This document shows positions 1 to 64,000 of a stretch of DNA of 64,000 nt, piece by piece; within the stretch, counting starts at the first letter, position 1; the number at the start of each line of letters is the position of its first letter. This DNA comes from Cerasicoccus sp. TK19100 (GTDB lineage Bacteria; Verrucomicrobiota; Verrucomicrobiia; Opitutales; Cerasicoccaceae). A program made the position numbers and the translations under genes. Below the pieces are notes generated by a model that saw nothing but the letters and a program-made list of their open reading frames with translations, did not search any database and was not told the origin of the DNA. Location of the stretch: the NCBI RefSeq assembly GCF_027257155.1, contig NZ_JAPWDU010000004.1, positions 434,001 to 498,000 of the forward strand, in the 5' to 3' direction.

Positions 1-125
1 GCAACAGACTGGTAAAAGACGCGGTCTGCGCAATGCCGACTTTGAGAATTTGCTGCCTCGAAATCAGCACCCGTGAAAAATGGCGTGCGAAGCATCCCGG
101 TATCCGTCATTAGAAAACTGAGGGA

Positions 126-887
126 ATGCTAAACATACTGCCCATTCTATTCATCGCGGTTTCCTGCCTTTATTCCATGGCAGGGTTTGGCGGCGGCTCC
201 ACTTACATTGCGCTCTTAGCAATCAGCGGGCTGCCCCTGGCAATCATCCCCATCATATCCCTAACGTGCAATCTCATCGTCACCTCACAGGGAAGCATTT
301 TGCTGATCAAACGCGGGCACGCGCAGTGGTCCATTCTCCTCCCTCTCTTGATTGGCTCTATACCGGCCGCATTCTTGGGCGGCGCTTGGCGGCTCCCGCA
401 AGAGGCATTCCTCGGCATACTAGCCGCAGCATTGACTATTGCCGGCTTGGCAATGCTTGCGCAAAACGTGCTCTACAAACGGAAAACCGAAAAAGTTCAA
501 CAGCCCAAACCAATCATCCTTGCTGGCGCGGGCGTGGCCCTTGGCTTACTTGCTGGCGTTACCGGAATTGGTGGCGGCATTTACCTGGCCCCTGTCATGC
601 ATTTATTAGGCTGGGCGCGGGCGCACACCATCGCCACCTGCACATCGCTGTTCATTGCGTTTAACAGCGTTGCCGGGCTCTTGGGCCAGTTGACCAAAGG
701 CGGGCAATTACTCAGCGAAGCACCACTATGGATTCTGATTGGCTGCCCAATTGCCGTCATCATCGGCGGTCGTCTCGGCAGCTATTTACTAACGAACAAG
801 CTGCCTCAAGCGCGCGTGCGACTCATCACGGCGATCGTCATACTGATGGTGTCGGTGCGGCTTTGGCTGAAACTGTGGGTCGCTTAA
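126..887 (+). CDS. TauE/SafE (TSUP) family membrane permease
   Basis: A 253-residue, strongly hydrophobic protein with about eight membrane segments in two similar halves. The glycine-rich stretches GFGGGST near residue 20 and GVTGIGGGIY near residue 145 are the paired signature of the TauE/SafE sulfite/organosulfonate exporter family. Members move small anions across the inner membrane, but the substrate cannot be read from sequence. A GAGG-like Shine-Dalgarno lies just before the ATG. The last ~100 bases overlap the 3' end of the convergent peroxidase gene, and both frames stay open through the overlap. No metabolic partner gene sits nearby to indicate a substrate. Confidence 0.88.
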   Translation: MLNILPILFIAVSCLYSMAGFGGGSTYIALLAISGLPLAIIPIISLTCNLIVTSQGSILLIKRGHAQWSILLPLLIGSIPAAFLGGAWRLPQEAFLGILAAALTIAGLAMLAQNVLYKRKTEKVQQPKPIILAGAGVALGLLAGVTGIGGGIYLAPVMHLLGWARAHTIATCTSLFIAFNSVAGLLGQLTKGGQLLSEAPLWILIGCPIAVIIGGRLGSYLLTNKLPQARVRLITAIVILMVSVRLWLKLWVA

Positions 888-2609
888 CGTCTTTAAAAAT
901 GCCACCAGCGCAGCCTGGTCCTCCGTGCTCAGGTTCAGCCCACCACGCGGATGCTTAGCCAGATTTGGGTCCAGCGTTTCCGATGACTCAACCCCGCTAC
1001 TGTAGTGTTCGATCACTTCCTCCAGAGTCGCGAAGCGCCCATCATGCATGTACGGCGCAGTTAGCGCCACGTTGCGCAACGAAGGCGTCACGAACTTGCC
1101 CACATCCGCCGACTTACCCGTCACCTTGCCGCGACCAGTGTCCCCCCGCAGCAATGCCAGGCCGTTGTTGTGAAATTGATTGTCGCTGAAAAGCGCCCCA
1201 CCGTGGCAGTGAAAACAATCTGCTCCGAACTGTCGCGAGCGCGGCTCAAACTCGGTCATGAAAAGTTCGAAGCCACGCTTTTCAGTGGTGGTCAGTTCCG
1301 CTTCGCCACGCATCGCCTGATCAAATCGCGAGTCGAACGAGGTCAGGGTTAACAAGAAACTTTCCAAGGCCAACCCAAGGTTCCTCTCGCTGATTTCACC
1401 CTCACCGAATGCTTCCTTGAACGCTATACGATAATATTGATCAGCCTTCAGTTCAGCCAGAAGTGCATCCATATCGGACCCCATCTCAACCGGATCGATG
1501 ATCGGATGCAGCACCTGCTCGCGAAGGCCGGTCACGCGGCCATCCCAGAAAAAATGCTCCTTCCATGCCAGGTTAAAGAGCGGCATTGAATGCCTTGCCG
1601 TTCGCTGACGATCAACCCCCATACTCATGACGCGGCGGTCTGCAAAGGCCTCCTCAGGCTGGTGACAGTTGACGCAAGATATACGGTTGCTACGCGAAAG
1701 GCGGTGATCAAAAAAAAGTCTGCGCCCCAACTCTACGCGCTCGACAATCAGCGGGTTGTCCGGAGGCAGTGCCGGCCGTGGAAACCGCCCACTCAAGCGG
1801 AACGGATATGGCTCAAAATGATCCGGCATGTCAATGGGCGTTACCGATGCCACCATCGCACCTGGGTTGTGTTTAACGATACGCGACACCGAAAAGGCGC
1901 TCAATATATTGGTGGCCAGCTTGGCAGCAACTAAGTCCCCTTCCCGCGAGTGCGTTGATACGCCGTCGGCGGCAAAGGCGATCGGCTCAGGCGCATGAAA
2001 CCAAGACGCCAAATCGAGGCTCAAATGAATCTCGACCGCATCCTCCGCCTGAAAGGTCAACGGCAATGTAACGAGTCGGTAGTTCCAATCATTCGCCAAG
2101 TGATAGACAAAACCGGACAGGGATTCACCCTCACGATAGCGACCTTCAATCGCGGCAAAAATATAACCGCCCTGCCAGCCCCAATGCAGATTGTTCAGCG
2201 CAGGGTTGAGCGGATGGTCCGCCGGCCAAGCACTCGGGTCAGCATGATTACGCGCGCTCTCGACCCCCACCGCAAAGCGCAAGGCCCGATAACGACCATC
2301 AGGAATATTCTCTAGCCAAATGCTTTCCCGGCGGCTGGCCAAATCGACCCAAGCCACGCTGTCAGCGATTTCCACCCATTCACCACTTTCACTTTGCAAT
2401 GCAAAGTTACTCAGCAAGTAGCTAAGCCGGGTAAGCGAAAAGGTTTCCCCTGCCCGCGTTTCGTAGCGAAGTGAATCCAGTTGCAACCGCTGCCCGTCGT
2501 AGTGATGAGCGATGGACACCTTAACGGGATTGGCTGCAATCGCGCAGGAACTAAGGCACAGCCATAGCAGCAAAGTCAGCGATCTGCAACTTGCCCGAGG
2601 TAGAGACAT
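789..2609 (-). CDS. Secreted MbnP-like domain fused to di-heme MauG/MbnH-type cytochrome c peroxidase
   Basis: A 606-residue protein with a signal peptide ending near AIA-A. Residues ~25-250 look like the MbnP copper-protein family: NLHWGWQGGYIFAAIEG and a closing DLASWFHAP segment. Residues ~270-590 are a bacterial di-heme cytochrome c peroxidase with two c-type heme motifs, CVNCH (about 311-315) and CFHCH (about 464-468), plus the family segments NRISC, FWDGR and APYMHDGR. In methanotrophs MbnP and the MauG-like MbnH are separate, adjacent proteins, and MbnH oxidises a Trp of MbnP. Here both occupy one frame. A GTG at 2618 is also in frame, but GGAGG abuts it and lies 9 nt before the ATG at 2609, so the ATG is preferred. 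The gene follows 2626-2850 closely and is probably co-transcribed with it. The 3' end overlaps the TSUP gene. Confidence 0.87.
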   Translation of the reverse strand: MSLPRASCRSLTLLLWLCLSSCAIAANPVKVSIAHHYDGQRLQLDSLRYETRAGETFSLTRLSYLLSNFALQSESGEWVEIADSVAWVDLASRRESIWLENIPDGRYRALRFAVGVESARNHADPSAWPADHPLNPALNNLHWGWQGGYIFAAIEGRYREGESLSGFVYHLANDWNYRLVTLPLTFQAEDAVEIHLSLDLASWFHAPEPIAFAADGVSTHSREGDLVAAKLATNILSAFSVSRIVKHNPGAMVASVTPIDMPDHFEPYPFRLSGRFPRPALPPDNPLIVERVELGRRLFFDHRLSRSNRISCVNCHQPEEAFADRRVMSMGVDRQRTARHSMPLFNLAWKEHFFWDGRVTGLREQVLHPIIDPVEMGSDMDALLAELKADQYYRIAFKEAFGEGEISERNLGLALESFLLTLTSFDSRFDQAMRGEAELTTTEKRGFELFMTEFEPRSRQFGADCFHCHGGALFSDNQFHNNGLALLRGDTGRGKVTGKSADVGKFVTPSLRNVALTAPYMHDGRFATLEEVIEHYSSGVESSETLDPNLAKHPRGGLNLSTEDQAALVAFLKTLSDPQFQPKPHRHHQYDDRRDESHARLRQLVR

Positions 2610-2625
2610 GCGACTCACCCTCCGC

Positions 2626-2850
2626 TTAATTAATCGTCCAGGCCGTTGCCGTGGTCGAGGTGCGATCAGTGATGTTCACGAGCGTGGCGGATTGAATCGG
2701 TGACGGCCGGATCGCTATCGCGTCGCGCGCGGCAATGGTTTCATACACGCGCGCATATTTGGTCGAGTTGTCCGTAATCCAGGTCGTTAGCTGGACATCG
2801 GCGTGGAGCGAGAGTGTGATGGCTGCGGAAAAGAATAGTGCGTATTTCAT
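2626..2850 (-). CDS. Small secreted protein resembling the N-terminus of YHYH-domain proteins, possibly truncated
   Basis: A 74-residue product with a convincing signal peptide (residues 1-17, cleaved near LHA-D) followed by LTTWITDNSTKYARVYET. From memory, this opening resembles secreted YHYH-domain proteins, which often sit beside MbnP and cytochrome c peroxidase genes. The rest of that domain is absent, so this is either a short functional protein or a decayed remnant. It stops about 16 nt before the peroxidase ATG, which suggests one transcript. The signal peptide argues that the reading frame is real; the family assignment is tentative. Confidence 0.5.
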   Translation of the reverse strand: MKYALFFSAAITLSLHADVQLTTWITDNSTKYARVYETIAARDAIAIRPSPIQSATLVNITDRTSTTATAWTIN

Positions 2851-2983
2851 GTCGCAAATATTGGGGACGCTCCAAGGTAAACGAAGCGATTAAAGCGAAA
2901 CCAGAGCAGGTGCTCCGATTCAGGATAACCCCATTATAAGCATGGTCCATTAACCGCAGATTAATGGCCGAAAAATTGTGCTT

Positions 2984-4462
2984 TTACTGCACGTTGACGG
3001 CGTCTTCGATGATGTCCGTTTCGGTCACCGAAAGCCAACCACCGCCCAAGGCTTTATAAAGCGCTACGATGCTGTTCATCGAGTCGGTTTGGCTCGAAAC
3101 CAGTCGTGTTTGCTGCTCGTAAAGCGCACGTTGCATATCGAGCACGTTGTTAAAATCCGTCAGCCCGTTTTCATACTGCGTCGTCACAAGTTCGACGGCC
3201 ATATCCGTGGCCGAGGTCGCATTATTGAGCAATGAAAACCGCGTCCGGTATTCGTTAATGCTGACCAGTGCGTTCTCGACCTCCTCCATCGCTTCGAGCA
3301 CGGTGTTGCGGTAATTCAGAATCGCTTTTTCGGTCTCCTCTTTCTTGATCTCGATATTGTCGAGCGTGCGACCGGCAGTAAAGATGTTCCAGTGAATCGG
3401 CGCGGCCGCCGTCCAGACGACACTCGACGAATCAAACAAACTGCTGGCCGAACGCGACTCCAAGCCAATCGAACCTTTCAGCGCAAAGCGCGGGTAAAGC
3501 TCTGCCGTAGCAGCACCAATCATCGCAGTGGCAGCTGCGATCTCACGCTCGGCACGTCGAACATCCGGGCGCTGACGCAGGAGATCCGCCGGCACGCCGA
3601 CGGAGAGATTCATGGCGGGCTGCGGCATGACTCCAGTGTCGCCAATCATCGTTTGCAGCTCGTCGATGTCCTTGCCGCAAAGAACCGTCAGCCGGTTGTA
3701 GGCCTGATTCATCCGAATGCGAAACATTGGGATTGCGGCCTGAGTCGCATAGAGGTTCGACTTCGCCTGCTCGATATCCAGCGCGGATGTCAGGCCGTCG
3801 CGAAAGCGTTCTTCAGTTAAGTCCAGAGACTTAGTTTGCGCGTCGATATTTTGCGTGGCCTTGGCGATATGCGCCTGGCTGGAACGTATCTCGATATACG
3901 CCAGCGCGACCTCTGCATAGAGTGACACCAGCACATCACGGTAGCTCTCGACTGATGCCTCGTAGCGCGCGCTTTCGGCCTCCACCTCACGGCGAATGCG
4001 GCCAAAAACGTCAATTTCCCATGCCGCGTCCAGGCCGAAAACCATCATTCCCTGCGACTTAAATCCACCCGGCGGAGCTACCTGGCTCAGGGCACCGTTA
4101 TCACTCAGCTTAGTCGAGGAAGCCCGCGCCCGCGCACCGACCTCGGGCAAATTCTGAGCACCGGTGAACGCCAACCTAGCCCGTGCCTCGCGCACGCTAA
4201 CGAGCGCAGCCTCAGCCGTCAGGTTGGACTCGCGCGCCTGCTCGATTAGCTCGTTGAGCACCGGGTCATTGAAAATTTCCCACCAGGCCTGAATCGGTGC
4301 CGAGGGTTCATCCGGGGCCTCCTGCATGATGGCGTTATGCCAGGCGTCAGGGGTCTCGATCTGCGGCTCCTTGTAATCCTCACCCACGGTGCAGCCACCT
4401 AAAAAGGCAACTGCCGCCAAGGCCCCCAGCCAGCGTCCCGATTTTTTCAACTCGAAACACAT
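2984..4462 (-). CDS. Outer membrane factor lipoprotein (NodT/OprM type)
   Basis: A 492-residue TolC-type exit duct. The N-terminus has a basic-hydrophobic signal ending in the lipobox LGGC (Cys ~24), followed by TVGEDYK, the usual start of NodT-family outer membrane factors. Two long repeats rich in heptad-like helix follow, with the family phrases ADLLRQRPDVRRAE and YENGLTDFNNVLDMQRALYE. It should form a trimeric outer membrane channel docking with a periplasmic adaptor. It lies 6 nt downstream of the HlyD-type adaptor and is the last gene of a three-gene unit (DUF3302, HlyD, outer membrane factor). No RND pump belongs to this unit, because the pump upstream is closed by its own terminator. 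Confidence 0.93.
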   Translation of the reverse strand: MCFELKKSGRWLGALAAVAFLGGCTVGEDYKEPQIETPDAWHNAIMQEAPDEPSAPIQAWWEIFNDPVLNELIEQARESNLTAEAALVSVREARARLAFTGAQNLPEVGARARASSTKLSDNGALSQVAPPGGFKSQGMMVFGLDAAWEIDVFGRIRREVEAESARYEASVESYRDVLVSLYAEVALAYIEIRSSQAHIAKATQNIDAQTKSLDLTEERFRDGLTSALDIEQAKSNLYATQAAIPMFRIRMNQAYNRLTVLCGKDIDELQTMIGDTGVMPQPAMNLSVGVPADLLRQRPDVRRAEREIAAATAMIGAATAELYPRFALKGSIGLESRSASSLFDSSSVVWTAAAPIHWNIFTAGRTLDNIEIKKEETEKAILNYRNTVLEAMEEVENALVSINEYRTRFSLLNNATSATDMAVELVTTQYENGLTDFNNVLDMQRALYEQQTRLVSSQTDSMNSIVALYKALGGGWLSVTETDIIEDAVNVQ

Positions 4463-4468
4463 AGCCGC

Positions 4469-5599
4469 TTAGAAGGGGTTGAACAGGTAGTTCAGGTAGC
4501 TCTCGGAACGGATTTCGATTTGTCGCAAAACGACCAATAAATCGATCGCCTTCTTCGAGTGAACGGCGATTAGCGCTGCCGAGCCAAAGCGAATGGGATA
4601 GTCCGGATCTTCGTTCGTAATCTTAAGCCGCATGGCGTAACCCAGACTCGGGTGGTTCATACCCTCGTGCGGGATCATGCCGCTGGGCGTACCTTGAGCG
4701 CCATAGGAAGCCCAACCGATGCTGATCACCTCGGCTTCAAATACCTTCCCTGGATACATGGCAAAAGCCACCTCGGCCTTGTCTCCCACGCGCACATGCT
4801 GCATGCCGCGCTGATCAAACTCACCCACGATCCAGTATTCCTGATCGTTGACGAACGGCATCACCGGCTGCTTCATACGGATGAAAGATCCCGGATAAAG
4901 CTGCATGTTCGGCACATAGCCGTCGGACGGCGCGCGGATGATGACCTGGTCTAAATTATATTGCGCAAGTGCCAGCTCGGCCTCGATCTCGGCCACCTTT
5001 GCGTGTTGCCCGTCCATCATCGCATCGTAGGCAATGTTGGCCGAGCGCAAGGTCGCGATGTTGACCTCCAGTTGCGCCTCGGCGTTTTTCAATGTCTGCT
5101 GCTGCTGCTGAATGCGTATGGTGGCGACGGCGTTCTTCTTATTCGCAGCGGTGAGCTCTTCGAGCTTTTCCTTTTCGAGTTCGACTTGGGCCTTGGCCTG
5201 CTCAACGCGTGCTTTAGCTTCATCGATCTGAGCCAGTTGAGTCGCAACCTGGGCCTTGGCGAGCACCAACTCGGCCTGGTGTTTCTTCACGCGGTCTTCC
5301 CATGGCTTCGGATCCATCTTAAAGAGCGGGTCGCCCTCTTTCACGGGTTCGTTGGCGTGGATGTAAACTTCCTCAACGCGGCCACCATACTCCGGAGCCA
5401 TCTGCACCACGTAATTTTGCACGAAGGCAAATTTACTGTAGGGCGTAAATTGCCCCAGCAGCAGCACCTCGGTCAGCGCCGCTGCGGCATACAAGCCAAA
5501 CACAATGAATTGCGTAAAGAGATTCCACGGCAGCAGCTTGTAATCAAAAAACAGCAGCCGGATGAAAAAGAAATAGGCGATCGTGACTAGCAGCTCCAT
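4469..5599 (-). CDS. HlyD-family membrane fusion protein (YiaV/EmrA-like)
   Basis: A 376-residue adaptor. The first ~55 residues hold two hydrophobic stretches that anchor it in the inner membrane. A biotinyl-lipoyl-like half domain follows (VVQMAPEYGGRVEEVYIHANEPVKEGDPLFKMDP), then a long alpha-helical hairpin (~95-210, rich in K/A/E/Q with coiled-coil character), the second lipoyl half (VIIRAPSDGYVPN) and a beta-barrel region. Such adaptors link an inner membrane protein to a TolC-type channel for drug or solute export. It follows the DUF3302 gene by 6 nt and precedes the outer membrane factor by 6 nt, so the three are co-transcribed. The DUF3302-HlyD pairing matches E. coli yiaW-yiaV. Confidence 0.9.
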   Translation of the reverse strand: MELLVTIAYFFFIRLLFFDYKLLPWNLFTQFIVFGLYAAAALTEVLLLGQFTPYSKFAFVQNYVVQMAPEYGGRVEEVYIHANEPVKEGDPLFKMDPKPWEDRVKKHQAELVLAKAQVATQLAQIDEAKARVEQAKAQVELEKEKLEELTAANKKNAVATIRIQQQQQTLKNAEAQLEVNIATLRSANIAYDAMMDGQHAKVAEIEAELALAQYNLDQVIIRAPSDGYVPNMQLYPGSFIRMKQPVMPFVNDQEYWIVGEFDQRGMQHVRVGDKAEVAFAMYPGKVFEAEVISIGWASYGAQGTPSGMIPHEGMNHPSLGYAMRLKITNEDPDYPIRFGSAALIAVHSKKAIDLLVVLRQIEIRSESYLNYLFNPF

Positions 5600-5605
5600 G
5601 GGTCC

Positions 5606-5968
5606 CTACTTCTGCTCCTTGGTTGGTTTCTTCGGCTCAGACTTTTCAGCCTTGGGTGCCTCGTGGTGGTGCTTGCGATGCTTTTCTAAAAACTCCGGTA
5701 GCGGCTTGGCTGGCTTGGGTTCCTTAACCGGCTCCTCGCGATACATCTTGCCAATGATCGCATTCGAATAGGCCCAAACAAGAGCCAACATCCACAGTGG
5801 AAAGATCAACAGACCGAGCAGCGACGTCACCTCGATCGCCTTCGCTTGCGGGTGCCCGCGGTCTTCCGCCACCTTGCCAGGATAGCAGTGAATCTTCACC
5901 ACTCCCAGCACAATGATGATCACAGAGAAGAAAATCAGCCCCAGTGAAATGTAGTCCAGCTTTGTCAT
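5606..5968 (-). CDS. DUF3302 inner membrane protein (YiaW-like)
   Basis: A 120-residue protein with two membrane helices (about 8-28 and 47-70) around a short loop containing PGKVAEDRGHPQAKAIEV, a pattern of DUF3302 proteins. The C-terminal 40 residues are a charged Lys/His/Glu tail, probably cytoplasmic. Genes of this family regularly precede an HlyD-type adaptor, as here. Its exact role is unknown; it may stand in for a pump partner of the adaptor. It is the first gene of the minus-strand unit ending at 2984 and starts after the strong terminator that closes the RND pump gene, so it should have its own promoter in the ~90 bases upstream. Confidence 0.82.
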   Translation of the reverse strand: MTKLDYISLGLIFFSVIIIVLGVVKIHCYPGKVAEDRGHPQAKAIEVTSLLGLLIFPLWMLALVWAYSNAIIGKMYREEPVKEPKPAKPLPEFLEKHRKHHHEAPKAEKSEPKKPTKEQK

Positions 5969-6056
5969 TTTATTACAGCAGAATTTCGAGTGATAGGCAT
6001 CCGGCCCTCCGTGGGCAACCTCTAAGAAGCATTTTTCATGACATCTACCTAAACTG

Positions 6057-6093
6057 TAAAAAACAGCACCCGGGCCTATTCAGGCCCGGGTGC
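6057..6093 (-). terminator. Rho-independent terminator of the RND pump operon
   Basis: A perfect 12-bp stem, GCACCCGGGCCT with its complement, closes a 4-nt loop at 6066-6093. On the minus strand a run of T residues (A-run 6058-6063 on the plus strand) follows it. It lies ~40 nt past the stop codon of the RND gene ending at 6131 and separates that operon from the DUF3302-HlyD-channel unit. Confidence 0.93.
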
Positions 6094-6130
6094 ACATCAA
6101 TAATCACCTGAAAAGTGAAAAAGTCGCGGC

Positions 6131-9100
6131 TTAGCCGCCCGCTCCTCTGCGGCCAGCGGTCAGCTTGCGTATCATCACGTAAAAGGCGGGCGTTAAAAAG
6201 ATACCGACCAGAGTAACGAACAGCATACCGCCAAAGACCGGTGTGCCCAGAGCCTGACGCATTTCCCAGCCGGCACCCGAGGCGATCATCAGCGGCACCA
6301 CGCCCAGAATGAACGCAAACGAGGTCATCAGGATCGGCCGCAAGCGCAGGCGCGAAGCCTCGCTGGCCGCCGTATGCGTATCGACTCCGGCGTCCTCTTG
6401 CTGCTTGGCGAACTCCACGATTAGAATCGCGTTTTTCGCCGCCAGGCCGATCAACACCACGAAGCCGATTTGGTTCAGGATATTGTTATCCATGCCGCGC
6501 AGCCAGATCAGCCAGATCGCACCAAACAAGCAGAGCGGCACGATGATAATCACCGCCAGCGGCAGCGACCAGTTCTCATACTGCGCCACGAGCACGAAGA
6601 ACACGAACAGCACCGCCAAGGGGAAAATATACAGGCTGGAGTTGCCCACCTTCTCCTGTTGATAAGCCAGATCGGTCCACTCAAAGCTCATGCCCGGCGG
6701 CAATATTTCATCGGCCAGTCGCGCCATCGTTTCGAGCGATTGCCCCGTGCTGTAACCAGGCGAGGTATTGCCCTGTAACTCCGCGGACGGGAACAGGTTG
6801 TAACGCACCACGCGGTCCGGACCAGCAATGGATTGGACATCCACCAGTGAGCCCAACGGCACCATCTGCCCGGCAGCATTACGCGTTTTCAGCCGGGAAA
6901 TATCCTCGGCCTCGTCGCGGAATTCTGACTCCGCTTGCGCCGTGAGTCGATAGGTGCGACCAAAGAGGTTGACGTCGTTAATATACAGCGAGCCGAGGAA
7001 CACCTGTAGCGTCTGGAAGATGTTGCTCAACGGCACGTCGAGCATCTTTGCCTTTTCGCGGTCGACCTCCACATACAGTTGCGGCACGTTCGCGCGAAAC
7101 GGCGTGAAGACCTGGTTAAGCCCGGGCTCCTGATTGGCCGCCATCATCAGCTGCATCGTCGCGTCTTGCAGTGCCGTATAGCCCAGACCCGCGCGATCCT
7201 GCACCTGCATTTTCCAGCCGCCACCGTTACCGATGCCGCGCACCGAGGGCGGCGGAATCACAATCACGAAGGCGTCGCGAATATCGGCCAGGCTCGCTTG
7301 TAAACGCCCCAAAATAGCCTCACCGCTCAGCTCTGGGTCCTTGCGTTCGTCAAATGGATCGAAGGGCGTAAAGATCGCTGCGGAGTTGGTCGAGTTGGCA
7401 AAGGTCGCGCCGTTAAAGCCAGCAAAGGCGACCACATTGGCAATGCCGTCGATCTCCAGAGCGCGGCCCGCCACCTCTTGCACCAGTTCATCCGTACGCT
7501 CCAGTGAAGCGCCATCGGGCAGTTGCAAAACGACGATGCCGTAGCCCTGGTCCGTCGGCGGCACGAAGCCACCCGGCACGAGTTTGAAGCCCCAGCCCGT
7601 TAGCACCAGCAGCCCGACAAAGATCAACGAGGCAATAAAGCCCATCCGCACGAAGCGCTGAATGATGTTGGAATACCCGTTGGTGAAGCGACCGAAGGCC
7701 CAGTTGAACGCTTTGAAAAACCAGCCAAAGCAGAAGTCGATAATGCGCTGAATAAAGTCCGGCTTCGCGCCATGAGGCCGCAGTAGGAACACGCCCAGTG
7801 CGGGGCTCAGCGTCAGCGAAACGAATCCGGAAATGCCCACAGAGATCGCGATCGTCAACGCGAACTGGCGATAGAACTGGCCGGTCAAGCCGGGCAGAAA
7901 CGCCGTCGGTATAAAGATCGCCGCCATCACCAGCGTCGCCGAAATCAGCGGCCCGGTAATCTCTGTCATCGCCTTGCGTGCGGCATCGCGGTTCGACAAA
8001 CCCTGGTCGAGGTTTCGCTCAATGTTCTCCACCACGACAATGGCGTCGTCCACCACGATACCAATGGCGAGCACCATGCCGAACAGCGTCAGGTTGTTGA
8101 TGGAAAAGTCCAACGCCGCCATCGCCGCGAACGTGCCGATCAACGAAACCGGGATCGCCGTGAGTGGAATCAGGGATGCACGCCACGATTGCAGGAACAC
8201 GATGATCACGATCACCACGAGCACGATGGCTTCGAGGATCGTGTGGAAAACGGCGTCAATCGACTCGCTGATGAACACCGTCGGGTCGTAGATAATGTCG
8301 TAGGCTAAGCCGGGCGGAAACGATTTTTCCAGCTCCTTCATTTCTTCGCGGATACGCTGCGAAGTCGCCAACGCGTTGGAGCCCGGGCGTTGGTTAATGG
8401 GCATCGCGACGGCGGGCGTCGTGCCCATGTAATTGTTCACGTTGTAGTCAACGGCACCCAGTTCGATGCGGGCAACGTCTTGCAGAAACACCACGGCCCC
8501 CTCGGCGTCGTCGCGCTTGACGACCACGTCTTCAAACTGTTCCACCGTGCTTAGGCGGCCGAGCGTGCTGACGCTCAGTTGGTAGGCGCTGTCGCTCTGC
8601 CGCGGCTCCTGGCCAATGATGCCCGCGGCCACCTGCACGTTTTGCTCGCGCAGCGCGTCCACGATGTCGCCAGTGGTGATCTCCAGGTTCGCCATGCGCT
8701 CCGGGTCGAGCCACACACGCATGCTATATTCGCGCGAACCAAAGGTGCGCACCGCGCCAACGCCATCAATGCGGCGCAGCGACTCACGCACTTGGCGGAT
8801 CGCGTAGTTACTCACGTATTCGCGGTCCAACGAGTTGTCCGGCGAATACATTTGCACAACGAGCAGCAAGTCCGGCACGCTCTTTTCCACGGTGATGCCG
8901 ATCTGCCGCGTCTGCTCGGGCAATCTCGGCTCCGCCACGGCCACGCGGTTCTGCACGAGCACCTGCGCCGTATCGAGATCGGTCCCGAGCTCGAAGGTGA
9001 TCGTTATCTGCACTGAGCCGTCCGCCGTACTCGACGAGGCCATGTAGATCATGTTTTCGACGCCGTTAATCTCCTGCTCCAGCGGAGCGGCAACGGTATC

Positions 9101-9280
9101 GGCCAAAGTTTCCGGCGTTGCGCCCGGAAGGCTGGCGCGCACCACTACCGTGGGCGGCGATACCTCGGGGAACTGCGCCGTGGGCAGGCTAAAATACGAC
9201 AGCCCGCCGATGATCATAATCACCAGCGAAAGCACCACGGCAAAGCGCGGCCGGTCGATAAAGAAGTGGGAAATATTCAT
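6131..9280 (-). CDS. RND multidrug efflux pump, HAE1 (AcrB/MexB) type
   Basis: A 1049-residue inner membrane transporter of full AcrB length. It starts with the family N-terminus MNISHFFIDRPRFAVVLSLV, has twelve predicted membrane helices and two large periplasmic loops, and carries the proton-relay pair in TM4 ([18 protein letters not shown], near residue 405). Other HAE1 segments are PTAQFPEVSPP and FVPPTDQGYG. It should export hydrophobic or amphiphilic compounds by proton antiport in a trimer, with the adaptor at 9302 and the channel at 10479. It is the last gene of the outer membrane factor-adaptor-pump operon and is closed by the terminator at 6057-6093. Control by the TetR protein at 11986 is likely. 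Confidence 0.96.
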   Translation of the reverse strand: MNISHFFIDRPRFAVVLSLVIMIIGGLSYFSLPTAQFPEVSPPTVVVRASLPGATPETLADTVAAPLEQEINGVENMIYMASSSTADGSVQITITFELGTDLDTAQVLVQNRVAVAEPRLPEQTRQIGITVEKSVPDLLLVVQMYSPDNSLDREYVSNYAIRQVRESLRRIDGVGAVRTFGSREYSMRVWLDPERMANLEITTGDIVDALREQNVQVAAGIIGQEPRQSDSAYQLSVSTLGRLSTVEQFEDVVVKRDDAEGAVVFLQDVARIELGAVDYNVNNYMGTTPAVAMPINQRPGSNALATSQRIREEMKELEKSFPPGLAYDIIYDPTVFISESIDAVFHTILEAIVLVVIVIIVFLQSWRASLIPLTAIPVSLIGTFAAMAALDFSINNLTLFGMVLAIGIVVDDAIVVVENIERNLDQGLSNRDAARKAMTEITGPLISATLVMAAIFIPTAFLPGLTGQFYRQFALTIAISVGISGFVSLTLSPALGVFLLRPHGAKPDFIQRIIDFCFGWFFKAFNWAFGRFTNGYSNIIQRFVRMGFIASLIFVGLLVLTGWGFKLVPGGFVPPTDQGYGIVVLQLPDGASLERTDELVQEVAGRALEIDGIANVVAFAGFNGATFANSTNSAAIFTPFDPFDERKDPELSGEAILGRLQASLADIRDAFVIVIPPPSVRGIGNGGGWKMQVQDRAGLGYTALQDATMQLMMAANQEPGLNQVFTPFRANVPQLYVEVDREKAKMLDVPLSNIFQTLQVFLGSLYINDVNLFGRTYRLTAQAESEFRDEAEDISRLKTRNAAGQMVPLGSLVDVQSIAGPDRVVRYNLFPSAELQGNTSPGYSTGQSLETMARLADEILPPGMSFEWTDLAYQQEKVGNSSLYIFPLAVLFVFFVLVAQYENWSLPLAVIIIVPLCLFGAIWLIWLRGMDNNILNQIGFVVLIGLAAKNAILIVEFAKQQEDAGVDTHTAASEASRLRLRPILMTSFAFILGVVPLMIASGAGWEMRQALGTPVFGGMLFVTLVGIFLTPAFYVMIRKLTAGRRGAGG

Positions 9281-9301
9281 GACTCCGGGTGTTGGGAGAT
9301 A

Positions 9302-10444
9302 TTATTGACCGGCGTTTTCGCGCGGCGTCACCGGCATGCCCGGCTGGAGAAACTGGATGCCGGAAACCGCCACCCGCTCATTGGCTTCAAGGCCAGAGCG
9401 GATCGTGCGCAGCTTGCCGTGCAACGGGCCGACTTCTACCGTTCGGCGTTGCACGATGTTATCTGGGCCAACGACCCAAACATATTTCAACTCCTGGTCA
9501 GTCAGCACTGCCAAGTCCGGTATCAGGATACGCTCGGCTTCCTTGGAAGCCGGTGTGCGCACACGGGCGAACATGCCCGGCGTCAGCAAGCCATCAGGAT
9601 TTTCCAGCAGACCGCGCACCCGCATCGTCGCGGTGCCGGGCGTCAGTTGATTGTCCTTAAAGTTGATCACGCCTTTGTGGTTAAAATCATTCTCGTCCGA
9701 GAGCTGGATCTCCACCGGCATGTGGCCGTTGTCCGCGCGACCGGGCAACTCACCCGACTGAATCCGGCGGATTCCTTGCAGGTAGGTGCGCTCGTCCACA
9801 TCGAAGTAAACGTAAATCGGGTCCTGTGGCACGACGGTTGTCAACAAGGTCGCCTGGCCTTCGCCGCCACGAACAAGATTACCCTCGGTGACTCCGTAAA
9901 GACCGGCAATGCCGGTGATCGGTGCCTTGATGCGTGTGAACTCCAGGTCGAGCTCGGCCGCTTCCAGCTCCGCCTGCGCCGCCATCACATCGGCCTCGGC
10001 TTGCAGCGCCTCGCTGTTGCGGATATCCAGCTGCTCGCGGGAAATCGCATTGGAGCGGATAAGGTCCTCCGCGCGCTTTTTATTGGCGTCGCTCAAGGTC
10101 TTGGCCGCCTCGGCCTGCGCCAGACGTGCCTTGGCGAGATTGACCTCCGCCTGAAAAGGACGCGGGTCGATCTCAAAGAGCAAGTCGCCCTTCTCCACCA
10201 GTTGGCCTTCCTCGAAATGGACCGAGTCCAGATAGCCACTCACGCGGGCGAGGATGTCCACATCCTCCACCGCTTGCAGACGGCCGGTAAATGTGGCCCA
10301 TTCGATCAGAGACTGCACCTCTGGCGATGCGACGTTAATATCCAACGGCGGACGCTCTTGGGCGGCGGGTGCCTCTTCCTGGCAGCCCGCTAAAATGATA
10401 GTCGCCGCGAGCGCAGCGAAGGCAAAAATAGGTTTGGTAGTCAT
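9302..10444 (-). CDS. RND efflux periplasmic adaptor (AcrA/MexA type) lipoprotein
   Basis: A 380-residue periplasmic adaptor. The ATG at 10444 was chosen over an open-frame start at 10519 because it puts a lipoprotein signal (MTTKPIFAF...ILAGC, Cys 21) at the N-terminus and removes an overlap with the gene upstream. Domains in order are a barrel-sandwich half (VSGYLDSVHFEEGQLVEKGD), an alpha-helical hairpin (~100-165), the second lipoyl half (RIKAPITGIAG), a beta-barrel and a membrane-proximal domain. It bridges the RND pump at 6131 and the outer membrane factor at 10479. It lies ~35 nt after the channel gene and ~20 nt before the pump gene. Confidence 0.94.
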   Translation of the reverse strand: MTTKPIFAFAALAATIILAGCQEEAPAAQERPPLDINVASPEVQSLIEWATFTGRLQAVEDVDILARVSGYLDSVHFEEGQLVEKGDLLFEIDPRPFQAEVNLAKARLAQAEAAKTLSDANKKRAEDLIRSNAISREQLDIRNSEALQAEADVMAAQAELEAAELDLEFTRIKAPITGIAGLYGVTEGNLVRGGEGQATLLTTVVPQDPIYVYFDVDERTYLQGIRRIQSGELPGRADNGHMPVEIQLSDENDFNHKGVINFKDNQLTPGTATMRVRGLLENPDGLLTPGMFARVRTPASKEAERILIPDLAVLTDQELKYVWVVGPDNIVQRRTVEVGPLHGKLRTIRSGLEANERVAVSGIQFLQPGMPVTPRENAGQ

Positions 10445-10478
10445 GATACTCGCAGGTGTAGAATGTTCAAAAATTAAA

Positions 10479-11891
10479 TTACCAACTGCCGCCAATCGCC
10501 CGCACCAGGCGCACGGCATTCACGTATTCCAGGCCCGTGGCAATCGCCAGGCGCCGTTCACTGTCGAGCGCGGTTCGCTCGGAATCCAGGGCGGTCGTGT
10601 AGTCGATCAGGCCGCCGTCGTATTGCTCACTGGAAATTCGTTGGGCGCGTAAAGCCGCTTCGCTGGAGGCAATCTCGGCCTCGCGCTGGATGCGCAGCCA
10701 TTGCCAGGAGTCGAGTGCGTTCTCCACCTCGGCAAAGGCGTCGAGCACGGTCTGCTCATACTCCGCGACGGACTGCGTGTAGGCCAGCTCGCTCTCGTCC
10801 AAGTTGGCCCGCAGGCGACCGCCCTCAAAGAGCGGCACCGAAACCTGTGGCGATATCGCCCAGAAGCCCGCGCTCGATTTGAACCACTGCGCCGCATCCA
10901 GCGCCGATAAACCAATGTCACCCGCGATGCTGACGCGCGGATAAAAATTCGCCGTCGCCACGCCAATGCGGGCGTTTGCCGCGGCCAGTGCCCGTTCGCT
11001 CTGGCGGATGTCTGGTCGGCGCAAAAGCAACTCCGACGGGATACCGGCTGGCACCATTGGCGGATAGCCTTCCAGCGGCGCGACTGCCAGCGAAAACTCC
11101 GGTGCCGGTTGGCCGGTCAACACGGACAGCGCATTGACCAGCACTGCCTGCTGACGCTTCAGCTGAGCCAAATCCGAACGCGTGCTAGCCAATAGCGACT
11201 CGGCCTGCGCGACATCCAGCTCGCTCACTGCACCGCCTTCGAAGCGCTTAACGACGACATCCAGCGACTGCTGACGTGTGCCGATGCTCCCCTCGACGTT
11301 GGCAATCTGCGATTCGATGGCGCGTATCTGGTAGTAAGTGATCGCGACTTCGGTCTGGATAAACAGTCGCAGATCGGCCAGAGCCTCGCGCTCGGCATCG
11401 GCATCGGCCGCCGCGGCTTCCACCAGGCGACGCACCCGGCCAAAGAGGTCAATTTCCATCGCGGCCGCCGCACCCAGATTGTAAACATTCTGCGTAGTGT
11501 CGTTGTAATTAGTAAAAGTTTCCTTGCTCAGCTTTTCGCGGGTGTAGCTGGCCTCGGCACCGACCTGTGGTAAGCCCTCGGCTTCCTCCCGGCGGATCAG
11601 CGTTTCCGCCCGTTGCCAGCGATTGAACGCAGCGCGCAGTGAGCGGTTTTCCACATTGGCCTGCTCGATGAGCGCGCTCAGTTCGGCGTCGTTAAACACG
11701 TCCCACCATTGGCCAGACTCCGGCATCTGCACGACGTCGCCATCCTGGTCCAGCAAGCCGGAATAGCTCGTGGGTGCCGCATACTCCGGTGCCTTGTAAT
11801 CCGGCCCCACCGTGCACCCCGCAAGCACCACGCCCGCAACGGCGACAGCCCCTCTCAGTCTTGAAATTTGGTTCAGCAGCATTTCAAACAT
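10479..11891 (-). CDS. Outer membrane factor lipoprotein of the TetR-linked RND system
   Basis: A ~470-residue NodT/OprM-type channel protein with signal peptide and lipobox LAGC followed by TVGPDYKAPEY, then the repeated helical domains with GIPSELLLRRPDIRQSE and FYPRVSIAG. The frame is open to 11936, but the longer start would put the TetR-like operator at 11903-11920 inside the gene and would precede the signal peptide with hydrophilic residues. ATG 11891 or ATG 11882 is therefore more likely. It is the first gene of the channel-adaptor-pump operon and lies ~95 nt downstream of tetR. Confidence 0.9.
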   Translation of the reverse strand: MFEMLLNQISRLRGAVAVAGVVLAGCTVGPDYKAPEYAAPTSYSGLLDQDGDVVQMPESGQWWDVFNDAELSALIEQANVENRSLRAAFNRWQRAETLIRREEAEGLPQVGAEASYTREKLSKETFTNYNDTTQNVYNLGAAAAMEIDLFGRVRRLVEAAAADADAEREALADLRLFIQTEVAITYYQIRAIESQIANVEGSIGTRQQSLDVVVKRFEGGAVSELDVAQAESLLASTRSDLAQLKRQQAVLVNALSVLTGQPAPEFSLAVAPLEGYPPMVPAGIPSELLLRRPDIRQSERALAAANARIGVATANFYPRVSIAGDIGLSALDAAQWFKSSAGFWAISPQVSVPLFEGGRLRANLDESELAYTQSVAEYEQTVLDAFAEVENALDSWQWLRIQREAEIASSEAALRAQRISSEQYDGGLIDYTTALDSERTALDSERRLAIATGLEYVNAVRLVRAIGGSW

Positions 11892-11902
11892 TTGTTTTAA
11901 TA

Positions 11903-11920
11903 GATGACTAGATAGTAAAG
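11903..11920. promoter_or_regulatory. Putative TetR operator before the outer membrane factor gene
   Basis: TGACTAGATAGTAAAG (11905-11920) matches 13 of 16 bases of TGACCATTTAGTAAAG in front of tetR (12610-12625). Both lie immediately upstream of genes transcribed leftward, which is where a TetR repressor of the efflux operon and of itself would bind. This is inferred from the shared motif only. Confidence 0.55.
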
Positions 11921-11985
11921 AATCTTGGTATTTCAAGTCGAAGGGTAAACTTTTTTGCTTTAATCGCGAATAGGGCTAAGCCCCG

Positions 11986-12594
11986 TTACGCGACAGGCTG
12001 TTTGACTCCAAGAATGCGGAGGTAGCTGGACTTGAGGTCCTTCATGATTTCCGGGTCATTCGCAATGCGGGCCCGGGCAAACATGCCTTCGTAGCAGCTA
12101 TAAATGCTAGAGGCGACTCCTTCGACATCATCTGTATCGATGAGTCCTTCGCTGGCGGCGTCTCGCACCGCGGCGATAAAATAGCGCTCGTGCCGGGACA
12201 TGAAATCCAGGACTTTGTCCCGTAGTTCTTCGTCCACATTGCACATTTCCTGGCCAACGGTAAACAGGCAGCAGGCCAGTATTTTTCCATCTTCCCGCTG
12301 GAGTTCCTTCGTGCGCTGATACTTAAAATCCGCGTGATCAATAAGGCGCTGCACCCCGCTCTTACTGGGCGAAAAGATAGAATCCAGCTTATCGCGGATG
12401 TTCTCCTCCCAGTAGTTTTCGAGGGCCTCCATCGTCAGCTCACTCTTGGACTTGTAGAAGTAGTAAAAGCTACCCTTCTTCACGCCCGCCTTCTGGCAAA
12501 TCTGGTCGATCGTCACCATGCCATAGGAACGCTCCCACATCAGGTCGATAATGGCGTCGATCAGTTTTTGCTTGGCGTTGCTGGTGCGTCCCAT
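11986..12594 (-). CDS. TetR/AcrR-family transcriptional repressor of efflux genes
   Basis: A 202-residue regulator. Residues ~8-55 form the TetR helix-turn-helix, with MVTIDQICQKAGVKKGSFYYFYKSKSEL a clear family match. The C-terminal ~140 residues are a ligand-binding helical domain of the TetR_C type, with KILACCLFTVGQEM and a Cys pair. It lies between two RND operons on the same strand: 95 nt upstream of the outer membrane factor gene at 11891 and 65 nt after the pump gene ending at 12660. Paired similar sites at 11903 and 12607 suggest autoregulation and repression of the downstream pump. The inducer is unknown. Confidence 0.92.
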   Translation of the reverse strand: MGRTSNAKQKLIDAIIDLMWERSYGMVTIDQICQKAGVKKGSFYYFYKSKSELTMEALENYWEENIRDKLDSIFSPSKSGVQRLIDHADFKYQRTKELQREDGKILACCLFTVGQEMCNVDEELRDKVLDFMSRHERYFIAAVRDAASEGLIDTDDVEGVASSIYSCYEGMFARARIANDPEIMKDLKSSYLRILGVKQPVA

Positions 12595-12606
12595 GGTCAG
12601 AACAAT

Positions 12607-12626
12607 ACTTGACCATTTAGTAAAGT
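12607..12626. promoter_or_regulatory. Putative TetR operator before tetR
   Basis: ACTTGACCATTTAGTAAAGT is an imperfect 20-bp palindrome (7 of 10 positions pair) ending 13 nt upstream of the tetR start at 12594. Its core recurs at 11905-11920 in front of the outer membrane factor gene. Size, symmetry and position fit a TetR dimer site. Confidence 0.55.
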
Positions 12627-12659
12627 AAAGTGGAAAATGACGATTCTGTGAATTTCAAG

Positions 12660-15600
12660 TTACTCCCCGCTGGTCAACCCCAGGAACTCCTTGGCATCCT
12701 CCAGCGCCATGTAAAGACAGGGCACTAGTAGCAGAATAATCGCCGTGGCGAAGACAATGCCCGCTCCGAGGGAGATCGCCATCGGTATCAGATACTGCGC
12801 CTGCAACGAGCGCTCCATGATGATCGGGATCAAGCCGCCGGCGGTGGTAAACGTCGTCAGCGCGATAGGCCGAAAACGCCGAAGCCCCGCTTGGCGGACC
12901 GCTTCAAAGGCGCTCATTTCGCTGCGTTTGCGGTTGGCGAAGTCGACCATGATCAGCGAGTCATTAACCACCACCCCGGCCAGCGCGATGATGCCCATCA
13001 GGCTGATCAGCGACAAATCGTAGCCCAGAATCATGTGACCGATCACCGCTCCGATTGCGCCAAACGGAATCGCGATCAGCACGATCAGCGGCTGCATGTA
13101 ACTGCCGAAGGCGACCGCCAATAGCGCGTAAATGACAAACAGCGCCAGCCCCAGGCCGCCGTAAAGCACCTGCTTCGACTCCGCCATCTCGGCTTGGCTG
13201 CCTTCAAAGGTCCACGTAAGTCCGGGGAAATCCGCGCGCAGTTGCGGAAGCGTTTCTTTCTGAAAAGCATCCACCACCTGCCCCATCGCGCGCTTCGGCT
13301 CCACATTCATCGAAACCTCCACCACGCGACGACCATCACGGCGATTGATCGACGTAAACGCCTCGCCATAAGAGACGTCGACCACATCCAGCAGCGGCAC
13401 CTCCGTCCCGTCCGGGGCCTGGATGACGAGGTCTTCCAGGTTGTGCAAATCTTTCCGCTCTTCCAGGGGCAGCTTCACGCGCACTTCGATCTCGTTGGTG
13501 CCCCGCAGTTGGCGCTTGGCCAAGGCTCCGTAAAACGCATCGCGCACCTGCTGGCCGACATCCGATGAGGTTAGGCCCAACGCCCGCCCCTCCGGCCGCA
13601 GCTTGAAATCGATCTGCTTCTTGCCCTTGTTGTAATTATCATTCACATCGACGGTGTTGTTAAAAGCGCGGGCGCGCTCCACGAATTCCTTGCTGGCGCG
13701 CGCCAGGGTCTCGATGTCGTTATGCGAAAGGTCGATGCTGATGTCTTTGCGCCAGCCGCCGGGTCCGCTCTCGGCCTCGAAGGTTATCTGGTCAACGCCC
13801 GGGATGTCACCGATCTCGTCGCGCCAAAGTTGGATCACCTCGGCCGCCGTCATGTCGTGCTCATCCGGGGGCCGCATGACAATTTCCACGTCGATAAAGT
13901 TGCCCCGCCGGACGTTGGTTTTGATGCCCTCGGCCACACGGTCCAGATTGTGCTCATCAAACATACGGCGCGTCGCAGCGGTGACGTCTTCCGCCATTCG
14001 TGCGGACTGGTCTGGCGTAATGCCCACGGGCAAACGGATGCCCGCCTCGATCTCGTCTGCCGGGACCTCGGGCATGTTAATCATCCCCATGTGCGAGCTC
14101 GTCGCGTAATTGCCCACCACAAAGAACAGCGCGACAGCGAGTGCGATCGTGATGTAGCGATTGCGTAAGCTAAGGTCCAGCAAGCGCCGGTAGTGCGTGT
14201 TGATCAGCCAGGAAAAGCCGTTCGAGAATTTTTGCTGAACACGGTGTAGCTTCGCGCCGACTTTGTTACCGTGCCCGCCCTCTTTCACGTGACCAAGGTG
14301 CGCCGGTAGAATGTAAAGCGCCTCGAACAACGACACGGTCAGCACGACGATCACCACCGCGGGTAAAGGCCACCAAAACTTCCCCGTCGTTCCCGGGATG
14401 AACAGCAGCGGAATAAACGCGACGATGTTCGTAATGATACTAAAGACGACCGGCCCGGAAATTTCCTTCGCGCCACGAATGGCCGCCGTCATGAAGTCCA
14501 TGCCTTGCTGGCGGTATTCGTAAATATTCTCCCCCACGACAATGGCGTCATCCACGACGATACCGAGCACCACGATGAAGGCGAACATCGACACCATGTT
14601 GATGCTCACATCGATCAGCGGTAAGAACATGATGCCACCGATGAAGGATATACTCATGCCCATCATCACCCAGAAGGCCAGGCGCAGCTCCAGGAATATG
14701 GCGAGAATCCCGAGCACGATCACCGCCGCCATCAAGCCGTTTTCCACGAGCAGGGAAAGGCGCTGGCTGTACTCTTCTGCCGCGTTGCTGTCGATGCGCC
14801 ACAGCACACCATCGGGCAATGTCTGCTCGAAGTCGGCCATGATCTCCTCCACCGCCTCAGCGATTTCCAGCGGTGACTGATTGCCGATGCGGAAGATATT
14901 CAGCTCCATCGACGGCGTCTGGTTAAACTGCGAGTGAAAGCTTCCCTCCTCGAAGCCATCGTAAATCGTCGCGATGTCGGCCAGGCGCACGCTGGCCCCC
15001 GTCGGCGACGCCAGGATTTCGATATCGCCAAACTCCTCCGCCCACTGCTTGCGCTCGTTCACGCGTAAAAGAATTTCGCCGGTCCGTGTCTCCACCGAGC
15101 CTGCCGCCACGTCGTCACTACTGCGCTCAATGATGTCAGCCACGTCGCCCAGGGTGAGCTTGTACTCGCGCAGTTTGGCGCGCGAAATTTCCACGTGCGT
15201 CACATAGTCCGCCGCGCGTCCCAACTCAATCTGCGTGATGCGCGGATCGCTGATAAACCGGTCGCGCAGTTGCTCGCCAAGCTTGCGCAGCATCCAGGTA
15301 TCGACGTTGCCATAGAGCACTACTTCGAGCACTTCGCGCTGTTGGCTTTGCAGTGAAACTTCCGGCTCCTCAATGTCGTCGGGAAATGTTCGGATGCGGC
15401 TCACCGCCTGATCAACATCCTGAAACGCGCGCATGCGATCGGTGCCGCTGACCAGTTCAATCGTAACGGTGCCCGAGCCCTCCCGCGCCACCGAGGTAAT
15501 TTCCTTGATGCCGTCGACACCGCGCACCGTTTCCTCGACTGGCATGAGGATGCCTTGCTCGACCTCCGCCGGCGCGGCTCCCGGATATTGCACTCTCACT

Positions 15601-15776
15601 TGGACAACGTCCAACTGTGACTCGGGCAACACCTCCTTCTGCATGAAATAAGCCGTGCCCAGCCCACCAAAGAGCAAGATGACCATCAGCAAATTTGCCG
15701 CGATTGGATTCCGCGCCATCCAGCCGATGGTGCCGCCCCGCGGGTCCGGGTCCGTCGTTGCTCCGCCGCCGCTCAT
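12660..15776 (-). CDS. RND efflux permease, second system (AcrB-like)
   Basis: A 1038-residue RND transporter. It begins with a short hydrophilic Gly-rich stretch and then [18 protein letters not shown], typical of the RND branch usually annotated as efflux RND transporter permease subunit and often found without a defined substrate. TM4 holds the charged pair in [21 protein letters not shown]. Twelve helices and two periplasmic loops are evident. It overlaps the adaptor gene by 4 nt (15773-15776) and is the last gene of a channel-adaptor-pump operon transcribed leftward from 18435. It is distinctly different from the pump at 6131, so the two systems are not a recent duplication. No terminator is evident before tetR. 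Confidence 0.95.
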
Positions 15777-16999
15777 TGCGCTGTCGCGCCTCCCGCGTTG
15801 TTTTGGGTTCGCAGCGGTGCGCCGTCAACGACTGAGCTCAAACTCGTCGTGACGACCTTGGCATCACCCGGGAGACCTTCGCTGATGTAGACGTAGTCCG
15901 CGTCGCGAAACTCCACGACCACGGGCAGGATATTCAACGTGCCATCCTGCATCACCCACACGGTGTCATCCTCCCGCAAGTAGGCGCGATCCAGGCGCAC
16001 GACGTTCTCGATCTCGCGCCCTTCGATGGTCACCTCGAGCAGCGAACCGATGATTAGCGGCGGCTTGCCCGCGTTTGCTTCGGTCAATGCGAGGGGGTCT
16101 TCTACGCCCACGTTGATCCGGGCCAGGCGCGTGCCTTCGTCGAGCGCGCCAATCAATTTATCCACGCGGCCTTCGCGATAGACACCAGTCGGCCACGAGG
16201 TGCGATTGCGAATTTTTGCCAGCGATCCCTCTCCTTCACTTTGCGATGCAAAGTCAATGTAGGGAAGCTTCGTCAGCGGTGCCGTCGCCGTCACCCAATA
16301 GCGGCTGGTGCTCACGAGCCGGCCCAAGTCGTCTCCCGGTGAAACTTGCGAGCCCACCGCTACATTGCGTGAGAGCACCTGTGCGTCAAATGGCGCGCGT
16401 AGCGTGGTACGCTCCAACTCCAGTTTCGCTTGATCGAGCATGGCCTGCGCGGCTTCCACATCCGCCTTGGCAGCGTTGAGCTGCGGCTTGCGCAGCACAA
16501 GGTTTTCGTTGCCGGTCACGATGTCTTTATCGAGCAGTTCGTAGTCGAGCTTGGCCACATTTTGACGGCCCATCTCGATGGCTAAATCCGCCTCGGCCTG
16601 GTGCAACGCACTCTCCCGCTGCGCGACTTGTATTTCATAATCAGCCGGGTCAATTTTCACGAGCATCTCGCCTTTGCGGACTTGGGCACCGGAGGTAAAA
16701 TTCGACGAGCGCTCAATGATCTCACCGCTCACGCGGGGGCTGAGCATGACGTCATCCCGCGCGCGAACCAGCCCCATGACCACGATTTGCGGGCGGAAGT
16801 TGCCCTGCTCCACTTCAAGCACTTCCACCAGCATGGCGGTCTTCTTGCTGGCACCCTCGCGCTGCGCGCTCGGCTCGGTGCTTTTGATTAGCACGGTCAG
16901 GCCCACCGCCACCAGGGCGATGATGACGCACACGAAAACCGTTAACTTCCAGTTTAGCGGTTTCTTTGGGGATTGCCCGGTCTCTCCCTCTTTAGCCAT
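15773..16999 (-). CDS. RND efflux periplasmic adaptor, second system
   Basis: A 408-residue membrane fusion protein with a cytoplasmic Lys-rich start, one membrane anchor (~20-42), lipoyl halves ([14 protein letters not shown] and [13 protein letters not shown]) flanking a helical hairpin, and a C-terminal beta domain. It lacks a lipobox, unlike the adaptor at 9302. Its start lies 46 nt inside the end of the upstream channel gene and its stop overlaps the pump start by 4 nt, so translation of the three genes is coupled. A palindrome of the ACTTTGCAATGCAAAGT family (16238-16254) lies inside this reading frame and encodes part of FASQSE. Confidence 0.92.
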
Positions 17000-18435
17000 G
17001 CTTCATACTCCTCTTCTTCGGTTTCTTTGACCAACGCGGCAACAAGCTCGCGGTCCGTTTCAATGCTTCCCGCTAAAGCGCGATACAGCGCAATGCGGAA
17101 CTCGATTAAAGTGCGCTGCCCCTCCAGCAACTGACGCTGTAGCCGCTGTTCTTCGATCAGCGCAGTCAGCACATCCAGGAACTCGGTGACGCCGTTAAAA
17201 TACTCAATCTGCAAACGCTGGTAGGACAGGCGAGCCAGGCGCAACTGCTCACGAATGCTGGCGAGGCGCTCCACTTGCTTTTGCTCGCGCACGAGGGCGT
17301 CTTCCACTTCCTGCAAAGCATCGAGCACCACCTGCCCGTATTCCATGACGCGTCGCTTCTCCAGTGCCTCGTTGCGATCCACCTCCGCCGCGCGGCGCCC
17401 CGCATCGAAAACCGGTGCCACGATCTGCCCGGCGATGGACCGAATCCACGAGCCAAACAAGTCAGACGGATTCTCGCCAACGGTTAGCAGCGACGCGCTC
17501 AGTGAGATGCGCGGATACTGATTGGTGATTGCCGCAGCCAGATCGGCGTTGGCCGCCTTCACCAAAAAGTAGGCCGACTGCACATCCGGACGGCGTTGAA
17601 TTAGCTCCGCCGGCACTCCCGTGGACGGCATCGGCGGCAGCTCGGGCAAGGCCTCATCCAGTGACGGTTTACCCGACTCCGGCGGCAAGCCCTCCAGCAC
17701 GGCTAGTGCGTTTTCAAAGATCCCAATGCGCGCCTCTTCCACAATGACCTGCTCCCGCGTTGCCTCGATCAATTGCTGCTGCCGCAAGATGTCTGCGCTG
17801 CGAATCAACCCACTGCTAAAGCGCGCCTTCAGCGAATCATAAACCTTCTCGTTCACGCCGATTTGCTCCAATAACAAGTCACGCTGGTTCTGCGCTTCGA
17901 CGAGCTGGTAGTAGGTCGCGGCAACCGTCGCCGTGAGGGTGAGCGCGGCCGTTTGGTAATCAAAATACGTCGCCTGCGCACGGTAGCGCTCGGCATCGAC
18001 CAGTGAGCGAATCCGCCCCCACAGATCGAGCTCGTAAGAGGCCGTCAGCCCGGCCCCGAGCTGCTGGGAGCTCAAATCGCCACCGGTGTATTCGCCCTCG
18101 AAAACGGCATCGATGCTCGGGTAGAGCGAGGAGGCCTCACGCGTAATGACCGCCTCGGCTTCCTGCAAGCGCAGCCACACGGCCTCCAGCGTCAGGTTGA
18201 ACGACAGCGAGCGCTCGATGCGTTCATTGAGCTCCGGGTCGTTGAACGCGGTCCACCATTGGTCAGGGGCAGCCCCGACACCGGTTTGGCTAAACGCGGC
18301 TGGCATTTGCACGGGCGGCTCCACCTCCTTCTCCGAGACGCAACCTGCCAACAATCCGCCAATAAAAAACAATCCCCATCGGATAAAATGGACTAACGGC
18401 TTGGCGTCGTAATGTATGTTCTCCCGTGTTGGCAT
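16954..18435 (-). CDS. Outer membrane factor lipoprotein, second RND system
   Basis: A 493-residue TolC-type channel. A hydrophobic signal after a 20-residue hydrophilic lead ends in lipobox LAGC (Cys ~32). The body carries the two-fold helical repeat with PDQWWTAFNDPELNERIE and GVPAELIQRRPDVQSA. The C-terminal ~15 residues are translated from the 46 nt shared with the adaptor gene. It heads the operon ending at 12660. The intergenic DNA to the divergent-side neighbour (18436-18526) is ~90 nt and should hold the promoter; no TetR-like motif of the 12607 kind was seen there. Confidence 0.92.
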   Translation of the reverse strand: MPTRENIHYDAKPLVHFIRWGLFFIGGLLAGCVSEKEVEPPVQMPAAFSQTGVGAAPDQWWTAFNDPELNERIERSLSFNLTLEAVWLRLQEAEAVITREASSLYPSIDAVFEGEYTGGDLSSQQLGAGLTASYELDLWGRIRSLVDAERYRAQATYFDYQTAALTLTATVAATYYQLVEAQNQRDLLLEQIGVNEKVYDSLKARFSSGLIRSADILRQQQLIEATREQVIVEEARIGIFENALAVLEGLPPESGKPSLDEALPELPPMPSTGVPAELIQRRPDVQSAYFLVKAANADLAAAITNQYPRISLSASLLTVGENPSDLFGSWIRSIAGQIVAPVFDAGRRAAEVDRNEALEKRRVMEYGQVVLDALQEVEDALVREQKQVERLASIREQLRLARLSYQRLQIEYFNGVTEFLDVLTALIEEQRLQRQLLEGQRTLIEFRIALYRALAGSIETDRELVAALVKETEEEEYEAWLKRERPGNPQRNR

Positions 18436-18526
18436 GCAGCTTCCCCTAGGCGACTAGGGACGCTGCCAACCATAGACAAAGTCAACTAAAAATCAAGTGA
18501 CGCCGGGCAACTTTTTTAGCCCATTA

Positions 18527-19576
18527 CTAGTATTGTTTAACCCCAGTGAATGGATCGCGGCTAACCACGTCCCAGATGGTCTGCTGCACCGCGCGCACCA
18601 GTTCTTGATACTGCGGCGCGTCCAGGCCGTAGGCTGCCGCGCTCATGCCCACCGGGTTCTGTCCGCTGATTACGGTAAATATAGTCGAGCCGGAAATGAA
18701 GATACCCAGCGTCTCCACTTTGTGCGGAATCGGGTTTAGGTGCACGGCGTCTGCATAGAGAATATTTACGCCATCGGCGAAGCTGGTGTCCTGATCCAGA
18801 CCGGGCAGCATGCTAGGCTTTTCCTTGGCTAGCACGTCCAGCCCAGGCAAGTCGCCCGCCTTGATTTTGGCATCGATCGCCAGGAGCACATCGCCCGCGG
18901 GGATGATGCGCACGGGTTGCTTCAGGTCCGGATGCGCTTCGTTTAAATACCCCAGCAACTGCTCGAAGAAGTCGCGCGAGGCAGCATGGTTTTTCGCGGT
19001 CCACTGCGTGTCCTCTATCGTCGCCGTGTATCGCGCCTGCCACTCGCCCGGGTAGTCGAGGTTGATGGGCTGCTTCGTCGCCTTGTCCTTGGAGCGTCGC
19101 GGCCAGGTGGCGTAGATATAAAACGTGTCGCTGGCCTGATGCGCCAAGGCCATGTCGATAAATGCATTGGCCCCGGCATAGGTGCTGTTCATCGAGCTGA
19201 GAAAGGGCTGCATCACCACGGCATCCCAGTGGTGCTGCGTCAGCGCCGTATCGTGGCGGCCAAAGCGCTCACCCACGTTCGCGTCATACGGGTTTGGGTC
19301 CGGCTCAAACGTGCTGCCACTGGCGACATTCGTTTCCCAGGATAGCCACTTCTGGTCGGGCTCGTCTTTGTAATGCAAATGCCGGAAGAGGCTCTTGCCA
19401 CCAGAAAGCTGGGAGCCAAATTGCAGGTCGATATCGCGCTCGGCAAACAGCGCATGCACGCGGTCCAGCGTAGTGCTCGCCGTCAGGCTATTGCCGATAA
19501 AGTAAACGCTTAGTTTCTCCTCGGCATGCGCCAGAAGCGGGGCCGAGGCCAGGAGGATCAGGGAGGTCAATTTCAT
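18527..19576 (-). CDS. Secreted SGNH/GDSL-type hydrolase-like protein
   Basis: A 349-residue protein with a signal peptide (MKLTSLILLASAPLLAHA-E). Near the mature N-terminus is FIGNSLT, matching block I of SGNH hydrolases with Ser as the presumed nucleophile. Near the C-terminus, DAVHLNPIPHKVETLG supplies the Asp-x-x-His pair. WDAVVMQPF lies where block II/III residues occur. The fold usually removes acyl groups from carbohydrates or lipids; the substrate is unknown. It is divergent from the sulfatase at 19772 with ~195 nt between, so both may act on the same decorated polysaccharide. Confidence 0.78.
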   Translation of the reverse strand: MKLTSLILLASAPLLAHAEEKLSVYFIGNSLTASTTLDRVHALFAERDIDLQFGSQLSGGKSLFRHLHYKDEPDQKWLSWETNVASGSTFEPDPNPYDANVGERFGRHDTALTQHHWDAVVMQPFLSSMNSTYAGANAFIDMALAHQASDTFYIYATWPRRSKDKATKQPINLDYPGEWQARYTATIEDTQWTAKNHAASRDFFEQLLGYLNEAHPDLKQPVRIIPAGDVLLAIDAKIKAGDLPGLDVLAKEKPSMLPGLDQDTSFADGVNILYADAVHLNPIPHKVETLGIFISGSTIFTVISGQNPVGMSAAAYGLDAPQYQELVRAVQQTIWDVVSRDPFTGVKQY

Positions 19577-19771
19577 GGGATATGGGATGCTCTTCAGCTT
19601 GTCGCCCCCTTACCAATTGAAAAGCCCCGTCCGTTGAACCGAATGGGGAAAAGCAATACACTCATCCGACCTGACTTGAGCAAACCAATGGATAATGTTT
19701 CATCGGGCAGACATTGTCATCGCACAAAGCGCGGATCAGGCTGTCGTAAAGTAAATCCGAGATTGTTCCCT

Positions 19772-22444
19772 ATGAAGTTTTCATTGTCTATTCCCCGCTT
19801 GGCGCTGGCGTGCGCCGCGTTATTCATTGGCCTGAGCGCGCAAGCCGCCGAGCGCCCTAACGTGCTGTTTTTGTCGGTCGACGACCTTAAGCCCAGCATC
19901 GGTGCCTACGGCGATTCGCTCGCCATCACGCCTAACATCGACCGCCTCGCCAACAGCGGCACCATCATGCTCAACAACTACTGTCAGCAGGCCATTTGCG
20001 CGCCGTCGCGCATGAGCATGTTCACCGGGCTGCGACCAGACTCGACCAAAGTCTGGGACCTGCGCACACAGATTCAGGACTCCAACCCGGACGCCGTGAC
20101 CATGCAGCAGCTCTTCAAGGAAAACGGCTACACCACAGCCGGTTCGGGCAAAGTCATGCACGGCGCTCGCGGCGAGCATCCGGAGTCCTGGTCCGTCCCC
20201 TTCACCTCAAAGAAAGACCTGCCCTACGCCGATGGTTTCCCCGTACCCGCGCACGACAACGCCTTTTACCAGGGCGACCACGAGCAGGAGGTTTACAACG
20301 AAATGATCGACAAGGGCATCAACAACTGGCGCGAACGCGCAAGCTACATGGCCGAGCATAACGCCATGCCGTCCACCGAAGGCCTCGACATTCCCGACGA
20401 CGCCTATGCCGACGGCGCTCTGGCCAACTGGGCCATCGACCAGCTTGAGCAATACGCCCAGACCAAAGAGCCGTTCTTCCTGACCGTCGGTTTCATGAAG
20501 CCGCACTTGCCATTTGTCGCGCCCAAAAAATATTGGGACATGTATGACCGCGACAGCCTGCCGCTGGCCGAATTTCGCGAACACGCCGAGAACACCCCCG
20601 ACTGGGTTTACCACAAATACGGTGAGCTGCGCTCCTACAGCGACGTCACCCGCGACTGGAATAAGTCCATCGAAGATGACCAGGCCCGCGAGCTGATCAA
20701 CGGCTACTACGCCTGCGTTTCCTATATCGATGCCCAAATCGGCCGCGTGCTGGACTCTCTCGATAAGCTCGGTCTGGCCGACAACACCATCGTCGTTCTC
20801 TGGGGTGACCACGGCTGGCACCTCGGCGACCACGACATGTGGTGCAAGCACAGTAACTTCGAGCAGGCCACACGCTCGCCGCTCATCATTCACGCCCCCG
20901 GCTACCAGCCCGGCCGCGCCGAGGGGATGACGGAGTTTGTCGATATTTTCCCAACCCTTGTGGAGCTCGCCAATCTGGAAGAGCCCTATGAACTGGAAGG
21001 TGCCAGCCTGGTGCCACTTCTCGAAAACGAGAACGCCAAGGTAAAGGACTACGCCATCAGCCAATACAACCGCCAACGCGACATCATGGGCTACGCCCTG
21101 CGCGATGAGCGCTACCGCTACGTCATGTGGATGCGCAACGACTGGCGCACCACAATGCCCTTTGATCCGTCACTGGTGGAGTTCATCGAACTTTACGACT
21201 ACGAAAAGGACCCACTGGAAACCGTCAACCAAGCCAACAACCCGGCCTATGCCGATGCCGCCGCCAAGCTGAAGAGCCAGATGCTGGAATACTTCAAGGC
21301 CTATGAGCAGCCCGTCGAAGCAACGCCAGCCTATGATGGTGAAACGGTGAAGCTCGGCCAAGGCGATGTCATGATCGATCTCGCTGCAGTTGATATTGCC
21401 GGTCTGAACACCCGCTTTGCCAGCGTCACCCGAGATGGTGACGACCTCATCCTGGATTTCGAGCTGAGCAAAAAATGGCCGAGCGTTGACTTCTACGGTC
21501 CCGGCAACACGCCTTGGAATCTCTCCGCCTACAACGCCATCGACATCACGATGACCAACGAAGGCAGCGAGCAAATCCGCGCCCACGCCTTCGTGACCAA
21601 TCCCGGCGATACCAGCGCCCAGCGCAAGCGCGCCGGTGCCAACGAATACCTGCCTGCGGGTGCCACCAAGACGCTACACATCCCCTTCGCCAACCCGGAG
21701 TATCCCTTCACGCCCGATGTGATCAACTCCCTGCGCATCTTTATCGACAAGCAGCAAAGCGCACCTTCTAAGCTCCGCATCGACAGCATCAAGGGAGTCA
21801 AGATACCCGGTGCCGCGCCAAACCCGACCGCACCGCAAGCCTCCACCCAGCCCGCCAACAAGGGCTTCGAAACCGGCAGCACCGGCAAGGGCCAGATCAT
21901 CTACATTCCGAAGGCCGGCCACACCGCTCCCCCCCAAGGTCAACCAGGCAAAGCCAACACCGCCGCCCCGGCGGGCGCAACCGCCACTCCAGCCTCCGGT
22001 GAATCCCTACTGGAAGTCGGCCAGTTGACCAACACCGATGTCGAGCTGCGCTTTGCATCCGTCAACGCATCGCCCGATGGTGAATCGCTCTACCTTGACT
22101 TCGAGCTGAGCAGTCGCTGGCCAAGCGTGCAATTCTTCCCCCACGGCGAAACCTCTCTTTGGAACTTAACCGGCAAGACGGCCGTCGATGTTTCTCTGAC
22201 CAACGAAAGCAGCGAGACGGTTAAAACCTTCGCCTTCATTGCGAACCCCGGCCACAGCCAGCAGAACAAGCGCGCCTCCAGCGCCAAGTCGCCCATCGCA
22301 CCCGGCGAGACCGCTACGCTGTCCATTCCGATCGACCCGACGATCCCCAATTTCGATCCGTCGCAAGTCGAAGAGGTCCGCGTATTCATCGGCATGCACA
22401 AAGCCCCGGTCCGCCTGAAGCTGAACAGCATTACCTTGCGCTAA
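19772..22444 (+). CDS. Secreted type I sulfatase (iduronate-2-sulfatase-like) with tandem C-terminal modules
   Basis: An 890-residue protein. The open frame runs back to 19526, but the ATG at 19772 gives a clean signal peptide (cleavage near AQA-A) directly before ERPNVLFLSVDDLKPSIGAYGD. The formylglycine site is C76 in ICAPSRMSMFTGLRPDS, and Asp 37/38 bind the metal. The catalytic domain spans ~27-510. Residues ~527-680 and ~745-890 are two copies of the same module (RFASV...LDFELS..WPSV and NL...DI/DV.TNE.SE), joined by a ~60-residue Pro/Ala/Thr-rich linker. The modules look like carbohydrate-binding jelly rolls. A terminator follows at 22471. It probably desulfates algal or animal polysaccharide; maturation by a sulfatase-modifying enzyme is needed. 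Confidence 0.92.
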   Translation: MKFSLSIPRLALACAALFIGLSAQAAERPNVLFLSVDDLKPSIGAYGDSLAITPNIDRLANSGTIMLNNYCQQAICAPSRMSMFTGLRPDSTKVWDLRTQIQDSNPDAVTMQQLFKENGYTTAGSGKVMHGARGEHPESWSVPFTSKKDLPYADGFPVPAHDNAFYQGDHEQEVYNEMIDKGINNWRERASYMAEHNAMPSTEGLDIPDDAYADGALANWAIDQLEQYAQTKEPFFLTVGFMKPHLPFVAPKKYWDMYDRDSLPLAEFREHAENTPDWVYHKYGELRSYSDVTRDWNKSIEDDQARELINGYYACVSYIDAQIGRVLDSLDKLGLADNTIVVLWGDHGWHLGDHDMWCKHSNFEQATRSPLIIHAPGYQPGRAEGMTEFVDIFPTLVELANLEEPYELEGASLVPLLENENAKVKDYAISQYNRQRDIMGYALRDERYRYVMWMRNDWRTTMPFDPSLVEFIELYDYEKDPLETVNQANNPAYADAAAKLKSQMLEYFKAYEQPVEATPAYDGETVKLGQGDVMIDLAAVDIAGLNTRFASVTRDGDDLILDFELSKKWPSVDFYGPGNTPWNLSAYNAIDITMTNEGSEQIRAHAFVTNPGDTSAQRKRAGANEYLPAGATKTLHIPFANPEYPFTPDVINSLRIFIDKQQSAPSKLRIDSIKGVKIPGAAPNPTAPQASTQPANKGFETGSTGKGQIIYIPKAGHTAPPQGQPGKANTAAPAGATATPASGESLLEVGQLTNTDVELRFASVNASPDGESLYLDFELSSRWPSVQFFPHGETSLWNLTGKTAVDVSLTNESSETVKTFAFIANPGHSQQNKRASSAKSPIAPGETATLSIPIDPTIPNFDPSQVEEVRVFIGMHKAPVRLKLNSITLR

Positions 22445-22470
22445 TCACCTCCAAACAGTCCTTTCCATCA

Positions 22471-22506
22471 GTAGCAGTTGGCAGTCGCCAGCTGCTACTT
22501 TGTTTT
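22471..22506 (+). terminator. Rho-independent terminator of the sulfatase gene
   Basis: GTAGCAGTTGGC pairs with GCCAGCTGCTAC (one G-U pair) around a 4-nt loop at 22471-22498, followed by TTTGTTTT. It lies 26 nt after the stop codon. The T-tract is also part of the palindrome ACTTTGTTTTACAAAGT (22497-22513). Confidence 0.88.
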
Positions 22507-22685
22507 ACAAAGTAAGTGATCCCTCGTGCTAATTTCGGATGACGGCGAACCAAACCACCACGCGGGCATTGTCCTCGTAAGGGCTCATTGCCCGAGCGGG
22601 CTGGAAGCCCATGATTGAAATGCCGCCTTGCGCTGCATCCAATCTCATCCCCACCTGATTCGGCCAAGTTAGATGAAAAATGCTC

Positions 22686-22830
22686 TAGGTTTCGCGGCAC
22701 GATACACGTAGGCAATGCGACACGATACACCTGGGTTTCGCGACCGTTTGACTAGGTGTTTCGTGTCACGAAAGGCATAGGTTTCGTGTTAGTTTGCCTA
22801 TGCATAAACTACCACGAAACACATAGGTGT
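22686..22830. repeat. Cluster of five degenerate TAGGTGTTTCGTG-type repeats
   Basis: Copies: TAGGTTTCGCG at 22686, GGGTTTCGCGACC at 22733, TAGGTGTTTCGTG at 22753, TAGGTTTCGTGTT at 22778, and an inverted copy CCACGAAACACATAGG at 22812. The third copy is part of the perfect palindrome TTTCGTGTCACGAAA (22759-22773). Related ACACGATACAC strings lie between the first two copies. The function is unknown; it could be a binding-site cluster or a decayed repeat. Confidence 0.7.
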
Positions 22831-22856
22831 AACTCAAGCCTCCAGCGAATGGGCCC

Positions 22857-22890
22857 AAAAAAAACGACGTGAGCCCCCCAGCCCACGTCG
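22857..22890 (-). terminator. Rho-independent terminator of the PEP-CTERM gene
   Basis: On the minus strand the stem CGACGTG/CACGTCG (22865-22871 and 22884-22890) is followed directly by eight T residues (A-run 22857-22864 on the plus strand). It lies 35 nt past the stop codon of the gene ending at 22925. Confidence 0.9.
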
Positions 22891-22924
22891 CTTCATACAC
22901 GAGATATTGTATGAACAAAAAATC

Positions 22925-23656
22925 TTACTGCTTGCGGCGGCGCATAATACCGAGGGCCAAGACCGAAGCGCCAATCATCATGGCGTAGGTTGAAGGTTCG
23001 GGGATCACCGTGCCAGTCGTGTCGATGGTGAGATTCGTGATGGTTGCGATCGCCATGCTGCCACCAAAGTCTTCGTTCCAACCGCTTCCGGTGAACTCGA
23101 ATGCCAACTGGCTAAATACCGAATCAACCGGAACACCAGTGCTGGTTCGCGAACGCTCAGTTGAGGAGATTTGAGGGCTGGAAAAGCTCAGCGTCATTTC
23201 CTCCAAGCCGGTCCGTTCGACCTCGAAAGTGAGTGTATTCACATTCGTGCCCATTCCTGCGTCCGTGCTAAACTTACCCAGGTTGGTATTGGAGGTTTCG
23301 TCGAAGGTGATTGCGTTGGTAGTCGTCACCGGATTCAGGCGGACGCCGTAAAAGGTCAACCCATCAGCAAAGCGAATGTCAAAAGTCGAACTAGTGCTCG
23401 CCAAGACGTTATCAAACTGCATGTCGAAAGAAATGGTCATCGTTTCGCCAACACCGAGTTCGTAGCTCGCGGGCAGGCTGGCAATGGCATCGCTATTCTT
23501 AGCCGACTCAATGCTGAGCGAACCTGCGCTGGAGCCAGCTTCACTGGCACCGCCGCTGTAGGCGAAGGTTAGGTCAGAAACACTGCTAACGATGGTCACC
23601 GCGTTTGCGCTCAAGGCAAAGCAGGAGGAAAGGCCGAGGAGGAGTATCTTATTCAT
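22925..23656 (-). CDS. PEP-CTERM sorting-domain protein
   Basis: A 243-residue exported protein with a signal peptide (cleavage near ANA-V), a Ser/Thr-rich beta-type body, and a C-terminal sorting signal VIPEPSTYAMMIGASVLALGIMRRRKQ-type tail: PEP motif, membrane helix, then basic residues. Exosortase-processed proteins of this kind are released to the cell surface or extracellular matrix. The body resembles no enzyme known to me; its even beta pattern suggests a jelly-roll fold. It stands alone on the minus strand between two plus-strand sulfatases, with its own terminator. No exosortase gene is in the window. Confidence 0.9.
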   Translation of the reverse strand: MNKILLLGLSSCFALSANAVTIVSSVSDLTFAYSGGASEAGSSAGSLSIESAKNSDAIASLPASYELGVGETMTISFDMQFDNVLASTSSTFDIRFADGLTFYGVRLNPVTTTNAITFDETSNTNLGKFSTDAGMGTNVNTLTFEVERTGLEEMTLSFSSPQISSTERSRTSTGVPVDSVFSQLAFEFTGSGWNEDFGGSMAIATITNLTIDTTGTVIPEPSTYAMMIGASVLALGIMRRRKQ

Positions 23657-23882
23657 AATGAGTATCGGGTTTAAGAGGTATTAACGTCTCCTATTAATAG
23701 ATCTAGGCAGACGTGGTTCAATTCACCAACATTGGAACCATATACAAAGCCCATTCTTGAGCCGCCGATTTAGTCAATAAACATAAAATACGGCGAGCAT
23801 TGGATATTGTTACAATGCGGGTCGGTTGCCCCACTAACGTGTGATTTTACAATCGTAACCTTTACGAGAATTAGAACTGCAC

Positions 23883-25535
23883 ATGAGCAAGCGCCCCAAC
23901 ATCCTCTGGATCTCTTTCGAAGACAGTAACCCATGCTACGGTTGCTATGGTGACAAGGTTGCCCAAACGCCGAACGTCGATCAGCTCGCCGCCGAGGGCT
24001 GCATCTGGCCCAATGCCTACTCAAGCGCACCGGTTTGCGCGCCCGCACGTGCAGGAGTCATCACTGGTATGTATGCCATCTCCGTCGGCGCACAGCACAT
24101 GCGCACCAGCCACGAGCAAGAGGGCATGCCCGGCCTGCCAACGCCCTACTCCGCCGTGCTGCCCGCGCATGTAAAATGTTTTTCGGAATACCTCCGCGCC
24201 GAGGGCTACTTTTGCACGAACAACATCAAGACCGATTACCAGTTTGAAACACCACTCACCGCGTGGGATGAGCTCGGCTTTGAAGCGCATTGGCGTAATC
24301 GGCCCGACCACGAACAGCCGTTTTTCGCCGTCTTTAACTTTGAGCAATCCCACGAAAGCAACATGTGGGAGGAAAACTGCAAAGGCCTCGTGATCGACCC
24401 GGCCGACGTCGAGCTACCGCCCTACTTCCCCGACACGCCACGTGTCCGCGAAGCGATGGCGCGCATGCATTCCAATATCGCCAGCAACGACCAACGCCTC
24501 GGCGAACTGCTACGCCAATTGGAAGAAGACGGACTGGCGGAGAACACCATCGTCTGCCACTGGAGCGACCACGGCCCGCTGCCGCGCGGCAAACGCTGGC
24601 TCTACGACTCCGGGCTGCACGTGCCAATGATCGTGCGCTGGCCCGGCCAGCTAGAGCCCGGCACGGTGAACGAGAGCCTGGTCAGCACCATCGATTTGGC
24701 CCCCACCATGATGTCTGCCATCGGCATGGCCCCGCCTCGTCATCTCCATGGTCAAGTGTTCTTCGGCCCGCATACCGATGAGCCTCGCCAATACATATAC
24801 GCCTCACGCGACCGACTGGACAGCGCCTACGATCGCGTACGCTGTGCCCGTGATGAGCGCTATAAATACATCCGCAATTACTTTCCGGAAAAATGCCGCG
24901 CCGCCTGGCAGCCCTACATGCACCAGCACCCAATCATGCAGGAAATCTGGCGACTGCGCACGGAAGGCAAGCTAAACGAATTGCAGGAAGAATTATTCTT
25001 TGCCCCGAGCCGCGCGCCGGAGGAACTTTACGACACGCACGCCGATCCGCATGAGCTGAACGATCTCTCAGCCGACCCTAAATTTACCGCCACTTTATCA
25101 CGCCTACGTGACAGCTTGGATAGTTGGTTGCGAGAAGTTGGCGACATGAGCGAGCTGAACGAATTCGAAATGGTCCGCCGATGGTATCCCGATGGCAAGC
25201 AACCGCAGACCACGGCACCGCTCCCCGTCGTGGTGGACGTCAATCACCCCGGTGTCGATTTCTACCAGTCCGAAGAGCACTACCAAGCCCCCGCATGGCT
25301 GATGCTGGAATCCTCGACCGAAGGTGCCTCGATCGCGTGGCGCTACGCCGATGACTCCCGCGACCACTGGCGGCTCTACACCCAGCCCATCCAACTAAAC
25401 GAAGGCGCGCACCGGATAACCGCCAAGGCGATTCGCATCGGCTACATCAACAGTGAAGCAGTGTCGATCAACCTCGACTTGAAAGCATCAAGTAAGACCA
25501 AGGTGGGCAATTACGTTAAAGCCGGCAACGTCTGA
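23883..25535 (+). CDS. Type I sulfatase without signal peptide
   Basis: A 550-residue alkaline-phosphatase-superfamily sulfatase. The N-terminus enters the fold directly (MSKRPNILWISFEDSNPCYGCYGD) with no export signal. The formylglycine motif is C52-A-P-A-R, and Asp/Glu residues in SFEDSN bind calcium. HWSDHGPLPRGKRWLYDSG carries the second metal/active-site segment. The last ~90 residues (after VDVNHPGVDFYQSEE) form a small beta domain of the chitobiase/beta-hexosaminidase C-terminal type. The 3' end overlaps the convergent LacI gene by 25 nt. With the beta-helix protein and esterase nearby it suggests handling of imported sulfated oligosaccharides inside the cell. Confidence 0.9.
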   Translation: MSKRPNILWISFEDSNPCYGCYGDKVAQTPNVDQLAAEGCIWPNAYSSAPVCAPARAGVITGMYAISVGAQHMRTSHEQEGMPGLPTPYSAVLPAHVKCFSEYLRAEGYFCTNNIKTDYQFETPLTAWDELGFEAHWRNRPDHEQPFFAVFNFEQSHESNMWEENCKGLVIDPADVELPPYFPDTPRVREAMARMHSNIASNDQRLGELLRQLEEDGLAENTIVCHWSDHGPLPRGKRWLYDSGLHVPMIVRWPGQLEPGTVNESLVSTIDLAPTMMSAIGMAPPRHLHGQVFFGPHTDEPRQYIYASRDRLDSAYDRVRCARDERYKYIRNYFPEKCRAAWQPYMHQHPIMQEIWRLRTEGKLNELQEELFFAPSRAPEELYDTHADPHELNDLSADPKFTATLSRLRDSLDSWLREVGDMSELNEFEMVRRWYPDGKQPQTTAPLPVVVDVNHPGVDFYQSEEHYQAPAWLMLESSTEGASIAWRYADDSRDHWRLYTQPIQLNEGAHRITAKAIRIGYINSEAVSINLDLKASSKTKVGNYVKAGNV

Positions 25536-26554
25536 CCGTCTTTCCAGTCGCCGTGCACCATCTCAACGAGCTGGCCCTGGCTGGCTCCTGTAGCGCCGGA
25601 GCGGACCATCATATTGAGCAGTTGCAGGCCGCGCTCAAAGAGTAACACATTGTCGCGGAAGTAGCCCGCGATCTCGCCGATCTTCGTGGCGTCCCACATG
25701 TTCACGGAGGCAAAGGCGAAATCGTCCGGCACTTTCACCCCGGCAGCTACCAGCATCTCGACTTCGTGATGCGTGTCGCCGAGCAGCACGTCGGGCTGGT
25801 ATTTTTTCAGCCAGCGGTCGAGCTTCTCCTGCTGGTCCGATTCGTTCTTTTGGTAAAAGAAAATGGGAATGCGGTTGCGGGCGGGCTTCACAAATCGCTG
25901 GCGGCAATAGACCGCGCCGAGGCGTTGGTCCATCGACAGCGAATCGGGATATTCCTCGAAGATCACTCCAAAGCGGCTGTAGCCCAGCGCCTCCAACTGC
26001 TTCCAAACTTTCTCAATGCTGCGAAACTCGTCGTGCATGATGATCGGGCAGTTGGGCTGGACCTGCGACACGTTAATGCTCACTGCGGCAAAGCGCTGGC
26101 AGAGCTCACTGATGTCATACGTGGTCGACGAAAGCAGTGAAAAGACAATGCCCGACACCCCCTGCGACTCCAGGCGATGGATCAGTTTTTGCACGTTGGC
26201 AAACTCACTCATGTCGATTGGGATCAGCGTGTAACCCAGCGCCTTGGAAGACTCCTTGAAGCGCTTGAACTGTGTGCTGGCTACGCTGGACTCTGTCGCC
26301 GTGCTGTCGTAGATGAAGCAAAGGTTCAGCCCCTCATCTGCGCGGCGTCCACGCCAGCGTCGCTCGATCAAGACCTGCAACGCCGGGTCCGGCCGGTAGC
26401 CGAGCTTCTCCGCGACGCGCTGCACCTGCTGGCGTGTCTTTTGTGCGGTGCTAGGATCGTCCCGCAGGGCGCGCGAAACCGTAGCCAGGCTGACGCCGGC
26501 TTCTTTGGCAACATCCCTCAGGGTAATATGCGGACGCGTGCTCAGGGGTATCAA
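25511..26554 (-). CDS. LacI/GalR-family transcriptional regulator
   Basis: A 347-residue regulator. Residues ~9-60 are the LacI helix-turn-helix with hinge (ITLRDVAKEAGVSLATVSRALRDDPSTA and YRPDPALQVL), followed by a periplasmic-binding-protein-like sugar domain. The start is a TTG 7 nt after the esterase stop; no ATG lies before the DNA-binding domain, and this start gives the usual family length. It is co-transcribed with the esterase at 26562 and converges on the sulfatase at 23883. It probably controls this carbohydrate locus; candidate operators lie at 27458-27505. The sugar signal is unknown. Confidence 0.9.
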   Translation of the reverse strand: MIPLSTRPHITLRDVAKEAGVSLATVSRALRDDPSTAQKTRQQVQRVAEKLGYRPDPALQVLIERRWRGRRADEGLNLCFIYDSTATESSVASTQFKRFKESSKALGYTLIPIDMSEFANVQKLIHRLESQGVSGIVFSLLSSTTYDISELCQRFAAVSINVSQVQPNCPIIMHDEFRSIEKVWKQLEALGYSRFGVIFEEYPDSLSMDQRLGAVYCRQRFVKPARNRIPIFFYQKNESDQQEKLDRWLKKYQPDVLLGDTHHEVEMLVAAGVKVPDDFAFASVNMWDATKIGEIAGYFRDNVLLFERGLQLLNMMVRSGATGASQGQLVEMVHGDWKDGQTLPALT

Positions 26555-26561
26555 TTCGGGG

Positions 26562-27395
26562 TTAGTTCATGTATCCCAACGAGCGCAAAAAGGTGTTAAT
26601 CTGCTCTTTGGCTTCTGGTTGGAACTCTGGTTTGTTAAAAAAGCCATGACCGGCACCTTGGTAAATAACCAAATCGCAGCGCTGGCCAGCGGTTTCCATT
26701 TGCTCTTGGAATTGAACTTGGAGCGGCAGCGGTGTGGTCGTGTCATCCTCACCCGTTTGCAGCAGTGTCGGCGGCATGCCGTCCACGCGATGCAGCGGTG
26801 ATATGCTTTGCCAATCGGCAATAGACGCCGTGACATATCCATGCGCATAGCCTTCCGGGCCAGTGCTGATGACGGGATTGATTAAAATCAGCGCCTCCGG
26901 GCGAGAGCTAATCGCAAGGTTCTCGCCACTCTCTTCCGGCGCATCACTAATGGCGGTGCAGGCCGCCACATGACCACCGGCAGATCCGCCAGCCGCTATG
27001 ATGCGATTCGGGTCAATGCCCATTTCCGCGGCATGCTCACGAACGTAACGCACGGCCGACTTCGCGTCTTTCACGCACTCCACCGGGCTCACGCCGTGGC
27101 TGCTCTTTGTGCGGTATTCCGCAGAAATGCCCACGACGCCTTGCTTGGCCAAATCGATGATATAAGGATAGAACTGCCCCGGCTTGCCACCGCGCCAGCC
27201 ACCACCAAAAAAGAAGATGACGGCCGGGCTTTTATCATCGGGCGTGTGCCCCTGCGGATAGCAGATGTGCAGCTCGAGATTCTTTCCATCAGCGATTGTT
27301 TTATACTCAACAATATCCAGCCAGTCCTGGGCATTGGCAGCATGCGCGCTGATAAGCATGAGGGCGAAAAAAGCAATAATACGGGGGATCGGCAT
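26562..27395 (-). CDS. Secreted alpha/beta-hydrolase (esterase/lipase-like)
   Basis: A 277-residue protein with a signal peptide (cleavage near ANA-Q). The oxyanion segment IFFFGGGWRGGKPGQF resembles the HGG region of hormone-sensitive-lipase-like esterases, the nucleophile elbow is GGSAGGHVAA (G-x-S-x-G), the acid lies in TGEDDTTTPL and the His in GAGHGFF. Such enzymes remove acetyl or other acyl groups from sugars. It is the first gene of the esterase-lacI unit and is divergent from the beta-helix gene at 27645, sharing a 250-nt control region with a 15-bp inverted repeat. Confidence 0.88.
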   Translation of the reverse strand: MPIPRIIAFFALMLISAHAANAQDWLDIVEYKTIADGKNLELHICYPQGHTPDDKSPAVIFFFGGGWRGGKPGQFYPYIIDLAKQGVVGISAEYRTKSSHGVSPVECVKDAKSAVRYVREHAAEMGIDPNRIIAAGGSAGGHVAACTAISDAPEESGENLAISSRPEALILINPVISTGPEGYAHGYVTASIADWQSISPLHRVDGMPPTLLQTGEDDTTTPLPLQVQFQEQMETAGQRCDLVIYQGAGHGFFNKPEFQPEAKEQINTFLRSLGYMN

Positions 27396-27457
27396 GGGAT
27401 TAAATTAGTCTAATACCCAATGTAAGTAGCACCTTTGTAGCAGCAAGCGCCGCCTAA

Positions 27458-27505
27458 TGAAACATTATTCAATAAAAACGCGCTGATTCCTTGAATAATG
27501 TTTCA
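27458..27505. promoter_or_regulatory. Inverted pair of LacI-like operator sites
   Basis: TGAAACATTATTCAA (27458-27472) recurs as a perfect inverse, TTGAATAATGTTTCA (27491-27505). Each arm has the TGAA-N6-TTCA symmetry of LacI-family half-site pairs, and the arm centres are 33 bp apart, about three helical turns. It lies between the divergent esterase-lacI unit and the beta-helix gene. It could also fold as an RNA hairpin, but no U-tract follows. Confidence 0.5.
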
Positions 27506-27627
27506 GCGCTGGTCGATTGCACACACGCAGATAGCGCAGAGAATGGTCATTCAACGCTCCCCATGTGTTTATTATCCCGCACTCCTTCCATCGATTGCCC
27601 AGTAAGTCACTGGAAGGCAGCGCACTA

Positions 27628-27643
27628 ACTTTGCAATACAAAG
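27628..27643. repeat. ACTTTGCAATACAAAG palindrome copy
   Basis: A member of the dispersed ACTTTG..CAAAGT palindrome family (others at 2391, 16238 and 22497). This copy ends 1 nt before the start codon of the beta-helix gene, where a ribosome-binding site would be expected, and no Shine-Dalgarno is visible. Confidence 0.6.
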
Positions 27644-27644
27644 C

Positions 27645-28727
27645 ATGCTGAACATTCTCGACTTTGGTGCCGTCGGCGATGGCAAAACAGACAACACGCA
27701 AGCGATTCAGGCAGCGCTGGACAAGGCGGCCCAATCGCGCGGCTCGGTTTACGTACCTGACGGCCACTACATGACCGGCCCGCTGCGCATGAGCCCGTTT
27801 ACCAGCCTCGTCGGCAATCCCGCCTGGGGCTTCCGCGATGTCGGCGGCTCAATCCTGGAGCTCAACGACCCGCAAGGCGACTGCCTGATTAATATCTCCC
27901 GCGCAACCGGCGTTACCATCAACGGGCTTAGCCTCAACGGCGGCGAGCAGGGCAAGAACGCGCACGGCATCATGCTTAATCAGGACGACTACGGCAGCTG
28001 GGGCGAAGAGGCCACGATCTGCATCGAGCGCTGCCGCATCGATAACTTCACTGGCTGCGGTTTGTATTTTAAGCGCATCTGGTGCTTCAGTGTGCGCCAT
28101 TGCATGATCTCCCACAACGGCGGTGACGGCATTTGGCTGCGCGGCTGGGACGGCTTTGTCATGGACAACTGGCTGACCGGCAACAAGCGCGCTGGCCTGG
28201 GTGCCTACGAGGAGAACGCCTCCGTCACCTTTACCGCGAACCGTGTGGAGTGGAACTTCGGTGCCGGGCTGGAAATCCACGGCGGCGATCACTACAACAT
28301 CACCGGCAACTTCTTTGACCGCTCCGGCGGCCCGGCCATCGACATTAAAGATCGCGACGGCGTGCACGCCTCGCAGATCACCATGACCGGAAATATCTTC
28401 TACCGTAACGGCAAGCCTACCCGATGCGGTGACCAGCCCTATGACTCCTCACACGTGCGAATTCGCAAGGCGCGCGGCCTGGTGATGACCAGCAACGTGG
28501 GCGAAGTGGCGGCCGATGACCCCAACTCCAGCGAAAGTGATCTGACCTCGCCGGACTATGGCCTCGTGATTGGCGAGTTGGAGAACTCCATCATCAAAGA
28601 CAACATATTCGACCGCGGCTTTAAGAAAGAACTCATCGTCGACCTCGGCGGCCATCGTGGCAGCGTGCTGGTCAAAGACAACATTGGCTCCCAACACACC
28701 GGAGCCACCCGCGCCGCGAGCGCATAA
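27645..28727 (+). CDS. Right-handed parallel beta-helix (pectate-lyase-superfamily) protein
   Basis: A 360-residue protein that opens with ILDFGAVGDGKTDNTQAIQAALDKA and YVPDGHYMTGPL, the N-terminal cap of the pectate lyase 3/GH28-like superfamily, followed by about ten beta-helix coils with Asn/Gly-rich turns (WLTGNKRAGLGAYEENASVTF, NITGNFFDRSGGPAID). No signal peptide is present. Likely a polysaccharide lyase, hydrolase or epimerase; the catalytic class cannot be decided from sequence. It is divergent from the esterase-lacI unit. A hairpin just past its stop serves the convergent gene. Confidence 0.82.
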   Translation: MLNILDFGAVGDGKTDNTQAIQAALDKAAQSRGSVYVPDGHYMTGPLRMSPFTSLVGNPAWGFRDVGGSILELNDPQGDCLINISRATGVTINGLSLNGGEQGKNAHGIMLNQDDYGSWGEEATICIERCRIDNFTGCGLYFKRIWCFSVRHCMISHNGGDGIWLRGWDGFVMDNWLTGNKRAGLGAYEENASVTFTANRVEWNFGAGLEIHGGDHYNITGNFFDRSGGPAIDIKDRDGVHASQITMTGNIFYRNGKPTRCGDQPYDSSHVRIRKARGLVMTSNVGEVAADDPNSSESDLTSPDYGLVIGELENSIIKDNIFDRGFKKELIVDLGGHRGSVLVKDNIGSQHTGATRAASA

Positions 28728-28756
28728 AAAAGCCCCGGTCGTTCAGGCCGGAGCTT
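28726..28756 (-). terminator. Terminator of the prepilin-like gene
   Basis: AAGCTCCGG and CCGGGGCTT (minus strand) form a 9-bp stem with one mismatch and a 9-nt loop, followed by six T residues. It lies 32 nt past the stop of the minus-strand gene at 28788 and abuts the stop codon of the plus-strand beta-helix gene. Confidence 0.8.
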
Positions 28757-28787
28757 ACTTGTAATTCGTTCTAAAACGCTTGGGGAA

Positions 28788-29498
28788 TCACCCCTCACCC
28801 GATTGCGCATCGGGCGAATACTTTTGCGGATCGGCAACGCTCAGGCGAACGGCTTCGAGCGAGTTCATGCTCTCCACGTGCCCATCGAAAAACACCGCAT
28901 TACAGGAGTCGCCATGGCGATCAAAATCAGGTTGAATCTCTTCTTTACTACCCACCATTTTATTAATGTGCCAAGCCTTCGAATCGATGAACATCAATCG
29001 ATTGGAAGGAAAGGTAACCACGCTAAGATTGTATTGCGGACCAGAACCATCTGACTTAAGTCGGTAGTTCTCGCCGCGATTATCCGTGTTCTTGGTTATG
29101 CCTGAACTATCGCCCATGTATGCGGGATTTTCATTATAGGCGTAGCCCAGATACCAGTGCTTGCCAGCAGAGTTCCCCTCCCAACTTGGGCAAGAAAACT
29201 CCGCCTTAAATTCTTCTGAATCGGGATAGTCCACGTAATCCAGCACCGCGTTCACCCAGAACTGATTATTGCCATCCTCCACCGTAGTCTGTGCGGCAGG
29301 CAGCACCCCATTGTTTTCGTTGGACATGGCAATGATCGCCATGTGCAACTGGCGCAGGTTGGATGCGCATGTCGTTTCATGGGCTTTATTGCGCACCTTT
29401 CCAACTACCGGGATAAGGATAGCCGCCAATACGCCGACAATGGCGACCACGGTCAGGAGTTCAACTAGGGTAAATGCGGGTCTACGGGGATGTTTCAT
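28788..29498 (-). CDS. Type II secretion/prepilin-like protein with N-terminal methylation motif
   Basis: A 236-residue protein. The ATG at 29498 was preferred to 29522 because it leaves a short basic leader MKHPRRPA before the prepilin signal FTLVELLTVVAIVGVLAAILIP, with Glu +5. The C-terminal half ends in FDRHGDSCNAVFFDGHVESMNSLE, the H-x9-DG feature of planctomycete/verrucomicrobial pseudopilin-like proteins. These are cleaved by a prepilin peptidase and anchored or exported; individual roles are mostly unknown. It has its own terminator at 28726 and a palindrome TCGGCTCGATTAGCCGA 31 nt upstream. Confidence 0.88.
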   Translation of the reverse strand: MKHPRRPAFTLVELLTVVAIVGVLAAILIPVVGKVRNKAHETTCASNLRQLHMAIIAMSNENNGVLPAAQTTVEDGNNQFWVNAVLDYVDYPDSEEFKAEFSCPSWEGNSAGKHWYLGYAYNENPAYMGDSSGITKNTDNRGENYRLKSDGSGPQYNLSVVTFPSNRLMFIDSKAWHINKMVGSKEEIQPDFDRHGDSCNAVFFDGHVESMNSLEAVRLSVADPQKYSPDAQSGEG

Positions 29499-29924
29499 GG
29501 GTATGGGCAAACAAGTTAGCATTCATTATCGGCTCGATTAGCCGAATCTCAACCACGTAACTTTGGAACAATATACACAACACTGCCTCAACATAGCCTA
29601 TACGGCGGAATCCAGCATGGAATCAGGGAAATTACGTATATTGGCCAATGTTTTTGCGCTTATTGAGACTTAACCCTTGATTTCCAATCTCCATCGACCA
29701 AGTTCAGCAACCAGCAAAGGGACAAAAGTCACGAAAAAATCCTTCCGGGAACGACTCGGGAAGACTTCATTATTTGTCTCTCCCTGCACACTTTTTCTCC
29801 TATACTCGTTGCAATGATGGGAGCGCCGGCCTTTCGAGGCCGGCGCTTCTTCATTTACAAAAGTTGTCTAAAAACTGACGGCAAATGAGTTGATTTCAGG
29901 CAAGCGCTACATAGCCTTGGAGCC
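29499..29924. other. Intergenic region 29499-29924
   Basis: 426 bases with no convincing gene. It contains the palindrome TCGGCTCGATTAGCCGA (29529-29545) near the prepilin-like gene start and a strong plus-strand hairpin at 29823. No upstream gene on the plus strand accounts for that hairpin. Confidence 0.65.
29823..29856 (+). terminator. Orphan terminator hairpin with TTCG loop
   Basis: GCGCCGGCCT-TTCG-AGGCCGGCGC is a perfect 10-bp stem with a stable tetraloop (29823-29846), followed by TTCTTCATTT. No plus-strand gene precedes it within 1 kb (28727 is the nearest end), so it may end a small unannotated transcript starting between about 29640 and 29800. It could alternatively be a 5' leader structure of the phosphatase gene at 29925. 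Confidence 0.7.
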
Positions 29925-31085
29925 ATGTCTGATGGAGAAACCGCACGCCCAATGGCACCTGGCAGCCGAAAGCTGTTTCAGGCGCTGATGGAGCAAACGC
30001 CTGACCGCGTTTACTTCAAGGACTTGCGCAGCCGCTTCCTGGTCGTCAGCCAGGCCATGGCGGAAAAGCATGGCTGCAACAATCCGGACGAGTTGATCGG
30101 CAAAACCGATTTCGACTTTTTCGACGACGAGCACGCACGGGACGCCTTCGAGGACGAGCGGCAGATCATTCTCACCGGCAAGCCCGTCATTAACAAAGAA
30201 GAGCGCGAAGTCTGGCCCGACGGCAGCATTACTTGGGTCTCATCCACCAAGGTACCGCTCTTTTTAGAGTCCGGAAAGATCGCTGGCATCCTCGGTATCA
30301 CCCGCGACATGACCGACGAGCATCACGCACGCACGATGATCCAGCATCACAACGACATTCTCTCGCGTGACCTCGAAAGCGCGCGCCAAGTGCAAAAGCT
30401 GATGATCCCCGGTCGCGTCCCGGACTTCGACGGCATGACCGTCGGCGTATCCTACCGCCCAATGGAGGCCGTTGGCGGCGACATTATTGTCTTCCCCGTC
30501 ACGCCCAAGAAATTTACATTCTTCTTCATTGGCGACGTTTGCGGCCACGGCCTGTCCGCAGCCATGTACACCGTGCTCGTGCGCCACTTGACGGACCAGC
30601 TTGCCTCGCAATACGACGGCGATCCCGAGCAATTTCTCACCAGCCTGAACACCCTGCTGCTCGGCCAGTTTAACAACCGGTTCATGTCCGCGATCTGCGG
30701 CCACCTGTTGCTCACCGAGAGCGGCCACCTAACCTACACTGCCGCAAACACCGGGCACCCGCCCCCGTTTGTCTGGCGCAAAGCCACCCACACACTCGAA
30801 AAACTGGAGTTCTCCGAAAGCATGGCCATCGGCCTGATGGACGAACCGTCATCAAAGCCAATCCAGGGCGAACTCGGGACCGGCGACCGTCTTTTTCTCT
30901 ATACGGACGGCCTACCCGAAATCCTCGATGCTTATGGCGAGCTGACTTTTGAACAGCTGATCCGCGCCACCGTGCAGCTCTCCCCGCAGCATCAGGCGGA
31001 CTCCATTACCGAGCGCGTCCGCCAGATCGGGGACGAGATCACCATGGAAGACGACCTAACCCTCGCGGTGATCGAGGGACCGTAA
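29925..31085 (+). CDS. PAS-domain SpoIIE/RsbU-type serine phosphatase
   Basis: A 386-residue protein. Residues ~18-130 form a PAS sensor domain (TPDRVYFKDLRSRFLVVSQAMA, ELIGKTDFDFF, GITRDMT). A short coiled linker (ESARQVQKLMIP) leads to a PP2C-type SpoIIE domain (~190-385) with VGGDIIVF, GDVCGHGLSAAM, LYTDGLPE and DDLTLAVI. Such proteins dephosphorylate anti-sigma-factor antagonists in partner-switching stress control. The usual second Asp of GGDFYD is absent (GGDIIVF). The MscS channel gene follows 38 nt later, suggesting a shared stress-response transcript. No antagonist or anti-sigma gene is in the window. Confidence 0.9.
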   Translation: MSDGETARPMAPGSRKLFQALMEQTPDRVYFKDLRSRFLVVSQAMAEKHGCNNPDELIGKTDFDFFDDEHARDAFEDERQIILTGKPVINKEEREVWPDGSITWVSSTKVPLFLESGKIAGILGITRDMTDEHHARTMIQHHNDILSRDLESARQVQKLMIPGRVPDFDGMTVGVSYRPMEAVGGDIIVFPVTPKKFTFFFIGDVCGHGLSAAMYTVLVRHLTDQLASQYDGDPEQFLTSLNTLLLGQFNNRFMSAICGHLLLTESGHLTYTAANTGHPPPFVWRKATHTLEKLEFSESMAIGLMDEPSSKPIQGELGTGDRLFLYTDGLPEILDAYGELTFEQLIRATVQLSPQHQADSITERVRQIGDEITMEDDLTLAVIEGP

Positions 31086-31123
31086 ACCCCTCACACGGCT
31101 TGACTTAGCGCCGTTTACCTCCA

Positions 31124-32434
31124 ATGATAAACGGCATGAACGCCCTGCAATGGCTATGCCCCACCGTCGAAGCAGCAAAGCCTGAGAACTGGTGGCAGGT
31201 CATTGTCGTCGGCGTGGTTTGGCTGGCGATATTCTCAGTTTTCCGTGGAAAAACGGGGGACCCCAACGAGCGTTATAACCCGAAGATCTGGTTCAAGGAA
31301 AACGCCGAGCTGCCGATCCTTGCTCTGGTGATGGCCGTGCTCGCTGCCGCCATGGCGATGGCCGAAATTGCCACGCCGGTCTTTCGGGTCGCGGCGACTT
31401 TATTCGTCATGTGGACGGTGATCGGCGTCGTCACGTCGTTTATCCGCGACCGTTTTTGGGCGCAATCCACGGCGGGGATTTTATTTTTAATGAGCGCTGC
31501 AATGGTGCTCACGGTGGACGATGCCGTGGTCGATTTTCTGGAGACTATCACCCTACCCATTCCCGCAGGCGGTGAATCGCTCTCGCTGTGGAAGCTCTTC
31601 ACCGTGGCCGCCTCACTCGCGGTCGCGCTCTGGATTGGCATTGGGTTTTCGCAATTCGTCGAGCGACGGGTGGACACCATTGACCGCATCAACGCCTCCA
31701 CCCGCGCGTTAATCGGCAAAATCATCCGCATCTTTTTTATCATCATCGCCATGGTCGTCGGGCTGACGTCGGTCGGCGTCAACCTCTCGGCGCTCACGGT
31801 GTTTGGCGGCGCACTCGGCCTTGGCCTGGGCTTCGGTCTGCAAAAAATCGTCTCCAACCTGATCAGCGGCTTCATCCTCCTGTCGGACCGCTCGATCAAA
31901 CCAGGCGACGTCATTGAGCTCGATGACACCTACGGCTGGATCAATAGCTTGCGCGCGCGCTACGTCTCCGTAATCACCCGCGACGGCACCGAGCACCTGA
32001 TTCCGAACGAAGACCTGATCACCCAGCGCGTGGTCAACTGGTCCTTCACGCACGATCGCGTGCGGATAAAAATCGATGTCGGCATCTCCTACAAAGAGGA
32101 CCCGCACCAGGCGATTGAAATCTGTAAAGCCGCCGCGGCCAAGCAGTCGCGCGTCATCAAAGAGCCCGCGCCGATCTGCCTGCTCAAGGGTTTTGGCGAT
32201 AGTTCGGTGGACCTGCAACTCCGCTTCTGGATCCGCGATCCGCACGAGGGCGTGGCCAATATTCAAAGCGCCGTGCTCCTCGAAATATGGGACCGCTTTA
32301 AAGAAGAAGGTATCGAAATTCCGTTCCCGCAGCGCGACTTGCACATTAAGAGTTCTGTCCCGCTCGTGATGCAATCTCAGGCTGAAAAAGCAACCGATCG
32401 CGACAAAGACTCCGAGGACGAAGGCAAGAATTAG
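31124..32434 (+). CDS. Small-conductance mechanosensitive channel (MscS family)
   Basis: A 436-residue membrane protein. Four or five N-terminal helices precede the MscS core: the pore helix ALTVFGGALGLGLGFGLQKIVSNLISGFILL, then the beta domain GDVIELDDTYGWINSLRARYVSVITRDGTEHLIPNEDLI, then the C-terminal cage (~330-410) and a charged tail. The pore Gly/Ala pattern and IVSNLISG are diagnostic. It should release osmolytes on hypo-osmotic shock. A second in-frame ATG lies four codons later, and neither start has a clear Shine-Dalgarno. It converges with the dioxygenase gene, with a 1-nt gap between stops. Confidence 0.93.
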   Translation: MINGMNALQWLCPTVEAAKPENWWQVIVVGVVWLAIFSVFRGKTGDPNERYNPKIWFKENAELPILALVMAVLAAAMAMAEIATPVFRVAATLFVMWTVIGVVTSFIRDRFWAQSTAGILFLMSAAMVLTVDDAVVDFLETITLPIPAGGESLSLWKLFTVAASLAVALWIGIGFSQFVERRVDTIDRINASTRALIGKIIRIFFIIIAMVVGLTSVGVNLSALTVFGGALGLGLGFGLQKIVSNLISGFILLSDRSIKPGDVIELDDTYGWINSLRARYVSVITRDGTEHLIPNEDLITQRVVNWSFTHDRVRIKIDVGISYKEDPHQAIEICKAAAAKQSRVIKEPAPICLLKGFGDSSVDLQLRFWIRDPHEGVANIQSAVLLEIWDRFKEEGIEIPFPQRDLHIKSSVPLVMQSQAEKATDRDKDSEDEGKN

Positions 32435-32435
32435 C

Positions 32436-33206
32436 TCAAGCCTGCGGTGCCAAATCCGGCCAGTAAGGGTCCTCTTGCCAAGGCAAGTGAATCGGCTCGG
32501 CCAGTGGCTCGGAATCCGCCTCGAAAATAGAGATGTAGGCGCGGCGCGGGCGGCTGCTGGTGTTAGCAGAGGCGTAATGCATACAATAGCTAAGATGCAG
32601 ACACACGCTGCCTGCTGGACAAGGCAATGGCGTAGCATTGGCCATCCAGAAATCCTGATTATCCGCCACCAGTGCGCTCGTGTTGCAACCGGGAATCAAA
32701 TAGCGATGCGGGACCACTGCGCCGCCATGCGTGTAGCGCACATATTGCATGCAGCCATCTTCAATGCTCACATCTTCCAGCGGCATCCAGAAATTAATAT
32801 TCAGGTAACGGTGTGTCGGCTGATGATAAGCCTGATCCTGGTGCCAGGGAGTCTCCCTCCCAAAGCCTGCCGGCTTTAAAATCATGTGGTCGAACTTGAA
32901 CGCCGCCGTCGGCCCCAACAGTTGCCGCGACACATCCAACATCCGCTCAAAGTACGGCTGCTCGCAAAATTCGGGATTCTCCCTACTCGGCCCCAGTATC
33001 TGCGGCAGCGTTGCGCGGCCACTGCCGTCCTTGCCTCCAAGCTGCTTAATCTTAGACTCGTCCTCGAACATGGCGTCGTATCGATCACGATACCAGTTCA
33101 GCTCCTCCTCGCTGATAACGTTGTCCAAACGAATAAATCCGTTGTGGAAAAATGACTCACGCTGCTCATTGCTGATCACGATTTTCGTTCCGGGATTGGT
33201 AATCAT
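32436..33206 (-). CDS. Phytanoyl-CoA dioxygenase (PhyH) family protein
   Basis: A 256-residue Fe(II)/2-oxoglutarate dioxygenase-like protein. The open frame extends to 33413, but the ATG at 33206 directly precedes the conserved start (ITNPGTKIVISNEQRESFFHNGFIRLDNVIS). The iron ligands are His and Asp of TPWHQDQAY and a distal His in LSYCMHYASANTSSRPRRA, where the following Arg binds 2-oxoglutarate. The substrate is unknown; members hydroxylate lipids, osmolytes or natural products. The divergent AraC gene 110 nt away is probably its regulator. Confidence 0.9.
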   Translation of the reverse strand: MITNPGTKIVISNEQRESFFHNGFIRLDNVISEEELNWYRDRYDAMFEDESKIKQLGGKDGSGRATLPQILGPSRENPEFCEQPYFERMLDVSRQLLGPTAAFKFDHMILKPAGFGRETPWHQDQAYHQPTHRYLNINFWMPLEDVSIEDGCMQYVRYTHGGAVVPHRYLIPGCNTSALVADNQDFWMANATPLPCPAGSVCLHLSYCMHYASANTSSRPRRAYISIFEADSEPLAEPIHLPWQEDPYWPDLAPQA

Positions 33207-33315
33207 GGCAACACTATAGCAGATGCTCGCCAACATCAGCGTCCAACTTTGATGATGAGACATCGTGAAACATTCTTGCGGAAGCAAAGTCACTCGGATA
33301 ACTTGCAATGACCCC

Positions 33316-34128
33316 ATGAGCCATCGTGAGTATTTTTTTCGCCCGGACACCCTGCTTGAAGCCATACCGATGGTTGGCCGGTCGAGAAACCGCTCCAGCC
33401 TCCATGCATTCAAGCCTCATCGCCACGATTGCATCGAGATATGCGTCATCACCGGCGGCGTCATTGATTACTTCACCGAGCGCCAGCAGTACTCCCTCGG
33501 CCCTGGCTCCATCCAAATTAGTCAGCCCGACGAATGGCACGGGCTGCCCAATGATCTGCTACATCCATGTAATCTGTATTGGATTCATGTAGAAACCAAT
33601 CTGCTGGGCTCTGCATTGCTCGCGAGCCAGCTCCAGCGTCTACCCAATTGGCTGGATACCGGCGGCCTGGAGTTATTGCCGCATTTGGAGTCCATCATCA
33701 ATAACTGCCATCGCCCCCCGCCACATGCGGAGCTCGATCAGCAGGCTCACTTGTGGATGCTACTCTCTACACTCGTTCGCCTCGCCAATGCGCAAACGGA
33801 GCAAACGCTTCCGACCACGCTTCGTCGCGCGCTTGACTTGATCGAAGACAGCCGCGAGCCGATTCGGGTAAACGAACTCGCCGAGCAGTTGAACACGCAT
33901 CGCTCCCATCTTCACCGACTCTTCGCGAACCACCTGGGCGTTTCACCACAATCCTACCAAAACGAGCGTCGCCTTCGACAAGCCACCCAAGAGCTGCACA
34001 GCTCGGCGCGCACCATTACCGATATCGCTTTTAGCCTCGGCTATAACACGACTCAGCATTTCGCCACCGCCTTCAAAGCACGTTACGGAGAAAGCCCAAC
34101 GGAGTTTCGCAAAAAGAACCTTTCATAG
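33316..34128 (+). CDS. AraC-family transcriptional regulator
   Basis: About 270 residues. An N-terminal cupin-like sensor (HAFKPHRHDCIEICVITGG, LGPGSIQISQPDEWHG) is followed by a C-terminal double helix-turn-helix (~175-268): IRVNELAEQLNTHRSHLHRLF and TITDIAFSLGYNTTQHFATAFKARYGESPTEFR. An in-frame GTG at 33265 would add 17 residues of poor character, so the ATG at 33316 is preferred. It is divergent from the phytanoyl-CoA dioxygenase, a pairing common in this phylum, and probably activates it in response to a small ligand. Confidence 0.92.
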   Translation: MSHREYFFRPDTLLEAIPMVGRSRNRSSLHAFKPHRHDCIEICVITGGVIDYFTERQQYSLGPGSIQISQPDEWHGLPNDLLHPCNLYWIHVETNLLGSALLASQLQRLPNWLDTGGLELLPHLESIINNCHRPPPHAELDQQAHLWMLLSTLVRLANAQTEQTLPTTLRRALDLIEDSREPIRVNELAEQLNTHRSHLHRLFANHLGVSPQSYQNERRLRQATQELHSSARTITDIAFSLGYNTTQHFATAFKARYGESPTEFRKKNLS

Positions 34129-34206
34129 GTTATCGCCAAAGCCAAAACGAGCACCTTAGATGGGAAATCAAACCCCAGGCATCCCTAAGCCAGCACATTT
34201 TCAAAC

Positions 34207-35358
34207 ATGACTACGCCCCTCTCCCCGCGCCAAATTTGGGTCGACCAACTGACGCAAATTGCCAAGCCACTTTTGGAAAATCTCGCCGCCGGCAGACTTC
34301 GCGAGCGCATGCCGATTGAGGAACACCTGGATGGCATTCGCGCCGAGTATGCTCACCTGGAAGCCTTTGGCCGCGCACTGGCAGGCATCGCCCCATGGCT
34401 GGAGAATACCCATTGCCCGCCGGAAGAAGCTGTGCTGCGCGACTATTTCATAGCGCAAACGCTGACCGCAATGGAGCATGCGACGGACCCCAAATCGCCC
34501 GACGCGATGAACTTCACGGGCGGCCACCAACCTCTCGTCGACGCCGCCTTCCTCGCCCAAGGGTTGCTCCGCAGTTGGAACAGCGTATGGCAAAAGCTCA
34601 GCTCTAAAATCCAGGCCCGCGTGGTCAACTGCCTGCAAAGCACACGCGTCATCCAACCCGCACCCTGCAACTGGCTGCTGTTTTCCGCCATCATCGAAGC
34701 CTTTCTCTATAAAGCGGGTGCCCAATGGGACGCCATGCGGATCGACTACGCCATCCGCCAACACATGCAGTGGTACAAGGGCGACGGCGTTTATGGCGAC
34801 GGCGCGGACTTCCACTGGGATTATTACAACAGCTTCGTCATCCATCCGATGCTCTACGACATCGTGAATACAGGTGGCGAGGTCTCCCAGCGTTGGAAAC
34901 AATTCCGCGAGCCGATCGAGGCGCGGCTGGTCCGCTACGCCGTCGTGCAGGAGCGCTTCATCGCGCCTGACGGCACGTACCCGCCCATCGGCCGCTCGCT
35001 TGCCTACCGCATCGGCGCGTTCCAGGCGCTTTCGCAAGCCGCGCTGATTGGCAAACTGCCTGCCGAGCTGAGCCCCGCCAGTGTCCGCTGCGCGTTGACT
35101 GCGGTGCTCCAGCGTCAATTCGGCGCGGCCAACACCTTCGACGAACAAGGCTGGCTGCGCATCGGCTTCTGCGGCGCACAACCATCCCTCGGCGAGAAAT
35201 ACATTTGCACTGGCAGCCTTTACCTCTGTCTCTGCGGTTTCCTGCACCTCGGCCTCCGCGCCGACGCCCCATTCTGGATCGGCGAAGACGAACCTTGGAC
35301 TAGTAAGCGCGCTTGGTCCGGCGAAGACCTCCCTTGCGACCACGCGATGCATGGCTAG
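34207..35358 (+). CDS. DUF2264 domain protein
   Basis: A 383-residue soluble protein without signal peptide, matching DUF2264 over its length: LEAFGRALAGIAPWLE, QWYKGDGVYGDGADFHWDYYNSFVIHPML, and a GYLRIGFCGAQPSLGEKYI-like end segment. The alpha/alpha-toroid character and the WYxGDGxYGDG motif recall glycoside-processing enzymes, and DUF2264 genes are often found in carbohydrate utilisation loci. Activity is unproven. A long opposite-strand frame covers the same bases but lacks any recognisable domain. The gene converges with folE2 across a palindromic repeat. Confidence 0.82.
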   Translation: MTTPLSPRQIWVDQLTQIAKPLLENLAAGRLRERMPIEEHLDGIRAEYAHLEAFGRALAGIAPWLENTHCPPEEAVLRDYFIAQTLTAMEHATDPKSPDAMNFTGGHQPLVDAAFLAQGLLRSWNSVWQKLSSKIQARVVNCLQSTRVIQPAPCNWLLFSAIIEAFLYKAGAQWDAMRIDYAIRQHMQWYKGDGVYGDGADFHWDYYNSFVIHPMLYDIVNTGGEVSQRWKQFREPIEARLVRYAVVQERFIAPDGTYPPIGRSLAYRIGAFQALSQAALIGKLPAELSPASVRCALTAVLQRQFGAANTFDEQGWLRIGFCGAQPSLGEKYICTGSLYLCLCGFLHLGLRADAPFWIGEDEPWTSKRAWSGEDLPCDHAMHG

Positions 35359-35385
35359 AGCACCGCTCTCACCTTGCCTCTTCAC

Positions 35386-35427
35386 ATTTGCCCAATGGGC
35401 AAATCACTGGATGCAGCGGCACGCTGC
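35386..35427. repeat. Composite palindromic repeat (ATTTGCCC and GCAGCG types)
   Basis: ATTTGCCCAATGGGCAAAT (35386-35404) is followed by CTGGATGCAGCG and a GCAGCG-GCA-CGCTGC hairpin (35413-35427), the last base of which begins the complement of the FolE2 stop codon. The first palindrome recurs at 38186 and, with C/G swaps, at 63755. The second recurs at 39828-39848 with a compensating base-pair change. Confidence 0.75.
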
Positions 35428-36407
35428 TAGCAGACGAGGTCTTTGAAATCGCTGAAGTCGGCGTCGAAACCGCCTTCGCGGCCTTTGTTGATTACGGCAA
35501 CGGCGTCGTGCGAATGCAGGGACTCCAAATGCGCGCAGGCGATTTGGAAATCGCGGATGCGGCGATCGGCGTCGAACTGCTCGTAGAGCAAGCGCGCGGC
35601 GTCTTCGACAAATTTGACGTAGGCACCGTTGAGCTCGGCAAAAGCCTGCTCATCCTCGCGCTTCACCATGACCTGCGTCTCCGTCTTGAGCGCGGCGAGG
35701 CAGAGCTGCTGCACTTCTTCGAGGCTGATCAGCTCACCTTGGCGGACCTCCAGCGACACACGGGCCTTGGAGCGCTGCGAGTGCGGGATGCCGTAAATGT
35801 TGCGCGCGTCGCGGGCATGCTCGGAAAGCTCGGAAGAGCACGGGCATGCCGACGAGTAAACGAAGTCAAAGTGGATGACCTTGCGGAAGCGGTTCAGGTC
35901 GTCGAGGAAACCCTCGAACGCCACTTCGTAATATTGCCAACCTTCGAGATTACTGCGCAGGCTCGGCTTGAGAATCGGGTAACTAAAGCTCAACTTGAGG
36001 CGGGCGCGGCTGCTGCCGATCTCCTGCTTATAGCGCAGGAGAATCTCTTCGAGCAGCTCCAGATCAAACACGCGGTCCTTGAAATCGTAGAACACGCGCA
36101 TGATGCGGCTCATGTTGATGCCCTTCGAATCCGCAGCCAACGAGACCGTGCCGGTGACAGAGGTCTCCAGCGTAATCTGACGCTGGTCGCCGGTCAGAAA
36201 CGCCAGCGGCAGCCGGAAGTTGTTAATGCCCACCTGCATGATCGGCACATTCGCGCCTTGAATGTTGGCGCTGTCGGCATTCTGCATGTCCGGCAGAGAC
36301 TCACGATACTCGGGAGTCACCTTGAAAGTGTGGTCATAGTGGACCTGCGGCTTCGCGGGCTTGGACGCGGCCGATTGCGGGTCGATGCTGGAAAATGAAT
36401 CACTCAT
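35427..36407 (-). CDS. folE2: GTP cyclohydrolase FolE2 (type IB)
   Basis: A 326-residue cytosolic enzyme that converts GTP to 7,8-dihydroneopterin triphosphate, the first step of folate synthesis. Family marks are the metal-binding Cys in [39 protein letters not shown], the Glu-rich region around [18 protein letters not shown], and the C-terminal HxxE-like segment [14 protein letters not shown]. Length is normal. FolE2 can use metals other than zinc, and in some bacteria it is used under zinc limitation; no Zur-like site was recognised here. A 361-residue antisense frame is spurious. Confidence 0.93.
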
Positions 36408-36499
36408 TTTAAATAAAACGAACCAGCCATATTAGCACAAAACGCCGGTTCCGCAACCTTGCATTTGCATGGTCGGTCGAGCCGACCCAATTCGGGAAA

Positions 36500-37102
36500 C
36501 TACTGGACCGCAATCAGGTCCACACGGCGATCCTGCTTGGAGGCTTCGCTGCCCTTGGTAGCACTTTGGTCAGCCTGGAGTTCGCCCATAGCGAGGATTT
36601 CCACGCGGCTGCCGTCAATACCCATTTGCTCAAGGTAAGTCTTCACGCTGTTAGCGCGGCGGTCGCTGAGGCCGTTATTGTATTCCGAGGTGCCGATAGC
36701 GTCGGTGTGGCCTTCGGCAATCAGGCGCGCGCCGGGATTGCTGCGCAGGTAGTCGGCAGCTGCGTCCGCCTTGGAGCGCTCTGCCGGTGGGATGCTGTAT
36801 TGGTCGAAACCAAAGTAAATAGACTCGATCACGTTTTGCGGACCGCCATTCATGCCGTCACCAAAACCGCTGTTCAGGCTGTCGCGGTCTTCGAGGCCGT
36901 CGTCCCAAGCGTTGCCTTGGGTAAAGCCCTGGCCACCGCCGGCTACGTCGCCATAATACTCGCCGTTGATGACATCACTGCCGCCCGGTCGAGTAGGACT
37001 CCCCATAATGGTGTCGCTAGGCTTTGGGTCGGTATCCGAGCAACCGGAGAAAAGAAGAACTGCAAATAAAGATACAAAGGCGAAGTTGAAAACGCGAGAC
37101 AT
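36500..37102 (-). CDS. OmpA/Pal-family peptidoglycan-binding lipoprotein
   Basis: A 200-residue lipoprotein. The ATG at 37102 gives signal MSRVFNFAFVSLFAVLLFSGC (Cys 21), unlike the longer open frame. A Gly/Asn/Asp-rich linker leads to an OmpA C-terminal domain (~88-198): YFGFDQYSIPP, LIAEGHTDAIGTSEYNNGLSDRRANSVKTYL and SKQDRRVDLI. It should be an outer membrane anchor to peptidoglycan like Pal. No tol genes adjoin it. It is divergent from the CbiX-like gene, with only 45 nt between starts. Confidence 0.93.
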   Translation of the reverse strand: MSRVFNFAFVSLFAVLLFSGCSDTDPKPSDTIMGSPTRPGGSDVINGEYYGDVAGGGQGFTQGNAWDDGLEDRDSLNSGFGDGMNGGPQNVIESIYFGFDQYSIPPAERSKADAAADYLRSNPGARLIAEGHTDAIGTSEYNNGLSDRRANSVKTYLEQMGIDGSRVEILAMGELQADQSATKGSEASKQDRRVDLIAVQ

Positions 37103-37147
37103 GCCGCCATAGTTTTGCAGGCCGCCTATCAGGCGCAAGTCATTAAT

Positions 37148-37993
37148 ATGGTCAACGTAAAAAAACCCGCGCCGGAACCGGCCCTGCTCCTCGTCGATAA
37201 CGGATCGCTGCGCGCCGACGCCACCCTCGCCCTTCGCCGGACGGCTGGGAACCTCACCGAACGCCTCGGCCGACTGGTCTCGCCGGTGTCGGTGCTGCAC
37301 TCCAGCAAAGTCCCCCCGGAGCAACTCGACAGCATTCCCGCCGAGACCTTTTTGCCCGCCCTGCGACGCCGACTCAACGCCGGGCAACGTCACTTCCGCG
37401 TCCTGCCCTATTTCATCGGCCCCAGCCGCGCACTCACCGAATACCTGCCCGAACGCATCGAAAAGCTGCGCCAGGAAAACCCCGACTGGGCTGATTTCGA
37501 GGTAGAATTCGCCCCGCCGCTTTTCGCCCCCTCCGAGAACGATGACCGCATCGCCCGCGCCCTGGCTGAGCGCGTGGACCGCGAAATTGCGCGACGCCAG
37601 CTCAAGCAGCCCGGCGTAATCCTCGTCGACCACGGCAGCCCGGAGCCCAAAGTCACCGAAGCGCGCAATGCAATCGGCGATCAGTTGCGCAAACAGCTTG
37701 GCCAGCGCTGCCGGTCGCTCACCGTGGCCTCAATGGAGCGTCGCGACGGACCGGAGTATGATTTTAACGAACCCCTGCTGGAGCGCGCGCTGCGCGAAGT
37801 GGACATCTCCAGCCCGGTGGTCGTGGCCTTGCTGTTCCTCGGGCCCGGTCGACACGCCGGAGAAGGCGGCGACATCGCGCAGATCTGCACCGGGGCGGAA
37901 CACGGCTTGCCCGGCCTCAGGTGTTTCCGCACCGATACCCTCGGCGGCCATCCGCTGATCGAGGAAATCCTGGCGGAGCGTTCGCGGCAGTAG
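37148..37993 (+). CDS. CbiX-like (sirohydrochlorin chelatase superfamily) protein, two domains
   Basis: About 281 residues, made of two related CbiX-type halves: LLLVDNGSLRADATLALRRTAGNL (N-terminal) and VILVDHGSPEPKVTEARNAIGDQL (C-terminal). The C-terminal half has the His of the DHGS chelatase motif; in the N-terminal half this is DNGS, so it probably has lost metal insertion. PYFIGPSRALTEYLPE and LLFLGPGRHAGEGGDIAQI are the paired second motifs. The family inserts Co2+, Ni2+ or Fe2+ into tetrapyrroles. Starting at ATG 37148 trims an 11-residue extension. No other tetrapyrrole gene is nearby, so the substrate is uncertain. Confidence 0.82.
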   Translation: MVNVKKPAPEPALLLVDNGSLRADATLALRRTAGNLTERLGRLVSPVSVLHSSKVPPEQLDSIPAETFLPALRRRLNAGQRHFRVLPYFIGPSRALTEYLPERIEKLRQENPDWADFEVEFAPPLFAPSENDDRIARALAERVDREIARRQLKQPGVILVDHGSPEPKVTEARNAIGDQLRKQLGQRCRSLTVASMERRDGPEYDFNEPLLERALREVDISSPVVVALLFLGPGRHAGEGGDIAQICTGAEHGLPGLRCFRTDTLGGHPLIEEILAERSRQ

Positions 37994-38022
37994 AGCGGAA
38001 GGATGCAGGTGTCTAGCGGAAC

Positions 38023-38131
38023 GCGGATGCTAAGCGGATCGCGAATTTCCACATTCGCTTACTATCCATCTGTTTTTATAAATCGTAGATAGTATGCGAA
38101 TGTGGAAATTCGCGATCCACTAAGTATCCGC
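38023..38131. repeat. Long imperfect palindrome (potential 44-bp stem)
   Basis: GGATCGCGAATTTCCACATT and its continuation (38036-38066) pair with 38089-38119 over 31 bp with a single mismatch. The pairing continues outward with a few mismatches to 38023 and 38131. The loop is ~22 nt and AT-rich. It lies between the CbiX-like gene and the terminator of the response regulator gene. A MITE/REP-like element or a structured RNA are possible. No second full copy is in the window. Confidence 0.85.
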
Positions 38132-38142
38132 CAGACATCCGC

Positions 38143-38170
38143 AAAAAAACGCGCTCCAGTGGGGAACGCG
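38143..38170 (-). terminator. Terminator of the response regulator gene
   Basis: On the minus strand CGCGTTCC pairs with GGAGCGCG (one mismatch) around a 5-nt loop and is followed by seven T residues (38143-38149 as A on the plus strand). It lies ~80 nt past the stop of the gene ending at 38252. Confidence 0.65.
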
Positions 38171-38185
38171 CTTTTCAAAAAGATC

Positions 38186-38213
38186 ATTTGCCCACTGGGC
38201 AAATCTATCGATC
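38186..38213. repeat. ATTTGCCCACTGGGCAAAT repeat with ATCGAT flank
   Basis: Palindrome 38186-38204 followed by CTATCGATCCAAG. The inverted strand of 63745-63773 reads ATTTGCGCAGTGCGCAAAT followed by CTATCGATGCAA, so both palindrome and flank are shared. The C-to-G changes in the arms are compensated, which preserves pairing. Confidence 0.75.
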
Positions 38214-38251
38214 CAAGCTTCAACAAGCTCAGCTCTGGCCGGGAGGTTGGC

Positions 38252-38920
38252 TTAGGCGGTTTGTTGGGGGGTGCGGACCATGCCTTCGACGAGGCCGTGC
38301 TGGATTGCGAAACGCGTCAAGCTGGCGACGTCGTGCAGATCGAGCTTCTTCATCAGGTTGGTGCGGTGGTTTTCCGCTGTCTTCACGCTGATGCTGAGCT
38401 TTTGCGCAACTTCCTTGGTGCTGTAGCTTTCGGCAATGAGCTGGAGGATTTCGCGCTCGCGGGCCGTGAGCACCTCGACGCCCTTTTTGGCGTTGGCGCT
38501 CGGGTTGAGCACGGCTTCACGCAGCATTTGCGCGACTTCCGGGCCAAAGTAGCTGCCGCCGTTGGCGACGATATCAATGCCCTTGCGCAACTCGGAAAGC
38601 GGCGCGGACTTTTCCACGAAACCGTGGGCACCGGCCTGCAAGAGTTCACGAACCAAAGACGGATTCTGGTAACCGGAGAACACCAGCACACGCGAATTGC
38701 GCAGTTGCTTGGCAATGCGGCGGAGGACCTCCGCGCCATTGAGCCCCGGCAACATAATGTCCAGAACGATAAAATCAGGCTTCTGCTCCAGGCAGATATT
38801 AAGTGCTTCCTGCCCCTCGCCGGATTCGGCGATGACTTCAAAGCCGGGCGTCGAGCGGATGATGTCCGCAATCATTTCGCGAACGGCGGTCTGGTCTTCA
38901 ATGATGGCTACTGTTTTCAT
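38252..38920 (-). CDS. NarL/FixJ-type response regulator (LuxR output)
   Basis: A 222-residue two-component regulator. The receiver domain (1-120) has acidic E8/D9, phospho-acceptor D54 in [11 protein letters not shown]82 and K104 (VEKSAP). The C-terminal LuxR helix-turn-helix (~148-205) is [43 protein letters not shown]. It should bind DNA when phosphorylated by a histidine kinase that is not encoded in this window, so it is an orphan regulator. The ~390 nt upstream are AT-rich and non-coding and probably hold its promoter. Confidence 0.95.
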
Positions 38921-39312
38921 GCCGGTCCGTAGTGATTAGTTGTTAATGTATTGGTTATTAAATTTCTGATGGCCGTAACGGGTGTTGCGGAGATAGTTTA
39001 ATATAACTTATATTGCTAAACAATGGAAAGGTAAAACATCCAAATTTCCAACCTAAACAGCCCTAAACGCTTGTTTTTGACTTATTTTTCGTAAAAGAAC
39101 CGCCACAATTTAGAAAAGTTACCTATTTTCGGCTCAATATTTTGATACAAGCGAGCTGGGGGAGATTCGAGTCATCACTACAGAACGATGCGCCTAATTG
39201 CCTGAAGCAAGATGGCCACAGGCGTCACTGAGAGATTGCCCCGGGCAGCGTAAAGGCGGATAAAATCATCTGGAGTTGCCAGCCCCGGAAGCAACGCTAG
39301 AGTTACGCGCCG
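38921..39312. other. Intergenic region 38921-39312
   Basis: 392 bases, AT-rich in the first 250, between the divergent response regulator and J-domain genes. Apart from the expected promoters I see no gene, repeat or strong hairpin. Confidence 0.6.
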
Positions 39313-39777
39313 ATGATTCCACAACGTGATCAACCGTGGTTTGAATTTCAGCTCGTGCAGCCCGATGGCACCGAGTTCACTGAGTCGCTGCCAGCGGAGA
39401 CCACCCGCGAGGCCATGGAGAAAATGCGCCGCATTTACCCCAACGCACGCCTCACGCTGAAGCGTCATTATAAAAAAGACCACTTGTTCGAACAAAGCGG
39501 GCCGACTTACGCCAAACAGGAATCCAAGCCTCCGCCACGCCCCGAGGCCAACCCACCGGCCCTGAAAAAGAACTCCGCCAAAGACTTCCGTGCGGTATTC
39601 AACGTCTCGGAAGACGCCGACTTTTCCGCCGTTAAAAAAGCCTACCTCGACGCCCTGAAGCGCTACCACCCGGACCGCGTCGCCGATCTCGGCGAAGAGC
39701 TGGTCGAGCTGGCAGAGAAAAAGACCCGCGAATACAACGAGGCATTCAAGGCGGCCAAGGCTCATTTTAAAAAGTAG
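39313..39777 (+). CDS. J-domain (DnaJ-like) protein
   Basis: A 154-residue soluble protein. The N-terminal ~70 residues are uncharacterised (WFEFQLVQPDGTEFTESLPAETT), followed by a Pro-rich linker. Residues ~90-152 form a J domain with the diagnostic HPD in ALKRYHPDRVADLG. It should stimulate an Hsp70 ATPase and direct it to a client. It lacks the Gly/Phe and zinc regions of DnaJ, so it is a specialised co-chaperone. It is ~110 nt upstream of thrH on the same strand. Confidence 0.88.
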   Translation: MIPQRDQPWFEFQLVQPDGTEFTESLPAETTREAMEKMRRIYPNARLTLKRHYKKDHLFEQSGPTYAKQESKPPPRPEANPPALKKNSAKDFRAVFNVSEDADFSAVKKAYLDALKRYHPDRVADLGEELVELAEKKTREYNEAFKAAKAHFKK

Positions 39778-39827
39778 CTTGCCCAGAACGGCTTGCAGCA
39801 TTGAGCGTCATTGCAGGCTGAAAGTTT

Positions 39828-39848
39828 CTGGATGCAACGGCACGTTGC
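39828..39848. repeat. CTGGATGCA + GCAACG-GCA-CGTTGC repeat
   Basis: A 21-nt sequence matching 35407-35427 at all but two positions. The two differences are on opposite arms of the 6-bp hairpin and restore pairing (G-C replaced by A-T), which suggests selection on structure. Confidence 0.7.
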
Positions 39849-39885
39849 CCTTGACCCCGCGCGCGCCCGCGTGAAGATGCACGCC

Positions 39886-40491
39886 ATGAAGTTAGTTTGC
39901 CTGGACTTGGAAGGGGTGCTAATCCCGGAAATTTGGAAAGCCGTTGCCGAGCGCACGAAAGTGGACGCCCTGCTGCGCACGACCCGCGACGAGCCCGACT
40001 ATGACGTGCTCATGAACTACCGCCTGGACATCCTGGCCAAGCACGACATCCGCCTGCCGCTGATCCAGGAAGTCATTGGCGAGCTCACCCCGCTGCCCGG
40101 TGCCAAGGAGTTTACCGAATGGCTCGTCAGCCAGTCGCGGCTCATCATCCTGTCCGACACCTTTGCGCAGTTCGCGCAGCCGCTCATGGCCCAACTTGGC
40201 TTCCCGACTCTCTTTTGCCACGAGTTAATCGTCGACCCGGAAGGCCGCATCACCGGCTATCAGCTCCGCCAGGACAACCAAAAGGAAAAGGCCGTCCGCG
40301 CCCTGCAGAGCCTGAACTTCGAGATCGCCGCCGCCGGTGACTCCTACAACGACCTGACCATGCTCCGCTCGGCAAACCGCGCGTTCCTCTTCCGCCCCAG
40401 CGACCAATTCGCCCAGGAAAATAGCGACCTCCCCGTCTGCACCGAGCACGACCAGCTCAAGGCGCACCTGGAGAAGTTTTTGGCGGAGTAA
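39886..40491 (+). CDS. thrH: ThrH-like phosphoserine phosphatase / homoserine phosphotransferase
   Basis: A 201-residue HAD-superfamily enzyme. The ATG at 39886 places the nucleophile motif at the N-terminus (MKLVCLDLEGVLIPEIW), as in Pseudomonas ThrH, where DxEG replaces the usual DxDG. Further motifs are ILSDTFAQF (Ser), the Lys in DNQKEKAV and GDSYNDLTML (acidic pair). ThrH dephosphorylates phosphoserine and can transfer the phosphate to homoserine. Its length matches the family. No serine or threonine pathway gene is adjacent. Confidence 0.92.
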   Translation: MKLVCLDLEGVLIPEIWKAVAERTKVDALLRTTRDEPDYDVLMNYRLDILAKHDIRLPLIQEVIGELTPLPGAKEFTEWLVSQSRLIILSDTFAQFAQPLMAQLGFPTLFCHELIVDPEGRITGYQLRQDNQKEKAVRALQSLNFEIAAAGDSYNDLTMLRSANRAFLFRPSDQFAQENSDLPVCTEHDQLKAHLEKFLAE

Positions 40492-40552
40492 AGGCGTACC
40501 TCAACCCTAAGGAAAAGTTCGACAACTTCAGTTAAGCGACTAGGCTTTTAGC

Positions 40553-40750
40553 ATGAGCATCACGCAATTAATTGACGAGGTAGATCGCCTTGAGCCAACT
40601 GACCGCAAGCGTCTAATGGCCCATTTGGTCCTGCGTCGATTACGCGAAAACGAAGCTTACAGAGCCGAAATCACCCGGCGAATTGACGATAAGACACCCG
40701 GTGCCTGGGTATCATTGGAGGAGTTTGAAGCTCGCTTAAAAGATAATTAG
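40553..40750 (+). CDS. Putative antitoxin of a small toxin-antitoxin pair
   Basis: A 65-residue acidic/basic helical protein (ITQLIDEVDRLEPTDRKRLMAHLVLRRL...VSLEEFEARLKDN). The ending is typical of antitoxins of the ParD/RelB-like addiction-module group, whose C-terminus wraps the toxin. It stops 3 nt before the GTG start of the RelE/ParE-like gene, so the two are translated together. The family could not be named precisely. Confidence 0.72.
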   Translation: MSITQLIDEVDRLEPTDRKRLMAHLVLRRLRENEAYRAEITRRIDDKTPGAWVSLEEFEARLKDN

Positions 40751-40753
40751 TCC

Positions 40754-41008
40754 GTGAATTACGACGTTTTCATCAGCGAACGTTGCACGGATTTCCTTCT
40801 CGCCAAGGTTAAACAGGACGGCACCAGACTTCTCTACGAAGTGCGCAAACTGGGAAAAGATCCTTTTCGCGAACCGGATTTTTCCGAGGGTGACAGCGAT
40901 GGAGATGTCTGCGGACTGATTATCGATGAATATGTTTTGCTCTACCGTGTCGACCACGCCTTAAAACGAGTTCTCGTTGTCGACATTACTTACGCCGATC
41001 AAATATAG
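40754..41008 (+). CDS. Putative RelE/ParE-superfamily toxin
   Basis: An 84-residue protein starting with GTG. Size, position after a small antitoxin-like gene, and the pattern [51 protein letters not shown] (beta strands ending in a hydrophobic strand) fit the RelE/ParE fold. The catalytic residues of RelE are not evident, so whether it cleaves mRNA or inhibits gyrase cannot be said. Confidence 0.72.
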
Positions 41009-41049
41009 GTTGCCATAAGGACACACTACCCAACTCTTATTTAGGAACC

Positions 41050-42252
41050 ATGCCCAAGACGACTAAAGACCAAGGCCGTTACGCCGCGCGCGGCGTTTCC
41101 AGCAGCAAAAAAGAAGTTCACGCCACCGTGGACAACCTCGACCGCGGGCTCTTTCCGGGCGCGTTCTGCAAGATCACTGAGGACTATCTGACCGGCAACA
41201 AGAAGAAGTGCAACGTCATCCACAGCGATGGCAGCGGCACCAAGTCCAACGTCGCCTACCTGCACTATCAGGAGACCGGCGACGCGTCCGTTTTCCGCGG
41301 CATCGCCCAGGACAGCATCGTCATGAACGTGGACGACCTGCTCTGCGTCGGCGTGACTGACGGCGTGCTGCTCTCCAGCACCGTCAACCGCAATGCCCGC
41401 CGCTTCCCCGGCGCCGCGCTCGCGGAGCTCATTCAGGGCACAGAAGACTTTCTCGGCACGCTGCGCGAGTTCGGTTTCGGCATCCAAAGCGGCGGCGGTG
41501 AAACCGCGGACGTCGGCGACCTCGTCGGCACGGTGACCGTTGACTCCTGCGCAACCGCCGTCATGAACCGCGACAAGGTTATCACGGGCGACAAGATCAA
41601 GCCCGGTCTGGCGATCATTGGCATCAGCTCCGCTGGCCAGTGCAACTACGAGTCCGCGCCCAACAGCGGCATCGGCAGCAACGGCCTAACCAGCGCCCGC
41701 CACGACCTGCTCTGCCCCTACTACCGCGAAAAGTATCCCGAAACCTACGACGCCACGACCGACAAAGAGCTCGTCTACTGCGGTCCTTACAAGCTCGAGG
41801 ACGAGCTACCCGGCGCGGACGGCATGACCGTCGGCGAGGCCCTGCTCTCCCCGACCCGCACCTACGCACCCGTTGTAGCCAAGCTGCTCAAGGAATTTCC
41901 CGACGACATCCGCGGCCTCGTCCACTGCTCCGGCGGCGGTCAGACCAAGTGCCTGCGCTTCGGTAAAAAGGTCCACTTCGTGAAGGACAACCTCATGCCG
42001 CTGCCGCCGATTTTCACGGCGATCCAAAAGGCCAGCAAGTCCACTTGGAAGGAAATGTATCAGGTATACAACATGGGCCACCGCCTCGAAGTCTTCGTCC
42101 CGAAGAGCAAGGTAAAGAAGGTCCTCGCTGCGATCGAAAGCTTCGGCCTGGACGCCCAGCAAATCGGCCACACCGAGAAGTCCGAAAAGCCCGGCGGCCA
42201 GAACCACCTGACCTTGATGCACGGCAAGAAGGCCCTGAAATACGCCCTTTAG
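41050..42252 (+). CDS. purM: Phosphoribosylformylglycinamidine cyclo-ligase (AIR synthase), long form
   Basis: A 400-residue purine biosynthesis enzyme that closes the imidazole ring of AIR with ATP. It is of the longer type known from Bacteroidetes: [67 protein letters not shown] and [27 protein letters not shown]- and FGAM-binding Gly/Asp segments are intact. AGGA precedes the ATG. No other pur gene is in the window. Confidence 0.88.
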
Positions 42253-42300
42253 ATTCAGCCATCCATTTGCGATAAGCGCCTGTTGCCTTATATTGTAGGC

Positions 42301-42735
42301 ATGAAATTAAGCGCTATCGTTACCGGCTTTGCCGCATTCAGCGCGCCATTATTGGCGCAGGAATCCGCCAAATCGCTTGAGGATTTTCGCTGGGAGCATC
42401 GTATACTGCTGGCCAAAATTGAAAACGAAAAGCAATTGGCGGCATTCAATCTCGAGCTGGATCAATACGCACCGGAACTGCTGGATCGAAAGCTGGTTGT
42501 CCTCTACACTGAAGGCGACCATTTGTGGTATCGCTTCTTAGACACGCCACCGGTTGAGTCGGGCAAACTGATCGAGCAAATTGGGTCGAAATTGAAAGAC
42601 CAAGACCTTGTCCTGATTGGTTTGGATGGTGGTGCCAAAGCACAATTCGACTGGAGCAACTTTGAGCTGCAGAATGTCTTCGCCCAAATTGATCGAATGC
42701 CGATGCGACGGGCCGAACTGCGCGAGCGGCAGTAA
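42301..42735 (+). CDS. Secreted DUF4174 protein
   Basis: A 144-residue protein with signal peptide (cleavage near LLA-Q), starting at ATG 42301. The mature part SLEDFRWEHRILLAKI, followed by DLVLIGLDGGAKAQFDW, matches DUF4174, a thioredoxin-fold-like family of unknown function. It lacks a CxxC motif. It converges with the beta-lactamase-fold gene, leaving only 5 nt between stops. Confidence 0.78.
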   Translation: MKLSAIVTGFAAFSAPLLAQESAKSLEDFRWEHRILLAKIENEKQLAAFNLELDQYAPELLDRKLVVLYTEGDHLWYRFLDTPPVESGKLIEQIGSKLKDQDLVLIGLDGGAKAQFDWSNFELQNVFAQIDRMPMRRAELRERQ

Positions 42736-42740
42736 AATAT

Positions 42741-44111
42741 CTACTGCACGCGCTTTCCGTTAATCTTCTTCAGGCCGATCATCATGGTCAGTGAATCGAC
42801 GCGGCCACGATTCTCATTGAAGCTGATGCGGACATCTCCCGTGGCGTAGGCAAAGTCATTTGGGCCGACCGGATAGACGCGATAGCTCGGCTGCCCGGGG
42901 ATCTGCGCGTAGAGCTTGCCGCCGTCATTGGTAATGATGATATCTGCATCCGGCCCCACCCGATAAACGCCCACATAATTGCGCAGCTGCTTCACCGGCC
43001 GAATGCCACTCGGCGGCGGCTTGGGCAGCGGATATTGCTCGGGATCCAAGATGTAAAAGCCGACATCATCCAGCCCCTGTCCGCTGTTCGAGAGCACCAC
43101 ACAGCCGGTGCGGGTGCTGGGATTAAAGCCAACGTAGGCCGAGTAGCCTGCCGTCTTGCCATTTTGCCAATAGATCGGGGCCAGCCCTTTTTGCGTCAAA
43201 TGCCAGCCGTAGCAGACGCTGGTGTTGGGCATGGAGGTTTTCATGTAAACATTCTGCGTGGTCTTAATCGCGCGGATGTCGTCGGTATCGAGTTTGATCA
43301 TCTGCATGTTTGCCGCGACGAAGCGCAACAAGTCGCGCGCCGATGAGCAGATTGCACCGCCACCGGCCAAGCCATCCCAATGCCAGTTCGGGACGACCTG
43401 TCGGCCATTGTGCCCAGGGATCATTTTCTCCGGATCGGGCGAGGCCGTGGTGTCCTTCAGCGCAAGTGGACGCGACACATAGGTGTCGATGACTTCGCCG
43501 TAGGTCTTATTGGTCCGCAGCGTCAGCACATGGCCGAGCAGTCCGTAGCCAAACATGGAAAATTGATACTCCTGCCCCGGCGGAATCGTCAGCCCGATCA
43601 CGGTGATTCCCATGTAGACATGGTGGTGCGAGAAGTCCGCAAACGGGTCCAGCGGATTGGCGGGCTGGAGGTTTGGCGGATTGTGCGGAAGACCGCTGGT
43701 GTGCGTGGCCAGGTGCATAAGCAGCAATGGCAAGTGGCCGAAGTGCGGCGTGTTCACATAGTCGGGGATAAAGGCGTTCACCGGCTGTGACCAAGTGAGC
43801 TGGCGGTCCACGACGAGCGCCGACGTAGCCGTGGCGGTAAAGACGTTCGACACCGACCCGATCTCAAATTGGTCGTCCGGCTTCGGTGGCCGCGGGTCGT
43901 CTTTGGAAATCTGCCCGGCCGTCAGGTAATTCTGTCCGGAAAGGTCGATCACGCCAACAATGATGGACTGGTTCAAATCGCGGTCCACCAACGCGTCAAT
44001 GTATTCCTGCACACGGCTGGCATCGTATTTCTCAGCGCTCAAAGGCGCGCAGAAAAACGCCACCAACAGCGAAAAAATCAACAACGGGGAAATAGTCTTT
44101 TCTGAAAGCAC
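42741..44111 (-). CDS. Secreted beta-lactamase-fold protein with altered catalytic motifs
   Basis: A 456-residue protein. A GTG at 44111 gives a signal peptide (LLIFSLLVAFFCAPLSA-E); the longer frame upstream is the antisense of pyrC. Residues ~30-360 fit the class C beta-lactamase/AmpH fold, but the motifs are changed. Motif 1 reads S-V-S-N (residues 86-89) where S-x-x-K is expected, motif 2 reads F-S-M where Y-x-N is expected (near 183), and motif 3 reads NGKTAG rather than HxG. A C-terminal ~90-residue beta domain follows. It probably binds rather than hydrolyses its ligand. It is divergent from pyrC by 24 nt. Confidence 0.85.
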   Translation of the reverse strand: MLSEKTISPLLIFSLLVAFFCAPLSAEKYDASRVQEYIDALVDRDLNQSIIVGVIDLSGQNYLTAGQISKDDPRPPKPDDQFEIGSVSNVFTATATSALVVDRQLTWSQPVNAFIPDYVNTPHFGHLPLLLMHLATHTSGLPHNPPNLQPANPLDPFADFSHHHVYMGITVIGLTIPPGQEYQFSMFGYGLLGHVLTLRTNKTYGEVIDTYVSRPLALKDTTASPDPEKMIPGHNGRQVVPNWHWDGLAGGGAICSSARDLLRFVAANMQMIKLDTDDIRAIKTTQNVYMKTSMPNTSVCYGWHLTQKGLAPIYWQNGKTAGYSAYVGFNPSTRTGCVVLSNSGQGLDDVGFYILDPEQYPLPKPPPSGIRPVKQLRNYVGVYRVGPDADIIITNDGGKLYAQIPGQPSYRVYPVGPNDFAYATGDVRISFNENRGRVDSLTMMIGLKKINGKRVQ

Positions 44112-44135
44112 GGAACGGGTGTAGCGTAGCCCGCG

Positions 44136-45125
44136 ATGGAAATCAAACTCAAGTCGCCGCTCGATATGCACCTGCACCTCCGCGAAGGAGAGATGCTTAA
44201 GACCGTTGCCCCGCTGACCTCGCAGCACTTTTCGGGTGCCATCATCATGCCCAATCTGGTGCCGCCCGTCGACAACCTGGACCGCCTCCTCGCCTACCGC
44301 GACGAGATCCTGGCCGCGACCGCGGGCGACGACTTCGAGCCGTTCATGACGCTCTTTTTCCGCTCCTACACACGCGCAGAGCTCGAAGCCGCCATGCCGT
44401 ATATCACCGCGATCAAGCTCTACCCGGCCGGCATTACTACCAACTCCGAGGGCGGCGTGAAGGAGCTCGCCGAGGCTGAATCCACCATGGCGCTGATGGA
44501 AGAGCTTGGCATTCCGCTGCTCGTCCACGGTGAGACCAATGGCTTCGTGATGGACCGCGAGCGCGAATTTTTAACAGTTTACGAACAGATCGCGACGAAG
44601 TTTCCGAAGTTGAAAATCGTCATGGAGCACATCACCACCGCCCACGCCGTGGCCCTGCTCGACAAGTTTGACAACCTCCACGCGACCGTCACCGCGCACC
44701 ACCTGATCATCACGCTCGACGACGTGGCTGGCGGCATGCTCAATCCGCACCTGTTCTGTAAGCCCATAGCGAAACGGCCCGACGACCGCGACGCGCTGCT
44801 CAACGCCGCCCTCTCCGCCCACCCGAAGCTCAGCCTCGGCACCGACAGCGCCCCCCACCCCCAGCACAAGAAGGAATGCTGCGGCTGCGCGGCCGGCGTC
44901 TTCACCGCGCCAATCACCCTCCCGCTCATGGCGGATCTCTTTGCCAAGCACAACGCGCTGGACAAGCTCCAGGCCTTTGTCTCCGACAACGCGCACCGCA
45001 TCTACGGCGTCACCCCGCCGGAAAAGATCATCACCCTGCGCGACGAAGCCATGTCCATTCCCGAGAAATACGGCGACGTCGTCCCCATGTGGGCCGGACA
45101 GGAGCTGGGCTGGAGCGTGGTTTAG
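44136..45125 (+). CDS. pyrC: Dihydroorotase (class II)
   Basis: A 329-residue zinc amidohydrolase of pyrimidine synthesis. The metal pair HxH is in [11 protein letters not shown] (H12, H14), the carboxylated Lys is in [13 protein letters not shown], further His ligands are in LLVHGETNG and [10 protein letters not shown], and the Asp base is in [23 protein letters not shown]. Length and motifs match E. coli PyrC. The start is 24 nt from the divergent beta-lactamase-fold gene. A 35-nt gap separates it from the lipoprotein gene that follows. Confidence 0.96.
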
Positions 45126-45159
45126 CGACAAGCCCGAACACAAGGTGATATCAATTGGC

Positions 45160-45693
45160 GTGCAATACTTGATCATCACTCTATGCCTAGCCTTTATTTT
45201 GAGCGGTTGCCGAGGCCCGAGCAAACCGACTTCAGAGGAGATCAAACAAGCTTTCGTAATCGACGATTTGATAAGTCTAAAGGTTGAAGAAATACCTTCG
45301 CACAGATTGACCAATAAGTATTCACTCTTCCACGGACAAGTTGCAAAGGAAGACATCATTTGGGCTGCTAACTGGTCTGCGGAAAAGGAACTTCAGAACG
45401 ATATCGGCATCATTGTATTTAAACGGGACCGTTTGATGCAGTCTTCCCTATTCTCGGATAGCCATACTACAACCACAGCTGATTCTGGCTCATTAACCGT
45501 CAAGACACGCCTTTTAGGCTTTGGCGCAGGAGGCGCTGTCAGCGGCTCAGCCTTCCAAAGCAGCAATGGCCGTTGGGACGTCCTGATTCTATTGTCTGAA
45601 GATTACGAAAACCCTAATCGCCCCAAAGGAGCTGGATGGAACATCTCGCAAAAAGGCATCGAAGTCGCACCTAAGCTGGATGAGTTACTGTAG
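45160..45693 (+). CDS. Putative lipoprotein of unknown function
   Basis: About 177 residues from a GTG at 45160. The N-terminus VQYLIITLCLAFILSGC is a lipoprotein signal with lipobox LSGC, and it is preceded by AAGG at 45142. A GTG at 45145 is an alternative start. The mature part (KPTSEEIKQAFVIDDLISLKVEEIPSHRL, then a Ser/Gly-rich and a beta-rich stretch) matches nothing I recognise. The upstream part of the open frame overlaps pyrC and is not used. It follows pyrC on the same strand. Confidence 0.7.
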   Translation: MQYLIITLCLAFILSGCRGPSKPTSEEIKQAFVIDDLISLKVEEIPSHRLTNKYSLFHGQVAKEDIIWAANWSAEKELQNDIGIIVFKRDRLMQSSLFSDSHTTTTADSGSLTVKTRLLGFGAGGAVSGSAFQSSNGRWDVLILLSEDYENPNRPKGAGWNISQKGIEVAPKLDELL

Positions 45694-45778
45694 GTATCGT
45701 GTTTTCCATGGCAGCCAGCCATACAGTTTCCTCTAGCCAACCTGCGCGCAGACTCATAAGCTATTCATCCACAACCCC

Positions 45779-47413
45779 ATGCCACCTGAAAGCGCCAGCT
45801 TGCCCGTCGCGGAAATAATCATCGGCCTGCTCAGCGGGCTGGGCTTTTTCCTCTTCGGCCTCGACCAGATGACACAGGCCCTCAAGGCCGTGGCCGGGGA
45901 TAAGCTGCGCAACATGCTGGCCAAGTTGACCGTCAACCGCTGGGCCGGCGCGGCAACGGGTGCGGGTGTCACTGCGGCGGTTAACAGTTCGTCGATCACG
46001 ACCGTGCTGCTGGTGGGCTTTATTTCGGCGGGCGTGATGTCGCTGGAGCAGGCAATACCGGTCATCATGGGCGCCAATATCGGGTCGACGGTCACGGCGC
46101 AAATCATCGCCTTCAACGTCACCCAATGGGGCGTGGCAACGGCGGCAGCTGGCTTTTTCCTGGTGTTTCTGTTTCGGAAGAAAACGCTAGGCGTCATCGG
46201 CGGCTTAATCCTCGGCCTAGGCCTGATCTTCTTCGGCATGGACCAGATGAGCAAAAGTGCCGCGCCCATGCGTGATTACCCGCCATTTATCGAGCTGATG
46301 GAGAGCATGCAGGCACCGCTGCTGGGCATCCTCGCCGGGGCGCTGTTTACCGCACTGGTGCAGAGCTCGGCCGCGACCACCGGCATCGTAATCGTCCTCG
46401 CCGGACAAGGCGTCATCTCGCTGGAGGCCGGTATCGCGCTGTGCTTTGGTGCCAATATCGGCACCTGTGTCACCGCGCTCCTAGCCGCCATTGGCAAGCC
46501 CCGCGAAGCCGTGCAGGCCGCCGTGGTGCACCTCATGTTTAACTTCGCCGGGGTGATCGTTTTCGGGTGGTTCATCCCGCAGCTAGCCGCACTCGTGCAA
46601 ATGATTTCCCCCGACGACACCGCTCGGGAAATCGCCAATGCCCACACCATTTTCAACATCGCCAACACATTGCTCTTCATTGGGTTCGTGGGGCCGTTCG
46701 CAGCAATCGTCCGCAAAATCGTCCCCATCCGCGAAGCCGACCAGGCGGACATCGCCACGCCGCGCCACATCAATCCGGTCTACCTGGCAACCCCCAACGA
46801 GGCACTGGAACAGGCCCGGCTCGAAGTGGTCGACCTGGCGCAGTACGCCATCGATCAGGTTCAGGCCTCAGGCAAAGCCTTTCTCCAAAACGACGCGGCC
46901 GATCTGGAATCCATCGAAAAACGCAGTGAGCAAATCAACCAACTTCATCGCGGCCTCGTAACCTATTTTTCCAGCCTCGCCTCGTGCGATCTCCAGCCGG
47001 CCCAATCGAGCCGCCTGCACCAGATCGCCTCCATTGCCAACTATTGGGAGAACATTGCCGAGCTCGGTGGCGGCTCGTTGCGCAGCCTGGCCAAGCAGCG
47101 GCGGGACTCGCATACCGTCGTCAGCCAAGCCCGCGGCGAGGCCCTCGGGAGCATGCAGGCGCAAACGCTTGAGCTGCTCCATGGCATTCGCGAATCACTG
47201 ATCAACGGCAACTTGGCGCTCTCCCAGTCCGCCATTGATGCGCAACCGGAGGTCCGCAAAAAGCTGAAAACCGCCCGCGAGCAATTGCAGCAATCACTCC
47301 GCGACCGCGAAAAGGAACGGCTTGGCATCTACTTGCTGGAGAACGACTTCGTGGAAATTCAAAAGCAGCTTTATTCGCTGACCAAACGCATTGCGCGCCT
47401 ACAGCTCGATTAG
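45779..47413 (+). CDS. Na/Pi cotransporter family protein (PNaS/NptA type) with PhoU-like C-terminus
   Basis: A 544-residue protein. Two inverted membrane repeats (residues ~1-310) carry the PNaS signatures NSSSITTVLLVGFISAGVMS and VQSSAATTGIVIVLAGQGVIS, followed by ANIGSTVTA and ANIGTCVTA. Residues ~345-540 are a helical PhoU-like domain. It should move phosphate with sodium, often outward. The last 15 nt overlap the convergent pspF gene. No pho regulon gene is nearby. Compare the degenerate relative at 56905. Confidence 0.93.
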   Translation: MPPESASLPVAEIIIGLLSGLGFFLFGLDQMTQALKAVAGDKLRNMLAKLTVNRWAGAATGAGVTAAVNSSSITTVLLVGFISAGVMSLEQAIPVIMGANIGSTVTAQIIAFNVTQWGVATAAAGFFLVFLFRKKTLGVIGGLILGLGLIFFGMDQMSKSAAPMRDYPPFIELMESMQAPLLGILAGALFTALVQSSAATTGIVIVLAGQGVISLEAGIALCFGANIGTCVTALLAAIGKPREAVQAAVVHLMFNFAGVIVFGWFIPQLAALVQMISPDDTAREIANAHTIFNIANTLLFIGFVGPFAAIVRKIVPIREADQADIATPRHINPVYLATPNEALEQARLEVVDLAQYAIDQVQASGKAFLQNDAADLESIEKRSEQINQLHRGLVTYFSSLASCDLQPAQSSRLHQIASIANYWENIAELGGGSLRSLAKQRRDSHTVVSQARGEALGSMQAQTLELLHGIRESLINGNLALSQSAIDAQPEVRKKLKTAREQLQQSLRDREKERLGIYLLENDFVEIQKQLYSLTKRIARLQLD

Positions 47414-48418
47414 CGCTTCGTGCTTTTTCATCAGCCGTCGAAGCTGATGATACCCAACGCCCAGCAGCTCCGCTGCCCTGCCTTGGTGGCCTTGGGTGCG
47501 CCGCAGCGCCTCGGCGATCTGGCGCGCCTCCAGCGAGGCGACCTGCTCCGTGAGGGGTAAATCGAAGCTAGGTGCGGCTTCGCCCGCAGTTTCGACCGCC
47601 GCAGGCTTGGCCACCGCGGTTCCCTCGGCGCTCCCCAGGCGGCTACTCCAGGGCGAGTCGAATGGGTCAAAGTCGACTTTCGCGATCTCGTCTTCGTCGG
47701 AATCGAGCCGATACACCGCGCGCTCCACGACGTTTTTTAACTCGCGGATGTTGCCCGGCCAGTCGTGGTTTTCCAACGCGCGACGGGCGGCAGCCGTGAA
47801 GTCCGGCACGTAGCGGTCCAGCTCCGAAGCCATGCGAGCCGCAAAGTGATTGGCGAGCAGGCTGACATCCCCACGCCTCACCCGCAGGGGCGGCAGAGCC
47901 AGCACCTCAAACGTCAGGCGATCCAATAAGTCAGGCAAAAACTTCCCGGCTTTGGCCAGTGCTGGCAGGTCAGCGTTGGTCGCCGCGACGAGCCGCACAT
48001 CCACCTCGACCGGTTCGCTGCCGCCCACGCGTTCGAACACCCCGTATTCCACCACGCGCAGGATTTTGCGCTGCACTTCCAGCGGTGCCTGGCCCAGCTC
48101 ATCGAGGAAAAACGTGCCGCCATCCGCCGCCTCAAAGCGGCCTTCCCGTCGACGCGCGGCCCCCGTAAACGCCCCTTGCTCGTGGCCAAAAAGCTCGCTC
48201 TCCAGCACGCCCGGGCTCAGCGCCGCACAGTTTAGCGAGATCAGTGGACCGTCCCAGCGCTTGGATAAATAATGCAAGCGCCGGGCCGCCAATTCCTTAC
48301 CCGTGCCGCGCTCACCCACCAGTAGAACCGGGCGCTCCACCGGTGCCGCGCGGCTCAGGCGTGACTGAAAATCCAGAAACGCATCCGACTCCCCCAATGG
48401 CTCATCCTGCCCATACAT
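47399..48418 (-). CDS. pspF: Phage shock protein operon transcriptional activator PspF
   Basis: A 339-residue sigma-54 activator without receiver domain. It has Walker A GERGTGKE (35-42), the GAFTGA sigma-54-contact loop (82-87), Walker B GGTFFLDELG, sensor residues in HDWPGNIRELKNVVERAV, and a Fis-type helix-turn-helix (~300-335: IAEALRRTQGHQGRAAELLGVGYHQLRRLM). It lies divergent to pspABC, as in enterobacteria. PspA normally holds PspF inactive until membrane stress. The start ATG is 211 nt from the pspA start, with candidate UAS and sigma-54 promoter between. Confidence 0.94.
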   Translation of the reverse strand: MYGQDEPLGESDAFLDFQSRLSRAAPVERPVLLVGERGTGKELAARRLHYLSKRWDGPLISLNCAALSPGVLESELFGHEQGAFTGAARRREGRFEAADGGTFFLDELGQAPLEVQRKILRVVEYGVFERVGGSEPVEVDVRLVAATNADLPALAKAGKFLPDLLDRLTFEVLALPPLRVRRGDVSLLANHFAARMASELDRYVPDFTAAARRALENHDWPGNIRELKNVVERAVYRLDSDEDEIAKVDFDPFDSPWSSRLGSAEGTAVAKPAAVETAGEAAPSFDLPLTEQVASLEARQIAEALRRTQGHQGRAAELLGVGYHQLRRLMKKHEALIEL

Positions 48419-48432
48419 TTTCGATAATTCTT

Positions 48433-48468
48433 TAGCGTTTTTCGCTATTTATCAAGCAAATTCGCTAA
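48433..48468. promoter_or_regulatory. Candidate PspF upstream activating sites
   Basis: TAGCGTTTTTCGCTA (48433-48447) is a palindrome, and TTCGCTAA (48461-48468) repeats its half site. They lie ~80-110 nt upstream of the candidate -24/-12 promoter of pspA, the usual distance for sigma-54 activator sites. Confidence 0.5.
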
Positions 48469-48546
48469 GACGAACAAACAGAAAATCGCCCATCAAATTA
48501 CCATTATTCACTTATAAAACAACGACTTACAAAATTAAAAACCGCG

Positions 48547-48563
48547 TTGGCACACTTCGTTCT
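48547..48563 (+). promoter_or_regulatory. Candidate sigma-54 promoter of pspABC
   Basis: TTGGCACACTTCGTTCT has a good -24 element (TTGGCAC). At the -12 position the expected GC dinucleotide reads TC, so the match is imperfect. It lies ~65 nt before the pspA ATG at 48630. Confidence 0.45.
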
Positions 48564-48629
48564 ATAGTAATGGCACAAAACGACAACTTACACACATCAA
48601 CACTTCACAACTTCAACACACTAAACACC

Positions 48630-49295
48630 ATGGGCATATTCTCCCGATTCCGCGATATCGTTAGCTCGAACCTCAACGCCATGCTCGACAAGGCTGAGGA
48701 TCCCGAAAAGCTGCTCAAGCAGGTCATCCGCGAGATGGAAGACACGCTGGTTGAGCTCAAGGCCTCCTGCGCCGGATGCATGGCCGAACGCACCAAAGTC
48801 GACCGCGCTCGCGCCGAGGCCGAGGTAAAGGTCGCCGACTGGGCCACCAAGGCCGAGCTCGCCCTCTCCAAGGGCCGCGAAGACCTCGCCCGCGAGGCCC
48901 TTCTCGAAAAGCGCGCTTATGCTGAACGCGTTGAAAAGCTTACCGCCGAAGCCGAGTCTCACGCCGACGTGGTTGGCCAATACCAAGCCGACATCGCCGA
49001 GCTCGAAGCCAAGCTGGAGCAAGCCCGCGACAAGCAACGCGTCCTCGTGCAGCGCCACGAACACGCCACCAACAAGAAGCGTGCGCAGACCGATATCCGC
49101 AAATTTAACGTCAAGAATACGGCGGCCAAGTTCGAGCAATTCGAGACCCGCATCGACCGTCTGGAAGCCGAGGCCGACCTCGTCAACCCGAAGACCAAGC
49201 CTTCGCTCGAAGATGAGTTCACCCGCCTGGCGCAAGACGACGAGATCGAAGCCGAACTGGCCGGCCTGAAGGAAAAAATCGGCGGCAAGAAGTAA
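48630..49295 (+). CDS. pspA: Phage shock protein A (PspA/IM30 family)
   Basis: A 221-residue ESCRT-III-like coiled-coil protein. The ATG at 48630 starts the family N-terminus MGIFSRFRDIVSSNLNAMLDKAEDPEKLL, an amphipathic helix that binds membrane. Long heptad-rich helices follow. It protects the inner membrane under stress and restrains PspF. The open frame upstream of 48630 encodes a low-complexity stretch and is not used. It is the first gene of the pspABC operon. Confidence 0.96.
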   Translation: MGIFSRFRDIVSSNLNAMLDKAEDPEKLLKQVIREMEDTLVELKASCAGCMAERTKVDRARAEAEVKVADWATKAELALSKGREDLAREALLEKRAYAERVEKLTAEAESHADVVGQYQADIAELEAKLEQARDKQRVLVQRHEHATNKKRAQTDIRKFNVKNTAAKFEQFETRIDRLEAEADLVNPKTKPSLEDEFTRLAQDDEIEAELAGLKEKIGGKK

Positions 49296-49335
49296 TCGCC
49301 TCGCAAGCTGACACCACGAACCGTATTATAACATC

Positions 49336-49575
49336 ATGTCCACAGCCCTCTTGATATTCGTCATCGTTGGCATCCCGGTACTATGCGGTGCCGCGATCGC
49401 CATCACGGCGATCATCAAGGGCAGCAGTGCGCTGAGTTCCAAGAATCTCTCTGCCGAAGAAACGAAAATCCTTCAGGAAATTCACCAGGGTCTGGAGCGA
49501 ATGGAAAAGCGCATCGACGCCCTTGAAACGATCGTCATCGACAAAGAAAAGCAACCCGAACGCACCCAACTATGA
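49336..49575 (+). CDS. pspB: Phage shock protein B
   Basis: A 79-residue protein with one N-terminal membrane helix (ALLIFVIVGIPVLCGAAIAI) and a cytoplasmic coiled coil (LSAEETKILQEIHQGLERMEKRIDALETIV). This is the PspB layout. With PspC it senses envelope stress and sequesters PspA. Its last bases overlap the pspC start (ATGA). Confidence 0.93.
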   Translation: MSTALLIFVIVGIPVLCGAAIAITAIIKGSSALSSKNLSAEETKILQEIHQGLERMEKRIDALETIVIDKEKQPERTQL

Positions 49576-49955
49576 GACAATCACCGCCTTCCCTCCCCCT
49601 CTATCGCTCACGCCACGGCTGGCTGCTGGGCGTCTGCCAGGGGCTCGCCGATTGGCGCAACATGCCGGTGACCTGGGTCCGCCTAGCCATGATCATCGCG
49701 ATCGCCCTCACGGGCTTCTGGCTCGGCATCGCCGTTTACGTGATCCTTGGCCTCATCATGAAGCCTGCTCCCATGGCACCGATTGAATCCGATGAAGAGC
49801 TGGAATTTTACTCCACCATATCCAGCTCCCGCCAACAGGCACTGCGACGCCTCCAACGCACTTTTGAGGAACTGGACCGCCGCACCCGCCGCCTGGAGCA
49901 CTCCGTGACCAGTTCGGAATTTGAGTGGGAACAGCGCTTGAACTCCGGAAAATAA
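49572..49955 (+). CDS. pspC: Phage shock protein C (PspC domain)
   Basis: A 127-residue protein with the PspC domain at the N-terminus: LYRSRHGWLLGVCQGLADWRNMPVTWVRL, then a membrane helix (MIIAIALTGFWLGIAVYVILGLIM), then a C-terminal coiled coil (RQQALRRLQRTFEELDRRTRRLEHSV). Membrane stress sensor acting with PspB. It overlaps pspB by 4 nt and is followed by the terminator at 50062. Confidence 0.94.
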   Translation: MRQSPPSLPLYRSRHGWLLGVCQGLADWRNMPVTWVRLAMIIAIALTGFWLGIAVYVILGLIMKPAPMAPIESDEELEFYSTISSSRQQALRRLQRTFEELDRRTRRLEHSVTSSEFEWEQRLNSGK

Positions 49956-50061
49956 TATACTGCAATACAGCCAAATCAGGTGATATGCATTATCCTGCCC
50001 AACGCTTAACGTTATAGCAGCGATCCATTTTCCGGGGCATAATGCCCTTTTTAGCCAGAAA

Positions 50062-50099
50062 GCAGTCCGGGGACTTCACACCTCGGACTGCGTTTTTTT
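50062..50099 (+). terminator. Terminator of the pspABC operon
   Basis: GCAGTCCG...CGGACTGC (50062-50069 and 50084-50091), extended by GG/CC pairs, is followed by GTTTTTTT. It lies ~105 nt after pspC. It may also serve the minus-strand HD gene ending at 50106. Confidence 0.88.
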
Positions 50100-50105
50100 A
50101 AAGAT

Positions 50106-50744
50106 CTAAAGCGCGTTCTCATCAAGCAACCGATCAAGCTCTAGCTGCATATTTTCGCGGGCCTGCATATCGTAAGCCTCCCTAAAACATGCCGCATTAT
50201 AGATGCGGTCACGCTCCAGGAATCCCTTCAGCACGCGACAGCGACCAGCACGATAGTCATCTGGAGCAACCCAAGAATACTCCCGACGCACATTCGAGGC
50301 ATAAGCAGCGTAAACATCGGGCGAGGCACCCAAAATCGCCAAATCGATATCAACGATCATTTCCGGATCTCCAGCCGGTGGCTGTTTCCGATGCTCCGTA
50401 ATCAAAATTAGTTGAGCAACCTCTTCTCCCAAGACCTCATCCAAATGGAAAAAATCGTGAGCAACAGCCGCGCTCCGGGCTTCGTTATCGTGGCACCTGG
50501 AATCATAAACGCAGTCGTGAAACCAGATTGCGAACTCCACAGCGGTAGGATTCGCAACCAAGCCTGAGTGCTCATCGAGCAACCTCAGGCAATGATCGAG
50601 ATGATCGAAATTATGATAATGCCGACTGGCAGCACCATAACCTTCGACCAAGCGGTTCCAACCCGCCTCTGCGGCGGCTAAGGTGACGCGGTTGGCGCGA
50701 CAATGCCCCAACCAACGCTGCTCCAATCTAGGCAAGTTGCCCAC
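50106..50744 (-). CDS. HD-domain metal-dependent phosphohydrolase-like protein
   Basis: A 212-residue soluble protein starting with GTG. The HD signature is visible as SRHYHNFDHLDHC and FAIWFHDCVYD, with a later Asp in IVDIDLAILG. These are the metal ligands of the predicted HD superfamily hydrolase group (YpgQ/COG4339 type), which may act on nucleotides. The first 17 nt overlap the end of the PfkB kinase gene, so the two are translationally coupled. Confidence 0.85.
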   Translation of the reverse strand: MGNLPRLEQRWLGHCRANRVTLAAAEAGWNRLVEGYGAASRHYHNFDHLDHCLRLLDEHSGLVANPTAVEFAIWFHDCVYDSRCHDNEARSAAVAHDFFHLDEVLGEEVAQLILITEHRKQPPAGDPEMIVDIDLAILGASPDVYAAYASNVRREYSWVAPDDYRAGRCRVLKGFLERDRIYNAACFREAYDMQARENMQLELDRLLDENAL

Positions 50745-51714
50745 GGATGACTTCCCAGCGGTCGGCCGGAATCGCGCCGCCCATTACCTGGACCACCTCT
50801 GCGCCAAGGATCGAACCGTAGCGGCCGCAGGTCGGCAAGTCCTTGCCCGAGAGCCAGCCGTAAAGGAAGCCCGCCGCCCAAAGGTCGCCAGCACCAGTCG
50901 TGTCGATGGCGTTGTTGACGATTAACGGCTCGATGCGATGCAGTTGGTCGCCCTGTTGAATCAATGAGCCCGCCTTGCCGAGCTTGACGGCGGCGATGTC
51001 ACACAGGCTAGCCAAATGCGCGGCCATCCCCATATAGTCGTCGCCCATATCCGTGAAGGCACCCGCCTCGTCTTCGTTGGCGAAAACGATGTCTACCGAG
51101 TCGCGCAAAATGTCGGCCAAAATGTCCTTAGCCGCGCCCACGACTTCAAACGAAGCCAGGTCCAGGCTCACGGTGCAGCCAGCGAGCTTGGCGCATTCGA
51201 GCACACGGAAAAGCAAGTCGCGGTTGAAAAGTAGATAGCCCTCAATGTGAGCATGGTCCACACCGGCAAAATCCTCCGGGGTAACATCGTCCGGCGAGAG
51301 CGTCATCGCGGCACCGAGGTCGGTGCGCATCGTGCGCTGAGAGTCGTGCGTGACCATCGAGAGACAGTGGCCATTGGGCACGTCTGCGCTCTTAAAACGG
51401 GCGATGTCACCACCGATCGCCTTAAAGCTGTCGCGGTAGAAGGCGGCGTTGTCGTCGTTGCCGAGCTTTCCGAGGAAAGTCGTGGGCAGGCCGAGATTCG
51501 CGACGCCGACGGCGGTGTTACCCGCCGAGCCACCGGGTGCCTGCACGAGCGGCGTATCCATCTTGCCAATGATGCCGGCGATGGTCGCGGCATCAACCAG
51601 CTCCATGCCGCCTTTGGCTCCAGCGACATGGGCCACCAGAAAGTCATCATTTACGTTCGCGAGTGTGTCGACCACCGGGGAGCCGACACCGATTAGCTTG
51701 TAGGGATTTGCCAT
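50728..51714 (-). CDS. PfkB-family carbohydrate/nucleoside kinase (adenosine-kinase-like)
   Basis: A 328-residue ribokinase-fold enzyme, starting at ATG 51714 (the open frame extends 12 codons more). It has GVGSPVVDTLANV at the N-terminus, GGSAGNTAVGVANLG in the substrate loop and the anion-hole/catalytic motif DTTGAGDLWAAGFLYG near the C-terminus. The pattern resembles the bacterial adenosine kinase/sugar kinase group that includes many alphaproteobacterial enzymes. The phosphate acceptor is unproven. It is the middle gene of a compact minus-strand group with a NUDIX hydrolase upstream and an HD protein downstream. Confidence 0.9.
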   Translation of the reverse strand: MANPYKLIGVGSPVVDTLANVNDDFLVAHVAGAKGGMELVDAATIAGIIGKMDTPLVQAPGGSAGNTAVGVANLGLPTTFLGKLGNDDNAAFYRDSFKAIGGDIARFKSADVPNGHCLSMVTHDSQRTMRTDLGAAMTLSPDDVTPEDFAGVDHAHIEGYLLFNRDLLFRVLECAKLAGCTVSLDLASFEVVGAAKDILADILRDSVDIVFANEDEAGAFTDMGDDYMGMAAHLASLCDIAAVKLGKAGSLIQQGDQLHRIEPLIVNNAIDTTGAGDLWAAGFLYGWLSGKDLPTCGRYGSILGAEVVQVMGGAIPADRWEVIRGQLA

Positions 51715-51783
51715 AAAGAAAGGTTCATACGGAGCGAGGCACCAATGCAAAGATATTCCGAATTTTGTATGCCGACAGTGCGA

Positions 51784-52362
51784 TTATTGGCTGATCGTTG
51801 TCGGCTCGCCAGCGAGATATCGATCCAGCCAGAAGAGTGCATTGAGCGCCATGGAATGCGTGATCTCCTGCCGCGCCATCATCTCGCGGGTTTCCGCCAG
51901 CGTGAAGACCTTGACCTGCATCTCCTCATTGGGGTCGAGGTCCTGCTCGTGCTTCAGCTCACAGTTTTCAATCAGCACGAAATGCGCGCGATTGTTCTGC
52001 AGCGCGGGGTTCGGGTGACACCAGCCGAGGTATTTTGGGGCACCGCCCACGTAGCCAGTCTCTTCGGTCATCTCACGGGGGCCGGCAACCATTGGGTCGT
52101 TTTCGTGCGGATCAATCACGCCGCCCGGCATTTCCCAGGACGGCTGCCGCGTGCCAAAGCGGAACTGCCGCACCATGACGATTTTCCCATCCGTCGTCAG
52201 CGGGAGCACCAGCACCCAATCGGGGCATTTCATGGTATAGAAATCATCCTCGCGCCCGTCGCCCGGATGGCGAAAGCGCTCTTTCACGACCTCATAGACC
52301 TTGCAGTCAGCGTGATGAGTAGTCTTAACGAGATCCCAGTCTTTGGGCGGCAGGTGGCTCAT
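51784..52362 (-). CDS. NUDIX hydrolase (ADP-ribose pyrophosphatase-like)
   Basis: A 192-residue enzyme from ATG 52362. The NUDIX box reads GGVIDPHENDPMVAGPREMTEETGY. It fits GX5E-X7-REUXEEXGU except for one extra residue between the first Glu and the RE pair, which slightly lengthens the loop. WEMPGG and the preceding VRQFRFGTRQPSWEMPGG segment resemble ADP-ribose and nucleoside diphosphate sugar hydrolases. Together with the kinase and HD genes it suggests nucleotide salvage or clean-up. Confidence 0.9.
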   Translation of the reverse strand: MSHLPPKDWDLVKTTHHADCKVYEVVKERFRHPGDGREDDFYTMKCPDWVLVLPLTTDGKIVMVRQFRFGTRQPSWEMPGGVIDPHENDPMVAGPREMTEETGYVGGAPKYLGWCHPNPALQNNRAHFVLIENCELKHEQDLDPNEEMQVKVFTLAETREMMARQEITHSMALNALFWLDRYLAGEPTTISQ

Positions 52363-52415
52363 GCGCGAATGGGTAACGCAGCTTGGTCGACAATGCAAGC
52401 GATTGCCGCCGTGCC

Positions 52416-53045
52416 CTAATGAATGCTTTGGTTATAGTTTTTCCAAAGACCGTCGACAGAATCGAGAAAGCGGTCCGTCGGCATGTCCACAAAACTGCGG
52501 TTGCCGTAAACGCGCGTCTCCTTGATCAGCGACATGCAGGCGTTACTCGAGTTGTCAACGTGGCTATAAATCAGCCCCTCCAGGCTCACATCCTTGTCCT
52601 TCACGACGACCACAAACAGCTTATCCTTAATGCGCTCTTGAAACTGCGGATCGGTGAGAAACTTCGCGACCATCGCATCAAACTCAGCGTAGCCCGCGCC
52701 GTTACGATAAAAGATCAACATCGGCATCTGCTCATCGACGCTTTTCTCGAAAGCGTCGTCGTAATTCGTTGGCGTGTCTTTGAGAAACTCCTTGAGGCGC
52801 TCCTGCCGGTCCAGCTCATCCAGAAAAACATTGTCCGCATCCGAGAGAGTGCTGCGCGGCAGGGTAAACTGGCGCTTGTCGCTCGTGCGCTCGACGAAGA
52901 CGCTTTCTTTGTCATGCCGCAGGAGTAGCCCCTCGAATCCGCGCCCCTGCTTATCCGTCCAAGTGCGCGTCTGCGCGCCAACCAAAGAAGTGGTAAATAG
53001 CGAAAAGAGTAAGGTGACAAACAAGGGCAGTTTCGAGACGGGCAT
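52416..53045 (-). CDS. Secreted SHD1-like protein, copy 2
   Basis: A 209-residue protein with signal peptide (cleavage near VGA-Q). The N-terminal mature segment TRTWTDKQGRGFEGLLLRHDKESVFVERTSDKRQFTLPRSTLSDADNVFL is the SLA1-homology-like (SHD1) beta domain frequent in Planctomycetes and Verrucomicrobia. The C-terminal ~110 residues look thioredoxin-like (MLIFYRNGAGYAEFDAMVAKFL) but lack a CxxC pair. It is a clear paralogue of the adjacent gene at 53048, just 2 nt away. Function unknown. Confidence 0.78.
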   Translation of the reverse strand: MPVSKLPLFVTLLFSLFTTSLVGAQTRTWTDKQGRGFEGLLLRHDKESVFVERTSDKRQFTLPRSTLSDADNVFLDELDRQERLKEFLKDTPTNYDDAFEKSVDEQMPMLIFYRNGAGYAEFDAMVAKFLTDPQFQERIKDKLFVVVVKDKDVSLEGLIYSHVDNSSNACMSLIKETRVYGNRSFVDMPTDRFLDSVDGLWKNYNQSIH

Positions 53046-53047
53046 GT

Positions 53048-53689
53048 TTAAAACATACTGTTCTCCTCGGCACTGGTCAACTGCTCTTCAACATCCGCCA
53101 AAAACACCTTAAAACTACTATCTTCCTTTGCCCGGACGGAATCGCGCATAAACGGTCCGAGCGATTGATTCTGCGAGCCGAAGAAGATTGCGCGGCAAGC
53201 ATCGGGATACTCCGCCGTCCAACTGCCAATGCGGCGCTCCAGATCGTCTTCGCGTTGGGTGATGACCACCAACACCGCGCGCCCCTTGATTTTGGCCTGA
53301 AATTCTGGCTGATCGAGCAACCGGTCGACCGCCGCCAGAAATTTGTCTTCCGGCTCCTGATTGCGGTAGACAATAAAGGCGGGCAGCTTCTTGCGCTCGG
53401 ACAGCTTAACCGCGTCTTCAAAGGAGTCCGGGGTCTTCGCGAGGAACTCCTTCACCCGCTGCTGGCGGTCCATTTCGTCCAGAAAGTCGTTATCCGCCTG
53501 AGACAGCTTGCTGCGCTCAATGGTGAACTGGCGCTTGTCGCTGGTGCGCTCAATGAAGACCGTCATTGGCGTGTGGCTAAGCAACACTCCCTCAAACGAT
53601 CGGCCTTCGGCATCCGTCCAAGTCCGGGTTTGCGCGCTCAAGGCACACGCCCAGAGCAAGATCGTCAAGTGGAGCAGCAAGGCCTTCAT
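53048..53689 (-). CDS. Secreted SHD1-like protein, copy 1
   Basis: About 213 residues from ATG 53689, with signal peptide (LLHLTILLWACALSA-Q). The SHD1 segment TRTWTDAEGRSFEGVLLSHTPMTVFIERTSDKRQFTIERSKLSQADNDFLDEMDRQQRVKEFL is nearly the same as in the downstream gene; the C-terminal half has diverged (PAFIVYRNQEPEDKFLAAVDRLL). The pair is a tandem duplication that has kept its first half. It lies 47 nt after hpnH on the same strand. Function unknown. Confidence 0.78.
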   Translation of the reverse strand: MKALLLHLTILLWACALSAQTRTWTDAEGRSFEGVLLSHTPMTVFIERTSDKRQFTIERSKLSQADNDFLDEMDRQQRVKEFLAKTPDSFEDAVKLSERKKLPAFIVYRNQEPEDKFLAAVDRLLDQPEFQAKIKGRAVLVVITQREDDLERRIGSWTAEYPDACRAIFFGSQNQSLGPFMRDSVRAKEDSSFKVFLADVEEQLTSAEENSMF

Positions 53690-53736
53690 GCGGGATAGCG
53701 AAATGAACTCCAGCAAGCTCGCTGTGAATCACCGAA

Positions 53737-54942
53737 CTAGCTGCGGGAGATTGGCTCTTCGCCGGTCTTGACCTCTTGCTGACCACGGGAAGCAGCCATG
53801 GCTTCCATCAGCTCGTCACGACCGGACTTTTCACCATTACCCGAGCTGGAAGCACAGGAGTGTGCGCCTTCGTAGACGGGCTGATTTTCGAGCAATTCGA
53901 GCTCTTCAGCGGTGAAGGTGGCCGGGCGGCGGAAAGTCATGGCAGCCTTGATAAAGCGCACCATACCTGCCGGCGAGAAAGTATCGTTTACCGCAGTGGC
54001 TTCGTGGCCGCAGTGGACCATACAGTTGAGGCAACGTTCGTCCGTGCCCTTGCCTGCGCGACCATATTTCTCCCACTCGGTGGTTTCGATCAGCTCCTTA
54101 AAGGTCTTCACGTAGCCGTCAGCGAGGAGGTAGCATGGCTTCTGCCAGCCAAAGACGTTGTAAGTCGGGTTGCCCCAAGGCGTGCACTCGTAGTTGATAT
54201 CGCCACGGAGGAAGGCCATGAAGCTGGCCGAGTGGTTGAACTGCCACTCCTTCTTGGAGTCGCCGAGGATCTTCTTAAAGAGCACCTTGGTCAGGTTGCG
54301 CCCCAGGAAGATGTCCTGCTTCGGAGCCTTTTCATAGGCGTAGCCCGGGGAAAGCATCATACCTTCAACACCCGCCTTCACCATCTCGTCGAAGAACGCG
54401 CGAACACGCTCCGGGTTGGCATTGTTGAAGAGCGTGGTGTTGGTCGTCACGCGGAAGCCCATGTCGACCGCCTTTTTGATGGCCGAGAGCGCGATCTCGT
54501 AAGTGCCGTCACGGCAAACCGAGTGGTCGTGCTCTTCCTTCAGGCCGTCCATGTGGACCGAGAAGCTCAGCTGCTTGTTCGGCTTGAACTTCTTGAGCGC
54601 GCGCTCGAGCAGCAGCGCATTCGTGCAGAAGTAAATGTATTTGCCCTGCTTGATCAGGCCTTCGACGATTTCCTGAATTTCCGGGTGGATCAGTGGTTCG
54701 CCACCAGCGATGGAAACCATCGGTGCGCCGCACTCTTCCGCAGCAGCCAGCGCCTTCTCAGCGGATACACGCTTCTTCAGAATGTGGTCGGGAAATTGAA
54801 TCTTACCGCAGCCCTCGCACGCCAAGTTACAGCGAAAGAGGGGTTCCAACATCATCACGAGCGGGTAATGCTTACGGCCCGCAAGCTTCTGCTTGAGGAC
54901 ATACGTTGCTACGGTGGCGGCTTGGGAAACTGGAACTGGCAT
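53737..54942 (-). CDS. hpnH: Adenosyl-hopene transferase HpnH (radical SAM)
   Basis: A 401-residue radical SAM enzyme that joins the 5'-deoxyadenosyl radical to diploptene, giving adenosyl-hopane, the first step to extended hopanoids. The cluster ligands are C38, C42 and C45 in LFRCNLACEGCGKIQFP. HpnH marks include MVSIAGGEPLIHPEI, FSVHMDGLKEEHDHSVCRDG, and a C-terminal region with RCLNCMVHCGHEATAV. Length is usual apart from a ~30-residue Ser/Glu-rich tail. No squalene-hopene cyclase or other hpn gene is in the window. Confidence 0.95.
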   Translation of the reverse strand: MPVPVSQAATVATYVLKQKLAGRKHYPLVMMLEPLFRCNLACEGCGKIQFPDHILKKRVSAEKALAAAEECGAPMVSIAGGEPLIHPEIQEIVEGLIKQGKYIYFCTNALLLERALKKFKPNKQLSFSVHMDGLKEEHDHSVCRDGTYEIALSAIKKAVDMGFRVTTNTTLFNNANPERVRAFFDEMVKAGVEGMMLSPGYAYEKAPKQDIFLGRNLTKVLFKKILGDSKKEWQFNHSASFMAFLRGDINYECTPWGNPTYNVFGWQKPCYLLADGYVKTFKELIETTEWEKYGRAGKGTDERCLNCMVHCGHEATAVNDTFSPAGMVRFIKAAMTFRRPATFTAEELELLENQPVYEGAHSCASSSGNGEKSGRDELMEAMAASRGQQEVKTGEEPISRS

Positions 54943-55471
54943 AAGTTAAACGCGATAAGCAATAGACTGATTCACCGTCTGTCAAGCTAAGGCCGTGCCA
55001 GCTTAACGCGGGCATTACCTCTGGTGATTCGGTGTCCCCGTGTTTGGATTAGGGCAAATGAGCAGGCAACCGGTAAACTTACATTGAACAACCCAATCCA
55101 ACAATTCACCGTAGGCAGCAGTACGAACTAGGCCAAAGTTACTGCATTGTAATTATCCAGAAGAAAGCAAACACCCCAGACACCCACTATGCTTATCACT
55201 AAATTTCACTATAACTAGTCATTTACCCCCGCTAATCAAACTTTTGACCATGATCGATCAAACAAGCCCATCAGCCACCTCAACCCATTGAAATAAAATC
55301 ACTTAAGAAACACAAACCCCTTCAATAAGCACTATTTAACAATAACAGAAGCTTCCATTCAAACTGATGGCTCAAGCAATTAACCCTTGCATTTAGCGGC
55401 AAGACCCTATTGTTAAAAACCTGTTACGCGTTAAGATATACCCCAGAATACAAACTCTCACCACCCCTTCT
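54943..55471. other. AT-rich intergenic region 54943-55471
   Basis: 529 bases upstream of both hpnH (minus) and the secreted protein gene at 55472 (plus). From about 55070 on it is notably AT-rich relative to the genes, with no credible frame and no strong hairpin. It must carry both promoters; I see nothing else. Confidence 0.6.
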
Positions 55472-56278
55472 ATGAATAACGTCCTCAACGTTGTGCGAGC
55501 TTTAGTGGGCTGCGCATTCCTGGCTCAAACCGCAACTGCCGGTGATTGGACCGGAGTTGATGACTTTGAAAGCCACAACGATGGCGATCTCGTCACCAAA
55601 ACACAGTCCTGGCGTCCCGTTGCGTCCTTTGAGCAAGCCAAGATTGTCATGCTGGAAGACGGCAACCACGTAGCCCAGATCGGACCCGGCCAAGCCATTG
55701 CCACCAACGCCACCCAAGGCAACCTGTCCATCCCCGAAGGCGCTACCGGCGTCATTTACCTGAAATTCCGCAGCCTATCCGACTCCCGTTACTGGGGCGG
55801 TGCATTCGGCATGACCAGCCGCCTCCCGCAAAGCGAAGACGGCATCAATGCTGGCTGGACACTCGGCAACCCCGACCAAGGCTCACGCCCCAACGCCACC
55901 TTTGCGGTCCTCGGCGAAACGCCGAATGACTTGATCCTCGTCAACAATCGCGGCCGTATGAATAAGTCTTATGGCGACGCGGCCCCGGAAATTAAGCCCG
56001 ACGTCTGGTATGACCTCTGGGTGACCATCGACAACTCACGCGACGAGATCAGCATGTATATCCAAGGCGGCGATTTCAAAAAGCGAACCGAGCTGACCCA
56101 TTTCCGCAAATCCGAAAACAACGCGTTCCCCTTCCAAACCGCGAGCGCCTCGGATCTCACGCAATTCGTGATCATGAACCCCACCGCGGGCACGGACTAC
56201 AACCCGCGCTCCATTCAGGTGGACGACATCAATGTGATCCTGCACTCCTCCCCATCGGCCATCGCCTCGGGCCACTAA
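55472..56278 (+). CDS. Secreted protein of unknown function (jelly-roll-like)
   Basis: A 268-residue protein with a signal peptide (MNNVLNVVRALVGCAFLAQTATA-G). The mature part begins DWTGVDDFESHNDGDLVTKTQSW and has regular beta strands (VIYLKFRSL, WYDLWVTIDNSRDEISMYIQGG, IQVDDINVIL), resembling concanavalin-like/LamG-type domains in which a DDFE opening and a closing DDINV strand are common. I do not recognise a catalytic site. It may bind a polysaccharide. A terminator follows at 56303. Confidence 0.7.
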   Translation: MNNVLNVVRALVGCAFLAQTATAGDWTGVDDFESHNDGDLVTKTQSWRPVASFEQAKIVMLEDGNHVAQIGPGQAIATNATQGNLSIPEGATGVIYLKFRSLSDSRYWGGAFGMTSRLPQSEDGINAGWTLGNPDQGSRPNATFAVLGETPNDLILVNNRGRMNKSYGDAAPEIKPDVWYDLWVTIDNSRDEISMYIQGGDFKKRTELTHFRKSENNAFPFQTASASDLTQFVIMNPTAGTDYNPRSIQVDDINVILHSSPSAIASGH

Positions 56279-56302
56279 TTTCAATAACTCTCCTCCCTCC
56301 CT

Positions 56303-56346
56303 GCCCCGTCGACGCCTTCCTATTGGCGCGGCGGGGCTCTTTTTTT
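56303..56346 (+). terminator. Terminator after the 55472 gene
   Basis: GCCCCGTCGACGCC pairs with GGCGCGGCGGGGC around an 8-nt loop (one bulge and one G-U), followed by TCTTTTTTT. It lies 25 nt after the stop codon. Confidence 0.88.
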
Positions 56347-56618
56347 GTCAACAATGGAGCCGCGAGAAACGGATTACATCCGATCACGATGAAACTCTGT
56401 TGCCCGCGAAGACGCGCAAAGTTTCGCTGAGTCGAAATCCAGCGGCCATTCTGGAGACTTGGATTCACGCCAGCCCATCCACCATCCCACCTTGCCGATC
56501 CCCCTTCGTGTCACTTAGCGGGCAAGTGCCAAAGCCACGTAAAAAATGGCCAGCATTAGCCTGTCTTCTGAGGATTGGGCACACTTGCGAGCAGGCCGTT
56601 TTCGGGTTAAACTTACCT

Positions 56619-56777
56619 ATGAACCCCGACATGCATTTGCCCCACCATGACAAGCGGGAGCATAGCTCGTACGAGGACGGCATCGAACTGAGTGCGAAGG
56701 AGAAATTGATCATCGTCGCAGTCATCGCCGGACTCGGCTTGCTAATGCTTCTGACCGTCATTGGCATTGGTTTCTAA
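56619..56777 (+). CDS. Small single-span membrane protein
   Basis: A 52-residue frame starting at ATG 56619 (a longer TTG-started frame is less likely). A hydrophilic His/Glu-rich N-terminus (MNPDMHLPHHDKREHSSYEDG) precedes one helix, LIIVAVIAGLGLLMLLTVIGIGF. No Shine-Dalgarno is evident and the family is unknown, but composition and hydrophobicity argue for a real product. It lies ~130 nt before the PNaS gene. Confidence 0.5.
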   Translation: MNPDMHLPHHDKREHSSYEDGIELSAKEKLIIVAVIAGLGLLMLLTVIGIGF

Positions 56778-56904
56778 AACCCGCCCCTGAAAGAAAGCGC
56801 GCGGACAGTCCGGCTGACATTCACCGGCTCTCCGCGCCGGGGCGCTTGAAGAATCCCGCTTAAAACGCTGGATTCCAAGGGGATAATGCGCTACATTCGC
56901 GCAC

Positions 56905-58500
56905 ATGTCGTCGCTGATCGGGTCCATGCTTGCGGGTCTCGGGCTGTTTTTCTTCGGAACCGCCCTGCTCGACCGTCACCTCCGCGCATTGGCCGGGCGC
57001 AAGCTGCGCCACATCTTCGCCAACCTCACGGACAACCCCGTCAAAGCCGGCTGGTGGGGCTTTTGCATTGGTGCCATCGCGCAAACCGCGTCCGCTGTCA
57101 CCTACCTGACGATTAGCATGGTCAACACCGGGCTCCTCCCCGCCCGGCGCGCACTGACAGCGCTCAATTGGTCCAACCCCGGCACCTGCGTGCTGATCTT
57201 TTTCCTCACGCTCCCGCTCAACGTTTTTACGGCTTACATCGTCGGCATTGCGGGCATTCTTTACGCGTTTCAACAGCCCAAACACTGGCGCGACGCGGTG
57301 GGCTTCGTGTTCGGGATTAGCCTGTTATTTTTCGGCCTGTTCCTGATGCAGGAGACCGGCGAACAGCTCTACCACCACGATTGGTTCAGCGAGCTGATGT
57401 CGCGGGCCCACGGGCAATACATTCTCGTGTTCCTCGCCGCGACGCTGCTCACCGTGGTCGCGCAATCGGGCAACGCCGTGGTGCTGGTAACCATCGTCCT
57501 GGCGCAATCCGAGCTGCTGGGCGAGGACGAGGCCGTCATCGCGATCTACGGCATCAACCTCGGTGCCACGCTCATCACCCACATCCTCACGCTGCGCCTC
57601 AAAGGCACCGCCAAGCAGATGGCGATGTTTCAGGTTTACTACGGCTGGATCGGCACGGCGGTGCTCGCACCGTTGTTTTTCATCGAGGTTTGGGGCGGCG
57701 TCCCGGCCGTGCTCGCCGGTCTGCGCAGCATCGAGCTGCCCCTAGCGCAAGAGCTGGCCATCGTCAACCTGCTCTGGTGCCTTGTCGCCAGCGTCGCCAC
57801 ACTCATCTTTGAGCCGAAGCTGGAAAAAATGCTTCTGCGCACCTACCCGCCCGAGTCCAACGAGGCCGACGACCGCCCGCGCTTTCTTTACCCACGCTGC
57901 GAGGAAGACCCCGCCGCCTGCCTGGAGCTTGTCGCCCAGGAGCACCGCCGCCTCGCCGGTCGCCTGGGTCGCTATTTCCGCCTTCCCTCCGGGCCCGAGG
58001 GCAATGCGCCGGAATCCGCGCTTACCCTGCACCGCAATTTCGAGAAGGTCACCGAGGAAGTCTCCCAAGTCCTCCACGCACTCATGGACCAGCGCCAAAG
58101 CGGCAAAGACGCCGGCACCCTCGCCCGTACCCTGGAGCAGCACGACCTGATCTGCGCGCTGGAGCGGGAATTCTTCCAGGCCCTGCCCCGCGCCAAGCAA
58201 CAAGCCCGCGGCCCGGAATCCCTCGCCCACCGCACTTTGGAAGGCCTTGAAGCCGCCTGGCTAACGATTTACGACGCCATCGTCTCCCACGACGAAGACG
58301 ACATCGACCTGGCCCTCCACGTCTCCGCCGACGGCGGCGGCGCGCTCGCCCGCCTCCGCGAAAACTTCCTGGAGCCCAATCAAGACGTAAACCGCGAAGA
58401 CCAAGCCGCCGCCCTCCACCTCCTCGGCGGCTGCGAACGCCTCGTCTGGCTGGCCAACCGCCTGGTGGTATCCATCAAGGATCAGGCGGGTGGCGGTTAG
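56905..58500 (+). CDS. PNaS-family transporter with divergent core motifs
   Basis: A 531-residue relative of Na/Pi cotransporters: about nine membrane segments in two halves (1-310) and a C-terminal helical PhoU-like domain (~330-530). The conserved QSSSA repeats are altered to AQTASAVTYLT near residue 58 and AQSGNAVVLVT near 190. GINLGATLITH still recalls ANIGTTVT. Either the substrate has changed or transport has been modified. It is one of two PNaS proteins in the window, the other (45779) having canonical motifs. Closer to the variant group than to NptA. Confidence 0.85.
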   Translation: MSSLIGSMLAGLGLFFFGTALLDRHLRALAGRKLRHIFANLTDNPVKAGWWGFCIGAIAQTASAVTYLTISMVNTGLLPARRALTALNWSNPGTCVLIFFLTLPLNVFTAYIVGIAGILYAFQQPKHWRDAVGFVFGISLLFFGLFLMQETGEQLYHHDWFSELMSRAHGQYILVFLAATLLTVVAQSGNAVVLVTIVLAQSELLGEDEAVIAIYGINLGATLITHILTLRLKGTAKQMAMFQVYYGWIGTAVLAPLFFIEVWGGVPAVLAGLRSIELPLAQELAIVNLLWCLVASVATLIFEPKLEKMLLRTYPPESNEADDRPRFLYPRCEEDPAACLELVAQEHRRLAGRLGRYFRLPSGPEGNAPESALTLHRNFEKVTEEVSQVLHALMDQRQSGKDAGTLARTLEQHDLICALEREFFQALPRAKQQARGPESLAHRTLEGLEAAWLTIYDAIVSHDEDDIDLALHVSADGGGALARLRENFLEPNQDVNREDQAAALHLLGGCERLVWLANRLVVSIKDQAGGG

Positions 58501-58661
58501 TGGCCATTTATCGGCATCGTTTCACCTATCGCCAATAATGAATGGCAAGCGGGAAACGATCGATGAGATACCGGCAGCAGTCACGGCGTCTACACAGAGA
58601 CGCGACGTGAAGACGAAGCGCGTAACCGAGTTGTCCTCGACTGCCTGGTTGAAGTCTCCCC

Positions 58662-59363
58662 TTATCCGAAGAGGCCTCCCTGCCTTGGATCCTCTACGAC
58701 TTGGTTGATATCCAAGGAAGAATAGTCCTCCTTGAAAAATGAGTCTTTTCCATATCTCCGTGACGGGACTTTAACAGCGAACTGATACCGCCAGTTCTCA
58801 GCGAATCCCAGCTTGGACAGAAAGTCATAGATTTGGAAATAGTCGCCATACTCGCATTGATCCGATTCGTAAGCTCGGCCAGTGAGAGTGATCTTGAAAC
58901 CCTCCAGGTCTGAGAACCGGCCCCAACATCGAAAATATCTCTCAATCTCATTCACTCCAATGCCCCAGACCTCCGCAAGGACTTCAGGCCTTCCCTCGAA
59001 AGAACGAACCATAGCCTCATCTCTCGCTGCAGAAAAATACTCCGGACAGGAATCGAAACGGTCTAGCAGGATACCACCTCGCAACAGACTGAATGCCCAA
59101 TGATTGTTCTCAATCACCTCTGCTTTCAGATATGCTGCTTCCAATTCGACAGCAAGGGCTTCAAAAAAATGCTCATCGCCGTCAGCATAGGGCTGATCCA
59201 TGCTGTAGACGCTTCCCTTCTCAGAAACACTAAGCATTAACGATTTCCCCGGACCATCATAGGGATGGACAAACACACCGGTAGCCTTCGATGCGCTTTT
59301 TATCGCGTCAAACAAGTCCACCGACTCACTTATTCGATAAAGGCGATGCGTTCGATATCCCAT
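58662..59363 (-). CDS. Protein of unknown function, soluble
   Basis: A 233-residue protein without signal or membrane segment. It has two compact regions: residues 1-130 with HPYDGPGKSLMLSVSEKGSVYSMDQ and 131-233 with YFRCWGRFSDLEGFKITLTGRAYESDQCEYGDYFQIYDFLSKLGFAENWRYQF. I do not recognise a family. The acidic, Trp/Tyr-rich composition is like many immunity proteins, but no toxin is adjacent. The G+C is visibly lower than that of the neighbouring transporter gene. Confidence 0.7.
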   Translation of the reverse strand: MGYRTHRLYRISESVDLFDAIKSASKATGVFVHPYDGPGKSLMLSVSEKGSVYSMDQPYADGDEHFFEALAVELEAAYLKAEVIENNHWAFSLLRGGILLDRFDSCPEYFSAARDEAMVRSFEGRPEVLAEVWGIGVNEIERYFRCWGRFSDLEGFKITLTGRAYESDQCEYGDYFQIYDFLSKLGFAENWRYQFAVKVPSRRYGKDSFFKEDYSSLDINQVVEDPRQGGLFG

Positions 59364-59443
59364 TTTTCAACGTTAAGATGTCTCAAGACTAAAGCGCGTA
59401 AGGCGAAAGGAATTGAGACCATCGCCTAGTTCGCTCTATTCGA

Positions 59444-59947
59444 TTAATTGTGTGCATGTTGGTAATAAGCTCTACCTTCGCCGACATCGTAGCCTATCCA
59501 ATATCCTCCACTATTTCTGTAAACTAAAGAATAGTAGTAATCCCCGATATCGAACTCTTTACGGTAGTGGGAAAAGTATTCTTCAAAGTCATCAGAGCGT
59601 TCTGAATCTGGTATTGGCTCAAGCTCGCCCGCATGCTCGAGCATACGACGTGGTCTACTGACGGAGTAGTCACTTCCTTTTTCTTTTTCAGTGATCTTCT
59701 GCAATGGTCTTTCCATCTCCTCGCACCATCTGAGAAACGCATCTTTATCGATTGAGAACTCAGCTTGCTGATTCATCGAACCTTCATAGTAGGTCACATC
59801 CTCGGCCGCAGCAGGAAGCCAGTCCAGATTCGACTTCTTTTCGTTTATACCAGTTTCATAATGGGTAAGGCCGAACCATGCTATACCGATAAGAGCAACT
59901 ATGCCTAATGCAACCGCCGCGAAAATAATCAGGCATCCTTTTTTCAT
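59444..59947 (-). CDS. Membrane-anchored protein of unknown function
   Basis: A 167-residue protein with an N-terminal anchor (MKKGCLIIFAAVALGIVALIGIAWFGL) and an acidic, Tyr-rich extracytoplasmic part (DFEEYFSHYRKEFDIGDYYYSLVYRNSGGYWIGYDVGEG). Cys 5 lies within the anchor but does not form a lipobox. Low G+C, as for 58662. The two genes are on the same strand ~80 nt apart and may form a unit of foreign origin. Function unknown. Confidence 0.65.
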   Translation of the reverse strand: MKKGCLIIFAAVALGIVALIGIAWFGLTHYETGINEKKSNLDWLPAAAEDVTYYEGSMNQQAEFSIDKDAFLRWCEEMERPLQKITEKEKGSDYSVSRPRRMLEHAGELEPIPDSERSDDFEEYFSHYRKEFDIGDYYYSLVYRNSGGYWIGYDVGEGRAYYQHAHN

Positions 59948-60648
59948 TTCTATCAGTGAGCAGTGTTATCGATTACACCCGCAAGCCCACGAACTGATCA
60001 GCAAGCAGGCGCATATCATCGCTCGAAAATGGCGGTGAACCGCTAGTTCGTCAAGGGTTGTGAGTCATAGAGTCTGGTTGTCAGTAGTATTGAACTGGGC
60101 TCAGCTCGTAAGTTTCAGCTCATCTTGGGTGGCTACATACCGCCCTGCTCCAGTGGCTCCATTGCCGAATCTTTAGGCCGTGGTGAGGCCCACACAAGCC
60201 CGAGAGTCAGAGGCACTTAAGGGCGTATATGAGACCAAGACACCCCCTTGTGTGGGATGAAGCGTCGGCGACGCTTCGGATAAGTGTCGGCGACACTTCG
60301 AGTAACAGTCGGCGACACTTGGTCGCGCAGTCGGCGATACTTAACTGGCCCTATGAGCTGCTGATCGACCGACTATTCATACTGAAATCATGCCCGCAAA
60401 CCGGTTGGAAGGCAAGGCCCAATGCCGTTTGTGCAACCCCGGGAGCGAAAACCTCACTCAATGGTACCACCCGGTCCAACACACAACTCGCAACCCCAGC
60501 CCCAAACTCGCAACTCCTCACTCGCAACTCCCCCCAAACTCCCCGACCTGACCAGCACCGAGCGAACGAGCCGTTTTTTAAGTTGCATCGTTTTTGGGGC
60601 GACTCCAATGTCTCCGGTTTTGCTTCAGATCCCGAATCCTTTATAGCT
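59948..60648. other. Intergenic region 59948-60648
   Basis: 700 bases without a credible gene. It contains the 22-bp-period palindrome array (60260-60342) and, nearer the phosphofructokinase gene, a C-rich stretch with three ACTCGCAAC repeats between ~60483 and 60534. An open frame runs in from 60229 but lacks coding character. Confidence 0.65.
60260..60342. repeat. Four palindromes in exact 22-bp tandem period
   Basis: 17-bp units begin at 60260, 60282, 60304 and 60326: AAGCGTCGGCGACGCTT, AAGTGTCGGCGACACTT, AACAGTCGGCGACACTT and GCAGTCGGCGATACTT-type. The first two are perfect 8-1-8 palindromes with a compensatory G-C/A-T change. The spacers are always 5 nt. The spacing equals about two helical turns, so bound dimers would line up on one face. 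It lies ~300 nt before the phosphofructokinase start. Confidence 0.85.
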
Positions 60649-61911
60649 ATGTCAGAAGAACTTATCGGCAATGTTCTGGTCGCCCAATCCGGCGGCCCTA
60701 CCGCAGTCATCAACTCCAGCCTCGCTGGGGTCGTAACCGAGGCGCTCAATCATGGGTGCATCGAAGAAATCTACGGCGGCCTTAACGGCATTCAGGGTAT
60801 CCTGAACGAAGAGCTGATCGACCTCGCGGAGGAATCCCAGCAAGCCATTCGCGGCCTGCGTTACACGCCGGCTTCCGCCCTCGGCTCCTGCCGCTACAAA
60901 ATCACCAACCCGGAAGACTACGAGCGCGTGCTCCAAGTGTTCCAGGCGCACAACATCCGCTACTTCTTCTACATCGGCGGCAACGACTCGCAGGACACCG
61001 CCAACAAGATTTCCAAACTCGCCCAGGAAAAGGGCTACGGCCTCCGCGTGATCGGCATCCCGAAGACGGTCGACAACGACCTGCCGATGACCGACCACTG
61101 CCCCGGCTACGGCAGCGTGATTAAATACATCGCGACCACCGTTAAGGAAATGGCCCTCGACCACGAGGCCATGGGCAAGCACGACTTTGTCTCCATCGTC
61201 GAAGTGATGGGCCGCAACGCTGGCTGGATCACCGCTGGTGCCAGCCTCGCCAAGCGCCGCAACGAAGTGGACGATCCGCCCCATCTGATCCTGATGCCGG
61301 AAGTACGCTTCAACCCGGAAGCCTTCGTGGCCCGTGTGCAGGAAGTTCTCCGCAAGAGCCCGTATTGCATGGTCGTCGTGGGTGAAGGCCTGACCGACCA
61401 GGACGGCAACTACCTGGCCGCCGGCAGCAGCACTGACAGCTTTGGCCACAGTAACCTCGGCGGCGTCGGTGAATACCTGCGCGAGATCGTGGAAAACAAT
61501 CTGGCCAACGTCCGCGCCCGCTCCCTGAAGCTCGGCTACGCCCAGCGCGCCGCCGCTCACTGCGCCTCCCAGACCGACAACGACGAAGCCTTCCTGGCTG
61601 GCGTTGCTGCCGTCAAGGCCGCCGTGGAGCAAGGCGTAACTGACAAGATGGTCACCCTGATTCGCACCGAGAGCGATTTCTACGGCTGCGAAACCGGCCT
61701 GGCCAACCTCGACGAGGTCGCCAACGCCGAGAAGCCCTTCCCGCTCCAATGGATCAACGAAGACGGCGTGAGCATCAACTTCCAGTTCTTCAAGTATGCC
61801 AACCCGCTCATCCAGGGCGAGGTGCAGGTCCCTTACGAGAACGGCACGCCGAAGTATATGTCCTTCACCGCCAACCGCGTTGCGAAGGAACTCCCCAACT
61901 ACAACGCCTAA
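60649..61911 (+). CDS. 6-phosphofructokinase, probably pyrophosphate-dependent
   Basis: A 420-residue PFK. The ATG at 60649 begins the conserved region (MSEELIGNVLVAQSGGPTAVINSSLAG); the 140 codons open upstream are non-coding. YIGGNDSQDTANK (109-120) replaces the GGDGS/GGDDS loop, and PKTVDNDLPMTDHCPGYGS (138-156) has Lys where ATP enzymes have Gly, a mark of PPi-dependent PFKs. EVMGRNAGW and PEVRFNPEAF are further substrate segments. It phosphorylates fructose 6-phosphate, reversibly if PPi-linked. Asn in GGND is unusual, so the donor needs testing. A terminator follows at 61935. Confidence 0.92.
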   Translation: MSEELIGNVLVAQSGGPTAVINSSLAGVVTEALNHGCIEEIYGGLNGIQGILNEELIDLAEESQQAIRGLRYTPASALGSCRYKITNPEDYERVLQVFQAHNIRYFFYIGGNDSQDTANKISKLAQEKGYGLRVIGIPKTVDNDLPMTDHCPGYGSVIKYIATTVKEMALDHEAMGKHDFVSIVEVMGRNAGWITAGASLAKRRNEVDDPPHLILMPEVRFNPEAFVARVQEVLRKSPYCMVVVGEGLTDQDGNYLAAGSSTDSFGHSNLGGVGEYLREIVENNLANVRARSLKLGYAQRAAAHCASQTDNDEAFLAGVAAVKAAVEQGVTDKMVTLIRTESDFYGCETGLANLDEVANAEKPFPLQWINEDGVSINFQFFKYANPLIQGEVQVPYENGTPKYMSFTANRVAKELPNYNA

Positions 61912-61934
61912 GCGGCCCCGCAGTTTTCAACCAA

Positions 61935-61968
61935 ACGCGCCCTCCTACCGGGGGCGCGTTTTTCTTTG
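61935..61968 (+). terminator. Terminator of the phosphofructokinase gene
   Basis: ACGCGCCC pairs with GGGCGCGT around an 8-to-9-nt loop and is followed by TTTTCTTT. The 42 nt 61927-61968 recur at 63332-63373 with only two differences. Confidence 0.93.
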
Positions 61969-62066
61969 TAGGCAATTCAGCCTATACAATGTTACGTACA
62001 AGTTAAATAACACTTAAAGCAATAAGTAAAGTTGCTACCAAGTGATGCGCTATTACAAAATAGAGC

Positions 62067-63317
62067 ATGAAATCAATTTTCCTGAGCTCACTCATCCTAC
62101 TTCCTTTAGCCTCATACGCCACTAACATTAACGATGGCATCATACGCTTTGACGACCCTACCACTGTTGGCACACAGGGAGTAGATTTTAAATTTTACGA
62201 TCTATATGAATTTCACGATATCGATGACGGAATCTACGATGATGACCCGTCAGAAATGTATTTCCTAAGCGATCAACGCGAAATCAAATGGATTTGGGGA
62301 CATGAATACAATGACGGCGTTACACCTGCCACATACGTTCCTCAAATGGAGTTAACTGAGAACGGCGCACTGCTTCTTTATGACCGTGAGGACATATCGT
62401 CTCCAATGATAGAGATAAATCCCGTCAGCGGGAAAATCTATATCGATAATAGCGAAGTCTTACTACTAAAAGGTAGCGGTCCAACTTCAACTGGGTTCGC
62501 ATACGGTTCATTTAGTGAAGCCAGCGGTTCTTACAGCCTTGCATTCGGCTACAGAGCAAAGTCACTGGCCAATTACTCTTTCGCATTTGGCCGATTTGCC
62601 GAAGCAAATGCACAGAATGCGTTTGCAGTCGGCGGCTATGCAAATGCATTGAACTCCATTGCATTCAGCGGCGGCATCACCGACGCCCAAGCGAGGAACT
62701 CCATGGCGGTAGGCGGCGTAACTGTGCTGGGTGAAAGTTCGTTCGCGTTCGGAAGCCAATGGGCAAACCGCCCATATGATGAAGATTATACGATTTCTAT
62801 GGAAATAGACGGGGACTACACCTTTGCATTTGGCACGGCCATAAGGACATCGAGTAACCATTCATTTGCCTTTGGTGAGAGAGTCCGCACTGCAGGCCTT
62901 CATTCCATGGTGTTCGGCCTCGGCAGCGACACGGGTGGCTTTACCCATGATCCCCAAGGGCACGAAGCCAATGGCGATTTCTCCCTCGCTTTCGGTGAAA
63001 TGAATCTCGTCGACGGAGACCACGCACACGCCTTGGGCCAGAACTTAACGGTTTCTTCGATGCACACCACCGTAATTGGTCGCTACAATCGCAACCTCCA
63101 AGCCGACGGCTTAACCCCTGCTGGCAATCCTGACACCTGGAATAGTGCTGATCCGCTTTTTGAAATCGGCAATGGCGACTCCTCTACCCCGAGCAACGCA
63201 ATGACAGTCTACAAAAGCGGGGATGTCGAGATGAGCGAAAATCTACACGTAGCAGGAAAGATCACTTTAGCCGCACCAGCGGGCGACATCAGCATGGGAG
63301 TATTTGGTGCTCAATGA
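62067..63317 (+). CDS. Secreted protein with YadA-head-like repeats
   Basis: A 416-residue protein with signal peptide (MKSIFLSSLILLPLASYA-T). Residues ~140-330 hold about ten 14-residue repeats with the pattern S-x-AFG-x-x-x-x-A-x-x-x-x (SGSYSLAFGYRAKSLANYS, FAFGRFAEANAQNAFAVGG), the left-handed beta-roll of YadA/Hep_Hag heads. No trimeric membrane anchor is present; the C-terminus (ENLHVAGKITLAAPAGD) resembles the lead-in to intramolecular chaperone domains of tail-fibre proteins, but the chaperone is absent. G+C is low. It lies between two near-identical terminators. Confidence 0.85.
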   Translation: MKSIFLSSLILLPLASYATNINDGIIRFDDPTTVGTQGVDFKFYDLYEFHDIDDGIYDDDPSEMYFLSDQREIKWIWGHEYNDGVTPATYVPQMELTENGALLLYDREDISSPMIEINPVSGKIYIDNSEVLLLKGSGPTSTGFAYGSFSEASGSYSLAFGYRAKSLANYSFAFGRFAEANAQNAFAVGGYANALNSIAFSGGITDAQARNSMAVGGVTVLGESSFAFGSQWANRPYDEDYTISMEIDGDYTFAFGTAIRTSSNHSFAFGERVRTAGLHSMVFGLGSDTGGFTHDPQGHEANGDFSLAFGEMNLVDGDHAHALGQNLTVSSMHTTVIGRYNRNLQADGLTPAGNPDTWNSADPLFEIGNGDSSTPSNAMTVYKSGDVEMSENLHVAGKITLAAPAGDISMGVFGAQ

Positions 63318-63339
63318 TCCATGGCAACTTCTCAACCAA

Positions 63340-63373
63340 ACGCGCCCTCCATCCGGGGGCGCGTTTTTCTTTG
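63340..63373 (+). terminator. Terminator of the YadA-head-like gene
   Basis: Same stem as the terminator at 61935 (ACGCGCCC/GGGCGCGT, then TTTTCTTT) with two loop differences. It lies 22 nt after the stop codon. Confidence 0.92.
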
Positions 63374-63429
63374 GCGTTCAGGTGCGTTTTTGGCGCGACA
63401 TGGCGTGGCGGATCCTTTAATCTTTTGCC

Positions 63430-63675
63430 ATGAAATACTTACTCATTACCATTTGCCTTGGCTTCGCGCTGGTCGGCTGTAAGGAAGAACCCGAAGCAAC
63501 CACCAACGAGCCCATGATGACCAACGAGGAGAAGATGGACGCGCAAGTCAATGAATACGACAGCCCGACCCAGAACAAGGCCTTCAGCCCGACGACTCCC
63601 GTCAACAGCAACCCGCTGGACCCGGCCAACCCCAACAGCCGCTACAATCAGGCTGATCCCAATCGGCAATACTAA
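63430..63675 (+). CDS. Small lipoprotein of unknown function
   Basis: An 81-residue product: signal MKYLLITICLGFALVGC with lipobox LVGC (Cys 17), then an unstructured Pro/Asn/Thr-rich mature part (EEPEATTNEPMMTNEE and NPLDPANPNSRYNQADPN). It is probably an outer membrane lipoprotein without enzymatic fold. A terminator follows at 63702. Confidence 0.85.
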   Translation: MKYLLITICLGFALVGCKEEPEATTNEPMMTNEEKMDAQVNEYDSPTQNKAFSPTTPVNSNPLDPANPNSRYNQADPNRQY

Positions 63676-63701
63676 GTCTCTCTCGAACCGATTTCACCCA
63701 G

Positions 63702-63730
63702 ACGCGTCTCCACCCCGGAGGCGCGTTTTT
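63702..63730 (+). terminator. Terminator of the small lipoprotein gene
   Basis: ACGCGTCTCC pairs with GGAGGCGCGT (one G-U pair) around a 4-nt loop and is followed by TTTTT. It is related to the two terminators at 61935 and 63340. Confidence 0.85.
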
Positions 63731-63754
63731 GGCAACCTCCGGTTGCATCGATAG

Positions 63755-63773
63755 ATTTGCGCACTGCGCAAAT
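63755..63773. repeat. ATTTGCGCACTGCGCAAAT palindrome
   Basis: Third intergenic member of the family at 35386 and 38186, with compensated C/G changes. On the minus strand it is followed by CTATCGATGCAA, matching the flank of the 38186 copy. Confidence 0.75.
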
Positions 63774-63791
63774 GGCTTGTCTAGCATCATC

Positions 63792-63967
63792 AGGTAGCGC
63801 AGGCGCGTCTCGCGCCGCACCCCATTGGAGTGGCGTAGGTCGGTCTCTTCAGAGGCCGACTTGTATTGGTAGGCCAAAAGGTTAAGCAAAACCAACATGC
63901 GGATGGCTGAAGCCAACCGCGCACGCCGTCAGCATGGGGTGCGGCGCGAGACGCGCCTGCGCTACCT
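63792..63967. repeat. Inverted-repeat element with 33-bp perfect arms
   Basis: The arms 63792-63824 and 63935-63967 are perfect inverse copies (AGGTAGCGCAGGCGCGTCTC to start). The 110-nt interior contains two smaller hairpins: GTCGGTCTCT/AGAGGCCGAC (about 63839-63860) and GGATGGCT/AGCCAACC near 63901. No open frame lies inside. It looks like a MITE-sized mobile repeat or a structured RNA gene. Confidence 0.85.
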
Positions 63968-64000
63968 CAAGTTGAGATCAATAGAAGGGCCACCAGGAAA

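Follow-up and report, generated by a model that had tools for sequence, protein, structure and literature searches.

Can one polypeptide hold both MbnP and the di-heme enzyme that acts on it, and could such a protein modify itself? A gene at 789..2609 (minus strand) raises this question. It lies in the window, which is the whole 64,000-nucleotide stretch of Cerasicoccus sp. TK19100 DNA that was analyzed. The copper site of Methylosinus MbnP consists of a His, a Met, and a kynurenine. We take the first Trp of its WxW motif to be the residue that becomes kynurenine. To our knowledge, the action of MbnH on MbnP is one of the few known routes to protein-bound kynurenine and to a kynurenine copper site. 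The di-heme enzyme MauG acts on Trp of a separate protein, and its product is TTQ. MbnP and MbnH are already known as a pair, as described in PMC3621798. An earlier note on this DNA had proposed that the two functions are joined here.

The gene encodes 606 amino acids from an ATG at 2609. An alternative GTG start at 2618 would give 609. The frame is open from the ATG to the stop at 789 without interruption, as the earlier note had claimed, and the four motifs that it named (HWGWQGGYIF, DLASWFHAP, CVNCH, and CFHCH) are all found in the translation. HWxW is a conserved mark of the MbnP domain; DLASWFHAP is not conserved. Residues 1 to 26 (2532..2609; all features of the protein are on the minus strand) form a hydrophobic stretch that by eye is a probable export signal. 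LSSC in the N terminus could be a lipobox. The MbnP domain covers residues 27 to 214 (1968..2531) in Pfam and residues 25 to 244 by structure. It is followed by a linker at residues 245 to 266 (1812..1877) and by a di-heme MbnH/MauG-like domain at residues 267 to 582 (864..1811), placed by profiles and structure match. The first heme site is CVNCH at residues 312 to 316 (1662..1676), and the second is CFHCH at residues 465 to 469 (1203..1217). The GC content of the gene is 0.558, with 0.571 for the whole window, and base composition gives no sign of a foreign origin. A convergent TauE/SafE gene (126-887) overlaps the 3' end of the fusion gene by 99 bases (789-887).

Both domains are recognized by Pfam. 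The MbnP profile PF20243 matches residues 27 to 214 with an E value of 1.2e-40 and 139.8 bits, above the Pfam cut-off of 27. The CCP_MauG profile PF03150 matches residues 290 to 437 with an E value of 1.3e-53 and 182 bits, above the cut-off of 25.6. The top NCBIfam match is the MbnH family TIGR04039, with 244.5 bits against a cut-off of 362.85. The four-Cys MbnP family TIGR04052 reaches 42.3 bits against 140, and the MauG family TIGR03791 reaches 197 bits against 443.85. By the curated NCBI cut-offs, the fusion does not count as a canonical MbnP or as a canonical MbnH. MbnH is also expected to be encoded next to MbnP, and here the two share a chain. Among solved structures, the closest in sequence is MbnH 6e1c (E value, 2.2e-54).

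The fold of each half was predicted with AlphaFold2 from an alignment of 77 fusions. The model has a mean pLDDT of 87.8 and a pTM of 0.85. Foldseek matches to it were re-examined. Model residues 25 to 244 match MbnP of Methylosinus trichosporium (7l6g) with a Z score of 18.2 and an rmsd of 2.9 over 206 residues. Model residues 267 to 582 match MbnH 6e1c with a Z score of 33.6 and an rmsd of 2.0 over 303 residues. This structure outranks all other rows; the best Z score is 29.8 for classical peroxidases and 29.5 for MauG. The profiles and the structures thus agree with the earlier assignment of the N-terminal half to MbnP and of the C-terminal half to the di-heme peroxidases. The MbnP profile and structure matches rule out the alternative that an unrelated domain precedes an ordinary cytochrome c peroxidase.

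The first 41 structure rows contain 24 other peroxidases, 16 MauG entries, and 1 MbnH. In 20 of the 24 other peroxidases, the first aligned model residue lies within 141 to 145 (HWGW), and in the MauG and MbnH rows it lies within 267 to 288. This is an indirect hint that the HWGW loop is packed against the peroxidase domain, at the place of the N-terminal segment of those peroxidases. The pLDDT of this block (model residues 141 to 150) is 77.

We surveyed 387 Verrucomicrobiota genomes for MbnP independently of the HWxW motif, and the unbiased statement of conservation rests on this survey. It retrieved 26 MbnP genes from 22 genomes. They fill 27 rows, as one gene is spread over two rows through a frame change. 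HWxW (HWDP in L041) is in frame with two CxxCH sites in 25 of the 26 genes. One of these 25, L037, has frame changes before and after, and the end of its di-heme domain is missing. No split mbnP/mbnH pair was found among the 26 MbnP genes of the 387 genomes. In L042 (G168), MbnP ends after about 90 profile positions. A YHYH frame lies upstream of it, and a frame that by eye is transposase-like lies downstream.

In a scan that covered 84,980 species, 320 relatives were confirmed, and the best 80 were kept as loci. The scan used the HWxW motif, so this motif is conserved by selection in the 80 loci and likewise in the 77-row alignment. All but one of the 80 are titled Verrucomicrobiota, and the other (L105) is titled just "bacterium." MbnP shares its frame with one or more CxxCH sites in 80/80 of the kept loci and with both in 76. 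The remaining four (L058, L074, L078, and L108) have one CxxCH in frame, and their frames run off the contig. The search for the same fusion in other genomes that the earlier note had proposed therefore finds it throughout the kept loci, and the fusion is no sequencing artefact. Together with the unbroken frame, this rules out a frame error between the domains and makes a stop hidden by a sequencing error, which that note had allowed for, very unlikely. Judged from gene sequences, the MbnP-MbnH fusion is the rule in Verrucomicrobiota. Phyla beyond this one were reached through plasmids only. No plasmid-borne fusion outside the phylum was found among the matches listed (40 of 384 records, and all 10, 8, and 5).

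A tree was built from 55 peroxidase domains. It contains 45 fusions: the window gene, 26 drawn from the 76 complete ones, and 18 others. The 45 make up one side of a branch with support of 100/97, and seven split MbnH-like domains lie on the other. The three outgroup rows are long-branched and do not fall on one side of a branch. As drawn, the tree places a Photobacterium peroxidase on a long branch, rather than the split MbnHs, closest to the fusions. The single clade of fused domains fits one fusion event, which would be the simplest reading of the tree.

The split relatives suggest how such a fusion may have formed. Of the seven split pairs inspected, six have mbnP immediately upstream of the di-heme gene in the same orientation (Deinococcus radiodurans, Methylocystis iwaonis, Trichormus, Paracoccus, Ideonella, and Pseudoalteromonas). 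The two genes overlap in Methylocystis and Pseudoalteromonas. In Deinococcus grandis, two small genes lie between them, and one is labelled copper resistance. The fusion thus joins neighbors in their usual order. Copper genes are close to three of the seven pairs: the labelled gene in D. grandis, CopC and CopD genes one gene further on in D. radiodurans, and genes for a copper uptake protein, PCu(A)C, and SCO after the Paracoccus pair. No copper gene was seen beside the fusion in the window, where there are RND efflux and TauE genes. By analogy with the split relatives, the role of the fusion may be periplasmic copper handling.

The closest known system is the MbnP/MbnH pair (7l6g and 6e1c; TIGR04052 and TIGR04039). 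It shares both folds, the WxW motif, the His, the heme sites, and the gene order with the fusion. It differs in that the fusion is one polypeptide and scores below both NCBI cut-offs. The Deinococcus MbnP-family protein and its di-heme peroxidase have the same two domains. Their MbnP part has no Cys and keeps both Trp residues and the His. Unlike the fusion, they are encoded by separate genes, and the two Deinococcus proteins have Gln or Thr aligned at the position of H220.

The predicted copper site lies in the MbnP half. HWGW occupies residues 142 to 145 (2175..2186), and its W143 and W145 form the WxW motif with its first Trp. W143 (2181-2183) is the predicted kynurenine by alignment, and we take it to be the counterpart of the modified Trp of Methylosinus MbnP. 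H170 (2100..2102) is a predicted copper ligand by alignment. H220 (1950..1952) is the second, by alignment and profile comparison, and it replaces the Met of four-Cys MbnPs. The residue table has 26 fusion rows, which are 25 survey genes (L042 omitted and L037 included) and L003 of the family search. W143, H170, and H220 are kept in 26/26 rows, 25 of which were found regardless of motif. In the survey genes with the region intact, H142, W143, H170, and H220 are kept in 25/25. W145 is lost in one survey gene, L041 (G359), which has HWDP for HWxW and keeps the first Trp.

The same positions were compared with split MbnPs by local-pair MAFFT. The column of W143 has Trp in 7/7, and the column of H170 has His in 7/7. 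In 5/5 four-Cys MbnPs, the residue aligned with H220 is the Met of the CM pair, which is invariant among them. Profile comparison repeats the H220-Met match with a probability of 98.8% and an E value of 1.4e-16. In the default seven-row alignment, the Methylocystis MbnP does not line up with H170 and H220, and the H220-Met match is not reproduced. The ligand assignment follows the local-pair alignment and the profile comparison over this default alignment. At the Met position, every fusion compared has His, with no Cys beside it, and the Cys pattern (Cys and CM-pair Met) of four-Cys MbnPs is absent from the fusions.

With His in place of Met, the copper site of the fusion is predicted to consist of two His and a kynurenine, as in CorA. 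In PMC3912023, the CorA site is described as Kyn62, H64, and H114 with a water. CorA/MopE* also has a di-heme partner gene of the CorB type, and its kynurenine and two-His copper site is the one predicted here. CorA/MopE* and the CorB-type partner are encoded separately, unlike the fusion. According to PMC3621798, MbnP and CorA/MopE have no marked sequence similarity.

On the heme side, both CxxCH sites, W355, E375, and Y536 are invariant in 77/77 fusions. Y536 (1002..1004) is the predicted axial heme Tyr. Its column also has Tyr in MauG and in 7/7 split MbnH-like proteins, and the MauG residue is presumably the axial heme ligand. The spacing from F239 to D284 is 45 to 47 residues in 73 of the 77 fusions, and a PLYLPxxFTPYxF-like stretch recurs in the linker region. 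More variation in length would be expected of a floppy tether. The near-constant linker therefore favors domains that are held in a fixed arrangement.

We favor the reading that the fusion is an exported, self-maturing copper protein in which W143 is modified in cis. We put the probability of this reading at about one half. After export, two c-type hemes would be attached. The MbnH-like half would react with H2O2 to reach a high-valent di-heme state, by analogy with MauG and MbnH. By oxidation, it would then convert W143 of the MbnP half to which it is joined into kynurenine. Kyn143, H170, and H220 would complete a copper site like those of CorA and MopE. The fusion would have arisen, most simply once, from mbnP and mbnH genes that lay side by side, and substrate and enzyme would since have been tied one to one on a near-constant linker. 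Modification within the chain fits the retention of the target Trp and of the MauG-type heme residues. It is favored because the linker is near-constant and because a search of the source genome for the MbnP and MbnH families, as distinct from PF03150 peroxidases in general, gave no further match. More tentatively, and with the odds slightly against it, Verrucomicrobiota as a whole may have self-maturing copper proteins of this kind. Each would be one chain whose enzyme half acts once, and the change from Met to His would have converged on the CorA/MopE ligand set.

The di-heme half of one copy may instead act on the MbnP half of another copy, in a dimer or an encounter complex. The fusion would then secure co-export and equal amounts of the two halves. 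In the split relatives, the reaction is by nature between two proteins. The near-constant linker and the peroxidase rows that start at the HWGW loop hint at a fixed contact within the chain, however, and we regard modification in trans as doubtful.

Another candidate substrate is encoded nearby in many relatives. Of the 80 loci, 53 have 2.5 kb or more of sequence on each side, and 32 of these 53 carry a YHYH gene no more than 2.5 kb from the fusion, usually just upstream and on the same strand. The HMM behind this count was built from the neighbors of these same loci. Pfam names the YHYH domain in the four neighbors scanned (L048, L049, L057, and L103). The matches listed include 13 genomes with both MbnP and YHYH. 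The two are within 5 kb in eight of them (G043, G134, G156, G211, G256, G274, G280, and G335) and not in five (G000, G184, G229, G232, and G241). In the window, the upstream YHYH gene appears as a stub, a 74-amino-acid frame at 2626..2850 (minus strand). Its residues 1 to 44 match the start of a YHYH-type neighbor with an E value of 7e-8 in a database of 810 neighbor proteins. The stub has no Pfam match.

The di-heme half may act on a YHYH protein, on another periplasmic protein, or on H2O2 alone, with the MbnP half as a copper or docking module. The frequent YHYH neighbor speaks for this, and it would seem wasteful for a fused enzyme to act a single time on its own chain. Here, however, the neighboring YHYH gene is a stub, the sole YHYH match in the source genome is on another contig, and the fusion retains every key position. 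We consider another substrate improbable. That the copy in the source genome is decaying, or that the modification is no longer performed, is very improbable: the YHYH stub and the patchy presence of the fusion in the source family (0/9 of the other genomes with a full-length match and 3/9 with a partial one) would agree with decay, but the frame is full and the conserved catalytic and ligand positions are intact.

The earlier note had placed the gene outside any methanobactin locus. Methylocystis MbnB and MbnC queries found no relative in the genome in a search run without a positive control, which is consistent with that placement and weak as evidence.

What is new here is an enzyme-substrate fusion that is phylum-wide by sequence and often near a YHYH gene; the MbnP/MbnH pair itself was known. 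The earlier note, which named no strand, did not include the prevalence of the fusion in Verrucomicrobiota, the change from Met to His at the predicted copper site, or the YHYH neighbor. No report of a fused MbnP-MbnH was found in the literature searched; the primary MbnP/MbnH papers lie outside that search, and a prior mention is possible. The words "fusion" and "fused" are absent from PMC3621798. The literature searched also has no report of kynurenine copper sites in Verrucomicrobiota, and it mentions "YHYH protein" as a Pfam name in a diatom study. If the self-maturing reading is true, the fusion would offer a one-chain system, with substrate at 1:1, in which the oxidation steps could be trapped along with the high-valent di-heme intermediate. 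It would also extend kynurenine copper sites to Verrucomicrobiota, with a testable ligand change predicted.

Two observations concern the neighbors and relatives. A 1,036-amino-acid frame beside the fusion in L049 (4232-7339, minus strand) contains a YHYH domain and a sulfatase domain. Genes in L133 (3847-4998), L134 (3750-4919), and L135 (3752-5023) are labelled "methanobactin export MATE transporter MbnM." Each product contains two heme sites and clusters with MbnH, and the label is probably an annotation error that has spread.
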